DNA of 64,000 bases, taken from contig BGKB01000156.1 in the NCBI GenBank assembly GCA_003116975.1, positions 62,001 to 126,000 of the forward strand. Reading direction: 5' to 3'. The notes beneath the pieces are model-generated. The model did not search any database. It saw only the letters and a program-made list of their open reading frames with translations, and was not told the DNA's origin. Position 1 is the stretch's first letter. Each line of letters begins with the position of its first letter. Shown one piece after another: positions 1-64,000 of this stretch. Position numbers and translations under genes: made by a program. This DNA comes from Aurantiochytrium sp. KH105 (lineage: Eukaryota; Sar; Bigyra; Thraustochytrida; Thraustochytriidae).

Positions 1-1489
1 GACCGACCGACCGATGGGCCGCGCGCGCGCGCGCCTCGCCTCGTCTTGCTGATCCGGGTCCGGGCGGGGCGACCGGGGCGACCGGGGCGGGCGGGCGAAG
101 GCGCGAGCGAGCCTGCGTTTGGTTTTGATTTGGTTTGATTGATTTTGAATTCGAATTTGATTGCCATCATTTGAATCGATTCTTTATAGTTGCATTGGAT
201 TTGACTGTGAATTGAATTTGAACTCGAGGCCTTTTTCTTTCTCTTGCTCCTTTCTTTCTTTTCTTCTTCCTTTCTTTCCCGCGGCCGTCTCTGGGCGCGC
301 CGCCCTCCGGCTGCCTCTGGCGCGCCGCCCTCTGCGCCGCGCTTGCGTCGCGGCGCCCCGCGCGGCCCCCGCTCCCCCTCCGCCCTCTGCGCGGCCGCCG
401 CGGTCGGGGTTCCGCACTCTGCGCGGGGGCGTGCGCGGGTTCGCCGCGCGGCCGCCACCGCAACAGTCACAGCCCCTCTGCCCCCGGGCCACGCAGAGGG
501 CCGCAGAGGGCGGCGGGGGGCGGGAGATTTCTTCTTGCGGGGAGGGCACCTACTATACATACCACCGTGCGAGCGCGATCTTCGCGAGGCGCGAGACGCT
601 GCAGCTCTCGCAGGCGCCATGGAAATGGTCGCAGGCCGCACCGGTCGGAGAAACAGACGCGCAATCAATCAGCGCTGGCGCTCGCGCTCCCGGAGACCGT
701 CCGCGGCGGCGGCGGCACGCGACCCAAGCGCGCGTAGCGGCGAGTCTCTCTCTGGAGGAGGCGAGCGAGCTGGAAAGGCGTTCGTTCTCGCGCAGCTTCA
801 CGCTCGAGCTCGAGCTCGAGCTTGGGCTACAAAAAGGGAAGGCCTTAGCGGCACCGGCAGCAGGAGCGCCGTGCCTTGCAAGTTGTCTCGTCTTGTCTTG
901 TCTTGTCTCGTCGATTTGATCTTGCAAAGGCGACAAAGATGATGTCCACATCCACCAGCCTGACAGTGAGTGTTCATCGAGGGGGCGGGCGTCGAGGGGC
1001 GAGCGAAGGTCGGTTGGCGGCCAGGCGCGCGAGCGTGGCGTGGCATTGGCGTATAGCATTGTAGCATGGCATGGCGCGCCGTGGCAGTTTCGCCTCTGGG
1101 ACTTGGGATCAAAACCTTGCGGGTCGAAGATGGACGCTCCCTCCGCGCGCAACGGACGAGACCTGACGTGTGGGGGACCCGTGCGGTTGACGGAATGGAT
1201 GGCTGGATGGATCGATGAATGATTACGTTGTTGGACGTTGCTCTTATTGGAAAATGGCATGTTGGGGAGAGAAAGAGAAGGAGAAGTAGAAGGTGTAATG
1301 GCGACCGACGTTCTGGCTGACGTTGTTGGCAACTTGAAAACCAAGACCAAAAAAATGAGAAACGAAAACAAGACCAGATTTGAGAAAAAAAAAAGCTGCT
1401 CATTACATATCATATACCGCGCCAGCCAGACATTGAGCCAAATTTTCCAAAAAGAAAGAAAGAAAGGAAGGAAGAAAAGAAAAAAGGGA
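1..1489. other. Gene-poor left edge with simple repeats
   Basis: No gene is supported here. The stretch opens with GACC tetranucleotides and alternating CG (1-34), has a CTCGAG-type hexamer run near 800-823 and a TCTTG-type run near 885-915. A short reading frame starts at ATG 939 and meets a donor-like GTGAGT at 966-971. If it were joined to an acceptor near 1086 it would give a protein of about 53 residues ending at 1222. That is speculation without homology. Longer open frames on both strands are Arg/Pro/Ala-rich and look like by-products of high GC. Confidence 0.5.
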
Positions 1490-3430
1490 TCACTTGGACG
1501 CACTAGGCGCGATGCCCTTGTGCTCGACGCGGGTAAAGGTCTTGCCTTGATTGTTCTTGCCAGCCTGCTTGGCCGCAAAAAAGGTCCCGCCTCCATATGG
1601 ATCCGGGTCCCGAGCCTTGCGGTGCTTGCGCCCATGGCGACGCTTGGTGCGCGACTTGAGTGCGGTAGGATCCGACTTGGTCGTCTCGTCGTAAATGAGC
1701 TGATCGTCAGCATCAGTGCCTGCAAGCTCGAGCATCTCCAGCTGCGCCTCGAGACTCTCGTCAAGAATCGTGGCATCCACACCGCTACCAACGGCAAAAT
1801 CCGCGCCATCGTTGTCGTCGTCGTCGTCGACCTCAAGATCCTCGCGATTCGCGCCAGTATCAGACCCAACGGGCGGCACAGGAGCCCGACCCGCTAGCGT
1901 CGCCGATGTTGGCACGTCGAGCGAAGGGGGTGGGCAGCAATAGCAAAGCTTGCCGCGCACGAAATCCTTGAGCATAATACGAGCACCGTACGCCTCGTTG
2001 TATCGGTCGTGACCGCTTCCCATGTAGCCTCGCTTTTTGCAGAATTCCTCAATCAGCATCTCAGCAGGAACGCGCGTAATCGTCGGTGCGAGCGGAAACT
2101 CCATCGCATACGTGCGCTCAAAGGTCTCGCGGTTCAGACACGAACTCACCACCTGCACGGCGGGAACGAAATCGCGACCGCGAATCTCGTCAATCGGCAA
2201 GATACCATTGCAAAGCAAATCCGCCTTGGTCTTCATAAAGGTGGGGAACACCAAACCGGGACAATCACAGAGAATGGTCTCGTCAGAAAGATGGAGCGTC
2301 TGAAAGTGCTTCGTGTGGCCTGGCGTCGCCGCGACCGACACTCGCGTCGTCGAGTGGTCCGTCGCCGTCACGCCAACGATGACGTTAATCACAGAGCTCT
2401 TGCCTACGTTCGGGTAACCAATCATACCCAGTGTCGCCTTGCCCTCGGCGTCCGCTGGGCGCATCTCGGCCGCAAGTGTCTCCAGCAAATGCAAGAGCTC
2501 CATGCGGTGAAGCATGCGAGGCGTACTATGCGTAACAGCCCCACCATTGCTGCTGCCCTCGCTCTTGTCCGTCGCTTCCGCATTGGGCGCGCTTTGCTCC
2601 TCTTCTCGGCGATCCGATCCCGCCGACTTGGCCTTATCCAAGACTGCCTGCTCTTGCTTCGCCGAGAAAAACACAAATCGAATGCCCTTTGCCTTGAAGT
2701 ATGTACACCAAGCGTCGCGCAGCTCATCTGAGAGAAAATCAGCCTTGTTGACCAGAAGAAGATTGCTCTTGTGCACGCTCAAATCGCGCGCAAAGCTTTC
2801 CACGTCCGCGCAACGGAACAGCAATGGGTTTCGCGCATCGACAACTTGGACGACGAGATCGCTGCGCTCCACCACGCGCCAAAGTTGGCGCCAGTAGTCA
2901 AGGTTCTTTTCGAACGGAGTCACTTGGAGCCGCTCGTTCGAGGCCTCCAGGGCTGCGATCGAACGTCGCCACACGAGAAAGGACTCGCGTTCCTTCTCAG
3001 CCAGCTCCTTGGCCGTCATCTCTCGCGTCCACTTTGGTCGTCTCGGAATCGGGAGACTGCGAAAGTCAAACGTGCCAAGTTCAGAAGCGCCACCAGCACC
3101 TGATCTGTTGCCGCCGGCGCCGCCTGCGCCATCCTCCTCGGCCTCCTCGTCCATGTCAATGATACGTGAGGCCCGCTGGGCCTCAAAAGTTCTCCCGGAG
3201 AGGATGGCATCGGCAAGAAAAGCTTCGAGCTGTCCAGTTTCCGTGACGGACTTGGTCGTCTTGGCCACGCTCTCAAAGCCGAGCGCGGCGATCGTCTCCG
3301 CCTCGGCGTCGTCGTCGCCGGCCAGTCGTGCCGCGCGTTTCTGCTGTCTGGATCGCTTCTTCCCGTTCACGAGGGCCGCGCCCAGAGCGGCGCCGCCGCG
3401 CCTCGCCCCGCGGCTCTTGCCCTTGCCCAT
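1490..3430 (-). CDS. LSG1: LSG1-type large-subunit GTPase
   Basis: A 646-residue circularly permuted GTPase of the YlqF/nucleostemin class, closest to LSG1. Family knowledge: LSG1 is a cytoplasmic GTPase that releases the export adaptor NMD3 from pre-60S ribosomal subunits. The G-motifs appear in permuted order: the DAR motif (VVDARNP, about 197-202), NKAD (228-231, G4), the P-loop GYPNVGKSS (338-346, G1) and DCPG (389-392, G3). The N-terminus is basic (MGKGKSRGARRGG), as usual in the family. The C-terminus has an acidic stretch followed by a Lys/Arg-rich tail. The start at 3430 is the first ATG; the frame stays open upstream to 3580 but only through non-ATG codons and a low-complexity segment. 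It is unspliced and diverges from the phosphohexomutase gene 1.5 kb away. Confidence 0.94.
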   Translation of the reverse strand: MGKGKSRGARRGGAALGAALVNGKKRSRQQKRAARLAGDDDAEAETIAALGFESVAKTTKSVTETGQLEAFLADAILSGRTFEAQRASRIIDMDEEAEEDGAGGAGGNRSGAGGASELGTFDFRSLPIPRRPKWTREMTAKELAEKERESFLVWRRSIAALEASNERLQVTPFEKNLDYWRQLWRVVERSDLVVQVVDARNPLLFRCADVESFARDLSVHKSNLLLVNKADFLSDELRDAWCTYFKAKGIRFVFFSAKQEQAVLDKAKSAGSDRREEEQSAPNAEATDKSEGSSNGGAVTHSTPRMLHRMELLHLLETLAAEMRPADAEGKATLGMIGYPNVGKSSVINVIVGVTATDHSTTRVSVAATPGHTKHFQTLHLSDETILCDCPGLVFPTFMKTKADLLCNGILPIDEIRGRDFVPAVQVVSSCLNRETFERTYAMEFPLAPTITRVPAEMLIEEFCKKRGYMGSGHDRYNEAYGARIMLKDFVRGKLCYCCPPPSLDVPTSATLAGRAPVPPVGSDTGANREDLEVDDDDDNDGADFAVGSGVDATILDESLEAQLEMLELAGTDADDQLIYDETTKSDPTALKSRTKRRHGRKHRKARDPDPYGGGTFFAAKQAGKNNQGKTFTRVEHKGIAPSASK

Positions 3431-3713
3431 TTTCCTGCCTTCGCGACCTCCGTAGTCTCTGCGCGCGCGCGTGCGCTCGCGCCTTTCCGAGAGAGAGAGA
3501 GAGAGTTCTGCCGCCTCGCTCGAGTTTTTACGCGCGCTCTCGGTCGGTGGCCACCTCGGAGCCAATGCTCTTTGGGCCACTTATCCTCTTCCTTTAGGTC
3601 TCTTTCATTTTCTTTATTTTTTTATTTTTTTTATTATCTTTGGCCAAAACAAGCATGGAACCATTCAGCCTGGGATGCGATGAATTATTTGTTGCCTTCT
3701 GACTCTCGAGTAG

Positions 3714-3714
<1 letters not shown>

Positions 3715-3760
<46 letters not shown>
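3715..3760 (+). repeat. (CAG)15 microsatellite
   Basis: Fifteen uninterrupted CAG triplets followed by CTGCAG. The run lies outside any supported gene, so it is not read as a polyglutamine tract. Confidence 0.95.
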
Positions 3761-4513
3761 TGCAGGTGATCTGCTGGTGGCTGTGGCTGGTGCGAAGTAG
3801 CAATGTAAAAGTGCGAGCGAAAGAAAGAGTCTCTGCTTTCTCAAGCGAATGTGACGTGAGTGAAGATACGAGTGTGGGCTCGTTGACGAGCGCAAATTGG
3901 AAATGCACATCAATTCTATCCCCTCCTCAAAAGGGAATGGAGAACCAAAGCTCGCGGCAAATCAGGGCTGTGAGTCTTGGTGGAAGGTCGATCTCGATTC
4001 AATCCAGGTGAGCTGCAAGACGCACGCTGCTGCTGCGGTTCGCAGCTGCTTTCTCTTAGACAACTGGGAACGAAGAGAGGTCGGAGATGACTCTGCTTGC
4101 ATTGTTGATGATGCGTGATCCGGCAGCGGATGTACCCCAGTCACCGCTAGTGAATCTTCGGAACGCCGAGCAGCTGCTACAGCTGCTGCAAGAAAGCTAG
4201 CTCCTCAAAGCGCAATCCTCCAGTCTTCGTCACCGCCAGCGCTACGTCCGAGGATTCTGGGCTCTTTGCACAGTAGGCAGGTCACATCTGTAGGACTCCT
4301 CGCAAGACCCAACTCCACAAACATGAAAGAGCTGCAGCAGCTTCGCAACGCACACGGCACAGGGACAGTTTGATGGTGTCTTCCGAGGGCGAAGTTCCGT
4401 CCTGCGGCGAGCTGGCTCAGGGACCAGCGGCGGCAGCGGCGCGCGCGCGCGTGGGAGAAGCAGCTAGCTGCTGGCTGCTGGCGGCAGGCGGAACATGGCA
4501 TGGGCGGAGCATT

Positions 4514-4561
<48 letters not shown>
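4514..4561 (+). repeat. (TGGC)12 microsatellite
   Basis: About twelve perfect copies of the tetranucleotide TGGC in the upstream region of the PGM2-type gene. Confidence 0.95.
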
Positions 4562-4563
<2 letters not shown>

Positions 4564-4946
4564 TCTGCAGTCTGGCTGGGCTGGCAGAGGAGTGAGTTCC
4601 TTGCGGGGAGGGGAGGGAGAGGGCGGCGGTCCGCTGCAGCTTGGACGAAGCAGGATGGAAGTCCAGCCAGACATACCTATAGCTATACAAAGAGTGGCAC
4701 TTGTCAACTTTCTTCAAGACACTATAGTTCACTTGTAGCAGCAGCAGGTCAAAGCAGCGTTCAAGTGCTGGTGGTCGTTCGTTCTCGTGATTCAAATTCA
4801 AATTCAAACTCAAATTGCAAAAATCCAAAAGCAAATTTGAAATCGAGGAGGACAAGAAGAACAAGAAGGAAGAAGGAGAAGCGCAGGGCGAGACGCGGCG
4901 ACGTGGAGCGCGACGAAGCGAGGACACGGAGAAGAAAAGAAGCACG

Positions 4947-6773
4947 ATGGTGCAGAGTGCAGAGGATGCTCGCGCGGCAGCCGTGCAGTGGGTGAGCTGG
5001 GACCCGAACGAGGAAACCCGCGCGGCCGTGGAGAGGCTCATTGCGGAAAACGACGAGGCCGGCCTCATGGAGGCGTTCGGGTCCCGCGTCGCCTTCGGCA
5101 CCGCTGGCCTCCGCGGCGAAATGGGTCCCGGCACGGCGCGCGTCAATGACCTCGTGGCACTCCAGACCGTCCAGGGCCTCATCAAGTACCTTGAAAAGAC
5201 GCTCGGCGAAGACAAGGTCAAGGAACGCGGAATCGTCATTGGATTTGATCACCGCCGCCGCGGCACCCTCACTTCCAAGGGCTTCGCCGCCATCATGGCT
5301 GCTGCTTGCCAGCTCCGCGGCATCAAGGTATACTTTCTGCGCGAAATCGTCGCGACACCTTTTGTACCCTTTGCCGTCGCCAAGTATGGCGCGGCCGCAG
5401 GTATCATGGAAACCTGCAGCCACAACCCGCGCCCGGACGGAGGCATCAAGATTTACTGGGAAAACGCTGTCCAGCTTCTCTCCCCTCACGACGTCGGCAT
5501 CGCCGAATCCATTGCGGACAACCTTGAGCCCTGGAGCCCCGAAGTGGGCAAGGCGACCATGGAGTCCATCCTGGAAAAGGGGGCCCACGACGTCCTCGAC
5601 GAAGTCGCAGACGCCTACTACGAGAGCCTCGCTGGCAAGCTCTGCCGCTACAAGGAAGACAACGCAGCTTCCGACCTCAAGGTGGCCTATTCTGCCATGC
5701 ATGGTGTAGGTCACGAGTGGGCCAAGCGCAGTTTCAAAACCTTTGGTCACCCGGCCTTTACTCCAGTCGACTCCCAGGTCGAACCGGACCCGGAGTTCCC
5801 GACCGTACCTTTCCCCAACCCGGAGGAGAATGGCGCTCTCGACCCGGCCATTGAGGCTGCTGACAGCGCGGGATGCACGCTCATTCTCGCCAACGACCCG
5901 GACGCAGACCGCCTCGCCGTGGCCGAAAAGCTCGCTGACGGCTCTGGCTGGAAGGTGTTCACGGGCAATGAGATCGGAGCCCTGCTCGGGTTCTGGGAGT
6001 GGACCAACTACCAACGCCACAAGCAGCCCAAGGAGAACGACGACGCAAAACGCCAGCGGCCCAGCAAGGGCGCTGCCATGGTCGCTTCGACAGTTTCGTC
6101 CAAGATGCTCAAGGCGGTTGGCGACGCCGAGGGATTCCGCTTTGATGAATGCCTCACGGGCTTCAAGTGGATCGGTAACCGGTCCCTCGAGCTTCGCGAC
6201 GAGGGCTACGATGTCATTTTCGGCTTTGAGGAAGCCATTGGCTTTTGCATCGGAGACATGGTCCCCGACAAGGACGGCATTAGCGCCATGTCTGTCTTTA
6301 CTGAGATGGCCGCTCAGCTCAAGAAGGAGGGCAAGACCTGCGCAGAGCACCTTGTCTCCCTCCAGGAAAAGTACGGCTACTTTTTGACCAACAACGGTTA
6401 CGTGCTCAGCCGCGACGTCAAGGCCAACAAGCGCGTTTTTGCGGCTCTTGGTGGCAATGGCAAGTATGTTGAGACCTGCGGAAAGTACAAGGTCAAAGAC
6501 GTCCGCGATCTTCTCGCCCCAGGTTTTGATTCGTCGCAGCCCAACAAAATGCCCATCCTTCCGGTGTCATCGTCCAGCAGCATGCTCACTTTCACATTCG
6601 AGAATGGCTGCGTCGTCACCCTTCGCATGAGCGGTACTGAACCCAAGCTCAAGTACTATTGCGAAATGGGTGGCGAGGATCCGGAAAAGGTCCGCGCGGA
6701 ACTCGACGATCTCGTCGAAAATGGAATTCGTGGTGACTGGCTCAAGGATCTCATCGCCAGCGATGAGCCTTAA
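4947..6773 (+). CDS. PGM2: Phosphopentomutase/phosphoglucomutase, PGM2 type
   Basis: A 608-residue member of the alpha-D-phosphohexomutase superfamily, the same size as animal PGM2. Family knowledge: PGM2-type enzymes interconvert ribose 1- and 5-phosphate, and glucose 1- and 6-phosphate less efficiently, in the cytosol. Visible active-site parts are the phosphoserine loop TCSHNP (Ser158), the Mg-binding loop DPDADR (317-322), the sugar-binding GFEEAIGF and the phosphate-binding GTEPKLKYY near the C-terminus. The loop has Cys where most relatives have Ala (TASHNP). The start at 4947 (GCACGATGG) is preferred; the frame upstream is Lys/Glu-rich low complexity read from A-rich leader. No introns are needed. 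PGM2 is favoured over PGM1 because of the SHNP...KxYW...QLLSPHD pattern. Confidence 0.93.
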   Translation: MVQSAEDARAAAVQWVSWDPNEETRAAVERLIAENDEAGLMEAFGSRVAFGTAGLRGEMGPGTARVNDLVALQTVQGLIKYLEKTLGEDKVKERGIVIGFDHRRRGTLTSKGFAAIMAAACQLRGIKVYFLREIVATPFVPFAVAKYGAAAGIMETCSHNPRPDGGIKIYWENAVQLLSPHDVGIAESIADNLEPWSPEVGKATMESILEKGAHDVLDEVADAYYESLAGKLCRYKEDNAASDLKVAYSAMHGVGHEWAKRSFKTFGHPAFTPVDSQVEPDPEFPTVPFPNPEENGALDPAIEAADSAGCTLILANDPDADRLAVAEKLADGSGWKVFTGNEIGALLGFWEWTNYQRHKQPKENDDAKRQRPSKGAAMVASTVSSKMLKAVGDAEGFRFDECLTGFKWIGNRSLELRDEGYDVIFGFEEAIGFCIGDMVPDKDGISAMSVFTEMAAQLKKEGKTCAEHLVSLQEKYGYFLTNNGYVLSRDVKANKRVFAALGGNGKYVETCGKYKVKDVRDLLAPGFDSSQPNKMPILPVSSSSSMLTFTFENGCVVTLRMSGTEPKLKYYCEMGGEDPEKVRAELDDLVENGIRGDWLKDLIASDEP

Positions 6774-6962
6774 GTTGAGCCGGGACTTTCCGCAAGCCCT
6801 TCAATGATGCGCCAACTTCGCCACACCGGCAGAATTCTGCGAAAAAAGAAAAGAAAAGAAAAGACGTTGGCTCATGATTATGAAACAAACAAGCGAACAA
6901 ACAAGCAAACAAAATTCTTTCCTCCTTTGTCTCCACATCAATTTCTTACCACCCTCGCCATC

Positions 6963-7254
6963 AATGTCATGAAAGTGAGCTTCCTTGTCTCGCTGCGTCT
7001 TGAGATGGCTGAGCTCTGGAACGATCAGGCCAAAGAGGCCACGCCGACCGACCTTCTGCGCAACTACTATGCCTTTTACATCAAGGACCGCCCCCTTGCT
7101 TTCGGCCATTAGCGACCTTCTCGAATAGTTTCAGGCCAACGAAATCAAAAAGGAGCGTATGAAGTTGACAGAGCAGCTTTTGCGTCTCGATGTCCACGGC
7201 CGCTTCCTCTGAAACGACAACTTCTAGCGGTACAAGGACAATCACTCGTTTTAA
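6963..7254 (+). pseudogene. Possible decayed coding remnant
   Basis: Protein-like sequence runs through two frames. One frame (6963-7112) reads ...MAELWNDQAKEA and then DLLRNYYAFYIKDRPLAF before a stop. A second frame (7108-7254) reads on as ISDLLE, stop, FQANEIKKERMKLTEQLL, RLDVHGRFL, stop, NDNF, stop, RYKDNHSF, stop. The in-frame stops are TAG 7126, TGA 7210, TAG 7225 and the terminal TAA 7252. The composition is like a normal charged helical protein, unlike the neighbouring low-complexity DNA. I do not recognise the family. A degraded gene fragment is the simplest reading; an unidentified spliced gene is the alternative. Confidence 0.35.
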
Positions 7255-7258
7255 GTGT

Positions 7259-7320
7259 GTCGTCGTCGTCGACGACGACGACGACGACGATGATGATGGT
7301 GACGACGATGATGACGATAA
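7259..7320. repeat. Palindromic GTC/GAC trinucleotide tract
   Basis: A perfect 24-bp palindrome of GTC and GAC triplets (7259-7282) runs on into imperfect GAC/GAT triplets up to about 7320. The palindrome could form a hairpin in single strands. It follows the stop codon of the decayed coding remnant by five bases. Confidence 0.85.
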
Positions 7321-7407
7321 TACAAGCCAGACAATCAGCGGCTTGAAGGTTAATAATAATAAAAAATGAGCTAGCTAGCCTCAGCTAGCCAGCACATCAG
7401 CTGATCA

Positions 7408-10400
7408 TCATCGCCAATGACCGTGATGCTGATGCTGATGCTGGTGCTGCTGCTGGTGCTGCTGATGCGAAAATGACGGCGGCGGTCTGTTTTGCGAAGC
7501 GTAATACTGCAGATCCTGCAAAAAGAGCCCATGGTCCGGGTGATCATGACGAGCAAACGGATACTCTGCAAGCCGATATGCAAGCAAATTATAAGCGCTT
7601 GGTCCGTCATAGGCATGATTTTGAGCACAATACGAGGCAGTTTGACCAATAAAATCCCTCTCGGCTTGCGTTGGATCAGACCTTTGCTCAAACCCATGAT
7701 GTCCATGTGCATGCGGGTCCAAGCGCTGCTCGATAGAACCAATCCCGGAACCAGGTCCTCTTGGTTCGTTCCCTGCAGCTGCTGCCGCGGCTGACTTCTT
7801 GGCTTCGCTCGACCGACGAATCGAACTCAGCAAGCCCTGCAATCCGCCTCCACCACCTCCGGTCCCGCTGGCGCTTGTCGGCCGCGATCCACTCAAGGCA
7901 CTCGTTTCGCCTGCAGGGACACTGGAGCCGCCTCGCAATATCGCTTGAACGGTACCAGATATGGGTCTGCTGCTACCTAGCGCAGCGGCACTTGAGTTTG
8001 ACTGCTGCAAATCTTCCTGCGTATGTGCTGCCGGAGTGGTAATTGGCGCTGCAGCGTACTCGCTCGTTGGCGCCTCGTTTTCCAAGGGTTTACACTGAAG
8101 CAGAGCTCGGAGATTGGGCAATGCGGTCGGTTTCGCCACGAGAATTGCAGCACCTAGCTTTGTACTGCGTACGTGCGAGCGAGCCTGCGGGAATCGCATC
8201 ACTGTTCGCGGTGGTACCAAGTACAGTTGCAGTCCACTACCAAATTCCACAATGCCCACACGATCAATCTTGACTAAATCCTTCCACGCAGCTGTAGCAT
8301 CATCGCGCGACGCGCCAAGTTGCACCTCGGCGACCACAAATTGCCGAGAAGATTGAGCGTGCGTTGCCACAGTCTGCAAATATGACAATGCCTTATCAGG
8401 GTTCATGTGTCCATTCAGCCGCAAAGTCTGACCCTGCCGCCCCACAAGCCCCAATTGCACGCTAGGGAGAATCCGCTTCTTGACAGCAATGCCCGGACCG
8501 TAAACAATTGATGCGGGACGCAACGTCAAAATTACCTTTTCGTGCCGATACTTTCCCTGCCAGGTCCGTCGTTGAAGCTTATCGCCAGCCTCTTGGGATT
8601 CTTTTCCTTTTTCTTCCCTTTCGTCGTTTCTGTCGCCGCCGCCGCGGTCACCCTCGATGTCTTCGTTTGCGTCACGAAGCACGTCTCGCAGCGACGGCAA
8701 CAGCGCCGCTTCTTGCTCCGAGCTCGCCGATGGCGCTCGCGACATGGAGCCACGCGGGCTTTTCTCCTCGCTACCCTTGAGACCCAGGTCCTTTTGCGCC
8801 TTGGCCTGACTTTCGGCGATCTTTGCATCGATTGGATGGATCGCCGTAGTTTTGCTGGAGCCCGCGCCGTTGCCTCCTTGCGCATCATTCGAGGTCTTGG
8901 AACCCTTGACGCTATTGTCATTGCCACCTTCGTCAGACAAATGATCCGGTCCCTTCGATAGGCTTTCACCCTTTTGCTGCCCAACTTGACTCGCGGCCAC
9001 ATCTGTAGGTATAAGCACGGTGGACTCGCGAACCTCCCGAAGTTCACGTTCAATCTTTTGCTTCACCGAATCTCCTGCTAAATCAGCAGTCTCCATATGT
9101 GCGAGTTTATGAGGAGATACCTCACGATCAATCACATCCTGCAAGAGCTTTTTGTTTTCCTTGAGGTTCGTGCAAATGGTGCGAACGGATTGCCCGTACT
9201 CAATCTTCGCTCCTTCGCGACGTCGCCATCGCGAGGCGCCTTCGTCCCAGTAAAAGAATCTGCACTTGGCAAAGATCGCTTTTTCTAGGTCTCGTGCCAA
9301 AAGACTCACCAAAACCTCAACTCCGGCCACCTGTGGGCCCGTCGTGCCACTCTCAAAAATTTTCCGAATCACCTTGCGCGCAAGCTTTCGCCTTTTCACA
9401 AGTACGTCATCTTGCGCGGCGGGGTCTCCAGCTCGAGGCACGAGAGCGAGCCAGTCTGCGGCAGTCTCCACCTTTCCGCCCTTGCTGCCACCACCAGAAG
9501 GTTTCCGCTTGATAATGTGACGGCCCCCGCTCTTAGTTTTGGGCTTCTTGTCCCCGCTCTTGTCCTTTTTGTGCTTGTGTTTTCTTTTCGATTTGCGCTT
9601 ATCCTTCTTGTCCTTTTTGGCTTTTTTGGCCTTCTTCTTGGCCTTCTTACGCGCTCGCTTCTGGCTCTCTGTTTCTGTTGCAGACTCTCGGCGTTTTCGC
9701 TTGCCAGACGCTGGATCCTCGTAATCCGCATCGGCCTTTGTCCGCGCGTCCTCCAGACCCGGCTCGTCGCTGTCGTCGTCGTCGTCGTCGTCGTCGCTGT
9801 GGTCTTCATCGCTGTCGTACGCAGAGCTCGCATCGTCGAGTGCCGGAATGGGATCGTTCTCGTCAATGGGAAACGCTTCTGCTGTGTTGATCCAGGAAAA
9901 GGTCTCGGATCCGTCCTTCGAACGCGCCGAGCCATCCTCGTTCAGCTGCATGTACTCTGAATTTCCGTCCTTGTACAACACGCAGTGTAGCCCATGCGAG
10001 GCCTCAAACTTGCGCACGTTGCCCAGCCAATACTCGCCTGCGCCCCACTCCACCTTGATGAAGTCACCTACAATGAGGGTTTGAAAAGACTTGCCGTCGG
10101 CGTCGGCTCTGTCGCCATCGTCCCGGTCTTCGTCTTCTTCAGCGTTCTGGCGACGGACGCCGGACCCGGCGTCGCTTTCGCGATCAAACTTGAGATCGCG
10201 CTGTCCCTCAGCCTGCTTTTGTCCACGCTTGCGATACTTTGCGCGCGCACGGTCGAGCTCCCGCGTCATGTTACGAATCCGCTTCTGAAATTCCTTCTCC
10301 AACGTTGCCGAAACATTGAACACGCGGTCTGCAGGGGCCTCTCGCCAAGCAATGCGGTCTTCGCCATCCATAGAGAGCGCCTCCCCATCCCACTTGAAGA

Positions 10401-12546
10401 GAACAGCCTCCACCTCGCCGGTATCATACGTGATAAAGTGCAGTTTGTCCAAGTTTTTGTAAGCCGCGACACGGGCAAGATACCAGTCGCCTGCCTCCCA
10501 TTCTACCTCCACGACGCGCCCTACCAAGGTCCGACGCCAACGTTCTACTTCTGAAGCAAGCTTGGTATCCACCCTATTCCACAGCGCCTTTGCTTCATGA
10601 TACTCCTTCACTATGCACTCTGCGCATGATCGTGCGGCAGCAAGAGCGTCCTCATCGTGCTCAAAGTTGCCCCGCGCTTCCTTGCTCGAAGTTCCTGCGC
10701 TAGAGTTTGCATCGTCAATGCCTGCCTCCCGACCCTCCCGCAGCACCGTATCCAGCTGCTCGAGCGCCTCGCCGACCTCGCGCCGCGGGGTGCTCTGACG
10801 CGCACTTTCTTGCAAGCACTCGTGCAACACGGGTTGAATCGCCTCGAGCACGGTGTGGGATGCCTTGTGCCATTTGCAAAAACCCAAGAGCGCCTGCGCT
10901 TGGCCCACTTCAGGAATCCAAACGTCATTGGCATCATCGGTTCTCTCGTGAGGCGGGCCGCCTGGCTGTTGTTCCTGAGACGGCGTCTCGCTCTGCGACG
11001 TTAACAAGGATTCCAGCGAGCTAATAACCGTCTCCGCAGTTTGGTCCATCGGTTCTTTAGACACCGTGGGTTGGGATGCAAAACTAGTGGTTGCGCGAGC
11101 AAAAACGTTCTTGAAACGCGCCCGTGCTGCATCAGCATTTTGCAGAAGCAAACGTATGCGCGCGGCCAACAAACGCTCCTCCTTACACTCACTTTTGGTC
11201 GCAGAGGCAGTTTTTGAATCGTCACTTTGCGGCTCTGAAGCGATCTCAAGACCCGGAACGCCGCACTCCATTCCAGAGTTGCGGAGCTCCTGCAAATCTT
11301 CATACGTCAAGTCCGATGGATCAGTCCACGCGAGTTTTGCAATGACAGCATCTTCGTCAGCCCCTTCGTCTAGCGAGGAGATGGGCACTCTGGAATTTGC
11401 GTGCAGCAACAGTCGGCGCGCTTGCTGGCGCCAAAGCCGCATATCACGCAGGTGGAACAAGTCCATGGCACCCGGCAGCAGAACCGGAATATCGTCAATA
11501 GCAATACATTTTTCTTCCACCTCCTGATAATGTTGTTCCAATACGCGTGAGCTTGGTCTGGACGGACCAGCTCCTCCAGAGCGCTCGACGACGTCGAGCA
11601 GCGCCTCGGGCAGCCCCTTGGTGAGGAGTTCCAGAGAACGGAGGTTTTGCAAGTGGTCGCTTTCAAGCAGCGGAAAATCTGATTTCGGCGCTTCGCGCAT
11701 GGTTTGAAAGGACTTCCACGCCATGCGCTTTGATGCTGGCAGACGCATTGTGGACTTGCTGCGGCGTCCGCTGCGGCCTGAGCGCATGAAAGGCAGAAAG
11801 TATGCATATTTGTGAATCCAATCTTGATACGCAGACACTTGGGTACGCAGCCGATCCATTTCGGGGACGAAGGAAAGAGGAAACTTGTTGGCTCGCTCAT
11901 CTTGCAAAAACATTTGGACGAGTGACGCAGCATCCTGCGCCGGTACCCCGCCTTTCGCCATTGCGTTTTCCGTGAGCCCGGCTCCCCGCAAACGCCATCG
12001 CAGGACGCCATCAGCGTACGCTTCAGTCTCCGCGAGCGTAGCCTTGTCTTCCTCGGAACCTGCTTCTTGCAGCTGCTTGATGCTCTCTTCGAGAAAGGCC
12101 GATGCCTTGTTGAGCGTGTCCAGCTTGCTTACAGAGTCTTCGGCAGAAACATCAGCCTTGCGCAAGGCTTCGCGGCCTGAATCTGGAATTCTTGATGTAG
12201 TGTTGACGCGCGCGTCGTCGACGCCGACATCAATGGCCGTGACGGGCTCAAGCTCGGCATCCTTGGCGTTGCAATCTCTGTTTTGCAATGCGCTGTCTGA
12301 AGAAATCGGCTCGCTTTCGTCTGCATGCTTGCTTTCCTCTCCATCGACTTCACTCAAGACGCCTGAAAATCCCAGAGGCTGCGCGTTGTCAAATGCGGAA
12401 TGATGAAGACGGTTGGGGTCAGAATGGTCCAGATTGACATCGTCGAAAGTCAGACGAAAGACGTCATCGTCAGCCTCCACGGCCTCCAACAGCTGGAGCT
12501 CCTCCTCGTCAATCGGCTGAAAGTCCATCTCCTCCTCGTCGGCCAT
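7408..12546 (-). CDS. BYE1/PHF3-like transcription protein: two Tudor-like, TFIIS-M and SPOC domains
   Basis: A 1712-residue protein with an acidic N-terminus (MADEEEMDFQP). In order: a helical N-terminal half; Tudor-like segment 1 (about 670-715, EVEWEAGDWYLARV); Tudor-like segment 2 (about 820-865, KVEWGAGEYWLGNV); a long Asp run and then a Lys/Arg-rich nuclear-localisation-like stretch (about 950-1000); a TFIIS central-like domain (about 1049-1154, ending SPHKLAHMETADLA); and a SPOC domain (about 1329-1449, GIVEFGSGLQLYLVPP). The tail is Gly/Ser/Gln/His-rich. Family knowledge: TFIIS-M plus SPOC marks BYE1/PHF3/DIDO proteins, which bind elongating RNA polymerase II, SPOC reading the phosphorylated CTD. 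No PHD finger is evident, so the Tudor-like pair may replace it in chromatin reading (inference). The ATG at 12546 is the first in frame; no intron is needed. Confidence 0.78.
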   Translation of the reverse strand: MADEEEMDFQPIDEEELQLLEAVEADDDVFRLTFDDVNLDHSDPNRLHHSAFDNAQPLGFSGVLSEVDGEESKHADESEPISSDSALQNRDCNAKDAELEPVTAIDVGVDDARVNTTSRIPDSGREALRKADVSAEDSVSKLDTLNKASAFLEESIKQLQEAGSEEDKATLAETEAYADGVLRWRLRGAGLTENAMAKGGVPAQDAASLVQMFLQDERANKFPLSFVPEMDRLRTQVSAYQDWIHKYAYFLPFMRSGRSGRRSKSTMRLPASKRMAWKSFQTMREAPKSDFPLLESDHLQNLRSLELLTKGLPEALLDVVERSGGAGPSRPSSRVLEQHYQEVEEKCIAIDDIPVLLPGAMDLFHLRDMRLWRQQARRLLLHANSRVPISSLDEGADEDAVIAKLAWTDPSDLTYEDLQELRNSGMECGVPGLEIASEPQSDDSKTASATKSECKEERLLAARIRLLLQNADAARARFKNVFARATTSFASQPTVSKEPMDQTAETVISSLESLLTSQSETPSQEQQPGGPPHERTDDANDVWIPEVGQAQALLGFCKWHKASHTVLEAIQPVLHECLQESARQSTPRREVGEALEQLDTVLREGREAGIDDANSSAGTSSKEARGNFEHDEDALAAARSCAECIVKEYHEAKALWNRVDTKLASEVERWRRTLVGRVVEVEWEAGDWYLARVAAYKNLDKLHFITYDTGEVEAVLFKWDGEALSMDGEDRIAWREAPADRVFNVSATLEKEFQKRIRNMTRELDRARAKYRKRGQKQAEGQRDLKFDRESDAGSGVRRQNAEEDEDRDDGDRADADGKSFQTLIVGDFIKVEWGAGEYWLGNVRKFEASHGLHCVLYKDGNSEYMQLNEDGSARSKDGSETFSWINTAEAFPIDENDPIPALDDASSAYDSDEDHSDDDDDDDDSDEPGLEDARTKADADYEDPASGKRKRRESATETESQKRARKKAKKKAKKAKKDKKDKRKSKRKHKHKKDKSGDKKPKTKSGGRHIIKRKPSGGGSKGGKVETAADWLALVPRAGDPAAQDDVLVKRRKLARKVIRKIFESGTTGPQVAGVEVLVSLLARDLEKAIFAKCRFFYWDEGASRWRRREGAKIEYGQSVRTICTNLKENKKLLQDVIDREVSPHKLAHMETADLAGDSVKQKIERELREVRESTVLIPTDVAASQVGQQKGESLSKGPDHLSDEGGNDNSVKGSKTSNDAQGGNGAGSSKTTAIHPIDAKIAESQAKAQKDLGLKGSEEKSPRGSMSRAPSASSEQEAALLPSLRDVLRDANEDIEGDRGGGDRNDEREEKGKESQEAGDKLQRRTWQGKYRHEKVILTLRPASIVYGPGIAVKKRILPSVQLGLVGRQGQTLRLNGHMNPDKALSYLQTVATHAQSSRQFVVAEVQLGASRDDATAAWKDLVKIDRVGIVEFGSGLQLYLVPPRTVMRFPQARSHVRSTKLGAAILVAKPTALPNLRALLQCKPLENEAPTSEYAAAPITTPAAHTQEDLQQSNSSAAALGSSRPISGTVQAILRGGSSVPAGETSALSGSRPTSASGTGGGGGGLQGLLSSIRRSSEAKKSAAAAAAGNEPRGPGSGIGSIEQRLDPHAHGHHGFEQRSDPTQAERDFIGQTASYCAQNHAYDGPSAYNLLAYRLAEYPFARHDHPDHGLFLQDLQYYASQNRPPPSFSHQQHQQQHQHQHQHHGHWR

Positions 12547-12830
12547 CCTGGCTCACCCTACGTCCGCGTTCCCGCGCGCACGTGCTGCGGCTGCTTTTGC
12601 TGTCGTTGTTGCTTGGAATCGGTCGTCGTCCTTTTGCGTGTCTCCGCCTCCCGACACCTTCGCGACTGGCCCTTGTTTCCCAGACTCGCGCCGAGCTCCC
12701 GCCGCCGCCGCTGCCGCCGCCGCCGCCCGCGTGCGTGCGCGCGCGAGGGGGAGCCACTTGCCGCCGCTCCCTGACTCGGGCCGGCTGGTGGTTGGGGCCC
12801 TGCTTTCCTCGACGAGTGATGGACAGCTGT

Positions 12831-13130
12831 GAATGAATGAATGAATGAATGAATGAATGAATGAATGAATGAATGAATGAATGAATGAATGAATGAATGA
12901 ATGAATGAATGAATGAATGAATGAATGAATGAATGAATGAATGAATGAATGAATGAATGAATGAATGAATGAATGAATGAATGAATGAATGAATGAATGA
13001 ATGAATGAATGAATGAATGAATGAATGAATGAATGAATGAATGAATGAATGAATGAATGAATGAATGAATGAATGAATGAATGAATGAATGAATGAATGA
13101 ATGAATGAATGAATGAATGAATGAATGAAC
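12831..13130 (+). repeat. (GAAT)~75 microsatellite
   Basis: About 300 bp of near-perfect GAAT units without visible interruption, then a few imperfect units to 13144. It is by far the longest simple repeat in the window. Confidence 0.97.
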
Positions 13131-13370
13131 GAAAGAATGAATGTCATGTCACACACCTGAACCAAGCAAGGCGAAAGGCACAGCAAGAACGGAGACCAGT
13201 CTCCAAGATCTTGCGACCAGCCTGCCGACCAACAATCAACATTCACCTCCAGCTCAGCTGCCCACACCAGCCGCTTCGCGACGGACGGCGGACATGCACA
13301 AGATAATACGCGGCTCTCGACCTGCCGGCGCCTCGCTCCTCGACCTTGACGAGGTAGAGATGAGATGTGG

Positions 13371-13476
13371 CCCGCTTGTTTGTTTGTTTGCTTGTTTGTT
13401 TGTTTGTTTGTTTTGTTGCTTGCTTGTTTGTTTGTTTGTTTTGTTGCTTGCTTGTTTGTTTGTTTGCTTGTTTTCT
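13371..13476 (+). repeat. TTTG/TTGC tetranucleotide tract
   Basis: Mixed TTTG and CTTG units. A longer block (TTTTGTTGCTTGC followed by TTTG units) is itself duplicated in tandem, a higher-order repeat. Confidence 0.9.
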
Positions 13477-13733
13477 TGAAAGAGGCTTGGTCGAGCCTGG
13501 TAGTAAAAATCCGGGCAGGCAGACCTCGAACTCGACGGAAAGAATCTGATCAAGCTTGGTACGTGCAGTGGCGCGGGGCGGAGACCGGCGCGGCGGAGCG
13601 GTGGAGGCGGCGACGACGACAACGGACAGTGGAACTAACGCGCGCACGCGAGGCAGCAAGAATTCGCCGACAGCAGCATTCGCTCGGGTCGCGCAGAAGC
13701 AGACAGGAAAAGGCAAAAGATAAGATACGGCAG

Positions 13734-14459
13734 ATGAAGCTCTCTGTGGCACTGCTCGTGGTGGCAGGCCTGGCGGCCGGTTCCGAGGCGTCCGAGACAT
13801 TTGTCTGGGTCCCCACGGAGGCGTGCGACTCGCCGGTCAAGCTGTGCTACGAGGGCCCCGAAGATGAGGTGCGCAGAGTGGCCCAGGTGGACCCGATGAA
13901 CCCGTGCCGTAAATCGTCCGAGGTTTTTCGCGGAAATTGCCTCGACCAGGGTTATGAGCGCCACCTCGGCAACGACCCGATCTTCGACAAGCTTGACCTC
14001 TACATCAAGTTTGGCAATGAGCTTGCTTTCAACGAGGTCGAAGCGCGGTCCACCGTGGTGGGTCACGCCCTCGACAGTCTCGAGTCCCTTGGCAGCTACA
14101 AGGGTGTTTGCTGGCGCACCCTCCACGAGCGCGTCAAGGGAATGCATGCTGCCCCCTGCGATGCGACTACTGAGGACGACCAGCTCGGCATTTGCTACCC
14201 CAAGTGCGCAACTGGCGGCGAGGGTGTTGGACCCATTTGCCTCGGCGGATGCGGTGGCTCCCACCCGATCGCTGTTGGTGCGATCTGCTGCGACACGCAA
14301 GACTCCTGCAACAGAATGATCCAGGATCTCGGCGTCAAGCTCGCCTACGACATTGGCAAGGTGGCCATGGATCACGCGAGTACCGCTGCTCTTCTGGAGG
14401 ATCTCCGCAAACTGGCCATTGACGCCCGGGGACTCGTCCTTCCCGAGTGCAAAATGTAG
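13734..14459 (+). CDS. Secreted cysteine-rich protein, function unknown
   Basis: A 241-residue protein with a clear signal peptide (MKLSVALLVVAGLAAGSEA, likely cleaved after residue 19) and no further membrane span. The mature part carries 14 cysteines, an even number that suits disulfide bonding. The core reads GICYPKCATGG, then GPICLGGC, then AICCDTQDSC. A C-x3-C...G-x-G-P-x-C...C spacing of this kind recurs in cysteine-rich secreted proteins of stramenopiles and ciliates, from general knowledge; no named function follows. The start at 13734 is the ATG that gives the signal peptide. The frame is open upstream only through the TTTG repeat. It converges on the IQCH-like gene 238 bases away. 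Confidence 0.8.
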   Translation: MKLSVALLVVAGLAAGSEASETFVWVPTEACDSPVKLCYEGPEDEVRRVAQVDPMNPCRKSSEVFRGNCLDQGYERHLGNDPIFDKLDLYIKFGNELAFNEVEARSTVVGHALDSLESLGSYKGVCWRTLHERVKGMHAAPCDATTEDDQLGICYPKCATGGEGVGPICLGGCGGSHPIAVGAICCDTQDSCNRMIQDLGVKLAYDIGKVAMDHASTAALLEDLRKLAIDARGLVLPECKM

Positions 14460-14622
14460 ATTCATGCAATGCACAAATCAATCCACATGTGCCTCCCAAT
14501 CCTCTCCACTCAGCCTTATATCAATTCATTAGAACTTTCAAGAGGTGAACCGCATGATCACGTAGAGTAAGCTAACGAACAATGGTCTTTTTATTCTTTC
14601 CTTACTTTACAACCAGCTCTAG

Positions 14623-14674
14623 GCCTATGCCGTAGGTCGAGGCGTTAAGCCTATGCCGTAGGTCGAGGCGTTAA
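14623..14674 (+). repeat. Two tandem copies of a 26-bp unit
   Basis: Two perfect head-to-tail copies (14623-14648, 14649-14674), each starting GCCTATGCCGTAGG and ending GCGTTAA. They lie just past the stop codon of the IQCH-like gene, between convergent 3' ends. A TAGGCCTA octamer sits at 14620-14627. Confidence 0.95.
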
Positions 14675-14697
14675 GCCTCGGCCTCGGCTGGAGTCTG

Positions 14698-17600
14698 TTA
14701 CTGAACTTTACTGGCGTCTTCGGCGCCGGTCTCACTTCTCTCCGAGACCTCGTGCTCGCTGCTTTCTTTTTCGTTGCGGCGCATTCGCCTCCGCTGCTGT
14801 TTTTGATGCGCGTGCAAGCGTTGCTGCGCGCGTTCAATGTTGCGTTGGTCCGCAAGCTCTTGGCGATATTGCTCTTCAATTTCGGCCGTGAGCCGCTTCG
14901 AAACGGCCAAGGCGTCGGAAAATGTGCACGTCCCGTCAAAAGTTTGATCTTCAGCAGGCTGCTGCACGTATGCTCCGAGAAATTTGTGCATAAAGTTGAA
15001 GCTACGCTGCAGCTGAATCGCTGCCTGCGCGGCATCCCTTTCAATGCTCACCGCGCCCACAACACCTGCTGAAAGACTATCTGCAAGCTCGAAAGCTGTC
15101 CCCTTTGCACATCGCAAATCGTAGCTAATCCCGTGACGACGACATGCGTTGAAAAAGTGCGAATAGGTCATACTGGAGAGATTGGGGTGGTGCAGGGGCG
15201 AGACGGCTGCAAACGCCCGCGTCTGAAGTTCCTTTTGAACACAACGGGTACTTCCCTTGCGAGGCGTCCCTTGGCTTTCTTGATTGCTGCCAAGGCCACC
15301 GCTCTCGAGCGACGAAGCGGGTAGAGCACCCGACTCAGAAATGACAGATATCTTGTACTCGCCAGAGTTGTCCTCGATGTGGCCACCCAAAAGAAAGTCA
15401 AAGAACCGAAAGGTACTGAGGGCCTGCGTCATGCGCAGGTCCAATCCCAGTGCCCACAGTCGCAGCGATTGCACATTAGGATCCATTAGCGCCGCGAAGT
15501 CAACCGAAACGTGACCAATGACCCCCCGTGCGAAAAGGATCTTGGCGACAGCATATGCAGCACTGCGCAGGGCAACGTGCGGGACTGCCGTTTGCGGAAA
15601 CACGAAGCCCACCGTCCGAAAAGGCCATTGTCGAGAAGAAATCTTGTCTTGCGTGCACAGCAAACGCGTGAAGCCGTCAGGATCGATCGCAAGGCACACA
15701 GACACGCTGCTCAAGAGTGAGTCCGGCAATGCCTCCACCACGCCTCCGACATTGGTAAACGCCACAATAAAGTCTGCCCATGTGGGGTAGACGGAGGGGC
15801 ACTGCAGATCGATGCGATGGCGAACCTCTTTGCGGAACCCTTCTTCCAACTTTTGACGTGCGCGCTCTTGCACATCGCTGCGACTCCAATAAGCCTTGCC
15901 GAGGTGGCTTTTTGCAGTCTGCCTGGCGCGGTCCACGCGTGCCATTTGTACAAAGCGGAACTTGGACATGTCAAGTACTGCAATGCCGCGACCTGCGAAT
16001 TCGTCGTCGATTTTGAGAACCCATCGATCGACGTCGAGATTGGCTGCTACCAATTTGGCTAGCATACGATACAGCTCGTCCTCCTCGAAGATGTCATAAG
16101 CTCCAATGGGAACATTGACCTCGGCCTCGGCGAAAATCTCCTTGGCACCGGACTTGGTACTATACAACGAAACAATGTCCGGTTCCGGGGCGAACAAGGG
16201 CACCCGCAGAGCCAAAGCAAGCATGCGGTCCTCTTCACCGACCTGGTTTGGCATAATGAATGCGGCTTTCCCGCACACCAGGCCACGGATTCTCTCGAGA
16301 GCCTTTGGCGAGTGAGAGAGAGTCGTCGCCAGAGATGCGTGCTCCGGAAATCGATGTGCATTCTCCGGGACAACAATGTGAAGACGCCCTGCAGCGTTGA
16401 CGATGCCTCGAAGCTGCAATAGCTTTTCGTAGTAAGTTCGTACCTCGTGGACGAGAGCCATGGGTGCAACATAAACGACCTCAACGTCGCGGTGCGCCAA
16501 GTCGCACAGGCGGCTCAGCTGCATATTCTGCAGAATTCCAAACCTGTCAATTGGAAGCCGTAAGTGTTCTCCAAATGAGAGCGAAGGCACGTGTACGATT
16601 ACTCGTTTTCCTGCAGAGGTGGATTTCCACTCGTCCTTGAATTTGCGCTGCAGCGCCTGGAAGGCTGCGTTTTCCTCGGCGCGCTTGCGCACGAGCTGAC
16701 GAGCAAGTCTTGCCTGTAGAGCGCTCACGCGCACTGCATCCGTGATAACTCGAGCAGCACGATGCTCCTGTCGAAGAGCATGATAGTCTTGGCGTTGACG
16801 CCCCCCGCGGAATCGAGCCTGGATAGCCGCAGCCGCAAGATCCTCGGAATCTTCAGTCCCTGTGGTAAATGCGCGTCCCGGAAGCTGCACTGTGCTTCTC
16901 ACCTGGTCCTCATTGCATACGCATCGAAGAATATCACTTTCCGAGTGCCGCGATAACTGATCTCGAGCGAGCTCTGCAACCTTTCCACCGTCCATGTAAG
17001 CCACCTCGACATCATATTTCACCATAACTGTCTCAAGCTTGGTGATGAGACGGCTTATTGCGCCCCATTCGGCTTCAAAAGCGCGCTTGAACGCGATAAA
17101 ACCTGACGATCGTGTCAGCGTTACTCCCTTGTGGACCATGAAGACGTATAGTCCCTGAGCGCGCATCTTGGTCTCGTATTCATAGATGCGCAGAACGCTG
17201 TCGCCCAGTGACTCTTCCTTTGATGTTGTTTCGGCCGCCTTTTTGGCCCGCGGACTTGATGAAGAGCCTGCAGCGGCGACAGAATCCTTGAGTGCTTCTT
17301 CCCCAAGATTGACTGCTGCTGCCACACGAGGGTCGCGACGATTGCGTCCTGAAGACTTCTCTTTGGTTGTCGTCGTTGTTTGCATAGATGATGAATTCAG
17401 ATCAAGCTTGACGTTGGCATGGAGACGCTCTGTCTCGCATGCCATGGATACCTTTGCTTTAGCCTCCATGTGCTGCTGCGACCATGGATGAAGCTGCACA
17501 CTGTCATTTTGGATTGCGCCCTGGAATTTACCTGGAGCACCGTCCGCTTGTTTTGCTTTTGTGTTTTCTTCAATGATCTTCTTGCGTCGCACGAGACTTG

Positions 17601-18174
17601 ATCCGATTGCTTTCTGATGAATTTCTACACTGCCTCTTCCCCCTCGTTGACGACCGCGCTGTCCTTGGCCAGCGGCAAGTGAGTCCCCTGGTGCAGCTAG
17701 TTGCTGCTGCTGCTGTTGCTTGCGAAAGTCATTGAGTATTTGGGAGACCTGGTCAGGCTTTGAACTTCTTTGCGGTTTGTTGATCCTCACTTGCCCTGGA
17801 GATGGAGTCGCGTCGGTGCTCTGCGCTCTTGGAGATTTTCGAACTCGTCCTTGCCGAAACCCAGATCCCGACACGCTTGAGCCATTTTGATTTGGTAGAG
17901 CTGGAACATGCGCAAGTTTCGAATCGAGTGTGCTTGAAAGAAGAAGATCTGCCTTTTGGCGAAGCTCGTGCTCGGCCTTTCGAATGATTTCGTCCAGCTC
18001 GTCTGACGCATGTTGCCCATCTCCTTGCGCTTGGGCCAAAGATCTGCGCAGGTTGTCTCGAAGACTGCCGAACTCGGCCTCCACGTCAAGAAGTATACGC
18101 CCGACATCATGAACGTGACGCACCTGCATCGCCTGGTCGATTTCGTTGCGCGTTGGGCGGCCGGCTGCTGCCAT
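14698..18174 (-). CDS. IQCH: IQCH-like protein (IQ motif and ATP-grasp-like fold)
   Basis: A 1158-residue protein matching IQ motif-containing protein H. An N-terminal helical and Ser/Gln-rich region leads to an IQ-type segment (about 458-512, AAAIQARFRGGRQRQDY). After it comes the conserved IQCH body: VYVAPMALVHEVRTYYEKLL, VVPENAHRFPEHASL, EPDIVSLYSTKSGAKEIF and VLKIDDEFAGRGIAVLD (near 715). The last has the look of an ATP-grasp nucleotide-binding element. Family knowledge: IQCH is expressed in testis and found in ciliated lineages; its biochemical activity is not settled. The start at 18174 (MAAAGRPTRNEIDQAM) is the first ATG; codons upstream to 18288 lack one. No intron is required. Confidence 0.85.
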   Translation of the reverse strand: MAAAGRPTRNEIDQAMQVRHVHDVGRILLDVEAEFGSLRDNLRRSLAQAQGDGQHASDELDEIIRKAEHELRQKADLLLSSTLDSKLAHVPALPNQNGSSVSGSGFRQGRVRKSPRAQSTDATPSPGQVRINKPQRSSKPDQVSQILNDFRKQQQQQQLAAPGDSLAAGQGQRGRQRGGRGSVEIHQKAIGSSLVRRKKIIEENTKAKQADGAPGKFQGAIQNDSVQLHPWSQQHMEAKAKVSMACETERLHANVKLDLNSSSMQTTTTTKEKSSGRNRRDPRVAAAVNLGEEALKDSVAAAGSSSSPRAKKAAETTSKEESLGDSVLRIYEYETKMRAQGLYVFMVHKGVTLTRSSGFIAFKRAFEAEWGAISRLITKLETVMVKYDVEVAYMDGGKVAELARDQLSRHSESDILRCVCNEDQVRSTVQLPGRAFTTGTEDSEDLAAAAIQARFRGGRQRQDYHALRQEHRAARVITDAVRVSALQARLARQLVRKRAEENAAFQALQRKFKDEWKSTSAGKRVIVHVPSLSFGEHLRLPIDRFGILQNMQLSRLCDLAHRDVEVVYVAPMALVHEVRTYYEKLLQLRGIVNAAGRLHIVVPENAHRFPEHASLATTLSHSPKALERIRGLVCGKAAFIMPNQVGEEDRMLALALRVPLFAPEPDIVSLYSTKSGAKEIFAEAEVNVPIGAYDIFEEDELYRMLAKLVAANLDVDRWVLKIDDEFAGRGIAVLDMSKFRFVQMARVDRARQTAKSHLGKAYWSRSDVQERARQKLEEGFRKEVRHRIDLQCPSVYPTWADFIVAFTNVGGVVEALPDSLLSSVSVCLAIDPDGFTRLLCTQDKISSRQWPFRTVGFVFPQTAVPHVALRSAAYAVAKILFARGVIGHVSVDFAALMDPNVQSLRLWALGLDLRMTQALSTFRFFDFLLGGHIEDNSGEYKISVISESGALPASSLESGGLGSNQESQGTPRKGSTRCVQKELQTRAFAAVSPLHHPNLSSMTYSHFFNACRRHGISYDLRCAKGTAFELADSLSAGVVGAVSIERDAAQAAIQLQRSFNFMHKFLGAYVQQPAEDQTFDGTCTFSDALAVSKRLTAEIEEQYRQELADQRNIERAQQRLHAHQKQQRRRMRRNEKESSEHEVSERSETGAEDASKVQ

Positions 18175-18905
18175 CTTCCTTTGGGCGCGCTGAGAGGCGT
18201 CTCTTGTAGCGACCGTCGCGCACTTCAACGCACGACGGCCAGTTACGTGTTCCGCACGCGAGCGAAGCTTTAAGCTTGCAGCAACCACGCACTGGGTCCA
18301 GCGAGCAGAACAAGCGAGAGAGAGAGAAGAGGAGACGAATCCTGATCAATGCTTGTGCCGAGAAGAACTTTTAGTGCATGTCTCGACTCGGACTCCTTCA
18401 AGCAGTCGCTCACGATAATAAAAATACGCCAAGTGCCGCTCGTCAGCGTGTTATTGTGTCTCAGAAGCTTGTGCAGCCGCTGGACCGCGGGAACTCTGTA
18501 GCCTGTATCGACACCAACTTCGAAGAAAGGTCGTGACGAAATCAGAGGGCGGAACTAAGACTTCGACTCTATGCGCGAACTTGGTTCTCATAACATCAGG
18601 TTTACAAAAACATACATACACAGGTCGCCTTCGTGTTGTCAACTAAGTCAAGCAAAGAGGAGGAAGGCTACAATCCTTTTGGACAATACAGTCGGTCTTC
18701 TCTCGCTTATTCATTGGCTGGCACAGTCTTGGCAGCCAGAATTAGACTCGGCTGAGACTGGGAGACGCATCGTCCGTAACGGACATTATTGGGAATCGAG
18801 GGAACGCTTCCGACCGGCAAACCGTCGAGCCCAGAAGACCGAGCAGGCAAACAAACTCGTGCGGACGCGCAGGGGCGCGCGCGCGCAGCGGGCGGGCAGG
18901 CCGCG
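18175..18905. other. Divergent intergenic region
   Basis: The 731 bases separate the IQCH-like gene from the CH-repeat gene and should hold both promoters. I see a GA tract near 18310-18330, a short AT-rich stretch at 18415-18425 and alternating GC near 18870-18890, but no gene and no named element. Confidence 0.55.
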
Positions 18906-21900
18906 ATGAAGTCGGCAGGGGAAGCTGATGGGACGCGGCCAGCGTCCGCGGCGGTCTTGGTCCACTGGCTGAACAGCAGTGTTGGGGAGGCTCTGCCGGA
19001 GGCACTTCTCGTGGACCAGGTGGAAGACCTTGACGACGGTGTCTTGCTGTGCAAGCTCGCGTGCCTCGCAAAGCCTGGTATTAGCATTCAGATCATTCAA
19101 GATGTTTTCAACGAACAGGAAGCCATCAAAAATCTTAGCACCGCGATGCGAGTGGCAGCCTCTTTGGACTCAAAGATTGCCCGTGCCTGCGAAGGCTGCA
19201 GAAACCCCGAACGAATCGCACTCACCGCTTTTGGCGGTGACACACGAAAACTGGTGATTGCACTCCTGCGCGTCTTTCGTGATCATCTCCACCAGCCCAA
19301 AAAGAGGCGGAGCTCGATGGCTCGAGGCTCGAAATCAAAGACTTCCGCGCGGTCCTTTGCGCAGTCAAAGACAGAAGCAAGGCAGAAAACGCACGATAGC
19401 AGTCGAATGTTTGCTCGTTCTAGACCATCTTCTCTTCCAATGCGCTCGCCTGATAAGAGTGCCAAGCTTTTACGTGAGCGACCACAATGGAATGGATCTG
19501 TAGCCCTATCTCCATCCGCCTCGGCTAAGGATGCCAAGCTTCAACCAAAAGTTCACAACGACCAAAGTACCGAGGTCTCATCAGTTCGTTTTGTGGCTAA
19601 TGGAGAGCTAGCGAGTGCTCGTAGTAATAACTCCAAATCGAGCGCGTGCGCAGCTGACGGTCTTAGTCCCGTAAATGCTGGTCTGGTGCTCTCCGCACTT
19701 CGTCGACTGCGTCAGAGTACGTCGGGAGTCACCGCAAGTTACCTCGCATCATTTGATTGGCTGCTGCACGTAGACCACTTGCCACGAATTCTCCGCCGAC
19801 TCGAGCAGGTCGACGTGCCTATTTATGCACCAGCGTCGAGCCCGCCCACGGTATCCGCAATTGACTACGTTGCAGCTGTATTGAGTGATGGAATTCTCCT
19901 TTCAGAGCTAGCGCGAATGAGTGAACCGCGTCTCGGAGCAACTGCGGTAGGAAAGCGGAAGCAGCCTGTTATTGAGAAACTCTTTGTGAGACCTGACGGC
20001 GCCACGGAGAAACTTCTCTTTTACAGAGGCGTGAGTCTCGATCCCCGAACGACAGCTGCCCGCATGAAAAATGTTACAGTCGCACTTGAAAGTTTTCGTG
20101 ACCGTGCGCGGATGAATCATCGACATCTGTATGCGGCAGATGGGATTGTGAAAAAGCAACCGCCGGCTATCGTCTGGGAACTAATTGAGGATCTGCGTCA
20201 GAGTTTACCTCCCGTGGTCGCACGACAGAGCCCGGCAAAACAAAATGTCCATCAACGGAACGCTGCTAAAGTGTCCGTGCCCGACCAGAATCTGCAGCAG
20301 AGTCGTCCTCGGTCCGCGTCCTTGGATATAGGCAGCGTGGACATTGCAGCAGATCACGATCGTCGTGTACGCACCTTTTCATTTCAAACCACCGGGCAAG
20401 CGAATGGTGATGCTTCGAGCTGCGCCGAGCCGCAGGGTTCCTTGCGGAAGCAGCGTCACTCGCACACATCCCAGACAATGAGACAGCTGCCAGCTTGGTC
20501 TCCTCCGCCTCCACCTCAATTGCAAATGCCATCGAGCCCAGTTCATGCAGCGCCACCGGGCACGCTGGGCTCTGAGGAAATTGCAGCGCTTGCCTCATGG
20601 CTTCGCGATCTCGGCCTCCACGTGCCCGACGACACGCACGATTGCCCTTTACTCGAAGACGTGCGCTTCAATGGGAAGCTGCTTTTGACCCTATTCTCCA
20701 CGCTCAGCGAGGATGCAAAGGCTGCCTATTCCCAATCTGGGTCCCTCCGTCGTCTACAAGGGGCGAAAGTGACTTCTGTTCAGCAGGCAGTAGACTTGGT
20801 TCGAGAAGCGCTTGGCGAGATGCGGACTGCTGTGGCCAAGACGCAACCACGACCAACCTCTTCTCGCGCAGCGCTTATGCAGGCTCTTAAAGCGGATCCT
20901 ACGGAAATAGCCCGTGGTCGCGAGCAAGCCTTTTGGCAACTTATCAAGGCAGTGCATAGGGCATTCTCCAAGATCAAGTGCTCTGCCGATGTTGAACGCA
21001 GACGCGCAAAAGTTGCGCTCCTTGAAACGCGGGAACACGGAGAAGAGGACGTATATTTGGAAACACGCACAGAACGTCTCGATCGCACTTACAAACAAAC
21101 GCGTGACATTGTCCCCAACATTCCAATGACAAGGAACGGTCCTCCAAATTCAAAGGTATCCCTGCGTGATGAGCCACGCTTGACGGAAGGAGGCCTCCTT
21201 CCGTACACCTTGGCGCAGCTAGGTCAGCTTGAGGCCTCGTTACTAGGGTGGCTTCGTCGCCGCGGCATCTTGGAAGAGATTTGTGGGTCAGATGGGTCTT
21301 TCAATTCAATTCTGGGGCCACCACTCTTGCGCAGAGCCTGGGTTGATGGCTCGCTTCTTTTGCGCATCATTGCAACAATTTGCAGCGATAAACCTCTTCG
21401 AGGGCTCGTACTTCCCGCTCACACACCCCAGGTCGAAAAGGCAAATCTAGAGAAGGCGCTCGAGTATCTCCGGCGACACTCGTCAATGGGACGAAGATTC
21501 CTCTTCTCGAGAGATGCATTGTGGGAGTGCGACCGCATGGTTGTCCTCGGGCTCCTCGAAGACTTGCATCGACTCGACGCGGGACTGTTGCCGAGACCAT
21601 CTCGTGTCGTTCCTGGTGAGAGTCCTTTTCTTGGCACCAAGCCGCCGCGCTCGAAAAGAGAACAACCTTCCAAGCAAGGGTCAGAGCAAGAGCTCGCAAA
21701 TGTCGCCCCTGAACTGACGGCGACACCAACGACGTCAGGATCTCGAGGCCGACGACATCCAGATGCTGACATCTGGCCTTCTCCCTTCTCCAGCGATGAT
21801 GTCCTCCTGTACTCGCGTCGGCGTCTCGGGTCATCTGCAAGCTGCGTGTCCATCGCCCCCGAAGAGGATTGCGCATCACCGTGGAAGTCTCTGGTGGCAA

Positions 21901-22391
21901 CGCCGCGCAGCGACATTGTACCGCGACCACGAACTTCGAGTGACTTTAAGAGGAAAAGTGAACATGACGCAAAACCGAGCGCGCTATGGGCCTCGAAAGT
22001 CATCCCGCAAGAACCTGCGCACGCTTTCTCTGAGCTCTCAGCGAGACAGATTGATTCTCTTATTGACTGGGTGAAGCGCACAAGTCCTAAACCTGTGCGA
22101 GGTCTCGACCAACTTCACCAAGGAGAGGCACGAATTCTTGCTTTGAGTGATGGGACCGTGCTCGCAGGCATGGTTGAGAAACTGGAACGCATCCGAGGGG
22201 GTCTCGGTGGCATCCAGCACAAGCCAAAAACTGTTGCAGCGATGCTTGGTAATTTGCGACTTGCGCTGGGCAGACTTCAGAAAAACAAGAGAATGAAGCC
22301 TGACCTCTTGTGGTCTGAGAGAGAACTTGCAGCGGGCAACACGCGAACGTGGCTTGCCCTTCTCGCGGACATGCATCGCGCATATGTGTGA
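18906..22391 (+). CDS. Protein with five calponin-homology-like segments
   Basis: A 1161-residue protein. The same pattern recurs about five times: a helix with a Trp (LVHWLNSS, FDWLLHVD, LASWLRDLGL, LLGWLRRRGI, LIDWVKRTS), then a DG-x-LL or similar helix (DDGVLLCKLA, SDGILLSELA, FNGKLLLTLF, VDGSLLLRII, SDGTVLAGMV), then an amphipathic helix and a closing helix (KLVIALLRVFRDHL, AIVWELIEDL, FWQLIKAVHRAF, VVLGLLEDLHRL, TWLALLADMHRAY). This is the layout of a calponin-homology fold. Approximate segments are 15-125, 255-430, 557-690, 765-895 and 1045-1160, joined by Ser/Pro/Arg-rich linkers. CH domains usually bind actin or microtubules, which suggests a cytoskeletal role (inference). The ATG at 18906 is the first in frame. 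No intron is needed. Confidence 0.72.
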   Translation: MKSAGEADGTRPASAAVLVHWLNSSVGEALPEALLVDQVEDLDDGVLLCKLACLAKPGISIQIIQDVFNEQEAIKNLSTAMRVAASLDSKIARACEGCRNPERIALTAFGGDTRKLVIALLRVFRDHLHQPKKRRSSMARGSKSKTSARSFAQSKTEARQKTHDSSRMFARSRPSSLPMRSPDKSAKLLRERPQWNGSVALSPSASAKDAKLQPKVHNDQSTEVSSVRFVANGELASARSNNSKSSACAADGLSPVNAGLVLSALRRLRQSTSGVTASYLASFDWLLHVDHLPRILRRLEQVDVPIYAPASSPPTVSAIDYVAAVLSDGILLSELARMSEPRLGATAVGKRKQPVIEKLFVRPDGATEKLLFYRGVSLDPRTTAARMKNVTVALESFRDRARMNHRHLYAADGIVKKQPPAIVWELIEDLRQSLPPVVARQSPAKQNVHQRNAAKVSVPDQNLQQSRPRSASLDIGSVDIAADHDRRVRTFSFQTTGQANGDASSCAEPQGSLRKQRHSHTSQTMRQLPAWSPPPPPQLQMPSSPVHAAPPGTLGSEEIAALASWLRDLGLHVPDDTHDCPLLEDVRFNGKLLLTLFSTLSEDAKAAYSQSGSLRRLQGAKVTSVQQAVDLVREALGEMRTAVAKTQPRPTSSRAALMQALKADPTEIARGREQAFWQLIKAVHRAFSKIKCSADVERRRAKVALLETREHGEEDVYLETRTERLDRTYKQTRDIVPNIPMTRNGPPNSKVSLRDEPRLTEGGLLPYTLAQLGQLEASLLGWLRRRGILEEICGSDGSFNSILGPPLLRRAWVDGSLLLRIIATICSDKPLRGLVLPAHTPQVEKANLEKALEYLRRHSSMGRRFLFSRDALWECDRMVVLGLLEDLHRLDAGLLPRPSRVVPGESPFLGTKPPRSKREQPSKQGSEQELANVAPELTATPTTSGSRGRRHPDADIWPSPFSSDDVLLYSRRRLGSSASCVSIAPEEDCASPWKSLVATPRSDIVPRPRTSSDFKRKSEHDAKPSALWASKVIPQEPAHAFSELSARQIDSLIDWVKRTSPKPVRGLDQLHQGEARILALSDGTVLAGMVEKLERIRGGLGGIQHKPKTVAAMLGNLRLALGRLQKNKRMKPDLLWSERELAAGNTRTWLALLADMHRAYV

Positions 22392-22537
22392 CGGGGCTTT
22401 CTCCGTCACGAATCGATGAAGATCGAATAGGAAAAAAATAATAATAAGGTAAACCTTTTCGCCAAGTATTGGTCTCTGGAATGGAAGATTGCCCCGAGTT
22501 GGTGCGCTCAGCTGGTAATGCTGGGACTTGCGATTCT

Positions 22538-24142
22538 TCATTCACCGTGAAAGAGCTTGACGAGTCTAGCGGCCTCAGCATCATCCTTGCCAAGAACATT
22601 TCGGAGGATCTCCTCTGTATGTTCGCCGTAGTGGGGCGGAGCTGAAAATGTGCGGCCCGCCGCGTCGAGGCCCTCATTGCCAGCACCCTTCCAAACAGCC
22701 TGGCGAAGCCCGACGGGCTGGTTGCCCCCAAACTGCTGCAAGTGGTCCTTGTTGGCAAGCTCGTTCTCCGTTGCTGGCCTCGTCACAACAACCTCTCGCG
22801 CCTCGGGCGCATCAAAGGCGGCTGCCATGTCGTTGACGCCGCCACAGGGTACCTTGCGATCAAGCAGCGCGTCAAGAAGCTCCCTACGATCCCACTTGCT
22901 CATCTCTTCGCGCAAAAGCGCATTGAGTTCAACTCGATTCGCGCAGCGTTGAGGGTTCGTTGCAAAGCGCTCATCATCAGCCCACGCGGCTTGGCCCAGA
23001 ACCTCGCACAGAGCGCGGAACTGCGAATTGGTACCAACACCAAGCGTGAGCAGCTCCTCCTCGTTTCGCGTCGGGTATAAAGTACCGTATGGCGCAATAG
23101 AAGGATGATCGCTGCCCATGCGTTGCGGAACAACGCCTTCTTTGAGATAGTTCATGGCTTGGTTGGAGAGGCCTGACACTGCCGATGACATGAGCGAAAC
23201 GTTGACAGCACCGCCTTTGCCGGTCTTCTCACGCCGCCAGAGCTGCAAAAGGATGGCCTGTTTGAGCTGATGTGCCGTCATCACATCGACCAAAGCCACT
23301 GGCATTTTGACGGGCTCACTCTCTGGGGTGCCGTTCATGTATTGGAATCCAGACTCTGCCTGAATGACGGCATCATATCCTGCACGGGGATTGTCGAGTC
23401 CGTAGCCTGTAATTTGAGCGTAGACAAGTCGATCATTCAGAGCGCAGAGCGTCTCGGGATCGACCCCAAGCTTCTCCGCATCGCCTGGTTTGAAGCTCGC
23501 GAGAAAGCAGTCCGCGGATTGCGCGAGCTCACGCAAGACCTTGCGACCGTCTTCGTTGCCAAGGTCGACCACAATACTCTTTTTCCCAAGATTGCACGTG
23601 GAAAAATACGCCGTCACATCCTCTTCGAGAGCTTCTCGTCCAAGTCGCCAGGTGCGTGTCACGTCTCCCTTGGTCCGTGGAGATTCTACTTTGATGACTT
23701 CTGCGCCAAGCTCGGCAAGAAATTGGCCAACGCTAGGGCCTGCAAGTACGTTTGCAACCTGAAAGAGAAGGGGAGGGAGGGTGTGTGTGTGTGTGTGTTT
23801 GGAACCCTCGCATCGTGAGTCTCTGCACCTCATCTTCTACAAAATACATCCCATACATTTCGCAGGTCCTGCAAAAGAGGGGATAGATAATGCATGCAAA
23901 AGATTGAAACTTACCTCCACTACACGCATGCCCTCCATCATGAGCGGCTCATGCTGCTGCGTGCCAAAGTGCCGGCTCTGCTGCTGCTGCTGCTGCTGCA
24001 GAGGGCCTTGACGAGAGGGCGTCGGGATAGCCGCGCCAGTGCTAGTGCTCTCGAGGTGGCCCGACATCACGCAAGCTGTCACAGCCTGCGGCCGCGCCTT
24101 GAGTGCGGAACTCCGCGTATAGCGCAGAGCAGTCCCTAACAT
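22538..24142 (-). CDS. SUGCT: Mitochondrial family III CoA-transferase, SUGCT-like (two exons)
   Basis: Exon 1 is 23915-24142 and exon 2 is 22538-23758; the joined protein has 482 residues. The join restores the family N-terminus: MEGMRVVE from exon 1 runs into VANVLAGPSVGQFLAELG from exon 2. Residues 1-67 (MLGTALRYTRSSALKAR onwards) are Arg-rich without early acidic residues and look like a mitochondrial presequence; a seven-residue Gln run lies within. The likely catalytic Asp is in VALVDVMTAH (about 234). Family knowledge: human SUGCT, of similar length and mitochondrial, moves CoA from succinyl-CoA to glutarate in lysine and tryptophan breakdown. Other CaiB/BaiF family activities cannot be excluded. 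It converges on the CH-repeat gene with a 146-base gap. Confidence 0.88.
23759..23914 (-). other. Spliceosomal intron in the SUGCT-like gene (156 bp)
   Basis: On the minus strand the donor reads GTGGAG|GTAAGT and the acceptor CTTCTCTTTCAG|GTTGC with a pyrimidine tract. It is phase 0. Removing it joins two frames exactly at a conserved family motif. The intron contains a short GT/CA dinucleotide run. Confidence 0.9.
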
Positions 24143-24637
24143 CCTCCCCTGCTCTGTGTCCCGAGCGGTCTAGCCCCGAACGACTCGCGCGTGCGGATGT
24201 CGTCGATGGCGATCGCGATCGTGGTCTGCTTTCTGCTTTGATCTGACCCCTCCCTACCTTACCGCGGTCTCAGTGTCTGCGCAACCCATTTCAAAGTCCG
24301 ATCACGTTGATGCGAGTCCGAACCACGATTTAGCACATCGGAGCGACCCCGACTCCAGCGCGGACGAACAAGGAGAAGATCGAGAGCAAGACCAAGGCGA
24401 AGGACATCAAAAGAAAGGCGATGACAGACAGCGAGCAATGCTTGAAAGAGAGTGTTGCTGCGTGCGTGGCCAGTTGGAAAAAGGCACACGTGCTTGAGCA
24501 GAGCCTCCGTAGGGCGGCGGCGCGGACCCGTTGAACGGATACTACACTTTGGCATTGTGCGCCTGCAAGTGGGAAAAAAAATTAAGCAAAGGTTCGCATC
24601 GCAGGCTGTGGCACGTGCAGACGCAGAACGAAGAAAG
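24143..24637. other. Divergent intergenic region
   Basis: The 495 bases lie between the SUGCT-like gene and the Tudor-like gene. I see no gene. The frame of the Tudor-like gene stays open into the region but has no upstream ATG. An A-rich leader lies about 60 bases before the Tudor-like start. Confidence 0.5.
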
Positions 24638-26542
24638 ATGGCGATGCGAGCGCGGAGCTTGCGGTCATGGGCGCAGGACTACAGCATCGAGGTCCTGCCG
24701 AGCCCGCAGGCGCGAGACAAGGAGAGCGCACAAAGGCGCGAGAGTAAATTTAATCTGCGCCGGTCGTCTTCTTCGCGAGGGAGCAGCATCAAAGGAGGTG
24801 GCGCGGGCGCAAAGACCGAGTCCAAGGAAGAGAGCTTGGTGACGCAATTTTGCGTGGGTGATGCTGTCGAGACGCGGCAGGGTCTCACGCGATGGCAGCC
24901 TGCCAAAGTTCAGCGCGTGAACGCAGATGGGAAAGTCTACGACATACGTCTTGACTCCGGCGATGTCCAATTTGCCGTCGCAGCAGATATGCTACGAAGA
25001 CCTTGCTCTAGCCAAGACAAGACAGAGACGCTCATCCAGGCGCTCAGCACGTGCGCGAGAAAACACTTTGCAGACTTCACCGATACAGAACAGCGCGCAA
25101 TTCTCGCGCACCTGTCGCACCTCGGTGCGGCCGTATTCAAAGATCGGAAACCAAAGCTCAAGAAACCCCCTCCACCGCCACCGGGCCCCCCACCAGCCGG
25201 CAATGTCAAGAAGGACCGCCCCCCACCACAAGGGCGACCCAAAGTTCTTGGAAAACCGCCTCCAGCCCGGAAACCGCAAATCGAGCCAAACGACAACGAA
25301 CGAGAGGAGTCCGGTAAGCGCCAGAGCTTTACAGTTCGTAAAAGCGATGTTGACTCGGGTGCATGGCTGCAACTCGAGATATGCCTCTCATCCTGTGTAG
25401 CTGCTGCAATACCAAATCTCCCGCTACATCTTGTCGATGGAGTAACCAGCAAGTCCTCTGTAAAGATTCTCCGGGACATATCGGTGCCAGCATCGTGGCA
25501 AATTCTTGTCCCCAAGCAAACGTCTTCAAAATCCAATTTATTCCATCTCCGGGCTGGACACACACGGGGTCCGATTATTGCACGGGGAGAGACTGATCCA
25601 GGCCGTGCTGAATGCGAATTTGACTTGCCAAGCGCTCACATCATATGCGCGGAGATCGACATTGACAAGCTCAGAGTTTTCTCACGAACAATGTCGCGAG
25701 CAGGGGTGCACGTAACATATTGCAGACTTTTTGACGATTGTTGTCGTCAATCTATGCGACAAGCAGGCGTCGTTGTCATTGTATTATCGGCTCTCAGCGA
25801 ATCAGATATGCATCTCTCGCAGCAAGTCGACTTCGCCCTGCGCGAATTTCCAGCAAAAGTCCACGTTTGGGTCGAGGAATCCGCGCCACCTTGCGCACTG
25901 ACGACCAAACTGAAGGCGTCCCTGAGCGATGAGCGCTTTGAAAGCGTTAACGCGCCGGCGGGCCCCTTTGCCTTACCACTCGCATGTGACTCACTGCAAA
26001 GTCTGGATGACGACTTGCTTTTACTTGTTTTACCAAGTGTAGAAGTGCCAGCATCATTTCAGCATCGCGACATTGGTGTTCTTCTTCGACAAGGAGAGAT
26101 TGCCCGTCGCAAGTGGCAGCAGGACCAGGAGCAGGAAGAAAACAAGGAAAAGCTTCCCTGTACAGTAGCGTTACTACAAAAGAAGGCACCCTTTTCGCCC
26201 TGCCGAGCAAGCTGGATTCGGCAGGTGGACCCGCGAGCTTTCGTCGAGACCGTGCTACCAGCGCAGAGGCTCTTGCTCGATTTGCTGCAAAGTATCGCCC
26301 GAGAAGACACCGCGCAAAAGTGGAGTCACAAAAGGACTCCACAGCGTTGTAGTTGGCCAGGGAGCCAACACTTGACATGCGAGGAGGCAGTGCTCGTGGG
26401 TCAGGCGTGTCTGCTTGACATTGCAGAGCCAGCGCCCGTGGAAGATGTAGTGCACGAAGGACCACAGCACGTTGCACTTGCGTGGATGACCAGCACACTG
26501 CAAGCGAGCGCCTCCATTCTCAAGCGCCCAGGTGATCCCTGA
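24638..26542 (+). CDS. Tudor-like protein with proline-rich linker and weak TIR-like segment
   Basis: A 634-residue protein of unknown function. After a basic Ser/Arg-rich N-terminus comes a Tudor/Agenet-like segment (about 71-121: CVGDAVETRQGLTRWQPAKV, then YDIRLDSGDVQFAV). A proline-rich linker follows (about 173-213, with PPPPPPGPPP). The segment at about 333-414 (ending FSRTMSRAGVHVTYCRLF, then GVVVIVLSALSESDMHLSQQ) follows the alternating strand-helix pattern of TIR domains, including a VVIVLS core strand. That match is weak and no catalytic Glu can be assigned. The C-terminal third is helical without recognisable motifs. The start ATG at 24638 has a good context (AAGAAAGATGG) and is the first in frame. 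It converges on the YAE1-like gene with 148 bases between stops. Confidence 0.7.
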   Translation: MAMRARSLRSWAQDYSIEVLPSPQARDKESAQRRESKFNLRRSSSSRGSSIKGGGAGAKTESKEESLVTQFCVGDAVETRQGLTRWQPAKVQRVNADGKVYDIRLDSGDVQFAVAADMLRRPCSSQDKTETLIQALSTCARKHFADFTDTEQRAILAHLSHLGAAVFKDRKPKLKKPPPPPPGPPPAGNVKKDRPPPQGRPKVLGKPPPARKPQIEPNDNEREESGKRQSFTVRKSDVDSGAWLQLEICLSSCVAAAIPNLPLHLVDGVTSKSSVKILRDISVPASWQILVPKQTSSKSNLFHLRAGHTRGPIIARGETDPGRAECEFDLPSAHIICAEIDIDKLRVFSRTMSRAGVHVTYCRLFDDCCRQSMRQAGVVVIVLSALSESDMHLSQQVDFALREFPAKVHVWVEESAPPCALTTKLKASLSDERFESVNAPAGPFALPLACDSLQSLDDDLLLLVLPSVEVPASFQHRDIGVLLRQGEIARRKWQQDQEQEENKEKLPCTVALLQKKAPFSPCRASWIRQVDPRAFVETVLPAQRLLLDLLQSIAREDTAQKWSHKRTPQRCSWPGSQHLTCEEAVLVGQACLLDIAEPAPVEDVVHEGPQHVALAWMTSTLQASASILKRPGDP

Positions 26543-26690
26543 AGTGGTGAGACCATCGCAGCAGTATTCCTTCGGCGTAGAGCTCTTTCTTCAAGAAAAG
26601 ATTGTGGGCGTCGTAGTAGCTGTAGTCTAACCAACATAAATCGTCCCGGATTGAAGAAAAGAAAAGCAGAAGCAATGTGGAGGGAGTAGG

Positions 26691-27239
26691 TCACCCTTCT
26701 GCAGGCTCGTTGTCCTCGTCTTCCACGACAGTGGTCATGGAAGGGGCCGTGACGCAGGGGCCGAGATGAGCCTGGAGTTTCCGGAGCGCCGCAGACTTGT
26801 CGACGAGGATTGCCTCGGCTTCGGCCGCGTCATCGAGGCGCTTTTCGGCCGCTACCGCGTAGAGGGCTGCCGACTCTTCTTGCGGCGGCTGGGTCACGAT
26901 ACGAAGTCTGCCCAAAAGTCTGCCGATCTCTGCTGCCTTCACGAAGGCCGGCCCAAAGCCGCTGTCGAAGGCCTCCTCGACGGCCTTGGAAGCGGCCTCG
27001 CTGGCGTCCTCCGCCGCGCGAGACTCCGCCGCGATGCCCTCCTGGACACCGATCGCGCGAAGTCGCCGCTCCAGCGCGGCGAGGTCGCGCGTCTCTGCCT
27101 CCGCCATCCTCTCCCTCGCCGCGCGCGCGCGGATCTTCTGCGCGCCCGCGATGTCGATTTGGCTGGCCGCCCCGCGCCGCTGGCCGCGCCGCGCTTGCGC
27201 CCCTTTCGCGAGGAACTGTTCCACTTGCGCGCCGGCCAT
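26691..27239 (-). CDS. Small helical protein, possibly YAE1-like (deca-GX3)
   Basis: A 182-residue Ala/Arg/Glu-rich protein. Residues 64-110 (GVQEGIAAES, then EAFDSGFGPAFVKAAEIGRL, then LGRL) resemble the YAE1 deca-GX3 region, in which Gly recurs every fourth residue around a GF-x-x-G/A-F core. Family knowledge: YAE1 with LTO1 delivers Fe-S clusters to the ribosome-recycling ATPase ABCE1. Several glycines of the motif are replaced here, so the call is tentative; a generic coiled-coil protein is the alternative. The start at 27239 (MAGAQVEQFLAKG) is the first ATG close to the helical core. It diverges from CPSF2 with a 300-base gap. Confidence 0.6.
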   Translation of the reverse strand: MAGAQVEQFLAKGAQARRGQRRGAASQIDIAGAQKIRARAARERMAEAETRDLAALERRLRAIGVQEGIAAESRAAEDASEAASKAVEEAFDSGFGPAFVKAAEIGRLLGRLRIVTQPPQEESAALYAVAAEKRLDDAAEAEAILVDKSAALRKLQAHLGPCVTAPSMTTVVEDEDNEPAEG

Positions 27240-27278
27240 AACCCACTTGCGCGCCGTCCATAACCCACTTGCGGCCCG
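27236..27278 (+). repeat. Imperfect 22-bp tandem duplication at the YAE1-like start
   Basis: CCATAACCCACTTGCGCGCC is followed by a second, slightly diverged copy. The first copy carries the initiator ATG on the minus strand. Confidence 0.75.
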
Positions 27279-27539
27279 CGAGGCGGGCGCCGAGAGGCGG
27301 CTAGGTGGATGAATAGACAGACGACGGATGATCAGGATCGCAGAGCCCGTTGCAGGCGCGGCAGCGCTCGCGGCGGCGCAGCGCGGAGCGGAGAGCAGAG
27401 CGGCCCGGGGAGAGCGCAGGCGGAGAGCAGCGTGCTCGCGCGAGGTCTGCGCAGCTTCGCTCGCCGTGCAGCACGCACGAGGGGAAGGACCGAAAGCCAC
27501 CCGCCTCGCTTTGGACTTGGCTTGACCGGGCCGAGGGAG
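27240..27539. other. Shared upstream region of the YAE1-like gene and CPSF2
   Basis: This 300-base, very GC-rich region between divergent start codons is the candidate bidirectional promoter. The CPSF2 frame is open through it and contains an ATG at 27309, but the translation there is Arg/Ala/Gly low complexity and is taken as leader. Confidence 0.5.
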
Positions 27540-30377
27540 ATGGCGAGCGAGACGGCCGAGGCGCGCGGCGCGCTCGCAGGCGCGACGATGGCAGGCGCGG
27601 GAGAGGTGCAGCGGGAGCAAGAGCAGGATCCGAGCTCGATGGACGAGCGCGTGCTGTTCACGCCGTTGTGCGGGGCGCACAACGAGGACCCGCTCGCATA
27701 CCTTTTGCAGATCGATGACACAAGGATCTTGCTGGACTGCGGATGGAACGACAACTTCGATCCAGCCATGCTCGAACCGCTGCGCGCAGTCGTGCCTACC
27801 GTGAACCTAGTTCTTGTGAGCTTTGCCGACCTCGAACACATGGGCGCTCTGCCCTATGTGCTCAAGGAGTTCAAAATGAATGAGTCGGCAGTGATTTACA
27901 TGACGAGGGCCACCAAGCAGCTTGGAGTGCAGTTCCTATATGACGCTTACATCTCACGCGCGCGCGAGAAGCCCTTTGACCTTTTCGATCTTGATGACGT
28001 CGACAGGATGGAGTCGCGCATCAAGGATATTGGTTATGAATTTCCCATCACCGTCCGCGGCAAGTCCGTGAGCCCAATCGAGATCGACGCCCTGGCTGCA
28101 GGGCGAATTCTGGGAGGTGCAATGTGGCGCATTCGCCGTGAGCCCGATGTTATACTCTACGCTGTGGACTTTAATCATGCGCGTGACAGCCATCTCGACG
28201 GCATGTTCTCCAAAATTGATCGACTCAAGCCAACGCTGATGATCACGGACGCATATAACTTTCGGCGGTCTACCCGCGATGTAAACCGACGCCGCGATGA
28301 CCTTTGGCGCAAGGTGCTTGCGGTTCTTCGACGCAACCGTAATGTGCTCATGCCCGTGGACAGCGGCGGTCGTTTGCTTGAGCTTCTCTACGTCTTGGAT
28401 TCGTACTTTACCAAGAACAAACTCACGTACCCAATCGTGCTGGTCACTTCGGTGCCCTCCGTGCTTGGTTACGCTCGCACAAATATTGAGTATATGCACA
28501 AAGATATCGGTGCCGAGTTTGAGAAAACACGGCGCAATCCCTTTGAGCTGAGCCACGTACAGGTTGTGGCGAGCGTGGAGCAGGTCCACAGCATTCGCGA
28601 TCCCAAGGTTGTCCTCGCGTCTTCGAGCTCTCTGGAGAGTGGCGCGGCGCGGGAGCTCCTTGCCCGATACGGCTCGACCGAGGGCCATATGGTGCTTTTG
28701 ACGGATCGCTCGATGGTGCCCGGGTCCCTGGCGCGTCAATTCGTGGATCACCTTCAGTCTCAGCGCACTGACCATTTGCAGGTCGCGAACCTGCGGTTCG
28801 AATTGAAAACGTCGCGATGGGAATACAAGACGGGTCAGGAGCTCGTGCGCTGGCGCATGGAACAGCGCGAGAGGGTTCAGGCGGAGATGCGGCGCAAACA
28901 TCGCGAGGAGGAGGCCAAGGCTTTGCGCGACGACATGGCCATGGATGGCATGGAGGAGGATTTGGACATTGACCGCATGATTGAGGTCGAAGGCGGAAGG
29001 GCCGGAGGTCCGGCCGATGATGATGTTCCGGCGGGCACGGACTATCCAGGTGCTCGTGGTACAGGTCTGGCCAATGGCGACGGGGCAGGGCCTAACGCGG
29101 GCCTCGGCACCCTTGCGCGACAGCAGTCGCTGCAGATGGCAGGCGATGATGCGGCGAGAACAGGTGGCGGACTTTTTGCTGTCTTTGCCAGCAGTTCTAC
29201 GGATGCAAGTCGCAGTATGTTTAGCGCATACGAGCCAGAAAGAACGAAGCGCTGGGACGAATATGGTGAGGTAATTCGCGACGAGGACTACATGATTGGT
29301 GGCGGCGGCGCAGGTGGACTCGAGGGCGGGGGCGCTGAAGGCAAGGACGGCGTGGACGGTTCTGGACTAGATGAGGACGACGATGACCTCGAGGATGACT
29401 TTGAGGATGAGGCCGAGGATGCCGCGGGCGAGACATCAGGCGCCGCGACTGGTGAAGATGGTGGACCGGAAGGCGCTCTCGTGCCCACAGGCGAGGACGG
29501 CGCAGCAGAGCCTGTTCGGAAGCGGCGCAAACGGCGACGGGAGATGGGTAATACTCTCATGGACGCCATACTTCCGCGCGAACGACGACAAAACTTGCCG
29601 CGCACATGTGTGACTGAAGACGTCCCCTTGTATTTGCGGTGCTCTTTGGCGTACGTTGACATGGAGGGTCGCGCCAGTGGCTTGGATATCATGCATGTCA
29701 TTGGCCTTCTGAAACCGACGGGGCTTCGCAAGGTCGTTGTTGTGCATGGTACAGAGGAAGACACCAAGGCGATGGTGCAACGATGCTTGGATAGCGCCAT
29801 TCAGACTGCAGTGGGCCCAGTTGTGAGTGAGACTGTCGACGTTTCGTCAGATGTGGGCATGTGGCGCGTTGAGCTGGACCGCGGGCTCTTCGACCCAACG
29901 TACCCGTTGTTCAGCGCCCCGCGTGCGTTGACCATTGGCGACTCCAAGCGGGCACGTCGAAATCGCGCCGCGACCAGCGCCGGTCCTACACGTATTGGAA
30001 TTCGTTATGTCGAGGGCGTCGTGGAGCCTCTGGACGAAACTTCGGGAGTGGACGGCGGAGCTGGGGCCTCTGCGGTAGCTGCGCTCCATGCTGGTCGGGG
30101 CCGGATGCCAGTGATTCGTCCTCTTGCGGAGCCCGAGGCGCGCTACGAGGAGCCGCAGTTCATTTTCACTTCGGTCTCCAAGTATGAGGTCTTCAAAAAA
30201 CTACAGCAATTCGAGGACGAACTACAGCCTCGCATGGTTGACAACTATATTGTTTGCAAAGATGCCGTCACGGTGCTGCTGGAGAATGGTGGGCAGCAGG
30301 TGCTCGTGGAAGGCCCCGTGTCCGCCACGTACTTTAGGGTACGCGATGTTGTGTACGGTTCTTACATTCAAGTCTAG
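27540..30377 (+). CDS. CPSF2: Cleavage and polyadenylation specificity factor subunit 2 (CPSF100)
   Basis: A 945-residue metallo-beta-lactamase/beta-CASP protein. The N-terminal lactamase-like domain (about 37-240) includes AYLLQIDDTRILLDCGWNDN and VLYAVDFNHARDSHLDG-type sequence. The beta-CASP part (about 247-407) includes NVLMPVDSGGRLLELLYVLD. The C-terminal domain ends GPVSATYFRVRDVVYGSY, as in CPSF2. Family knowledge: CPSF2 pairs with the endonuclease CPSF3 in pre-mRNA 3'-end cleavage but is inactive. Consistent with this, the HxHxDH metal site reads SFADLEH. A long acidic, Gly-rich insert (about 530-650) makes it longer than animal CPSF2 (about 780). The start at 27540 is preferred; a later ATG (MDERVLFTP) is possible. 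It converges on the TFIIA-gamma gene. Confidence 0.93.
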   Translation: MASETAEARGALAGATMAGAGEVQREQEQDPSSMDERVLFTPLCGAHNEDPLAYLLQIDDTRILLDCGWNDNFDPAMLEPLRAVVPTVNLVLVSFADLEHMGALPYVLKEFKMNESAVIYMTRATKQLGVQFLYDAYISRAREKPFDLFDLDDVDRMESRIKDIGYEFPITVRGKSVSPIEIDALAAGRILGGAMWRIRREPDVILYAVDFNHARDSHLDGMFSKIDRLKPTLMITDAYNFRRSTRDVNRRRDDLWRKVLAVLRRNRNVLMPVDSGGRLLELLYVLDSYFTKNKLTYPIVLVTSVPSVLGYARTNIEYMHKDIGAEFEKTRRNPFELSHVQVVASVEQVHSIRDPKVVLASSSSLESGAARELLARYGSTEGHMVLLTDRSMVPGSLARQFVDHLQSQRTDHLQVANLRFELKTSRWEYKTGQELVRWRMEQRERVQAEMRRKHREEEAKALRDDMAMDGMEEDLDIDRMIEVEGGRAGGPADDDVPAGTDYPGARGTGLANGDGAGPNAGLGTLARQQSLQMAGDDAARTGGGLFAVFASSSTDASRSMFSAYEPERTKRWDEYGEVIRDEDYMIGGGGAGGLEGGGAEGKDGVDGSGLDEDDDDLEDDFEDEAEDAAGETSGAATGEDGGPEGALVPTGEDGAAEPVRKRRKRRREMGNTLMDAILPRERRQNLPRTCVTEDVPLYLRCSLAYVDMEGRASGLDIMHVIGLLKPTGLRKVVVVHGTEEDTKAMVQRCLDSAIQTAVGPVVSETVDVSSDVGMWRVELDRGLFDPTYPLFSAPRALTIGDSKRARRNRAATSAGPTRIGIRYVEGVVEPLDETSGVDGGAGASAVAALHAGRGRMPVIRPLAEPEARYEEPQFIFTSVSKYEVFKKLQQFEDELQPRMVDNYIVCKDAVTVLLENGGQQVLVEGPVSATYFRVRDVVYGSYIQV

Positions 30378-30430
30378 ACAATCAATGCACGGTCGTCGGA
30401 AGTTTCCGTTGCGTATCGTCCGCTCTTTCC

Positions 30431-30439
30431 AATAAAATT
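30431..30439 (+). promoter_or_regulatory. Candidate poly(A) signal after CPSF2
   Basis: AATAAAATT lies about 54 bases past the CPSF2 stop codon, a suitable place for a polyadenylation hexamer (AATAAA). Confidence 0.4.
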
Positions 30440-30580
30440 AACAACAATACCCATCAAAGAACAATTTTCACAAACTAGGCCTACTTTACATTCCAAAAAA
30501 GTATAATCCCTGTTCAAAGGGGAGCGGCACACCCGCTTTTCTTTGTATTACAACTTTCGAAGAGACAGTTCGCCCGCTCG

Positions 30581-31093
30581 CTATTTACCAGTCCAAAGAC
30601 GCGGCGCACCAGGTTTGCTCAGCGACACGGAGGCAGCTGTCAAACCAGCCTGCGAGCATTGAAATGTACCGTGATATCTTGTTGCAAGACGCAAATCGCG
30701 CAAGTCAAAGGCAACATCATCGCCAAGAATTCGAAAGGCATGAACTTGCGCGGTAAGGTGACCTGCGGGCTTTGCCTTGCGCCGATGACCAGCAGGAGCC
30801 ACGCGCAACTTGCCAGTGCGGCGTCGCCTTCGTTTCCGCGGTCTAACGCCCTCGGCTGCGCTGGTCTCGCGGTCTTGAGCCAGGATTTCTTCGTGTATTG
30901 CCTGCGAGGCGGCTGCCTGTGCAGAAGCCTCGAACTGCGCCTCGCAGAGCGCGCGTGCTTCGGCAGAGAGGTTCTCTTGCTCCGTCAGCTCTGCGAGGGC
31001 CTGTCTGAGCGCAGCGCCCGCCACATTCCAAGCAAAGGGTCCGGCTTCTTCCGCCGAGACCGAGGTCTCGGGCTGCTGTTGCTGTTGCTGCAT
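30581..31093 (-). CDS. TOA2: TFIIA gamma-subunit-like protein
   Basis: A 170-residue protein. The N-terminal part (AGAALRQALAELTEQENLSA, then EAQFEASAQAAASQAI) matches the four-helix-bundle half of the TFIIA small subunit. The later GHLTAQVHAFRILGDDVAFD, followed by LRDLRL, matches its beta-barrel half. Family knowledge: TFIIA-gamma pairs with TFIIA-alpha/beta to stabilise TBP on promoter DNA in the nucleus. Between the halves is an unusual basic insertion (RPRKRRRRRTGK, then GHRRKAK) that looks like a nuclear-localisation signal. The insertion and a C-terminal extension make it longer than the usual 105-125 residues. The start at 31093 (MQQQQQQPET) is the first ATG in frame. It diverges from the VTC4 side. 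Confidence 0.7.
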   Translation of the reverse strand: MQQQQQQPETSVSAEEAGPFAWNVAGAALRQALAELTEQENLSAEARALCEAQFEASAQAAASQAIHEEILAQDRETSAAEGVRPRKRRRRRTGKLRVAPAGHRRKAKPAGHLTAQVHAFRILGDDVAFDLRDLRLATRYHGTFQCSQAGLTAASVSLSKPGAPRLWTGK

Positions 31094-32609
31094 CTTTCGC
31101 ACGTGACGTAACGTTCTTGCATCCAATCAAAACAACAGCTTTGCAAGCGAGCGATTCGCGGCCGCGGCCGCTGCGCATGTGTGTCTGACTCGCCCGCCGT
31201 CTTCGTCCATCCATCATCAAGCTTGACCCTGAGAGAGCCACGCGGCCCTATCTGTAACGGTAACCGACGCTTCAGCGACGTTACGGCTTCGTGCGGTTTC
31301 GCTCAAATCGAATCTAGTTGCACTTCCAAAATGCAGCAGCAGCGCACCACCACGGCAGCGGTGCGGCAGCTGCAGCTGCTGCAGAGGTCGGTCGGTGGCC
31401 CGGGCCAGCAGTCTAGGGTTGACGCAACGCGCGAGCACCACCCGCTTCGCCTCGGCGGCCCCCGCCACGACCGTCTCGCTTTCAGCCAAGGCACTGCAGC
31501 CTGGCTCATTCGGGTCAGGTCCGCGCTGCATTTCGCTCGTGATATTTTTTCCCAAGGCAGTTAGTTGGTCGCTGTCAGTCAGCAACAGCTGGCTGCTGCG
31601 GCCATGATTAGACCTTCCGTGCAGAGAATCTGGCACAAGGCAGCTGCCTACAAAGCCCCCACCGTGCACGCAGCTGCAGCAGCTGCAGCTGGCAGCAGAC
31701 ACATTCCTTCTCGCGCCCAAGCCACAGCCAGCCAGCCAGCCATTCTTTCTGCGGATTCGTCTGCAGACCAGGCGCCTCTTGTCACAATGGAGAGCAGCGC
31801 TGATAATTCTGCTGCCGAAAAGGTGCGCGCGACGGTGGGGTGACGCTGCCGCGCATCTCCGCCCGCACCGCACGGGACCCCGCACGCCGCGTCCGCCCGT
31901 GCGTCCGCGCGCCGCCGCGCGTGCGTGCATTCCTCGCCACCAGGCATGCAAGCAGCTGCAGGCCGCAGGGCGTGCCGCAGGGCGAGCGGGCGGCCCCTCT
32001 CACAGCCTGCGCCGGGCTCGAGTCTCGACCGGACCAGGGCGACGACACGGACGGCCACGGGCGCGCTCACACCGCAGAAAGCAGCCGCCGCCGCCGCCAA
32101 GATGGTCGGTCCGCGCATTTGCTGCGCTGGCGGGCTCGCTTCGCCTGCCGACGCTGACCGCGGTGGGTCCCGTCTGGGCAGCGCGGGTCGAGCCGCGGCG
32201 TGTTTGTTTGTCGTAGGGCCCATCTTGGCTTGGGCCGTGCGTGCGTGCGTGCGTGCGAGGCGAGGGATGCCGCTGCGTGGGGGGGAGGGGGCGCGCCTAG
32301 CAAGTGGAGAATGGGGGCGGGCAAGTGGACAAACAGCCGGCGGAAAGGCAAACAAACAGCCAGGCAGGCAGCCTCCCCGACCATGCCGAATGCCAGGCAG
32401 CCGAGGCAGCCGGGCTGAGCGGGGCGGCAAACCAAGATTGCAGAGCCGCACGCACGCGCGCAGAGCGGGGCAGAGCGCGGCAGAGCGGGGCAGAGCGCGG
32501 CAGAGGCGCGCACGCTCCGGGTCGAGAGCGCCGGCGACAAGGGCGCGAGCGCGCGGCGAGGCGAGGCGAGGCGAGGCGAGGCGAGCTCGCGCGCACGCGG
32601 ACAGGCACG
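31094..32609. other. Long GC-rich divergent region upstream of VTC4
   Basis: About 1.5 kb of GC-rich DNA with long open frames on both strands that translate to Ala/Arg/Pro low complexity. A single short frame (31604-31843) looks protein-like. GCGTGCGT and GGCGA/GAGGC tandem runs lie near 32238-32256 and 32555-32585, the latter just before the VTC4 start. A run of four near-identical CAGAGCG(C/G)GG units lies near 32460-32510. Confidence 0.5.
31604..31843 (+). CDS. Possible short ORF or first exon with presequence-like N-terminus
   Basis: A 79-residue frame starting MIRPSVQRIWHKAAAYKA, which is basic, amphipathic and without acidic residues, as in a mitochondrial presequence, followed by Ala/Ser-rich sequence. 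It reads to a stop at 31841, but a GTGCGC donor-like site after GCCGAAAAG (near 31820) could mark an exon end. No downstream exon was found. It has no recognisable homology and may be chance. Confidence 0.22.
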   Translation: MIRPSVQRIWHKAAAYKAPTVHAAAAAAAGSRHIPSRAQATASQPAILSADSSADQAPLVTMESSADNSAAEKVRATVG

Positions 32610-34814
32610 ATGAAGTTCGGGCAGTACCTGGAGGCGCAGCGCGTGGAGGGCTGGGAGGCGCACTACCTGGACTACCGCAAGCTCAAGTCCATGATCAAGG
32701 CGCTGGCAGAGGTGGAGTCTACCGGCATGGACGTGGACGTGGGCAAGTCCGGCTACGGCGAACGTGTGACCTCGCTGAGCACCGTCCCCAACCAGCAGGC
32801 GCACGGCAAGTTTGAGGGCAAGGACATCTCTGAAGCCGACTTCTTTACGGAGCTCGAGGCGGAGATGAAAAAAATCGACGACTTCACCCACGGTGAGCTC
32901 CAGGGCATCAAGAAGAAGACCGACACGCTCGAGTCCCGCGTCGGCGTCGACTCAGACCTCTCGAAACTCAGCGATACTGACCGCAAGGAATGCCTCGAGC
33001 TGGCGCGCACCCTCGGTGACGACTTTTTGCGCATCGAAAAATTTGCTAACCTCAACTTCCTCGGCTTCCACAAGATCTTGAAAAAGCACGACAAGCAGCT
33101 GCCCACGCCGTGCCGGAGGTTCTACCTGACGCGCCTTCACAACCAGCGGTGGGTCAAGCACGATTACAGCAAGGTCTTTGTCTTTCTGAGCCAAATTCAC
33201 GCGCGTCTGCGCGGAGACCAGTCCGGCAAGAACGAGGGCACCACGGCGCAGAACTTTGTTCGCAGCACCACAAAGTATTGGGTCCGCACGGAGGACATCT
33301 CCAAGGTTAAGCATATTGTCCTGCAGCACCTTCCCGTCTTCCAGCACAACCTCGACGACCTCCAGGGTGACTCCCAGTTCTGCTCGTCCGTCTACTTTGA
33401 CAACACGCAACTCGAGCTCTACCACGGCCGTCTCGACAAAACACCCAACGCCATTGCCATTCGCTTCCGCTGGTACGCGACCCCGGAGCCCGACCTCGTC
33501 TTTGTGGAGCGCAAGACCCACCGCGACTCGTGGACCGGCGATGTCTCCGTGAAGGAGCGCTTCACCTTGCGCGAGCACGAGGTCATGCCCTTTTTGCGTG
33601 GCGAGTTCACCGTCGACGACAAGATGGCCCAGATGCGCGCCAAGAACTCTTCGGAGGCCGACATGGCGAATGTCCGCCGTCTCTTCACCGAAATCTACCA
33701 GCAGATCGACTCCAAGCAGCTGCGCCCTACCATGCGCACCGTCTACAACCGTGTTGCCTACCAGATTCCCTTTGACGCCACGGTCCGCATCTCGCTCGAC
33801 ACGAACCTTACCATGATCAGCGAAAACCCCAAGGTGGGCCCTGACTGTGCCACCGAGAAGCGTTGGTACCGCAACCCCAACCTCGTGCTCCCGCCGACCG
33901 AGTACACTGTCTTCCCGCACTCTGTTCTCGAGGTCAAGCTGTCCCTCAAGGAGGGCGAGGAGGCACCCGCCTGGGTCTCGGACCTCATCGAGTCCGGTCT
34001 CTGCACCCGCGTTGCCAAGTTCTCCAAGTTCGTGCATGGTGTTGCCACCCTTCTTTCCGAGGAGGTCCAAGCTGTGCCTTACTGGGTCGACGATGAGTCG
34101 ATTCGCCCCTCCATGCTTCGTTCCCAGCCTGTGCAGAAGCGCCGCAGTCTGCTCGATGAGGGCCATGGCGGCTCCTCCTCGGCCAAGTACCCGTTCGCCT
34201 TTGGCCCGGCCGCGCCCATTCAGCTGATGGAGCGCAAGGCATCAGTCATCGGCAAGTCCCAAAAGGGCTATGGAACGCTCAACCCATCAGAACACCATCC
34301 TCTCAGCGGTCGTGGCGAGCCCGACGATGATTTCGTCTTTGTCCCGCACCGCCCGGATGGCTTCATTTCGTGGATCCTTAGCCCTTGCTTCGGCTCTTCG
34401 AACTCTGCGAATACGTCCAAGCCACGCAAGCTTCCCACCAAGGTTGAGCCCAAGGTCTTCTTTGCCAACGAACGCACCCTCCTCAACTGGCTCTCTATGG
34501 CTATTACTATGGGCTCGATTAGCGCTGCTCTTCTTGGCTTTGGAGGTGGTTCCACCTCGGCCCCGCCAGGCGCTGACACGAACTCGATTGGTCACGAAGG
34601 CTCTCGCATCATTGGCATGCTTCTCCTTCCTGTCGCTATCGTCTTCATCGCCTACGCGCTCGCCACCTATTACTGGCGCGGCAAGAACCTGCATGCTCGC
34701 CAGGGTGAGTTCCACGACGAAGTTGGCCCGTTCCTTCTCGGCATTGTGCTCATGATTTCCCTCTCGACCATCTTCTTCCTTTACCTCTTTGAGGGGGCTA
34801 CGATTCGCGTCTAA
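32610..34814 (+). CDS. VTC4: VTC4-type polyphosphate polymerase (SPX-VTC-DUF202)
   Basis: A 734-residue protein with the full VTC4 layout. The N-terminal SPX domain (about 1-165) shows MKFGQYLEAQRVEGWEAHYL at its start and NFLGFHKILKKHDK later. The catalytic tunnel domain (about 230-520) has SVYFDNTQLELYHGRL, IRFRWYATPEP and FVERKTHRDSWTGD, the basic phosphate-lining segments of VTC4. Three transmembrane helices (about 625-730, LLNWLSMAITMGSISAALLG and later) form the VTC1-like anchor. Family knowledge: the VTC complex makes polyphosphate from ATP and threads it into the vacuole or acidocalcisome, with SPX sensing inositol pyrophosphates. Length and motifs fit catalytic VTC4 rather than accessory VTC2/3. 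The start at 32610 is fixed by the SPX motif. Unspliced. Confidence 0.95.
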   Translation: MKFGQYLEAQRVEGWEAHYLDYRKLKSMIKALAEVESTGMDVDVGKSGYGERVTSLSTVPNQQAHGKFEGKDISEADFFTELEAEMKKIDDFTHGELQGIKKKTDTLESRVGVDSDLSKLSDTDRKECLELARTLGDDFLRIEKFANLNFLGFHKILKKHDKQLPTPCRRFYLTRLHNQRWVKHDYSKVFVFLSQIHARLRGDQSGKNEGTTAQNFVRSTTKYWVRTEDISKVKHIVLQHLPVFQHNLDDLQGDSQFCSSVYFDNTQLELYHGRLDKTPNAIAIRFRWYATPEPDLVFVERKTHRDSWTGDVSVKERFTLREHEVMPFLRGEFTVDDKMAQMRAKNSSEADMANVRRLFTEIYQQIDSKQLRPTMRTVYNRVAYQIPFDATVRISLDTNLTMISENPKVGPDCATEKRWYRNPNLVLPPTEYTVFPHSVLEVKLSLKEGEEAPAWVSDLIESGLCTRVAKFSKFVHGVATLLSEEVQAVPYWVDDESIRPSMLRSQPVQKRRSLLDEGHGGSSSAKYPFAFGPAAPIQLMERKASVIGKSQKGYGTLNPSEHHPLSGRGEPDDDFVFVPHRPDGFISWILSPCFGSSNSANTSKPRKLPTKVEPKVFFANERTLLNWLSMAITMGSISAALLGFGGGSTSAPPGADTNSIGHEGSRIIGMLLLPVAIVFIAYALATYYWRGKNLHARQGEFHDEVGPFLLGIVLMISLSTIFFLYLFEGATIRV

Positions 34815-35423
34815 TTCTAGGTTTCTCTTCTCCTTTCTTCTCGGATCCTCTATCTGTCACGCCTGGGACTGACTGACACCGCACGAGACGAGTTTGTGTG
34901 AAGCGAAGGGCCGGGTCAAGCTCATCAAGGGTTGGGAGCGCGTGCATAGGGTGCGCTGCCAACTTCAAGTCTATTTCCCTTTCGGCTATCCCGCTCGATC
35001 GTTCCAATGTTGTTAATGGACACACTGCCGACCTTCTCTTCTCACTTTCTCTCTCAAAGTACTCTGAGTTCGAAACATTGAGCCACATATCTTGGTTCGT
35101 GCTCACCATAACTAGTAGCGTTTTCACCATTTTCTCTCCATTGCCTACTTTTTCTTCTTACCTGATGGTGAGTGCTGAGGTCCATGGTTGCAATCATTCG
35201 ATCCACAGTGTGTTGTCTTGGTTCGCCTTGCAGAAGGCCTATCTGCGAGCCCAGCCTTGCAAATCAGTTGTCCGTTGGGTAGCGTAAAAAAAAATCTCCT
35301 GTCACACTAACAACTCGAACAGACAGAAGCGGTAGCCCCTTGCCCGGCCTTTGCACGAAGTAGCAGCCCCTTTCCTGCTCAAGCCCAAGCAAATCATCCG
35401 GGCGACTCGGGGCCCCCGAGGCC
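34815..35423. other. Intergenic region between two co-directional genes
   Basis: The 609 bases between VTC4 and the EF-hand/WW gene hold no supported gene. The first half is pyrimidine-rich (3' UTR-like). An A8 run and GC-rich leader precede the next start. Confidence 0.55.
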
Positions 35424-38400
35424 ATGGCTGACGCCAAGGCAGATTCGTGCAAGGCGCAGCCAGCTGGGTCGGGTCTGTCTCCTCTAGCGACACGAGCCTC
35501 GTATCTGGTGCTTAAAAAGACGCACGTTATTCCCGTCGCTAAATGCGACGGCGGAGCGCCTTCGAACCAGTTCGAGGAGAAAGTCTCGGGCTTCTCAGGC
35601 TTGCCTGTACTTGTAGACCGTGTCCGAACGCCACGCGAAGCGAACGCGAGCTCTCCCCAAAAGAAATGGCAGAAAAGACAGCCCGGTCACGAGCTACAAG
35701 GCGCAATCCGAAGAGACTTGAGACGACTACGTGTGGCTCGTGCCCAAGCAGGGTTTTTGCGAGACCGTAGATTCCAGCGACAAAAAGATCGCGCGGCCAT
35801 ATGGCGCGATGCAAGCCGGAAGAAGTGGCCCGCCGTACAATTTCTCCACGAACTTCGCAGCGCACCAGAGCATCGTTTTGCGCCTCCGCTCGATGTCGCT
35901 TTCTCCAAAGCCATGCCGTATTTTCAGGTCAACATGCGGGTTCTACGCAGTGCCTTTGTGGAGAACTTTGCCTTGGACAGAGAGCAACGTCAGCGGGCCG
36001 TCGAGGCCATCGAATTGTGTTTTTCAGCCCTCGACGATGATGGGGACGCCCTTATCGACTGGCGCGAGCTTCTTTGCCACCTTGAAGTCCTCTACATGCC
36101 GCGGCGCCTTCTACGCGAGCGTTTCCGGGCCATGTTTCGCACCCTCACCGACCACCGCCACTTGCTTTCGCTCGACCGACTTTGGTCTCTTCTGTGCACC
36201 TTTGCCTTGCCGCATCAACGCGAGCTCCTCGCTGGCACAAGCTGGCCAGTGATGGCCAGCTTTGTCAGATGCGAGGCGCCTGTTGTGGTCCTTGATGATG
36301 CCGATGCTTGTCGAATGCTCGATCTTTTGCGCATCCACCATCGCCGAGGCTGGGCACATCGTAAGGAGGATGCCCTCGATGTACGCGTGTACGCTGATGC
36401 GCTTGGGGCTCCCCAGGAAGACAATCAAGGTAATGTTGTTCCACGTACAGCAAAAGATCACGAGTCAGATCTGGCCATTAACACAAATCGGCTCGTGTCA
36501 AAGCCCAACGCTGCGGAAAGAGCTTGGATTGAAACCGCTCTCGACGTTCAAGTTGATGAAGAGGCAGCCCTGCAGGCTGTGTTTGCAACCCCAAGAACCT
36601 TGAAGGCCTTGGGAGGCAGTAGTAGCAGCAGCATCGGTGGCGGCGGCGGCGGCGAGAATGGCGGCCGCAGTAGCAGCAACGTTAGCCGCGAACTCAGCGC
36701 AGAATCCTATACTCTTCGCGCTTTGCTGCAAAAATTGTCCTGGGATCGTCTTGCGCCCGAAACGCGGGTTCGTATTCGTGCTGAGCGTGTCGACGAAACG
36801 TATGCTGCCTTCGAACGCATCAATACAAAGCTTCGCTGGGCGGAGGCACGGGACTTTTGGAAACGTGTTGTCTGCCCTCATGTGCTCCAGACGCGCTTCG
36901 AGAGATGGAGAGCCGTCGCCGTGCTCTCGATTCATAAAAAGCAAGGAGCGGCCTTTGCCATGTTCCGAAGGAAACGCATGGCGATGCAGCAACTTGGCAT
37001 TCATGCCGAGCGCAGGAAATATCACAGATGGCGAAAAGCAGTTGCAGACCGCTTCTCGCGCCGCGTCCACTTGGGCGAGGCCATGCGGCTTTGGAAGGAT
37101 GCACATTCGCGCGAGCTCCGTTTCCAAAAGATTCAGATCGCCAAGGCAAAGCGGCTCTACAGCAGCTGGCAGCTCGAACGCATCTTCCATGTTTGGCATC
37201 GTGAGGCCCACACGCGGCGGCGCTTTCGACGAATCCGAGGAATCTGGCAGCGTCGACTCGTGGCAAGAGTCTTTGGAACCTGGAGTGGCAACGTCCGCAC
37301 GCTCGTGGAAAAGAGGCAGTTCGAAGAGGATCGCTCGCGCGTACGGCAGCAAATACTCGAGGATGAGTTTGCTGCAGTGGACCAAAAGATCGCTGAGTTG
37401 CGTGCGCAGGAGGCTGCAGAGGAAAAAGAGCGTCAAGAGGAGCTTGAACGCGAGCGTCTTGCTGCGATTGCAGAGGAGCAGCGCTGGGAGCGCGAGCGAG
37501 AGCGCGCCTTTGCCGGCTATGAGCGTAGAACAGTTCTTAAGCGCCAAGAGGATCGACGGGCATCCCACAAGATGTCAATTCTCCGTCGCGAGGAAAGAAC
37601 CATTGAAAGAACCTTTGAGGCTGTCATGGAGAAGGCAATGGAGGACGCAAAGCGCGAAGCAGAAACCTTTGCGCGGACGCACGCTGGCAAGGAGCAACTC
37701 ATGCGTGATGCAGAGACGATTCAGAACGACGCCGACCGCCTCGCGCGCACAAAAGGCGGCGCTGCGGGAGCTCCCGAGAACGAAGATGGCGCAGAGTGGA
37801 AGAAAATGTACGATCCAGTCTTTCAATCTTACTTCTTTTACAATCCAGAGACGGGAGAAAAAGTGACAGCCTCAGCTCTTTCCATTGATGAGGCCATGAG
37901 CATTGCACGCACAAACTATGTCTCGACAATGGTCCAGGCCGCCAAGGAAGAGGTCGAGCGTCTCAAGGACGCTGAAATCCACCAAAAGCGTCTCATCTGG
38001 GCGGGCCGCAAGGTGCAGGCTGCTTGGCGAGTCCGAAAGGCGCGCATGGCTGTGCACGATATGATCCGTGCAGTCTACATCAAGCGCGTCGATCCGTACA
38101 CTGGCACCATGTACTACTACAACACGCAGACGCGCAAATCGGCATGGACGAAGCCACTCAATCTTGGGCCTAAAAAAGACTTGCGCCCACCAGAGTGGGT
38201 CGTTCGCTGTGATGGGGACGGCCAATGGAGCTACCAGAACAACGTCACGCCCTGGACGAGCGGCGTTGAAAAGCCGGCAGGTTTTCTACCTTGTCTCACC
38301 TGTAGCCTGCAGCTCGCTACGATACGCTGCAACACATGCGAGCACCACTTTTGTCTCGACTGTTTTGAGGCAGCACATCCGCTGCCCGTATCGCACGTCA

Positions 38401-38609
38401 TTTTCCGCAAGCCGTACGCCCAGCTTGTCAAAGACCGTCCTGAGCAGTGCGTTATGTGCAAGAAGGCGGTGGCGAGCAAATTTTGCATCGAGTGCGGACT
38501 TCTTGACTTTTATTGCAAGCGATGCTACACGATGTCCCACGCCAAGAACCCGAAGCGTCCACACCAGCTCAGCGCAAAACAAAAGCATGCGCCGGCGTTA
38601 GACTTCTAA
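35424..38609 (+). CDS. EF-hand, IQ, WW and double B-box zinc-finger protein
   Basis: A 1061-residue multidomain protein. An EF-hand loop (about 203-216, DDDGDALIDWRELL) follows a basic N-terminal part. Next come a Gly/Ser linker and a long charged, helical region with repeated Arg/Trp-rich segments (YHRWRKAV, LYSSWQLERIFHVWHREA), resembling Sfi1/IQ-type helices, and a coiled coil. A degenerate WW-like segment (about 795-815, YDPVFQSYFFYNPETGE) precedes an IQ motif (about 860-880, AGRKVQAAWRVRKARMAV) and a good WW domain (about 889-912, YYYNTQTRKSAWTKP). Two B-box-type zinc fingers close the protein (CLTCSLQLATIRCNTCEHHF and CVMCKKAVASKFCIECG). It may be a calcium-responsive cytoskeletal or centriolar scaffold (inference). 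The start at 35424 has a good ATG context (GGCCATGG). Confidence 0.82.
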   Translation: MADAKADSCKAQPAGSGLSPLATRASYLVLKKTHVIPVAKCDGGAPSNQFEEKVSGFSGLPVLVDRVRTPREANASSPQKKWQKRQPGHELQGAIRRDLRRLRVARAQAGFLRDRRFQRQKDRAAIWRDASRKKWPAVQFLHELRSAPEHRFAPPLDVAFSKAMPYFQVNMRVLRSAFVENFALDREQRQRAVEAIELCFSALDDDGDALIDWRELLCHLEVLYMPRRLLRERFRAMFRTLTDHRHLLSLDRLWSLLCTFALPHQRELLAGTSWPVMASFVRCEAPVVVLDDADACRMLDLLRIHHRRGWAHRKEDALDVRVYADALGAPQEDNQGNVVPRTAKDHESDLAINTNRLVSKPNAAERAWIETALDVQVDEEAALQAVFATPRTLKALGGSSSSSIGGGGGGENGGRSSSNVSRELSAESYTLRALLQKLSWDRLAPETRVRIRAERVDETYAAFERINTKLRWAEARDFWKRVVCPHVLQTRFERWRAVAVLSIHKKQGAAFAMFRRKRMAMQQLGIHAERRKYHRWRKAVADRFSRRVHLGEAMRLWKDAHSRELRFQKIQIAKAKRLYSSWQLERIFHVWHREAHTRRRFRRIRGIWQRRLVARVFGTWSGNVRTLVEKRQFEEDRSRVRQQILEDEFAAVDQKIAELRAQEAAEEKERQEELERERLAAIAEEQRWERERERAFAGYERRTVLKRQEDRRASHKMSILRREERTIERTFEAVMEKAMEDAKREAETFARTHAGKEQLMRDAETIQNDADRLARTKGGAAGAPENEDGAEWKKMYDPVFQSYFFYNPETGEKVTASALSIDEAMSIARTNYVSTMVQAAKEEVERLKDAEIHQKRLIWAGRKVQAAWRVRKARMAVHDMIRAVYIKRVDPYTGTMYYYNTQTRKSAWTKPLNLGPKKDLRPPEWVVRCDGDGQWSYQNNVTPWTSGVEKPAGFLPCLTCSLQLATIRCNTCEHHFCLDCFEAAHPLPVSHVIFRKPYAQLVKDRPEQCVMCKKAVASKFCIECGLLDFYCKRCYTMSHAKNPKRPHQLSAKQKHAPALDF

Positions 38610-38724
38610 CCAACTTCTGAGAAAGAAGCAATTGAATAGAGTATGTAAGACATTGGCAGACCACGCTTCACTCTTGCGACACGAAACCGCACGCTCTCTT
38701 TTTCAGGGCAAGCCAACCAACCCA

Positions 38725-39237
38725 TCATGGCTCGAGCCGAGAACGGACCCAATCTGGAATCTTGGTCTCTTGCTTGTGATGTTTTGTCTCGCAAATTTCA
38801 TACCACACACTCTTTTGCGCTGAAAGCTGTATTAGTGTGCGTTGCGGCGTTTTGACACGTTTTCGCGAAGACCGAGCGCTAATCACATCCGAAAGGCAAA
38901 GCTGAGGTGTCGTAAAGAGCAGATCCTGGTGTTCTTCACGTGGTCGCGCGTCGGGTATTTGAACCTGTCGTGGCAAGTTTTTCTTCTCCTTTTCCACTAC
39001 CTTTATCTTTTTCTCCTCCTCCTCCTCCTCCGCCTCCTCCTTGCCTTCTGTTGCATGCAACTCCCCTTCCTCGTGTTGCTCACGTTTGGCCACCACGACG
39101 CTTTGAGCTTGCTCACGGATCTCCTCGAGAGCCCATGCTGCCCGCCTGCTCGCCTCGCGTTTTCGAGCCTTGTGTTGTTGTGCGACGAGGTCCAAGAGAT
39201 GGATGCCCGTCTCCATTTCGCGCAAGCCACACTCCAT
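38725..39237 (-). CDS. Hypothetical charged protein, possibly with an upstream exon
   Basis: A 170-residue frame starting MECGLREMETGIHLLDLVAQ with basic and then strongly acidic (EEEEEE) and Lys-rich stretches. I do not recognise it. A second minus-strand frame lies upstream from ATG 39540 to about 39348 (it contains QALNKQITRRLLDTIFDHLI). It ends at a donor-like AG|GTATAG and would join in frame to GAGAG|A ATG GAG near 39238, giving one protein of about 235 residues. The acceptor has no strong pyrimidine tract, so the two-exon model is only a suggestion. Codon composition and the lack of simple repeats support a real gene. Confidence 0.4.
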   Translation of the reverse strand: MECGLREMETGIHLLDLVAQQHKARKREASRRAAWALEEIREQAQSVVVAKREQHEEGELHATEGKEEAEEEEEEKKIKVVEKEKKNLPRQVQIPDARPREEHQDLLFTTPQLCLSDVISARSSRKRVKTPQRTLIQLSAQKSVWYEICETKHHKQETKIPDWVRSRLEP

Positions 39238-39611
39238 TCTCTCAAACCCTCGAGTTCCTGGCCACGCGCAGCAGCGCCGCCGTCTTTCTCCTGTTTGTTT
39301 GCTGGTTGCTCAAGGTTGCTCTTGTTTGCTTGCCTGCCTATACCTGGCTGAGCCGTTACGTCTTTGAGTGACTTGGGCTTGAGCCAGGCAGGCTATGACC
39401 GTCTGTCTTATCAGATGATCGAAAATCGTGTCAAGCAAGCGCCGTGTGATCTGTTTATTGAGGGCTTGGCCTCGAACTCGCGCTCCACGAGATCTTTTCA
39501 TCATCATAAGCGAGAAATCTCCTCCATCTTTGCTCATCATCTTAAACTTCTCACAGTGCACGCGACGCGAGATGACACCTCATAAATCACAAGGCAAGGC
39601 CTCATATGTAG

Positions 39612-39626
39612 GTAGGCCAGGCCTAC
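39612..39626. repeat. Short inverted repeat GTAGGCC-A-GGCCTAC
   Basis: A perfect 7-bp inverted repeat around one base, related to the TAGGCCTA octamer found elsewhere between genes. Confidence 0.8.
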
Positions 39627-39709
39627 ATCGAGGAAATGCGATGATGATGATAACGATGATGATGATGTATGAAACTTTAGAAAAGGAGAAAAAGTTGTTG
39701 GACAAGTTG

Positions 39710-40593
39710 TTACAGTTCGGCGTCGGCATCCTCGTCGTCATCGTCAATGACGAATTGCTGCTTGGGTCGCGTCGACCCCCTGCCGCCGGGAGAAAGACCA
39801 TTCTGGTAGCTTTGCCCAAGACTACCAGCACCGATTGGAGACTGCACCGCTTCGTAGTCCGGGGCCTGGTGCTGGTGTCCACGCGAAGATACGCCTCGCA
39901 AGAGATCTTGTTTCCAAAAGATGACGAGACCTGTGAGAGCAAGGTGAACGAGGAAAAGCAAGGTTGTGATGACCGAGACAAATCGTTCCGATGCAGAACC
40001 GTCAATGATGCAAATGTTTCCATAAGACATTTGCAGACCATTCGCAAAGTCGCCCCAGAGCGCTGCCGTTTGCAATAGCAGCACATTCATCATGACGTTG
40101 ACTCCCCCGAGAAAGTCCGCATGTCGAATGTCTTGACGATTCACAAGGTTTAACACGTACAACGTGTAAGCCTCGTGAATCATGGCCGTGAAGACGGCCT
40201 GGAACGAGGCGCCTGATCCCCACCTCGAGTCCAAAAACAGCGTGCCGATGAAGAACCCAAAGCCCAGCACCGCGTTAAAGAGCAGGATCACCTGAGCGTT
40301 TTATCCCGAGATGGCATGGATTGCGCGCGTGCGTGCGAGCGTGCGAGCGAGGGTGCGATAGCAAGACGATCGCCAATCCACCAATCAGTCAGTCAAGTTC
40401 ATCAGCTCGTCCGTGCGCCAGCCAGCCAGCCAGCCTGCCAACCGCCACGGGCGCCTTTGCGTCCCGCCCGCGAGCTCTCTCATGCTTGTCCACCACGTAC
40501 CTTGAGTGTCAGCCACTTGTCGCTCTCCGACACAGACGCCAGCGCGTCGGCTGCCTCGCGCAGCGAAGTGGGCGCCGACGCCATGCTGGCCAT
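39710..40593 (-). CDS. Four-span membrane protein (two exons), function unknown
   Basis: Exon 1 is 40501-40593 (31 residues, MASMASAPTSLREAADALAS onwards) and exon 2 is 39710-40291 (193 residues); total 224. Exon 2 opens with VILLFNAVLGFGFFIGTLFL and has no start ATG at that point, which shows that a first exon is needed. Four hydrophobic segments are visible at about 32-51, 60-82, 91-112 and 136-158. The C-terminal tail is hydrophilic, Gly/Gln-rich and ends in an acidic DDDDEDADAEL. I do not recognise the family. The neighbour across a divergent gap is the NEL-domain gene. Confidence 0.78.
40292..40500 (-). other. Spliceosomal intron in the four-span membrane protein gene (209 bp)
   Basis: On the minus strand the donor is CTCAAG|GTACGT and the acceptor ACGCTCAG|GTGATC, phase 0. 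It contains a short GGCT/CCAG tandem run. The pyrimidine tract is weak, but the donor is near consensus and the join puts an ATG-initiated exon in frame. Confidence 0.82.
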
Positions 40594-41383
40594 CCTCTGC
40601 GCTCCCGCTCGCGAGCAACTGGTCTCTCGCCGAGTCAACTTGAGCGATCACGATCCAGATTTGCTCCAAGGGGGCCCAACCGAGCCCACCCAACCAGACC
40701 AGTGGTCGCGTTACTAGAATAGGAGCAGAGGCCGGGCTTTGCGTCTGCCACTGTTGACAATGAATACATCGTGCTTTGCATTTTGGCTGGCCTGGCGAAA
40801 CGAAGCGTCCGAGGGCAGAATGCACGCTCGCGGACTGCTGTGCAAGATGAGGCAGAGACGGGTCGTCTTCGGTCTCACGCGACGAGCGTGAAGAAGGTTG
40901 CTTCAGTTCACGTTGTCACGGAAGCCGTTTGGGCGACCGATTTTCACATCCTACCTCTAGCAGTAGCGAGTAGGGTTATAGGTGGTCGCTTCGGAACATT
41001 GACTCGGGAGAGAGTCCTAAGAGACGCGCAAAATCGCCTTCGCTCGTGTCAGCTAGCCCTCCGTTTGCACGATGATGCATGCTTTACTCATTTTGACTCC
41101 TACCCGCGTGTCTGGGAGGCTATTCAACATTCACCACCCGCGGCTCCGGTGTGCGCCCAACTACATGTCCTCGTTATCCGTGAAAGCCGCTTGTGCTTGT
41201 CGCACACTGTGTCCCCACCATGGCCGTGGCCGAGGGCGGTACTACCGAGCGACGATCATCAATACACCAACGTAAGCGAGACGAACGAGTTGCCGAGGCC
41301 CACGCCGCTCAGGTGGGCCGCTCGCAACCTCCCGCGCTTGCCTCTCGCGGGTCTCCACGCAGAGTGAGCAAGCAAGCAAAGCA

Positions 41384-41414
<31 letters not shown>

Positions 41415-41462
41415 GGCCCTTCTCAACATTTGCGACGTACGTGCGGCACGTGCAGTACAAAC
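40594..41462. other. Divergent intergenic region upstream of the NEL-domain gene
   Basis: The 869 bases hold no independent gene I can support. A GCAA/GCAAA tandem run (41375-41412) lies 50 bases before the chosen start of the NEL-domain gene. That gene's frame is open through this run up to an ATG at 41220 in a very good context (CCACCATGG), so a longer N-terminus is possible. Confidence 0.5.
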
Positions 41463-44400
41463 ATGAGCAGCAAGGCCAACTCGCGACGGGCAAGTCGACG
41501 AGGTCTGTTGCTGTCGCGAAGCAGCATTCTCGCGGGGCTGGCGCGATTGCTCAACGAGAGCAGGGCAGACGTCGCACGCGAAGACGCAGAGGACGACAAC
41601 GAAGAGGACACCGACGAGCTTGCCGGCACCCAGGAGACATCTCTTCGACTCGAGACACTGCAACTCGTTGCCCGCGACGACGGTGGCGTGATCAAGAGCC
41701 CGGATGATCTTCTTTCGCAGGTGCTCCAAGATCGAGAGCTCTGGAATATCCTTCGCCGGAATCGTTCGCTTGAAGCATTGCACCTCGCTCGTAGCGTGCT
41801 CTCTGCCAACGTGACCGCGCAACTGTCAAAAACGCTGCGCGCAAGCCGTGGACCCGCCTCTGTTAATCTGGAGGGAGCTCAGCTAACCAGTGTGCGCGCC
41901 CTGTCATCGCTACTGCAAGACGCCCAGCGCGGTGCTGCGTGCCAAAGTTTAAATCTCGCCTCGGTGTACACCTCTGCAGGTCAGGCTCCCTTCAAGGTAC
42001 TGTCTGGACGCGCTTCAACCGTTTGCGTTGGACCCGGTCGAACCCGCATCAATTTTCATGGAGCTTTTACGACCGTGGCTCTCAAGGAGATGGCAACCCT
42101 GCGGACCGGAAACCGCAGCTTTTATTACGAGGTCAACCTTGCTGGTTGGCCCTCCGAAGCCTCTTGGGCTGATATTCGTATTGGTTGGACCGACACCTGG
42201 TGGGTAGCAACTACATTCGAGGATGCCACGCGGTCAAAAGGCGGCGCTGGCGTCGGTGACAACCTCTATAGCTGGGCGTTCGATCCCTTTCGAGCCCGCG
42301 CCGTTGTGGACAATACGGAGGCCAGCTTCGGGGCGCACTGCAAAACTGGAGACGTAATTGGCTGCTATGTCGATCTTAGCGCCAAAGTCATCCGATTCAG
42401 TGTCAATGGCGTGTGGGATCTGCCGTTTGGCACCGCTTTCCAAGACTTCTCGCTCTGGAAAGGCATCGTTCCCGCTCTCACGGTCGCCTCGGCACGTCAC
42501 TATGCCTCTTCAGTGGAGGTCAACCTCGGCCCGAACTTTGCTTATCCTCCAGACCGCGCAGCCGCACCAATTGCTGAATGGTTGCAACGCCAAAAAGACA
42601 GTCTCCTGCGCAGCGCACTCCAAAAAATGGCAGAAAGACGCACAAATAGGAGCCTGCACTCTTTGCTGCTTTCGGGTCTCTCGTTCTTGCAGAATCGTCA
42701 GCGTCCGCACAGTGTCCGATATCTCTGCCAGGCCTTCCAAGGACTTCGGCATCTGGATCTCTCAAATTGCAAGCTTGGCGACGGTGGATGCGCATCGCTC
42801 TGCCGAGAGCTTTCAGACGGGCTCCCTGGTCTCCTCACACTGGATCTTTCGTCCAACGAGTTAACCTACAAAGGAGCGAAGAAACTTTCGAGAGCACTCT
42901 TGCACAGCGGTATCAAGTATCTCGATTTGTGCAGCAATCAGCTCGCTTTCACCGGAGATCGCGCCCGAGCGCTCGAGCAGGGTCCAGCTGCAGATGCCTC
43001 GGAACTGGAGCTCGAGTGGACATCCATCGTGGGCCCAGGCACTCAACTTGCTGTAATTGACCTGTCATGGGCCGAAATTGACGCCATCTCAGCCTGTGCT
43101 CTCATGTCGAAGCTCGCCACCAACGATACAATACTAGGCCTCCGTCTTGATGGAAATCCGCTCACGGGACAGGTTCTTTCGTCCCTGGCCCAGATGCTTC
43201 GGGGAAACCGTACCTTGCTTCATCTCAGTTTGGTTTCCGCCTCGATCTCAGGCGATTGGAACTTGCTTTCCCAGCCACTCTTTGACATCTCAGAACCAAC
43301 ATGCAGCGTTCTGCAGGCTCTCGATCTTTCGGGCAACCCGATATGCGCCGATGTCTTTGCAGATGTCGACGCTTTTCTCTCGGGCCAAAGTGCTCTCAGA
43401 CGTCTCAGTGTCGCCAAGGTCGCACGGGATCATGATTTGCAACGCCAAAGATCAGCCAAGAAGAAAGCCGAAGCCGCACAGCGCCTGGTGCGAGCTCTGG
43501 CAACTTCCTTGCCCACTGTACAGCTTTCGCTAAGCATTGAATCATTCTCGCAGGCGCAAAGCTTGGGAAGCGCGCTTGGGACCCAAGCGGGGCTCGCTGT
43601 TAAACAGCTCGAGCTTGCAGGTACGGTGCCGTTGCTAGATACCGTGCTTCAATCTATTGCCGAGGACGCGCCTGCGGCTCTTTGCAGGCTAGCTGTCCGC
43701 GTGCAAGCGAGCTCCAACGATGATTCGCTTCCTTGGAAAGGACTCTGCGATGTGCTCGAGGCACTGCAGCTCGACGTTCTCCGCATTGAGGGCAGTGGGG
43801 ACCACGATAGCCTATCAAGCGTGAACGCGTCTCGAGATCTTTTTGTGGAGAGTCTCGCACGAAGTGACACGCTTCACATTTTCAGTATTGCAAAGGCCTC
43901 CTCGACTCTGCGCATCATTTGGGAAGCTTTGCTCGACGCTTTCGCCGCCAGTTCGAGCCTCAAGCATGTGCGAATCGAGAATTGCAGCCTTCGAGCAGGC
44001 TCCATGGCTTTGCTCGCGCGTCTTGTCCGAGGTACGACGCCAATTTCATCAATTAAATTTGCACGAGGAAACGAAGCGTCTCGTGCCGCGGAGAGCCTCA
44101 TTCGTGACTTGCTGAAGGTCTCGACGAGAGCGCGCCCTCGCCGCTGCCGCGAGCTCCTCTTACACGGAAGATACCCGGATCTTGATGCTTTTAGACTTAC
44201 AGACTTGGGGTTGGGTTTGGTCGCCCGTGATCTTCCTCTGCTTGGCGCCCTCCTGAGCTGGGTCAGACATGAGGTTCTCGGCCACAGTCGCGGTCCGCTC
44301 GAGATAACAAACACGCTTGTCTTGGACGGCTCCAACGCAGGGAGAGTGGAGCAAGATTCTGGTCGCCTCGATCTCGAGCAAAACACGATGGAAGAACCTC

Positions 44401-46766
44401 TGGTGCTTGGTGAAGATCTCGTCTTCCAAGGCCAACTGACTATTTCGAACTGGCGGAGCGACATCAGATTCGCTCCTCCGTTACAGGGTATGCGCCGCTC
44501 CTGGCGTGCCATTGGCCTCCATTTTATTGACTGTCCTCAGTTGACTAGTCTTCCACGTGGTCTCGAGGTCGCAAGCTTGGTCGTCCGAGGCTGCCCTGCG
44601 CTCACCACTCTGCCGGAAGATCTTCGCGTGTGGACGATGCTCGTTTTGGAGAATGTCCCAAAGCTCGAAAGGCTCCCTCTTCAGATTGACGTGGATCACC
44701 TCGAAGTTCGAAATTGCGAAGCTCTAGAAAGTGTCATTCACGTTCGCGTTCGCGATACTCTAGTCCTTTCCCAGTGCGACAAGCTGACGAGTTTGCCGGG
44801 AGGCATGCATCTGAACAAGCTTGAGATTACAGAATGCTGGAATTTGCGCTCGAACGTCGAGACCGCGCATGTCCAAAAGCAACTTTGCTTGCGCTCGCTG
44901 CCTGTGCGCTGTCTCTGTGAGGGTCTTGAGCTGCAAGACTGCTTGTTGGACGATTGTCCTCAGCTGGAGACCCTCCCTCCTGATCTGGAGGTCTACGGAT
45001 CTTTCAAGTTGATTCGTTGTCCACTCGTGGAAGCCGTGCCAAGTGGCGTGCGCGCAGAAATTATTTCGCTCGAGTCTCTTACTGCGCTTACGGGAGTGCG
45101 TACCGGTGTCTCGGCACAGCATAAACTTCTTGTCGCAGACTGCCCTGCGTTGGGGTCGCTGCCTGAAACCATTTTGAGCGCAGGGCGGCAGCACGTGGAA
45201 ATTCGAAGTTCGGGTCTCCAAGCCTTTCCCTGTGCGCCCGAGCTCTTGTCCTGTCACATAATGCAATGCGCCGAGTTGCTCGAGTTGCCGTCATCGTTAC
45301 GAGTCAAATTTGAGCTTCGCCTCGAGCAGTGCGGTATTCTGCAATTGCCTGAGTCTCTTCAAGTTGGCAGTCTGCGCGTCTTTCAGTGCCTTAACTTGAT
45401 GGAAATCCCTCCTCGTGCCTATTGCCGAGGTAACATGATCATCGACTCGTGTCCGAGTGTGGAAGAGCTGCCGGACGTCCTCAATTTGCGCGGCTCATTG
45501 GGCCTTCGCAAGCTGCCTTCGTTGCGAAGTCTGCCCGACAATGTGCGCGCTCACGCCAGAATCGATATCCGGGATTGCACGCACCTGGAAAAACTTTCGG
45601 AGCGCATGCGTGCTGCTAGCCTCGTGCTTGAAGATAATCCCGAGCTATGGCTCATTCCGGAATCCACGCGGATTGCGTCAAGCATTCAAACTCGAAACTG
45701 CAGCTCACTTCACAGCATCCCAGACAGTGTGCTGAGGAACGTTCAGCGCGTTGTCGTGGACGAGGCATCCCCGATCGGCCGCGATGCAGACTTGGAGTTC
45801 CTCGAGGCCCGATGCGCCGCATTGCAGACGAAGTTGTACATTAATGTGACTGACGATGAGGACGAGGATCGAGACACGGAACATGAGCGATTGGATGAGG
45901 CTGTGGCGTATTGGGAGACGCACGCTGGCGTGACACCCGAGCTCGAGCTGGAAAGCGAGCTGGACAGCTTTTACCACTCGTCCGTTCTTGGTTTTCTGAA
46001 TCTGCTGCGTCGAAGCGCAGAGTTTCGACGGCCTGATCTTCGTGAGGGCCTAGCTCAGCGGGTCGTGGAGCTTTTGCGCATTCTCAATGAGAACCCTGAT
46101 GGTGTCCGTGAAGACTTGCTGTCACGCATTTCGGATGCCATCGATTCATGTTCGGACAAGCCTATCTGGGCTCTCAATGACATGTATTTGATGACACTTA
46201 TTATCAGGGCCCGAGGTAACCGGGACGCTCTTCGCTCGCTTGGGAAGCGCGTTATGCGACTGCAAATCGTACGCGATCAGGCAGCACAGCATCCTGGCGC
46301 CGATCAAGACGACGTGTGTGTATACCTTCGTTTTGAGATTTCGCTGCGCGAGTCGCTCGACTTGCCCGTGTCCTCGGTCGCTATGCTCTATCGTACCTTT
46401 GTGACGGTGACCCCTGAGGAGATTGAGAAGGCTCGCCAGGCAGCGCTTGGGGTGAGCCAAGCCGAATTCGAGACGTGGCTTGGTGCTTGGCCGGAGTGGG
46501 AGCGGCAATTGCGAGCAGAGGCAGCAGCGACAATTCGATACGAGACCCTGGATGCGGAAGTCCTCTCCCGGCGCTCGAGTCTCCGAGCCTTTAGCGGCGA
46601 ACCGATGGATCATCCCGTTATGGTGGCGCGACGCGGGCCTTGGGAATTATCCGAGTTGCTCGATCGCTGGGTCGTGACAGGACTCGACTTTGCCAATGTG
46701 GCCCTGGAACCTTCTGAGTTTATCCGCAGCCTGCACCGTGCCTTGCCGTACGAAACCCGAAAATGA
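41463..46766 (+). CDS. SPRY - leucine-rich repeat - NEL-type E3 ubiquitin ligase-like protein
   Basis: A 1767-residue protein. A SPRY domain (about 182-362) shows SFYYEVNLAGW, DIRIGWTD, LYSWAFDPF and VIRFSVNGVWD. Ribonuclease-inhibitor-type leucine-rich repeats follow (about 425-910, LRHLDLSNCKLGDGGCASLC). LPX-type repeats come next (about 1019-1432, such as CPQLTSLPRGLEV and ALTTLPEDLRV). The C-terminal domain (about 1480-1730) matches the NEL E3 ligase fold: SVLGFLNLLRRSAEF, the CxD motif SCSDK with the presumed catalytic Cys1563, then LRFEISLRESLDLPVSSVAM and FETWLGAWPEWERQL. Family knowledge: NEL ligases take ubiquitin onto that Cys and are known mainly as secreted effectors of proteobacteria. 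A eukaryotic SPRY in front is unusual. The start at 41463 avoids a repeat-encoded stretch; ATG 41220 is possible. Confidence 0.83.
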   Translation: MSSKANSRRASRRGLLLSRSSILAGLARLLNESRADVAREDAEDDNEEDTDELAGTQETSLRLETLQLVARDDGGVIKSPDDLLSQVLQDRELWNILRRNRSLEALHLARSVLSANVTAQLSKTLRASRGPASVNLEGAQLTSVRALSSLLQDAQRGAACQSLNLASVYTSAGQAPFKVLSGRASTVCVGPGRTRINFHGAFTTVALKEMATLRTGNRSFYYEVNLAGWPSEASWADIRIGWTDTWWVATTFEDATRSKGGAGVGDNLYSWAFDPFRARAVVDNTEASFGAHCKTGDVIGCYVDLSAKVIRFSVNGVWDLPFGTAFQDFSLWKGIVPALTVASARHYASSVEVNLGPNFAYPPDRAAAPIAEWLQRQKDSLLRSALQKMAERRTNRSLHSLLLSGLSFLQNRQRPHSVRYLCQAFQGLRHLDLSNCKLGDGGCASLCRELSDGLPGLLTLDLSSNELTYKGAKKLSRALLHSGIKYLDLCSNQLAFTGDRARALEQGPAADASELELEWTSIVGPGTQLAVIDLSWAEIDAISACALMSKLATNDTILGLRLDGNPLTGQVLSSLAQMLRGNRTLLHLSLVSASISGDWNLLSQPLFDISEPTCSVLQALDLSGNPICADVFADVDAFLSGQSALRRLSVAKVARDHDLQRQRSAKKKAEAAQRLVRALATSLPTVQLSLSIESFSQAQSLGSALGTQAGLAVKQLELAGTVPLLDTVLQSIAEDAPAALCRLAVRVQASSNDDSLPWKGLCDVLEALQLDVLRIEGSGDHDSLSSVNASRDLFVESLARSDTLHIFSIAKASSTLRIIWEALLDAFAASSSLKHVRIENCSLRAGSMALLARLVRGTTPISSIKFARGNEASRAAESLIRDLLKVSTRARPRRCRELLLHGRYPDLDAFRLTDLGLGLVARDLPLLGALLSWVRHEVLGHSRGPLEITNTLVLDGSNAGRVEQDSGRLDLEQNTMEEPLVLGEDLVFQGQLTISNWRSDIRFAPPLQGMRRSWRAIGLHFIDCPQLTSLPRGLEVASLVVRGCPALTTLPEDLRVWTMLVLENVPKLERLPLQIDVDHLEVRNCEALESVIHVRVRDTLVLSQCDKLTSLPGGMHLNKLEITECWNLRSNVETAHVQKQLCLRSLPVRCLCEGLELQDCLLDDCPQLETLPPDLEVYGSFKLIRCPLVEAVPSGVRAEIISLESLTALTGVRTGVSAQHKLLVADCPALGSLPETILSAGRQHVEIRSSGLQAFPCAPELLSCHIMQCAELLELPSSLRVKFELRLEQCGILQLPESLQVGSLRVFQCLNLMEIPPRAYCRGNMIIDSCPSVEELPDVLNLRGSLGLRKLPSLRSLPDNVRAHARIDIRDCTHLEKLSERMRAASLVLEDNPELWLIPESTRIASSIQTRNCSSLHSIPDSVLRNVQRVVVDEASPIGRDADLEFLEARCAALQTKLYINVTDDEDEDRDTEHERLDEAVAYWETHAGVTPELELESELDSFYHSSVLGFLNLLRRSAEFRRPDLREGLAQRVVELLRILNENPDGVREDLLSRISDAIDSCSDKPIWALNDMYLMTLIIRARGNRDALRSLGKRVMRLQIVRDQAAQHPGADQDDVCVYLRFEISLRESLDLPVSSVAMLYRTFVTVTPEEIEKARQAALGVSQAEFETWLGAWPEWERQLRAEAAATIRYETLDAEVLSRRSSLRAFSGEPMDHPVMVARRGPWELSELLDRWVVTGLDFANVALEPSEFIRSLHRALPYETRK

Positions 46767-47274
46767 ATCTTATTGCCAAAAGAAGAAGAAGAAGAAGACA
46801 ATATAAACGTAAAGAAAGAAACGAATCTCATGTTCTTTTTAGATGGCGATAAGTGACATGGTGCGCGCGCATACAACAAGATGAGTACTCGTGACTTGGC
46901 TGGTTGACGTAGACCCCAACTGTGTGTTGCATTGATAGCCAAAAGACGTTGCGTCGAAAGAGAAAGATCTTTATTACTGAGGTTATTGACGTCTTTTGGC
47001 TTCAGCAAAATCAAACAAAGGCCCTTTGCATCATGGTACGGAGGAAAATCCGTTATATTTACGCCAGCCATTGCAGCAAATCGTCCGCCAGGAAGAACAA
47101 GATCCCTTTTAGGGTGCCGCAATCTTGGTATCGCAAAGGGGTGATGGTCTAAGTGCCCACTCTGAGAGCATTCTTGCGGCGATGAAAGATCAGACGCTCT
47201 CATGAGACCAATGGGACGCAAAATTTCCAAACCAGCTTGCCCTTGGCCTGATGCAAACCCACGCGCGATCATTT
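46767..47274. other. Convergent intergenic region
   Basis: The 508 bases between the NEL-domain gene and the PQ-loop gene hold a GAA run (46781-46799). Short antisense frames here show no homology. No gene is supported. Confidence 0.55.
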
Positions 47275-48786
47275 TCAAGAGTTGATATCGCGCAAGGATG
47301 TCCCCGAGAACGAACTCGAAACAGGACGGCTTCCCGCGGTGGAAGCCTGCTGCGAATCCCCATCAGAGGGGAGAACGCCAAGGGAGTTCGAGTCGTATAG
47401 ACTGAGCGGTGGGGGCATGGAGGAGTGGCGGCTATGGCCAGGTTTCGCTCCAGAAGGCTTGAAAAACGGAGAGGTGTTCCATGCCTTGATGCCATAGAGG
47501 CCTCGCGCCGGGCTTTTTTGCAGGGCATCGAGAGCATGACGACGATGGCCCCGGGCGCTCGCAGCCATGGCGCGCGCAGATGGGTCATGGCGGTCGGCAG
47601 CGTCCGTCGCGGCAACGAACATGGCGTCCGCCTCTTCGAGCTCGGCCATGGCCTCATCCTCGTCAGTAGGATGGTCGCTGTAGCACCAGAATTGGATGAG
47701 AATGAAAAAGTCGAGCGCAAGCGTGCCGAGGCTTCCGACGAGCCAAGGCAAGGCCTTGTGGATCGATTTCCATGACGAGTCGCGCAGCAGAACACCCATG
47801 CCATAAGTGGTGTTGCCCATTACGGCACAAAAGAACATGAGAAAGGAGAGTCCTTCAACGGACTTGCGGCGCCAGTTCTTGATAATTTGCGGCAGACGGC
47901 TGTTCAGATAGACGACCGCAGAGATCCAGCCAATGAGAGTGCCGACCTCGTTGGCAAATTTGCTAACCTCGCTAGCGGGTGCGCCGCAATCTGGTAAGAC
48001 GCCATGCGAACCAAAGATGTCCGAAACTGCCGGGTCAGATGCCATAAAGACTGGGTTACTGGACATGCCGGTGGTAAGTCCAAGTTTGCTCGTGGTCTGC
48101 ATCTGAGTCTGAACGAGAGCAGCACTGTAAAGGGGGATTGCAAGAGCTGCGAGGCTGAGCACGCGGCTTGAGGTGCTGCTTGCATGGTTCCCCTCGCTTT
48201 CGAAGGCGCCTCCGTCTTCGCTGCTCTCCTCGAGTTCTTCACCCTCTTGAAGCACCGGGTAACGCGCTCCGCTTGACGACGCCCCCGCTCCATTACTCGT
48301 TCCATAGGACTGAGAGTTCTGCAAAAGTGCGGTCCGGAGACTGCCATTTCCGTCCTCACTGCCTGCTGCATCGTCATCAGGGTCAGACGAACCCTGATCG
48401 TCACCCTCTTGGACACCGTAAATGGAGTAATAAGTGAGCTGGCTGATCATGATGCAATCGTTGCAGATGAAAAGAAAGGCTGTAGCGAGCTGCGTGGGCA
48501 GCTGTTTGGTGAGCAGCGCACCGGTGAGATTGAGTGCGTCGCCCAAGAACCATTCGAGCAGAAACCACTTGGAGAGCGCGCTTGCGCTACGTTTTCTAAT
48601 ATTTTTGATGATCTGCGGCATCTGGCAGGCGATCCAGAACCCGATGGAGGAGAAGCCGACAATCACGGACGAGATTTCTGCGCCGCTATAAACGCATTCG
48701 CCGAGGTGATAGGCAATCCATTCGTTGAAATGTGCTCCATCTTTCACGGCTGGGTAGCACGTGCATGTTGGGCCGTTGGCTGCCAT
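47275..48786 (-). CDS. PQ-loop transporter, SLC66A1/Ypq-like
   Basis: A 503-residue membrane protein with two PQ-loop repeats: WIACQMPQIIKNIRKRSASA followed by WFLGDALNLTGALLT, and YLNSRLPQIIKNWRRKSVEG followed by LSFLMFFCAVMGNTTYG. Seven hydrophobic segments are visible, with a Ser/Glu-rich loop of about 120 residues between the two halves. Family knowledge: PQLC2 in animals and Ypq1-3 in yeast export cationic amino acids from lysosomes or vacuoles; the WFLGDxxNLxG motif is typical of that branch rather than of cystinosin or SWEET proteins. The C-terminal 130 residues are a soluble Ser/Pro/Gly-rich tail. The ATG at 48786 is the first in frame. Unspliced. Confidence 0.88.
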   Translation of the reverse strand: MAANGPTCTCYPAVKDGAHFNEWIAYHLGECVYSGAEISSVIVGFSSIGFWIACQMPQIIKNIRKRSASALSKWFLLEWFLGDALNLTGALLTKQLPTQLATAFLFICNDCIMISQLTYYSIYGVQEGDDQGSSDPDDDAAGSEDGNGSLRTALLQNSQSYGTSNGAGASSSGARYPVLQEGEELEESSEDGGAFESEGNHASSTSSRVLSLAALAIPLYSAALVQTQMQTTSKLGLTTGMSSNPVFMASDPAVSDIFGSHGVLPDCGAPASEVSKFANEVGTLIGWISAVVYLNSRLPQIIKNWRRKSVEGLSFLMFFCAVMGNTTYGMGVLLRDSSWKSIHKALPWLVGSLGTLALDFFILIQFWCYSDHPTDEDEAMAELEEADAMFVAATDAADRHDPSARAMAASARGHRRHALDALQKSPARGLYGIKAWNTSPFFKPSGAKPGHSRHSSMPPPLSLYDSNSLGVLPSDGDSQQASTAGSRPVSSSFSGTSLRDINS

Positions 48787-49895
48787 CCTGAGCTGCTACC
48801 GCAGGCACGGGCACGACTTCCAGGCGTGCGCGGTGCGTCTGCTCGCGGGGCGAGCGAGCGTGCCAGCGAGCGTACTTGCCTGCTTGCGTGCTTGCTTGTT
48901 TGCTCGCCAAGAAAGCTGCTGCGCCGCTGCAGAGACCCTTTTGTATCGATGCGCGTTTACGAGCCCGCCTATGCCTGCCTATCTGGCAAGGCTTGGAGCT
49001 TCAAGTTGTCACCGCCAGCGAAGTGATGCCGGCGAGCTTGGCAAGCGACGTCCACGACGCCACCTCCCGAATGGGTAATTGCTCGCTGCTCTGCGGCCGC
49101 GAGCTAGCGTGGGGATGATCGCTCCGGCCTCACTGTCAAAGCTTCGGCCGAAAGAAAAACTCTTTTTGATTTTTCGCAGGGTGGAGTGCAATGCGAGAGT
49201 GCACACTCATTCTAGATCGATCGACGCCTAGTATCTTTGGAAAGGAGTGCTCGGAGCGTTGTGTACGACAGTCAGAGACCTCTTGTCTTTGATTGAGAAG
49301 CTCTGGAAGTCGTTCTCGCATCGCATCAAACTTGACGAAAAGTAGATAATTGCCAACAGAGAAAAGAGAGAGCATAAGCAAAAAGGGAATGGCAAGAGCT
49401 CTTGCGCGTCGCGACGCTTTTTTTTTTCTTCGAAGCAGAGACAGCAACGAATTGAATTGAACTGAACTAAACTGAGGAGTTCTATTGAAGGATGCTTTGG
49501 TACTCTCAGATGATGGATTGGAGGCGGAGACGGCTTTGTCAGTTTCTCAAAACAAGTTGAACAGCCTTAACAATCGCAACGTTATGAGGAATGAGCATAG
49601 CTTTGACCCGTAAAGTATCAAGCATGTATGATTCAGTCGATCAATCAATCAATCAATTATGGATAGACTACTTTGATAAAGCTAGGCTTGCCTCTACTTT
49701 TCGAGCCTCGCAGCTGGTCAAGGAAATTAAGAACGGCACAAGGGCCTTTTTGGCGTCAATCGATTATAGCATTGATCGTTAAAAAGTAGCCTAAAGTGGC
49801 AGGAAAAGGAAAAGGAGATATAAAATGGAGGGGGAAGAAGTAAGGAGAGATTGATGAAAAGGACGATTGTGATGAAGCACAGTGCCTCCTAGTAC
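48787..49895. other. Intergenic region between two minus-strand genes
   Basis: About 1.1 kb without a supported gene. It holds a TTGC/TTGT run (48870-48905), a poly-T stretch near 49420-49429 and AATC units near 49640-49660. A minus-strand frame at 49136-49447 encodes a hydrophobic segment (IPFLLMLSLFSVGNYLLFV) but has no ATG before it, so it is not called. Confidence 0.5.
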
Positions 49896-50390
49896 TCAAG
49901 TGGAGAGAATGAGAGCGACAATGAGACCGTAGAGCGCAACAGCCTCTGCGAAAATGAGAATCAGAATGAGGCCAACAAAGAGTCGCGACTCGAGGCCGAC
50001 CATCTTGACGCCGAGATCACCGACCTCGCCAATGGCGTAACCCGCGCCAAGCCCGCTGACGCCGACCGCGAGGCCAGCGGCAAAGTTCTTGAAGCCAAGA
50101 TCCCAGCCGTAGACATTGATTGCCACGCCGTCCTGCTCCACGGGCTGATCGATACCCGACGCCAGCAGGACGGACACGATGAGGCCGTAGATGCCAATGA
50201 CACCGGCCATGACCACGGGGATAATGTTCTTCATGACCGCCTCGGGGCTCATGACACCCATGGCGGCCACACCGACACCGGCCTTGGCGGTGCCGTACGC
50301 GGCGCCCACGTTCGCCAGCACGAGCGCCATGCTCGCGCCGCCCATACCGAAGAAGACCGGCATGGCCGTGCCCACGTCGAGCTCGGACAT
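49896..50390 (-). CDS. ATP6V0C: V-type ATPase 16-kDa proteolipid subunit c
   Basis: A 164-residue, four-helix membrane protein, the standard length for this subunit. Each half carries Gly-rich helices ([20 protein letters not shown] and [20 protein letters not shown]). The proton-carrying Glu149 lies in the last helix, [13 protein letters not shown]. Family knowledge: subunit c forms the rotor ring of the V0 sector that acidifies vacuoles, lysosomes and acidocalcisomes. The Glu and surrounding residues mark a c subunit rather than the five-helix c'' form. The ATG at 50390 gives the usual short N-terminus; the frame upstream is GC-rich leader without homology. VTC4 and the PQ-loop transporter in the same window act on the same acidic organelles, but no operon-like link is implied. 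Confidence 0.96.
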
Positions 50391-51556
50391 CTTCGCGCGC
50401 CCGCTTTCCGCTCGCTCGCCCGCCCGCTCGCCTGCTCGCCTGCTCTCTGCTCTCTGCCCGCTGGCCTCGCCGCGCCGCGCCTCTCTCCGCACGCTCTCCG
50501 CGCCGCCCGCTCGCTCGCTGCCGCCGCTGCGCTGCTCTGCTGCCTCCTCGCGAGGCGGCTCAAGCTGCCACTGCGCTGCCCTGCGCGACGCTGCCTCCAC
50601 TCGGAGTGAAGCTGCTACTACTACTGTCAAGCAAGTTAGAACTTGGCGACTCGCCTCGCGCCTCTTCTGCGGCTGCTTCTTCTTCTCCGCCCTGCCTCTG
50701 CCCGGCCTCCCTCTCCCTCTGCGCCCTCTGCGGCCGCGCAGCCGCACTTGCAGCCCACGGAGGCCACTTGCAGCCGCGGATACGCCACTTGCAGCCGCGA
50801 CGCCGCAAGTCCAGCAAAGATGTCCCGGCCCGGGTCCCTCGAGGCCTCTGCTTCCCGGAAGGCGCAGTGGAGAGAGGGGGGAGAGGGAAGTGCAAAAGGT
50901 AATGTAGGAGGGGAGGTAGGGTAGAGAGAATGCGACTGGGGGTGTGGGTGTGAGACGGGGTTGGTAAAATGCGCAGTGGAGGCTGATGGAGAGCGTTTGT
51001 GTAGTGTGTGAGTATGCTTTACAAGCTCGGTCGAAAAATACACTTGTGCGTAGGATAGGCCTACACTACTACAGTAGTACTACTACGTAAACGCTGAGAT
51101 GTCTTCCCTCGTCTTCTGACTCTGAGAATGTTCAAGTTGTCGCGGCAATGTGAGCAGCAGCAGCAGCAAAACTGGTCGCAGGAAAATGATTATACAGGCA
51201 GGTTGTCCTCGTTCGTTCACGAATCGCTGTTCTCCTTTGCAAAGGAACCGCAGGCAATAATTAGCTTCCTGACTTCACGCTTCGGCGGAAGTGACAGAGC
51301 GAGTCCCATCTTCATCAACTCTGTTCGATTCGCCATGGTCGCAAGACCTCATGCTTCGCGATTTGCAAGACCGTAACAAACGCGCTCTGGCTGGTCGGTT
51401 CTTGCCAGTCCCCAATGCTCAGGGAAGCGGAAGCCCTCTGTGACGAACGAACGGCACTTGTGCACCGAGGCCCAACAGAAGTATCCGCCGCCCGCAAGTG
51501 AAGAATGGCGGCCGCACAGTGGCCAAAGTTCGCCCTGCCTGCGTCGGCGTATGGTT

Positions 51557-51577
51557 AGATAGATAGATAGATACGAA
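51557..51577 (+). repeat. (TAGA)5 microsatellite
   Basis: About five tandem TAGA/GATA units, followed by a GATC/CGAT-rich stretch up to about 51615. Confidence 0.85.
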
Positions 51578-51771
51578 GGATCGATCGCTCGATCACTCGA
51601 TCGATCGACCGATCCTCCAGAGAACAGAAGCACCCGCGCGCGAGGCGGGCAGGCAGACAGACACCGAGACAGCCAGACCCGCGCGCGAGAGCCGCGAGCC
51701 CCGCGCGGATCGGAGCAGAGCAGCGCAGCGCAGCGCAGCGCAGCGCAGAGCGGCGCCGGGCTCCCTCCCAG

Positions 51772-51808
51772 CCTGCCTGCCTGCCTGCCTGCCTGGCTGC
51801 CTGCCTGC
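51772..51808 (+). repeat. GCCT tetranucleotide run
   Basis: Tandem GCCT units with one GGCT interruption, in the leader region of the delta-COP gene. Confidence 0.85.
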
Positions 51809-52081
51809 GGCACGCACCGCCGGCTCCACGTGGACAGGCAGCGAGCGGCAAGAAGGCAGAGAGGCAAGGCGAGGCGAGGCCAGGCCGGCGGTTGAGCGAG
51901 CAGCGCGGCGGCGGCAGCGGCCTCGGGGCGCGGGGAGGAGGCGAGGCCGCGCGCGAGAGAGCGGCGAGCGCCGACCGAGCGCGCGGCGTAGATCCGGGCG
52001 CGAAGCCGGCGAGCGGCGAGAGCCGCGCGGGCGGATCAGGCGAGAAAAAAAGGGCAGAAAGAAAGAAAGAAAGAAAGAAAG

Positions 52082-53782
52082 ATGGTCGTCCTCTCCGTCG
52101 CCGTGCTCTCCAAGAGCGGCAAGGTGCTGGTCGCACGACAGTATGTGGACATGTCGCGCATCCGCATCGAGGGTATCCTGGCAGCCTTTCCCAAACTTGT
52201 CGAGTCTGGGCCCGAGGAGTTCGCATCCTCGAGTGGGAAACAGCACACCTACGTGGAGACGGGAAGCATACGCTACGTGTACCAGATGATCGAGAGCCTC
52301 TTCCTCGTGCTCGTGACGACGCGAGGAAGCAATATTGTGCTCGATCTCGACACCCTGCGCCTCTTGAGCAAGGTCGTGCCCGAGTACGCCACGCACGTTT
52401 CCGAGGAGGAAATTACGCGTAACGTCTTCGATCTTGTTTTTGCCTTTGACGAGGTCATCACGCTCGGCTACAAGGAAAATGTCACACTGGAAGGTATCAG
52501 GACCAACCTCGAGATGGACAGTCATAGCGAAAAGCTGGCAATGATGGTCGAAGAGGGCAAGATAAACGAGGCTCGCGACGAGGCCCGCCGCAAGGCCATT
52601 GCCATCAACGCCCAAAAGGCTACCAACACGATGTCCCGCATGCAAGGCATGGGCAACAACGCTCTCGGTGGCATGGGCGGCGGCATGGGCGGCGGCATGG
52701 GTGGCGGCATGGGCGGCGGCATGGGCGGCGGCATGGGTGGCGGCATGGGCAGTGGCATGGGCGGTGGCATGGGCAGTGGCATGGGCAGCGACAGCATGGG
52801 TAGTGCGCCGTCGGGGTCCACATACGGACAGTCATCCTCCTCTACATCAGCAGACTCTAGCGCACCGAGCAAGACGGGCGCCAAGCTGGGTAAGGGCCTC
52901 AAACTCGGCAACAAGGCTAGCAAACAGATGACCGATCTGGAGCAAATGGCAAAGGAGGAGGGAACCTCACTCAAGGCCTTTGTGCAGCAGGAGTCGTCCA
53001 AGGCCAAGGTAGCGGCCCCTGGTGCTGTCGTTCGCACAGATCCCATCGAGGTAAACCTCAGTGAGACCTTGTCGGTCCTCTTTGACAAAGACGGTGCTCT
53101 CCACAAACTCGAGGTCAAGGGCTCCATTCAGCTTCTCTGCCACGAGGCCGATACCAAGGTGCGCTTGCAGCTCGAGGACTATGGCGACACCTCCATGTTT
53201 ACTTTCCAACCTCACCCGAACCTCTCCAAGCCTGACTTTTCAGGAAGCAAGCTTTTGCAGCTCAAGAACGCCGACAAGGCTTGGCCCAAAGAAAAGTCGC
53301 TCGGCATTCTCAAATGGCGCTACGCCGCCAAGGAAGACGAGTCTCAGCTTCCTCTCAAGGTCACCTGCTGGCCGCAGTCGAACGACGATGGTACTGTGAC
53401 TGTGAACATGGAGCTCGAGCTTCTCAACGAGCACCTTTCGCTCACTGGAGTGGTTGTGACAATTCCGCTCAACACTTCCGAGGAGCCCGAGATCACGACG
53501 CTTGAGGGCGGCGAGACGCGTCACAACGCTCGTCGTCATTTTCTCGAGTGGGAAATTCCAGAGGTCAACAAGGAGACCAGCGACGCCCAGCTCGAATTTG
53601 TTGTCGCCTCGAACAACGAGGACGACTTTTTCCCTGTCCAGGTCACCTTTTCGTCCGAGGACACCATTTGCCCTGTGCACGTGGCTTCGGTCACTGACAA
53701 CCAGACCAACGAGCCAGCCAAGTTCGGATTGTATCGCCAGCTCCAGACTGAGCGCTACGAAATCGCTGCCCAGGTAGAGTAA
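52082..53782 (+). CDS. ARCN1: Coatomer subunit delta (archain)
   Basis: A 566-residue COPI delta subunit. The N-terminal longin-like domain (about 1-140) has VVLSVAVLSKSGKVLVARQY and EGILAAFPKLVESG, typical of the family. A central linker holds a GGGM tandem repeat (about 194-238). The C-terminal mu-homology domain (about 318-566) opens DPIEVNLSETLSVLFDKDG and includes a conserved ILKWRYAAKEDESQLPL. Family knowledge: delta-COP is part of the F-subcomplex of coatomer, which coats Golgi-to-ER vesicles and reads cargo signals. The length is close to animal and yeast delta-COP (510-550) plus the Gly/Met insert. The ATG at 52082 follows a GAAA repeat and matches the family N-terminus. Unspliced. 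Confidence 0.96.
   Translation: MVVLSVAVLSKSGKVLVARQYVDMSRIRIEGILAAFPKLVESGPEEFASSSGKQHTYVETGSIRYVYQMIESLFLVLVTTRGSNIVLDLDTLRLLSKVVPEYATHVSEEEITRNVFDLVFAFDEVITLGYKENVTLEGIRTNLEMDSHSEKLAMMVEEGKINEARDEARRKAIAINAQKATNTMSRMQGMGNNALGGMGGGMGGGMGGGMGGGMGGGMGGGMGSGMGGGMGSGMGSDSMGSAPSGSTYGQSSSSTSADSSAPSKTGAKLGKGLKLGNKASKQMTDLEQMAKEEGTSLKAFVQQESSKAKVAAPGAVVRTDPIEVNLSETLSVLFDKDGALHKLEVKGSIQLLCHEADTKVRLQLEDYGDTSMFTFQPHPNLSKPDFSGSKLLQLKNADKAWPKEKSLGILKWRYAAKEDESQLPLKVTCWPQSNDDGTVTVNMELELLNEHLSLTGVVVTIPLNTSEEPEITTLEGGETRHNARRHFLEWEIPEVNKETSDAQLEFVVASNNEDDFFPVQVTFSSEDTICPVHVASVTDNQTNEPAKFGLYRQLQTERYEIAAQVE
52665..52790 (+). repeat. 12-bp GGCATGGGCGGC repeat inside the delta-COP gene
   Basis: About ten units encoding Gly-Met-Gly-Gly and Gly-Met-Gly-Ser. 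All units keep the reading frame. The last few carry AGT/AGC substitutions, showing the older end of the array. Confidence 0.92.
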
Positions 53783-54386
53783 GTAGGCAATGCAATGCAA
53801 TGCAATGCAGTGCAATGCAATGCCAAAAAAGCAGGTAAAAAAATAAGTAAGGCGACCTCGTGACTTATTATGCACACCTCATGAGGCTTTTGATTCCATT
53901 CTTCGTTACATTCCATCTATCTGTAGTTGCTACTTGCATTACTTGCAGTATGTCAGCTTTTTCCCCAGCTTTTTGCTGATGTTTCCGCCAAAGCAGACGA
54001 CTATGAATCTGCTTTACCCCCGCCCCTTGCGGCAGACAAGAGAGGTTACTTTCAAGCTAAATGTCTGGCACCCTGTCTTTTCGGGCAGCCTGTTCTGGTA
54101 TTTTCTTGATGTATTCGCCAAAAAATAATTCTTTGACATGTGAATCTGGTTCGAGAAATTTGCACAAAAATATAGGGCCTACAAGAATGCAATGCTTGGG
54201 TCCAGATGTACTTGATAGCTACATCACTGTTCTGCCACAATCTGAGGAAAAAGCTGAGGAATGAATGAATGACTGAATGAACGAACGAGCCGTTTCCAGA
54301 AGGACGAACGGACCGACACTTCTACTGAAACGAGAAAGAAGCATGCAAGAAAAAGGGTAAATTAGTTCATAACGATGGAGCTATCT
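53783..54386. other. Convergent intergenic region
   Basis: The 604 bases between delta-COP and the thiolase gene start with TGCAA pentamer units (53788-53822). The rest is AT-richer than average and holds a TAGGGCCTA variant of the octamer near 54173. No gene is supported. Confidence 0.55.
53788..53822 (+). repeat. TGCAA pentanucleotide run
   Basis: About seven GCAAT/TGCAA units with one G substitution, starting six bases after the delta-COP stop codon. Confidence 0.9.
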
Positions 54387-55592
54387 TCAAGCGCAGTTCT
54401 CGAGAATGATGGCAATGCCCTGGCCGCCGCCAATGCAGGCGCTGCCAATGGCGTACTTCTTGCCCGGGTTGCGGGCCAGGTCGTAGGCGAGGGTGCCCAT
54501 GATACGCGAGCCCGAGGCACCGGTCGGGTGACCCTGGGCGATGGCACCACCCTTGGACTGGACGCCCTCCTTCTCGAGGTCAAAGCCAAGGTCCTTCTGG
54601 CAGGCAAGGAACTGCGAAGCGAATGCCTCGTTGATCTCCAGAAAGTCCATGTCGTTGATCGAGAGGTTTGCGCGGCGAAGAGCCTCCTGGATGGCGGGGA
54701 CGGGGCCAATGCCCATGATCTCAGGGGGCACACCAGCCACGGCGTAGGACACAATTCGCGCCATGGGCTTGAGGTTGTGCTTCTTGACAGCCTCGGCCGA
54801 GGCGACAATTACGGCGCCGGCACCGTCCGAGATACCGGAGGCGTTACCAGCGGAGACAGAGCCACCCTTCTTGAAGAGAGGCTTGAGCTTCTGGAGCGAC
54901 TCGATCGTGGTCTGCGGGCGCGGGTGCTCGTCGACCTCAAAGTCGATCTCGCCCTTCTTGCGATCCTTGATCTTGATGGGGACAATCTCATCCTTGAAGA
55001 GACCGGCCTCCTGGGCGGCGGCCCACTTTTGCTGCGAGCGCAGCGCAAAGGCGTCGGCGTCCTCCTTGGAGATGTCGTACTTCTCGGCAAGGTTCTCGGC
55101 GGTGATGGCCATCGGGCAGCCCACATGCTTGTCCTGGAGGCCCTCCCAGAGGGAGTCGACCATGGGCGGGTTCACGCCCAGAGGGGAGCCGAAGCGGACG
55201 CCGTGCACCAGGTAAGGGGCCTGGGACATGCTCTCGGCACCGCCGGTGAGGACAACCTCGGCGTCGCCGACGAGAATGTCCTGCACGCCGTTGACGATGG
55301 ACTGAAAACCGGATCCGCAGAGGCGGTTGACCGTCAGGGCGGGCACGTCGATGGGGACGCCAGCCTTGAGCGCGACATGGCGAGCCAGGTAGGCAACGTC
55401 GGTCGTGGTCTGCTGGACATTACCCACGTGCACGGTGTCGATGATCTCCGCGCTCGGGAGCTGCGCGATGGCGCCCTTGGCGGCCTCCACGCCGAGCTGC
55501 ACGGCGGAGAGGTGCTTAAGGCTTCCGCCGAAGGTGCCGAAAGCCGTCCGCTTGGCGGCGACGATGAAGATCTCCTTGCCCACGGCGCTCAT
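54387..55592 (-). CDS. ACAA2: 3-ketoacyl-CoA thiolase / acetyl-CoA acyltransferase, ACAA2 type
   Basis: A 401-residue thiolase, very close in length and sequence pattern to mitochondrial ACAA2. Catalytic parts are NRLCGSGFQ (nucleophile Cys92), GHPTGASGSR (His355) and SACIGGGQG (Cys386); NEAFA is also present. Family knowledge: it cleaves 3-ketoacyl-CoA in the last step of mitochondrial fatty-acid oxidation; it could also act on acetoacetyl-CoA. The start at 55592 is the first ATG, and an in-frame TGA lies about 25 codons upstream. As in animal ACAA2 there is no obvious cleaved presequence, so location cannot be read from the N-terminus alone. Next is a 1.25-kb GC-rich divergent region before the TFIIS-N gene. 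Confidence 0.94.
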   Translation of the reverse strand: MSAVGKEIFIVAAKRTAFGTFGGSLKHLSAVQLGVEAAKGAIAQLPSAEIIDTVHVGNVQQTTTDVAYLARHVALKAGVPIDVPALTVNRLCGSGFQSIVNGVQDILVGDAEVVLTGGAESMSQAPYLVHGVRFGSPLGVNPPMVDSLWEGLQDKHVGCPMAITAENLAEKYDISKEDADAFALRSQQKWAAAQEAGLFKDEIVPIKIKDRKKGEIDFEVDEHPRPQTTIESLQKLKPLFKKGGSVSAGNASGISDGAGAVIVASAEAVKKHNLKPMARIVSYAVAGVPPEIMGIGPVPAIQEALRRANLSINDMDFLEINEAFASQFLACQKDLGFDLEKEGVQSKGGAIAQGHPTGASGSRIMGTLAYDLARNPGKKYAIGSACIGGGQGIAIILENCA

Positions 55593-56839
55593 CTTGCCTG
55601 ACTTGGCGTGCTGTGTGCGTTTGCCTCCGCGGACTTTCGACCCTTTTGTGAAGATCAATCAACTGCCGCTCTGCTCCGGCTGCTCAAGAAACATGATGGA
55701 TTCGCAGTCATGTCAACGAACGAACGAGCGATCGAACGAACGAACCGTCAGTCAAATCAATCCAGTCTGAAGAACAAGAACAACAACAACAAGAAGAACT
55801 CCCGCCGCTTCGTCCCGGTGCACCTGGCCGTGCCGTGCGAGGCGCGCGCGCTCAGCCTCTCCTCTCCGCCGGTCGATGCGCGTCTGTCTTTCCGTCTGTC
55901 TGCCTGCTGTCTGTCGGAGGGGAGGCGGGAGGGAGAGTCGCATCGACTTACCTTGGATTGCGGTTTGCCGACGGGGTCGCGAGACATGCCCGCTGCTCTC
56001 TCCTCATGCCCGCTGCTCTCTCCTTCCCTCCTTCCTGCCCTTTCTTTCCCTCCTGCCTTGCTTCCTTTACCTTACCATGCCGCTTCCTTCTCTGCCTGCA
56101 GTGTCACCGCATTGCATTACACCGGCCGCGGGCCAGCAAGGTGGATCGCACTGCCCTGCGCTGCACTGCGCTGCGCCGCGCTGCACTGCGCTGCGCTGCA
56201 CCGCCTTGCACCGCGGCGCGTCGCAGCACATCGCATCGCATAGCGCTGCGCGACGTGAACAGAGCCTGCATCTCGGCCGGTACAGCGCGCGCGCGCGTGC
56301 GTGCCGAGGGCGGTACTCCTCGCTCGCCTCGACTCGCCGCTGCTGCTGCTCCAGCTCCTGCTCCCGCTGACAAACAGGCAGCCAGATGGACAGACAGCGA
56401 CTGCAGTCTGAGGGTGAAATGGAAATCCCGCCACCACGGCACTGCACTGCACCGCAATCCCATGCCAGGCCAGGGACTGCGATGCGCTGCAATCAATGCA
56501 AGGCGACCCCGTGCAATGCCACGCGGTAATGCAATGCAGCCATGCAATGCGCGCTTCCCATTTCATTGCGCGCTCGTTGCTCCGCAGAGGCGCATTTCAG
56601 GCGGAGTCCGACCCTGGCCGGAGGGCTGGCACGTCCGGAACGTCTGGAGGCGCCAGGGCCGCGGGAAGCTCGGGAGCGTCTGGAAGCTCGGGAGCTCCGG
56701 GGAGGCTGGGAAGCGACGCAGCGAAGGCGTGGGCGGGAGAGCGCGAGGAAGACGCAGACGACCAACCGCGCGCGCGCGGCCGGGGACGCGGCGGCGGGCA
56801 GCGGCGAGCGCGGCGCGAGGGCGGGCGCAGAAGGGGAGC
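55593..56839. other. Divergent region with tandem GC-rich repeats
   Basis: About 1.25 kb without a supported gene. It holds AACG units (55718-55745), AAC triplets (55775-55800), a 20-bp direct repeat of CATGCCCGCTGCTCTCTCCT (two copies, about 55985-56024), and mixed CTGCG/CACTG pentamers (56150-56235). Long frames on both strands encode Ala/Arg/Cys low complexity. The region presumably carries the promoters of both flanking genes. Confidence 0.6.
55985..56024 (+). repeat. 20-bp direct tandem repeat
   Basis: Two adjacent near-perfect copies of a 20-bp unit beginning CATGCCCGCTGC. Confidence 0.8.
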
Positions 56840-58264
56840 ATGGCGCTGGAGCTGCTGGAGCGGAAGAAGGCGCTCGTGCGCGCCGTCGAGGCCGAGGAAC
56901 GCGCCGGCAAGGAGCTCCTCTCAGCGCTGCGCGAGCTCCGCGCACAGGTGGAGGCCGCGCAGCAGCAGCAGCAGCAGCAGCACACGGGGGGAGGCGGGCA
57001 CAATGACCACGTCGCCTTGGAGAGCCTGCTCGGCAGCCTTTTGAATAACAAATTGGGCGCCGCCGCGCTGCGAGCCGACGTCCAGCACGAATGTAAAAAG
57101 GTGCTCGACGGGCTCAAAGCAGGCGCGTCAAAATCTCAGCCAGCTGACACTGCTTCTGCGAGTGCCTCTGCGTCTGCTCCGTCTGCAGCTACTACTCCAG
57201 CGGGCCCCACTTCTTCCGGTGCCACGAAACCTCCGGTGAATGGTACTGCAAATTCCGCCCAAGGAAGCAATGCTGCAGTCGTAAAGCAAGAAGAACCAGC
57301 CGTGAAACAAGAGGCAGCAACAAAGCAAGACTCGGCCGTGAAACAAGAGGCAGCAACAAACAAAGACCCAGTCGTGAAGCAAGAATCAGTCGTGAAACAA
57401 GAGCCTGCAGCAAAACGAGAGCCACGACCCCGCCTCACCGGCCTTGGAGTGAGCATGCTCAAGTTTGACGATTGTGTGCGCCAGCTCCAGGAAGAGGCCG
57501 CCGCCGAAGAGTTCCACAACATGATCGTCCTCATGTCACGCCTTCGCAACGTCAAGCGCATTACTATGGAGGACATGAAGCGGACCAATGCAGGAAAGAT
57601 TCTCGGCAGGATCGCCAGAAAGTGTGCAGACGAGAAGACCCGCAATGCCGCAAATGCTACTACAGAAATTGTAAGGAAGCGTTTGCAAGAGCAAATGAAG
57701 GCAGAAAAGGCAGAGTTTTCGAAAACGGCAAAGGCAGAAGCTGTGAAACCTACAAAGGAAGACGCAGAAAAACGCCTTTCTGCATCCGCGGCTCGCGCTG
57801 AGAAGCGAAAGCGCGAATTCCAAGAATCCAAAAAGGCAAATCAGCCCCGCCTGCTCAATCCCAATGAGCCTGGTATCCGCAAGCCGCTGCAAGGATCAAA
57901 GGCCACCGACGCAAGGTCCTCCTCGGGCTCCAATGCAGACAAGGAACGCAAACGAAAGTCTGACCGAAGAGAAGCCAAAAAGGAAGCCAAAAAGGAGAAG
58001 AAAAAGAAAAAGAGCAAAAAGGAAAAGCGCCGACGAAACAGTGAGGACGAGGATGAAAGCGAGGCGGAGAGCGATGACGACGACGATGATGGCCAAGACG
58101 ACTTTGCCAGTTGGATGAAGGCGCGGCGCGCGCGTCTCTCCGAGGCACGGGAGTACAGCGAGCGCGAGGAAAAGATTAGTGCAATGATTGGAGAAGAGGA
58201 GGATTTGGAAGCCGAGCTTGAGGAGCGAAGGGCGCGCCTCAAGAAGAAGAAGAAGGCTGCATGA
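56840..58264 (+). CDS. TFIIS N-terminal-domain protein with SUMO-site-like repeats
   Basis: A 474-residue nuclear-type protein. An N-terminal helical part (ELLERKKALVRAVEAEERAG) with a short Gln run is followed by an Ala/Ser/Thr-rich linker. Then comes an array of VKQE motifs (about 150-195; DNA 57285-57420). A TFIIS N-terminal (LW-type) helical bundle follows (about 215-300: FHNMIVLMSRLRNVKRITME, then KRTNAGKILGRIARKC). The C-terminal half is strongly basic and then acidic, with Lys-rich nuclear-localisation-like blocks (KKEKKKKKSKKEKRRR). Family knowledge: this bundle occurs in TFIIS, IWS1, LEDGF and Elongin A and docks onto disordered partner motifs in transcription elongation. No TFIIS zinc ribbon is present, so it is not TFIIS itself. 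The ATG at 56840 precedes the first helix. Confidence 0.78.
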   Translation: MALELLERKKALVRAVEAEERAGKELLSALRELRAQVEAAQQQQQQQHTGGGGHNDHVALESLLGSLLNNKLGAAALRADVQHECKKVLDGLKAGASKSQPADTASASASASAPSAATTPAGPTSSGATKPPVNGTANSAQGSNAAVVKQEEPAVKQEAATKQDSAVKQEAATNKDPVVKQESVVKQEPAAKREPRPRLTGLGVSMLKFDDCVRQLQEEAAAEEFHNMIVLMSRLRNVKRITMEDMKRTNAGKILGRIARKCADEKTRNAANATTEIVRKRLQEQMKAEKAEFSKTAKAEAVKPTKEDAEKRLSASAARAEKRKREFQESKKANQPRLLNPNEPGIRKPLQGSKATDARSSSGSNADKERKRKSDRREAKKEAKKEKKKKKSKKEKRRRNSEDEDESEAESDDDDDDGQDDFASWMKARRARLSEAREYSEREEKISAMIGEEEDLEAELEERRARLKKKKKAA

Positions 58265-58725
58265 CCGTCAGGTCTTTCCATCGTCAAAAACAACTTGCCC
58301 CTCATCGCGAGGAACCCCGTGTGCTCCCCGTTCTCCTCCATTCACGCTTTCCTTTCAATCTCATTCTCGGGAACGTCTGCAGAAACCAAACAAACACAGG
58401 AACTTGAAGTGCAACATACACCACCACGACGGCCACCATCAAGAACCACAAGGCGGACCGCGTGACGCCATCCGCCAGCGGACCGCGCGGAAACAAGAAC
58501 AAAAATCCTTATTTGCTAATCGTCGTAGAACGAACGGCCAAAGCAACACTGAGTAAACGCACTCTTTGTAATTTCATGGTGTTGCCTACTTATATAGTTG
58601 ATGCATGTTTTTTTCTTCTCATCTCTGCGCGCTGTTTCCCCCCACAAACGCACAGCCTTCACTTATGAGTTGTCTCAGTCATCTCGGGATCTCTTTTCGA
58701 ACTCGCTCGACCTTGTCCTACTCGC
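58265..58725. other. Convergent intergenic region
   Basis: The 461 bases between the TFIIS-N gene and the Pumilio gene hold no repeat or gene that I can support. Confidence 0.55.
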
Positions 58726-61700
58726 TTACGCAATGCGTCGTTTGGCGAGAAAGGAGAGAATGTGTCTCCCGTGCGCGTATTGCATGAGTACCTCGCTCTG
58801 CGCGTCGATGGCAGCCGCGATGCGAACACGATCAGACTTGCCCGAGATCTCAAAGGCTCGCTGCAAAACAAAGTTTGCATAAGGATCCTTCATCAAATTG
58901 AGGAGGACCCAGTCCGGGGCATCGAGAATCTCGCGCACAATCTCGTTCGCTTGCGATGACGTGCCTGTCAGAAGACATTGCTCAACGAGGTGTGAGCCGA
59001 ACTTGTGCTGCGCCAGATCAACGCACCGCGATGACACAAAGGACTGAATTCGGTCTGCTTGCGCCTGCTGACCAAATTGCAAAATGTGCTGCAAAATAAA
59101 ATTCCCGTGCTGGTCCAACGCCAAGCGCTCATAGTCCTTTTCCACAGCGTCCACAATGGAGCGTACGCACGACGAGCGCTCGCGATCGCAATCAGCAAGT
59201 GCTCGTTGTACGAGCCTGCACGCGTTCGGATCCACCGTCATGCTTTCGACCTCGCTCTCGACTAGTTTCTCTACCGTATCAATCAACACTTGGCATCGCG
59301 CGCGCAGCTCGCTGCTTTCACTTCGAATCAGGGACGTGAGAATCTGCCCATGGTTGTTGCTACTAGCACTGCTGCTAGTGCTGTTGCCACTCGCACTGCT
59401 ACCACTTGCGCTGAGAGCACCACCACTTGCGCTCTGCGCGTGCGAACCTGTGCCCCTCTGGGGACTGCTTCGATGCATGCCCGTGCCTCGCGCCAGGGTT
59501 GCAGGTTTCGGCCCACGGCCAGGACGAAGCGTGAGATCTGGGCTCAGGTCATGTTGGAGGACGAGTAGCGCCTTTTGAAGAACATGCGAGGCATGCGAGT
59601 CGAGAGCCGCATCGCGGAGAATGTCCGAAGCCAGCATGATTTCCTCCATGAGTACGAGGCGATCCTCGGGGCTAGACAGTTCGAGGACACGCTGCACAAC
59701 GCGGCAGCCGTGCGGGTGCTTGCTCAGCTCCAGGATGCTGCCTCGCATCAATCTCGCAACCGTGTCTCGCTGGCTTTGTTCTGCATGTTTCAAAAAGACT
59801 TGGATGACATAGTTTCCAAAGAGATCCTGAGCAATCTCAAGGGCGTCAAGCATGAGCTCGTCCATGAGCGCCTTTTGGTCCTGCGCAAAGGACCGTGGCA
59901 TGAGCTGCTGCAGGTACCTTGATCCGAGCGAGTCTTGCGCAAATTCGACCACGTGCGACTGAAGCTCGCGTACGGACGGGCGGGAGCTTTTTTGCCTGAA
60001 AGCCGAAAGCACCGCCGATGCAGGCGTTAAGCTCATTTCACGCGAGCCCTTGGCCGCAAAACCGCGGCGATTATCCCTGCTCGCACCCGTGTCGATGGCA
60101 CTCGTGCTGCTGCTGCTGCTGGTACTGCTGCTGTTGCTGTTTGCGCTGGTGGGTGCACAGCCGGCCGAGTTGCCACGGGAACGAGATCCACTCTTTCGTC
60201 CCAAGGAGTCGCCACTTTCGCGACGTGAACGTCCTGACTGTGGAGGCTGAGAAAACTGCTGCTGCTGATATGATGCAGACACAGGAAAAGGGAAAGGCGG
60301 CATGGGCATGCCCATGGGCATCGAAAGTGGCATGCCATAGGCAGGTGGCATCATCGGGAAGCCCATCGGAGGCTGGCCCATATGCATGCCAGGAGCTGCT
60401 CCCGCATTTGCCGCCCCTGCAAGAGGGCCAGCACTATTCATGCCCCCCATGTTCATCCCCATATTGGCATTTGCAGCCAAAGCTGCTTGCTGTTGCAATA
60501 GCATCATCTGTTGCATGTACATTGCAAAGTGCTGCTGCATCGCCTGCTGCATCGCCTGCTGCTGATCCGACATCATCGGGACACCAAACGCATCCCAGGC
60601 GCCTTGCTGTGGCGACTCTGTGCCACAGGCTTGCGGCGCGCTGGTCGCCCCCGGCCCCTGGCCCGTATACGTGATGCCTGCAGAGTCTCTACCCATGCTT
60701 GAGGAAGGGTCTGGGTGATGGGACATCGACATCGGCGGCGGCAAAGGTGATGACGGCGTAGAACCCAAGTCGGACGAGAACCCAGGCGGAACAGGTGAGG
60801 AAGGCGAGAGCATCGGGGATGCGGAGTCGATGGACCCGATTTCGCTTGCATTCGACACCGCGCGGCCTCGGCGAAATTGCGCTGCAGAGGTGAGCATCTC
60901 AACTTCGCTTGAGGTATCGACCTCGAGGGTGGAGCCACAAAGGCTCTGGACAGCACCATCGTCTTTGGACTCTTCAGTTTCCCCTGGCTCGGGGGTGCGG
61001 CGGTCAAAGAGCATTTCGGGGAACGCGCGCCGAACGAGCGTCGCAGAGTTGACACGACGAAGACTCATTTCCTGGTGGTCCTCCCCAGAACCCGAAGCGC
61101 GCTCGGGTGAGCAGGGGCCACTCGCCCTGCCGTTCCTTCTCTTGCCTCGGAATGCTCCGCCACCCAGGCTTTCTGTACCCTCACCACAGTCCCTGAACTC
61201 GTCGACCTCCTCGTCATCGTCATCGTCTTCATCGTAGTTGTCAGCAACCTCTCTCATGGCGGGAAGCGTCGTCCACTCTGGCGGGTGCTCGTATGCCCCA
61301 GCTTCCCGTCTGAGACGGAGATGATCAGGTCCGCCTCGGAGGGTGTTTCCTGAGAGCGAGTTTGGAAAGTTGGCAAAGGTGGCTCGACGAAAGAGTCTCT
61401 TTTTGTTGGCTTCGGACGGCGAGTGAGAATGATGCATACCCGATGCGCCAAGTGGGGCATCTAACGCGGTCTCGGTATTTCTGGCAGCTGCGACAATGGC
61501 CTCGGCAACGTCGTCATCCTGAAAGAAACTTGCCGATTTCTTGGGTAAGCGAGGGGTCTGTCCCGTGGTTGTCAGGAAGTCAAGCAGGGTGGACGATGCA
61601 AGCTCTTGCGGAATGTCATTACAAACGCTAGAAACGTTGTCGAACATGTTATTGTTCCATGTACAGGCATCCCACGTCAGTGACTTGCAACGTTTAAGTT

Positions 61701-61830
61701 TGCTGATGTCCACATCGAGTGCGGGCGCATGGGCGTTTTGGTTTGCGGAATGGCCGCAATTCTCACGTTCCGCCCCGACTTGGCCCTGTGTATGGACCTG
61801 ATCGTGATGCTGCAGATAATTTTGCGCCAT
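58726..61830 (-). CDS. PUM: Pumilio/PUF-family RNA-binding protein
   Basis: A 1034-residue protein whose last 425 residues form a PUF domain with eight repeats. The RNA-reading triplets visible are: R1 GSRYLQ, R2 GNYVIQ, R3 GCRVVQ, R4 ASHVLQ, R5 ACRLVQ, R6 GNFILQ, R7 GSHLVE, R8 ANFVLQ. By the PUF code (S/C-R-Q reads A, N-Y-Q reads U, S-E reads G) these would select UGUA-N-AUA, the classic Pumilio element. Between R4 and R5 is a Ser/Gly/Ala-rich insert of about 70 residues (about 763-833). The N-terminal 600 residues are low complexity, with acidic runs, Ser/Pro-rich stretches and a Met/Gly/Gln-rich part. Family knowledge: PUF proteins bind mRNA 3' UTRs and repress translation or trigger decay. 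The ATG at 61830 is the first in frame. Confidence 0.93.
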   Translation of the reverse strand: MAQNYLQHHDQVHTQGQVGAERENCGHSANQNAHAPALDVDISKLKRCKSLTWDACTWNNNMFDNVSSVCNDIPQELASSTLLDFLTTTGQTPRLPKKSASFFQDDDVAEAIVAAARNTETALDAPLGASGMHHSHSPSEANKKRLFRRATFANFPNSLSGNTLRGGPDHLRLRREAGAYEHPPEWTTLPAMREVADNYDEDDDDDEEVDEFRDCGEGTESLGGGAFRGKRRNGRASGPCSPERASGSGEDHQEMSLRRVNSATLVRRAFPEMLFDRRTPEPGETEESKDDGAVQSLCGSTLEVDTSSEVEMLTSAAQFRRGRAVSNASEIGSIDSASPMLSPSSPVPPGFSSDLGSTPSSPLPPPMSMSHHPDPSSSMGRDSAGITYTGQGPGATSAPQACGTESPQQGAWDAFGVPMMSDQQQAMQQAMQQHFAMYMQQMMLLQQQAALAANANMGMNMGGMNSAGPLAGAANAGAAPGMHMGQPPMGFPMMPPAYGMPLSMPMGMPMPPFPFPVSASYQQQQFSQPPQSGRSRRESGDSLGRKSGSRSRGNSAGCAPTSANSNSSSTSSSSSTSAIDTGASRDNRRGFAAKGSREMSLTPASAVLSAFRQKSSRPSVRELQSHVVEFAQDSLGSRYLQQLMPRSFAQDQKALMDELMLDALEIAQDLFGNYVIQVFLKHAEQSQRDTVARLMRGSILELSKHPHGCRVVQRVLELSSPEDRLVLMEEIMLASDILRDAALDSHASHVLQKALLVLQHDLSPDLTLRPGRGPKPATLARGTGMHRSSPQRGTGSHAQSASGGALSASGSSASGNSTSSSASSNNHGQILTSLIRSESSELRARCQVLIDTVEKLVESEVESMTVDPNACRLVQRALADCDRERSSCVRSIVDAVEKDYERLALDQHGNFILQHILQFGQQAQADRIQSFVSSRCVDLAQHKFGSHLVEQCLLTGTSSQANEIVREILDAPDWVLLNLMKDPYANFVLQRAFEISGKSDRVRIAAAIDAQSEVLMQYAHGRHILSFLAKRRIA

Positions 61831-61926
61831 CGTCGCAACAAAAATGTAGGTATTCAGGGGTGAGACACCGAGCGTCTTTCCAATCTTCTGCTTCTTTGCG
61901 TCTTGGTTGGGTCGGGAGCGAGGGAA

Positions 61927-61949
61927 GGGGGGGGGGGGGGGGGGGGGGG
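61927..61949 (+). repeat. Poly-G tract (23 G)
   Basis: An uninterrupted run of 23 guanines in the upstream region of the Pumilio gene, about 100 bases before its start codon; on the transcribed strand of that gene it reads as poly-C. Confidence 0.9.
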
Positions 61950-62742
61950 AAGGGAAAGAAGGGGGTTCAAGACCAACTGAACGGGGAGCGAGCTTCGCTC
62001 CCGAATCCTTACTTCGAGATTTGCTGGTTGTCTAGCGAGGCGAACGTTCTGCTTTGTTTCAGCCTTGCTGCGAGCGAGCAAGTGCTTTGGTGTTTGGCCG
62101 AGATATGCGTGTCTTGCCTCTTTTCTCGTTTTCAGCTTCGCAGTGGAGTGTGCGGCAAAGCGCGTGAAGCGTGCGAAGGGTACGAAGGAGGAGTGGACTT
62201 TAGCAAACGTCAATCAAAAATGTATCAATCGCGATTGGACGCCCTCGAGCTCAAGCCAGGTCCCGCGCCGAGACAGACTACCAGTCAAGCAGGCAGGCAA
62301 AGAGCGACGACTCGCTGGCTGGCGCGAACTTTGCCGTGCTGTCTAGATTTGTGTTGCTGTTCGGGTCTGCCCTCCCAGTGAGGTCAACGTGACACGGTCG
62401 CGTTGGCTGTAGTCTCGCCAAAGCAAAAGCGCGGAGCTCTGGACGTGTCCCAAACGGTCCCTTCGAGGGCGCCCGACGTTTTATGCTCGCCCAGCGGGCA
62501 GGCCTGGGACAGACGTGACGCTCGTCTTCGCCGCTCGTCTTCGCAGCCTCGTGCGCCGGGCTTCCCCGCGGGCGCAGGTCCGCTGGACGAGGTCTGAGCG
62601 CTGGGCAAATGGGACGAATGCTCGAACGGGTGCCGGCCACCTCACCCTGTCGGGCTTGGCGAGCTCTGGTCTGCAGCAGGCCTGTGGCTGCACGAGACGT
62701 GTCTCCTCCGTCGGCGCTCTGCGCGGGAGAGAGACGGAGAGC

Positions 62743-62764
62743 GAGAGAGAGAGAGAGAGAGAGA
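62743..62764 (+). repeat. (GA)n dinucleotide run
   Basis: About eleven GA units with GAGAGA-type sequence extending a little further upstream. Confidence 0.85.
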
Positions 62765-63756
62765 GGCAACGAGAAGTACTTGAGAAATTGAGAGAGAACG
62801 GATGACCGAATAGGCGTGAGCAGGCGAGCAACCTGAAGCGAGCGAGCAAGCTGCCTACTGGCACTTCTTCAAGTTGGCGAGGTGGGCTGGGCCCCCTCTC
62901 TCATATTCCCCCCCCCCTTTCCTCACCCCCCCTCCCTCTCTCCCTCCCTCCTTCTCTCTCGGGCGCTCTTTCGCGTGCTCTATCCCTCCCTCCCCACCCA
63001 CCCTGCGAGGACTGATTGACCTCCCCTAGATGGACCATTTTGATGCGCGGCGCGCAACTGATGACCGCTCCACCTCAGGGCCTTGATGATGAACAGACAT
63101 GCAGGCACGCAGGCATGCATGCACTGGTGGACGGATGGACAGGTCGGCGGGGCCGAGGATGATGTGAGATTTGGCTGAAGACCGATCGGACGTGACATGA
63201 CAGACAAAGAGGAGCCATCAGGCATTCATTCTGGCATAGGCCTACTGGATGGACGGATGGATAGAAAAATGATTAATCTGCATGGCTGGGCGGGTGCGTA
63301 GCAGACACATATGAAAAAACTAATCGGCAGAGAAGGAGATTGGCTCAGAGCTTTGAATATGTCCTGACAAACGTCTTCGCGTCAACCAAGTCAAGGAAGA
63401 TTTTGGCTAGCTCGTCTGGGATGCTTTAGCGCCCACCCGCTTCCCCCTCCTTTTCTCCCTCCATCCCTCCCTCTATCCCTCGCTCCCTCTATCCCTCCCT
63501 CAGCCCCCCTTTCCCTTCTTCACATCAGACTTCAACTTTGTTGCCACCGGTCAAAGCCAGAACAGATGTCCAACTTGCCTGCTATGATTAATTTGTCTGT
63601 CACTAGCTGATCAGCACAAGCTACTGTAGGTATGTAGGTATGTAGTATCTCGGTATCAATCAATACTTTGGCGGCAGCTACCGCTTGAGCCGTCGACGAA
63701 GCAAGCGCACCACGCAAAAAAACAAGTATAGGCCTAAATGACACAGAAAGAAAATC

Positions 63757-63788
63757 GTAACGGAATCTAACGGAACCTAACGGAATTT
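63757..63788 (+). repeat. Three tandem copies of a CTAACGGAA-like unit
   Basis: Units TAACGGAAT, CTAACGGAAC and CTAACGGAAT follow one another with a period of ten bases. Confidence 0.8.
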
Positions 63789-64000
63789 CGTCACAGGTCA
63801 ATTTGCTACCTGCTACGTTTGTAGCCTGCAAACGAAGAGAAAGATGAAATCGATATTTATTCATAAGATTGAAGGGTATAAGTAGGGCCGCTCCCTGTGG
63901 GAGTTGCGGCCAAAGAATTGCTAACAGTATAGTAAGTGAATGGGAAAACGAGAAAAAAGAAAAAAAGGCCAAGGCGTTCCTTGCAATTTTATAATGTACG

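Follow-up and report, generated by a model that had tools for sequence, protein, structure and literature searches.

A thraustochytrid gene family predicted to encode NEL-type ubiquitin ligases with a U-box-like tail

The genome of Aurantiochytrium sp. KH105 very probably encodes 16 host NEL-type thioester ubiquitin ligases with a U-box-like tail, for which catalysis is predicted, and one of these is the gene analyzed here within a 64,000-nucleotide stretch of DNA (the window). Domain identity, intact catalytic residues, purifying selection, a predicted fold, and orthologues in other sources are established. The initial annotation had read the gene as a NEL domain with a CxD motif placed behind SPRY and leucine-rich repeat (LRR) parts in a eukaryotic gene. 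This much stood, but the reading was incomplete, as it missed both the 16-gene family and the U-box-like end. The open reading frame it had given was present, with the following parts:

41463..46766, + strand: SPRY-LRR-NEL-(U-box-like) gene; 1767 aa in one open frame, ATG at 41463, stop at 46766
42120..42527, + strand: SPRY domain, residues 220-355 (Pfam PF00622, E 2.1e-12)
42648..42956, + strand: first LRR stretch, eukaryotic-type, residues about 396-498 (LRR_6/LRR_1/LRR_8 matches near residue 428); limits rough, taken from a weak LRR_Zer-1 match below cut-off
44514..45695, + strand: LPX-like leucine-rich repeat solenoid, residues about 1018-1411
45981..46529, + strand: NEL catalytic domain, residues 1507-1689 (Pfam PF14496, E 2.2e-26)
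46149..46157, + strand: catalytic Cys1563-x-Asp1565 motif
46578..46754, + strand: U-box-like C-terminal domain, residues about 1706-1764

Upstream of 41463 the frame stays open to about 41193, and an in-frame ATG within this extension would add 81 residues. The open frame of the second genomic copy starts 32 codons before the ATG equivalent to 41463, and an NCBI protein from Hondaea fermentalgiana, a thraustochytrid (Stramenopiles, Labyrinthulomycetes), has the same start residue and the same length as the 1767-aa window protein; 41463 is therefore the likelier start. This Hondaea protein, P0002, is recorded as a "Ryanodine receptor" and is identical at 1756 of 1767 residues (99%).

The SPRY domain scored 47.6 bits against a curated cut-off of 26.3, and LRR_6 matched near residue 428 with an E of 2.4e-9, in keeping with the SPRY domain and the eukaryotic-type LRRs behind it that had been proposed to precede NEL. 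The Pfam comparison called for by the initial annotation gave NEL 93.1 bits, well over the cut-off of 24. When the last 388 residues were searched against PDB sequences, 12 were returned up to E 1, all of them IpaH, SlrP, or SspH. A profile of 16 family members also matched 12 PDB sequences at E<=0.1, and as these were solely IpaH/SspH/SlrP chains (best 8e-29), the NEL match is far beyond chance. The structure model (pLDDT 91) has the helical NEL fold and matches solved NEL ligases, SspH2 best of all. The NCBIfam equivalog cut-offs were missed by the window protein (34.9 of 550 bits for IpaH_Shig, 31 of 1113 for SlrP), and three other family members fell likewise far below the IpaH and SlrP cut-offs. 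By these scores the protein is best described as a relative of the domain, neither an IpaH nor a SlrP equivalog.

Search of the 76.0 Mb assembly (367 contigs) revealed 32 NEL matches, all over the Pfam cut-off and none with an internal stop, carried in open frames of 635 residues or more. The 32 frames fall into 16 pairs of 90.6-99.3% identity, with the copies of each pair on different contigs, and we read the pairs as probable alleles of two haplotypes. With one member per pair scanned, NEL was matched at E 6e-21 to 3e-30. Two of the 16 genes, that of the window included, have a front end of SPRY and LRRs, and one has SAM and LRR. Five carry an LRR_EndoS-like front end, over cut-off in one of them, and a single gene (C201) has a weak ARM match (E 0.0018, below cut-off). 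The remaining genes have no front domain over cut-off, with LPX-like repeats still visible. N-terminal Cys-rich, weakly membrane-like stretches were seen in the C31 and C4 genes (L025:3852-6701 and L035:181-3570), the latter having 32 Cys in its first 350 residues. On both copies of this locus (L035 and L036, at the starts of C4 and C55) some 1.2 kb separates NEL from the contig end; no obvious telomere repeat was found in the first 240 bases of C4.

In the window gene the LRR lies ahead of NEL, and the LPX-type repeats claimed for this position were recovered both as repeats across the family and as an LRR solenoid in the structure model. They have a period of about 21 aa and the consensus L..LP..L.V.G.L.L..C, built from 123 repeats that were selected in the 16 proteins through their LP motif. 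The LRR of the window gene had 31 matches in the genome, 29 of which lie in or, by distance, beside NEL frames, so that in this genome LRR and NEL appear to form a single module. The other two matches share one 718-residue frame at G000:C26:59241-59918. Pfam gave no LRR match in the ARM-like C201 gene. The LRR-NEL layout is not universal in bacteria either, PMC9320238 describing Ralstonia members without LRRs.

Relatives in public records were sought by two protein searches, the first of which scored the 7999 candidates with the most shared words; the searches gave 17 and 24 matches. Eight Hondaea NEL records were among these, under names that are wrong or refer to other domains (Ryanodine receptor, TAO1, leucine-rich repeat protein, Nephrocystin-3, Importin alpha, Tubulin beta, LSm1, and RPP5). 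The misleading names Ryanodine receptor, Nephrocystin-3, Importin alpha, Tubulin beta, and LSm1 stand on P0002, P0011, P0013, P0014, and P0022. From their extra domains, the Tubulin beta, LSm1, and Nephrocystin-3 records look like gene models run into a neighbor. A Pfam NEL call is already attached to public Hondaea records, from which anyone can retrieve the domain match as such. P0003, P0004, and P0005 have the same SPRY-NEL architecture as the window gene and cluster with it (99/90). P0033 comes from a marine eukaryote transcriptome source (mmetsp). By name, the protein searches found no eukaryotic NEL outside thraustochytrids except P0024, recorded under the dinoflagellate Durusdinium trenchii on an 11 kb contig. 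P0024, perhaps along with P0018, P0021, and P0026, may be thraustochytrid contamination or may indicate a wider spread of NEL. It is an ARM-NEL protein followed by dsDNA_bind (PF01984) at residues 790-898, perhaps a fused gene model. Among open-licence full texts we recognized no report of catalytic NELs in a eukaryote.

The initial annotation had also called for a NEL tree. Ours comprised 77 rows and 258 columns, the sampled bacteria being Pseudomonadota only; left out were the 16 second pair members, nine copies of Hondaea proteins including P0001, seven bacterial loci, and one duplicate. The 42 rows we term Hondaea-type (16 from this genome and 26 database proteins) separated from the 35 bacterial rows at 100/98. 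We infer that the database rows are eukaryotic from their placement among the genes of this genome and from the SPRY or ARM domains in some of them; by name, only the sources of P0024 and P0033 are so marked. The tree thus gave the separate clade but no direction of transfer, since it does nothing beyond separating the Hondaea-type and bacterial rows. Nine of the 16 genes of this genome have as nearest neighbor a row from another source, and the family is therefore older than the split of those sources.

Acquisition of NEL from bacteria, as initially suggested, is possible. Under midpoint rooting, three short bacterial LRR-NEL rows fall on the Hondaea-type side, which hints at a bacterial source of LRR-NEL type, a hint weakened by the long branches. 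The reverse, in which NEL arose in eukaryotes and was then captured by bacteria as an effector, is favored by the diversity of the Hondaea-type NELs (mean tree distance 2.1), by the nine genes paired with a row from another source, which mark the family as not recent, and by the presence of NEL in 9 of 398 genomes sampled from the phylum of the Pseudomonas G001, which is itself one of the nine. We nonetheless consider this direction unlikely, because the bacterial rows are more diverse (mean 3.08), the midpoint root would nest the Hondaea type among bacteria, and the Durusdinium trenchii record is the only named eukaryotic NEL outside thraustochytrids that the protein searches found.

Many enzyme folds include inactive family members, and the NEL fold might on that ground have been kept as a catalytically dead scaffold for protein binding alone. 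The residues argue otherwise. The cysteine of the proposed CxD motif is indeed residue 1563, and the other motifs named with it are also present. Cys and Asp of CxD were found in all 42 Hondaea-type and all 35 bacterial rows, the Trp of PEW is identical in all 77, and in the Hondaea-type rows the first Asp of DDV is D in 41 and E in one, with the second Trp in 42 of 42. Constraint is also stronger on NEL than on the parts in front of it. Over the 16 pairs, within-pair differences in NEL amounted to 65 non-synonymous and 212 synonymous, a pooled pN/pS of 0.095 compared to 0.195 for the front parts, and 13 of the 16 pairs had the smaller ratio in NEL (Wilcoxon p 0.002, Fisher p 4e-6). Such strong purifying selection on NEL within pairs speaks for its use as a protein, and we regard a dead scaffold as improbable. 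In the same 16 pairs, within-pair pN/pS gave no indication that the front ends are engaged in an arms race. The role of CxD in NEL ligases is treated in PMC9320238.

Roughly the last 60 residues resemble a U-box, the fold that the structure model gives to the tail. In the fold comparison of the model, rows 10-26 are U-boxes of Prp19, Ufd2, and LubX, PIAS SP-RINGs, and spliceosome chains (presumably Prp19), all over about the same model residues. Profile comparison with the U-box (hhalign) gave a probability of 95.7 percent and a score of 45.3, against at most 20.5 for 200 shuffles and 11.6 for the reversed profile. Both results argue against a tail that is no U-box relative and that resembles one by chance or as a convergent small alpha/beta fold, a reading to which we give little credence. 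Against the U-box part count that Pfam matched U-box PF04564 in none of 10 single C-terminal fragments up to E 10 and that the tail profile found Prp19 in the PDB only at E 2, behind four unrelated sequences. CHIP alone had no significant profile match to the tail. The second-loop proline of U-boxes is an E2 contact. It is present in one of the 42 Hondaea-type rows, 38 having Phe or Leu instead, and for this reason we call the tail U-box-like and not a U-box member.

Thirteen flanking open reading frames were scanned, and 10 had a Pfam domain, most of eukaryotic type (TFIIS_M, IQCH ATP-grasp, calponin homology, CoA-transferase III, beta-CASP, WW with B-box, PQ-loop, AP mu, PUF, and VTC with SPX), as expected for the ordinary nuclear gene neighborhood initially described. 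That NEL is known from Gram-negative bacteria, as stated in PMC9320238, might suggest that the assembly is contaminated with bacterial DNA or that a single bacterial gene was inserted in it recently and in isolation. The finding of 16 genes, each with two copies on different contigs, largely refutes this, and the eukaryotic-type neighbors, the SPRY, SAM, and ARM-like fusions, and the same genes among NCBI Hondaea records also make it extremely improbable.

RING ligases with SPRY or LRR-SAM parts occur elsewhere as substrate-specific sets, and by analogy the variety of front ends suggests that this family, too, is a collection of substrate-specific ligases. For such a ligase we infer enzyme activity, E2 use, LRR autoinhibition, substrates, and a role for the tail as follows. 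The SPRY domain and the two LRR stretches would select and bind a substrate protein. Cys1563 of NEL would be charged with ubiquitin by a host E2; ordinary E2 genes are present in the host (49 UQ_con matches over both haplotypes). From Cys1563 the ubiquitin would then be transferred to a lysine on the bound substrate, assisted by Asp1565 and further conserved acidic residues. The tail would most likely help to hold the E2 or dimerize the enzyme. The LRR may restrain the enzyme until substrate binds, by analogy with bacterial NEL enzymes, whose autoinhibition by the LRR is described in PMC12506513 and PMC4133400.

More tentatively, and with appreciable doubt, the U-box-type domain might recruit E2~ubiquitin and pass the ubiquitin to the NEL cysteine, an RBR-like relay that would make a new class of two-module thioester ligase. 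The NEL fold would then be a native thraustochytrid enzyme class with interchangeable readers, and not solely a bacterial weapon; in PMC9320238, NEL ligases are reviewed as a bacterial family. With a diverse and conserved NEL family in a eukaryote, one can inquire into the origin of the fold, the working of a NEL within the cell that encodes it, and possible differences in autoinhibition and E2 choice. Compounds that inhibit bacterial NELs might, we suggest, also encounter relatives in some eukaryotes.

The predicted ligases share with SspH2, SlrP, SspH1, and IpaH the catalytic domain, its CxD motif and fold, and LPX-like LRRs directly ahead. Those proteins are injected, whereas the thraustochytrid NELs are host-encoded, with extra SPRY, SAM, or ARM-like parts. 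The U-box-like tail was not found in the tails of the 35 bacterial rows compared as groups, which include no named SspH, SlrP, or IpaH, and a Trp three residues before the shared Trp is present in 42 of 42 Hondaea-type rows but 3 of 35 bacterial. The nearest bacterial sequences in the genome scan, long Pseudomonas NEL proteins at 13 loci (L040-L052), also have CxD and the DEVEVYL stretch, but they are only 24-30% identical to the family, have two LPX-like repeats in each of the two checked, and form a separate clade. The U-boxes of Prp19, Ufd2/E4, and CHIP are like the last about 60 residues in fold or profile; the tail differs from them in lying below Pfam recognition, in its replaced loop-2 proline, and in its fusion behind a thioester ligase domain. 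RBR ligases, which combine a RING/U-box-type module and a catalytic cysteine module within a single chain, would be alike if the tail binds E2, although their catalytic domain is unrelated and the relay here is putative. TRIM/SPRY ligases and LRSAM1 use SPRY, or LRR and SAM, as substrate readers and RING as the ligase; the same reader types occur here, with NEL in the place of RING.
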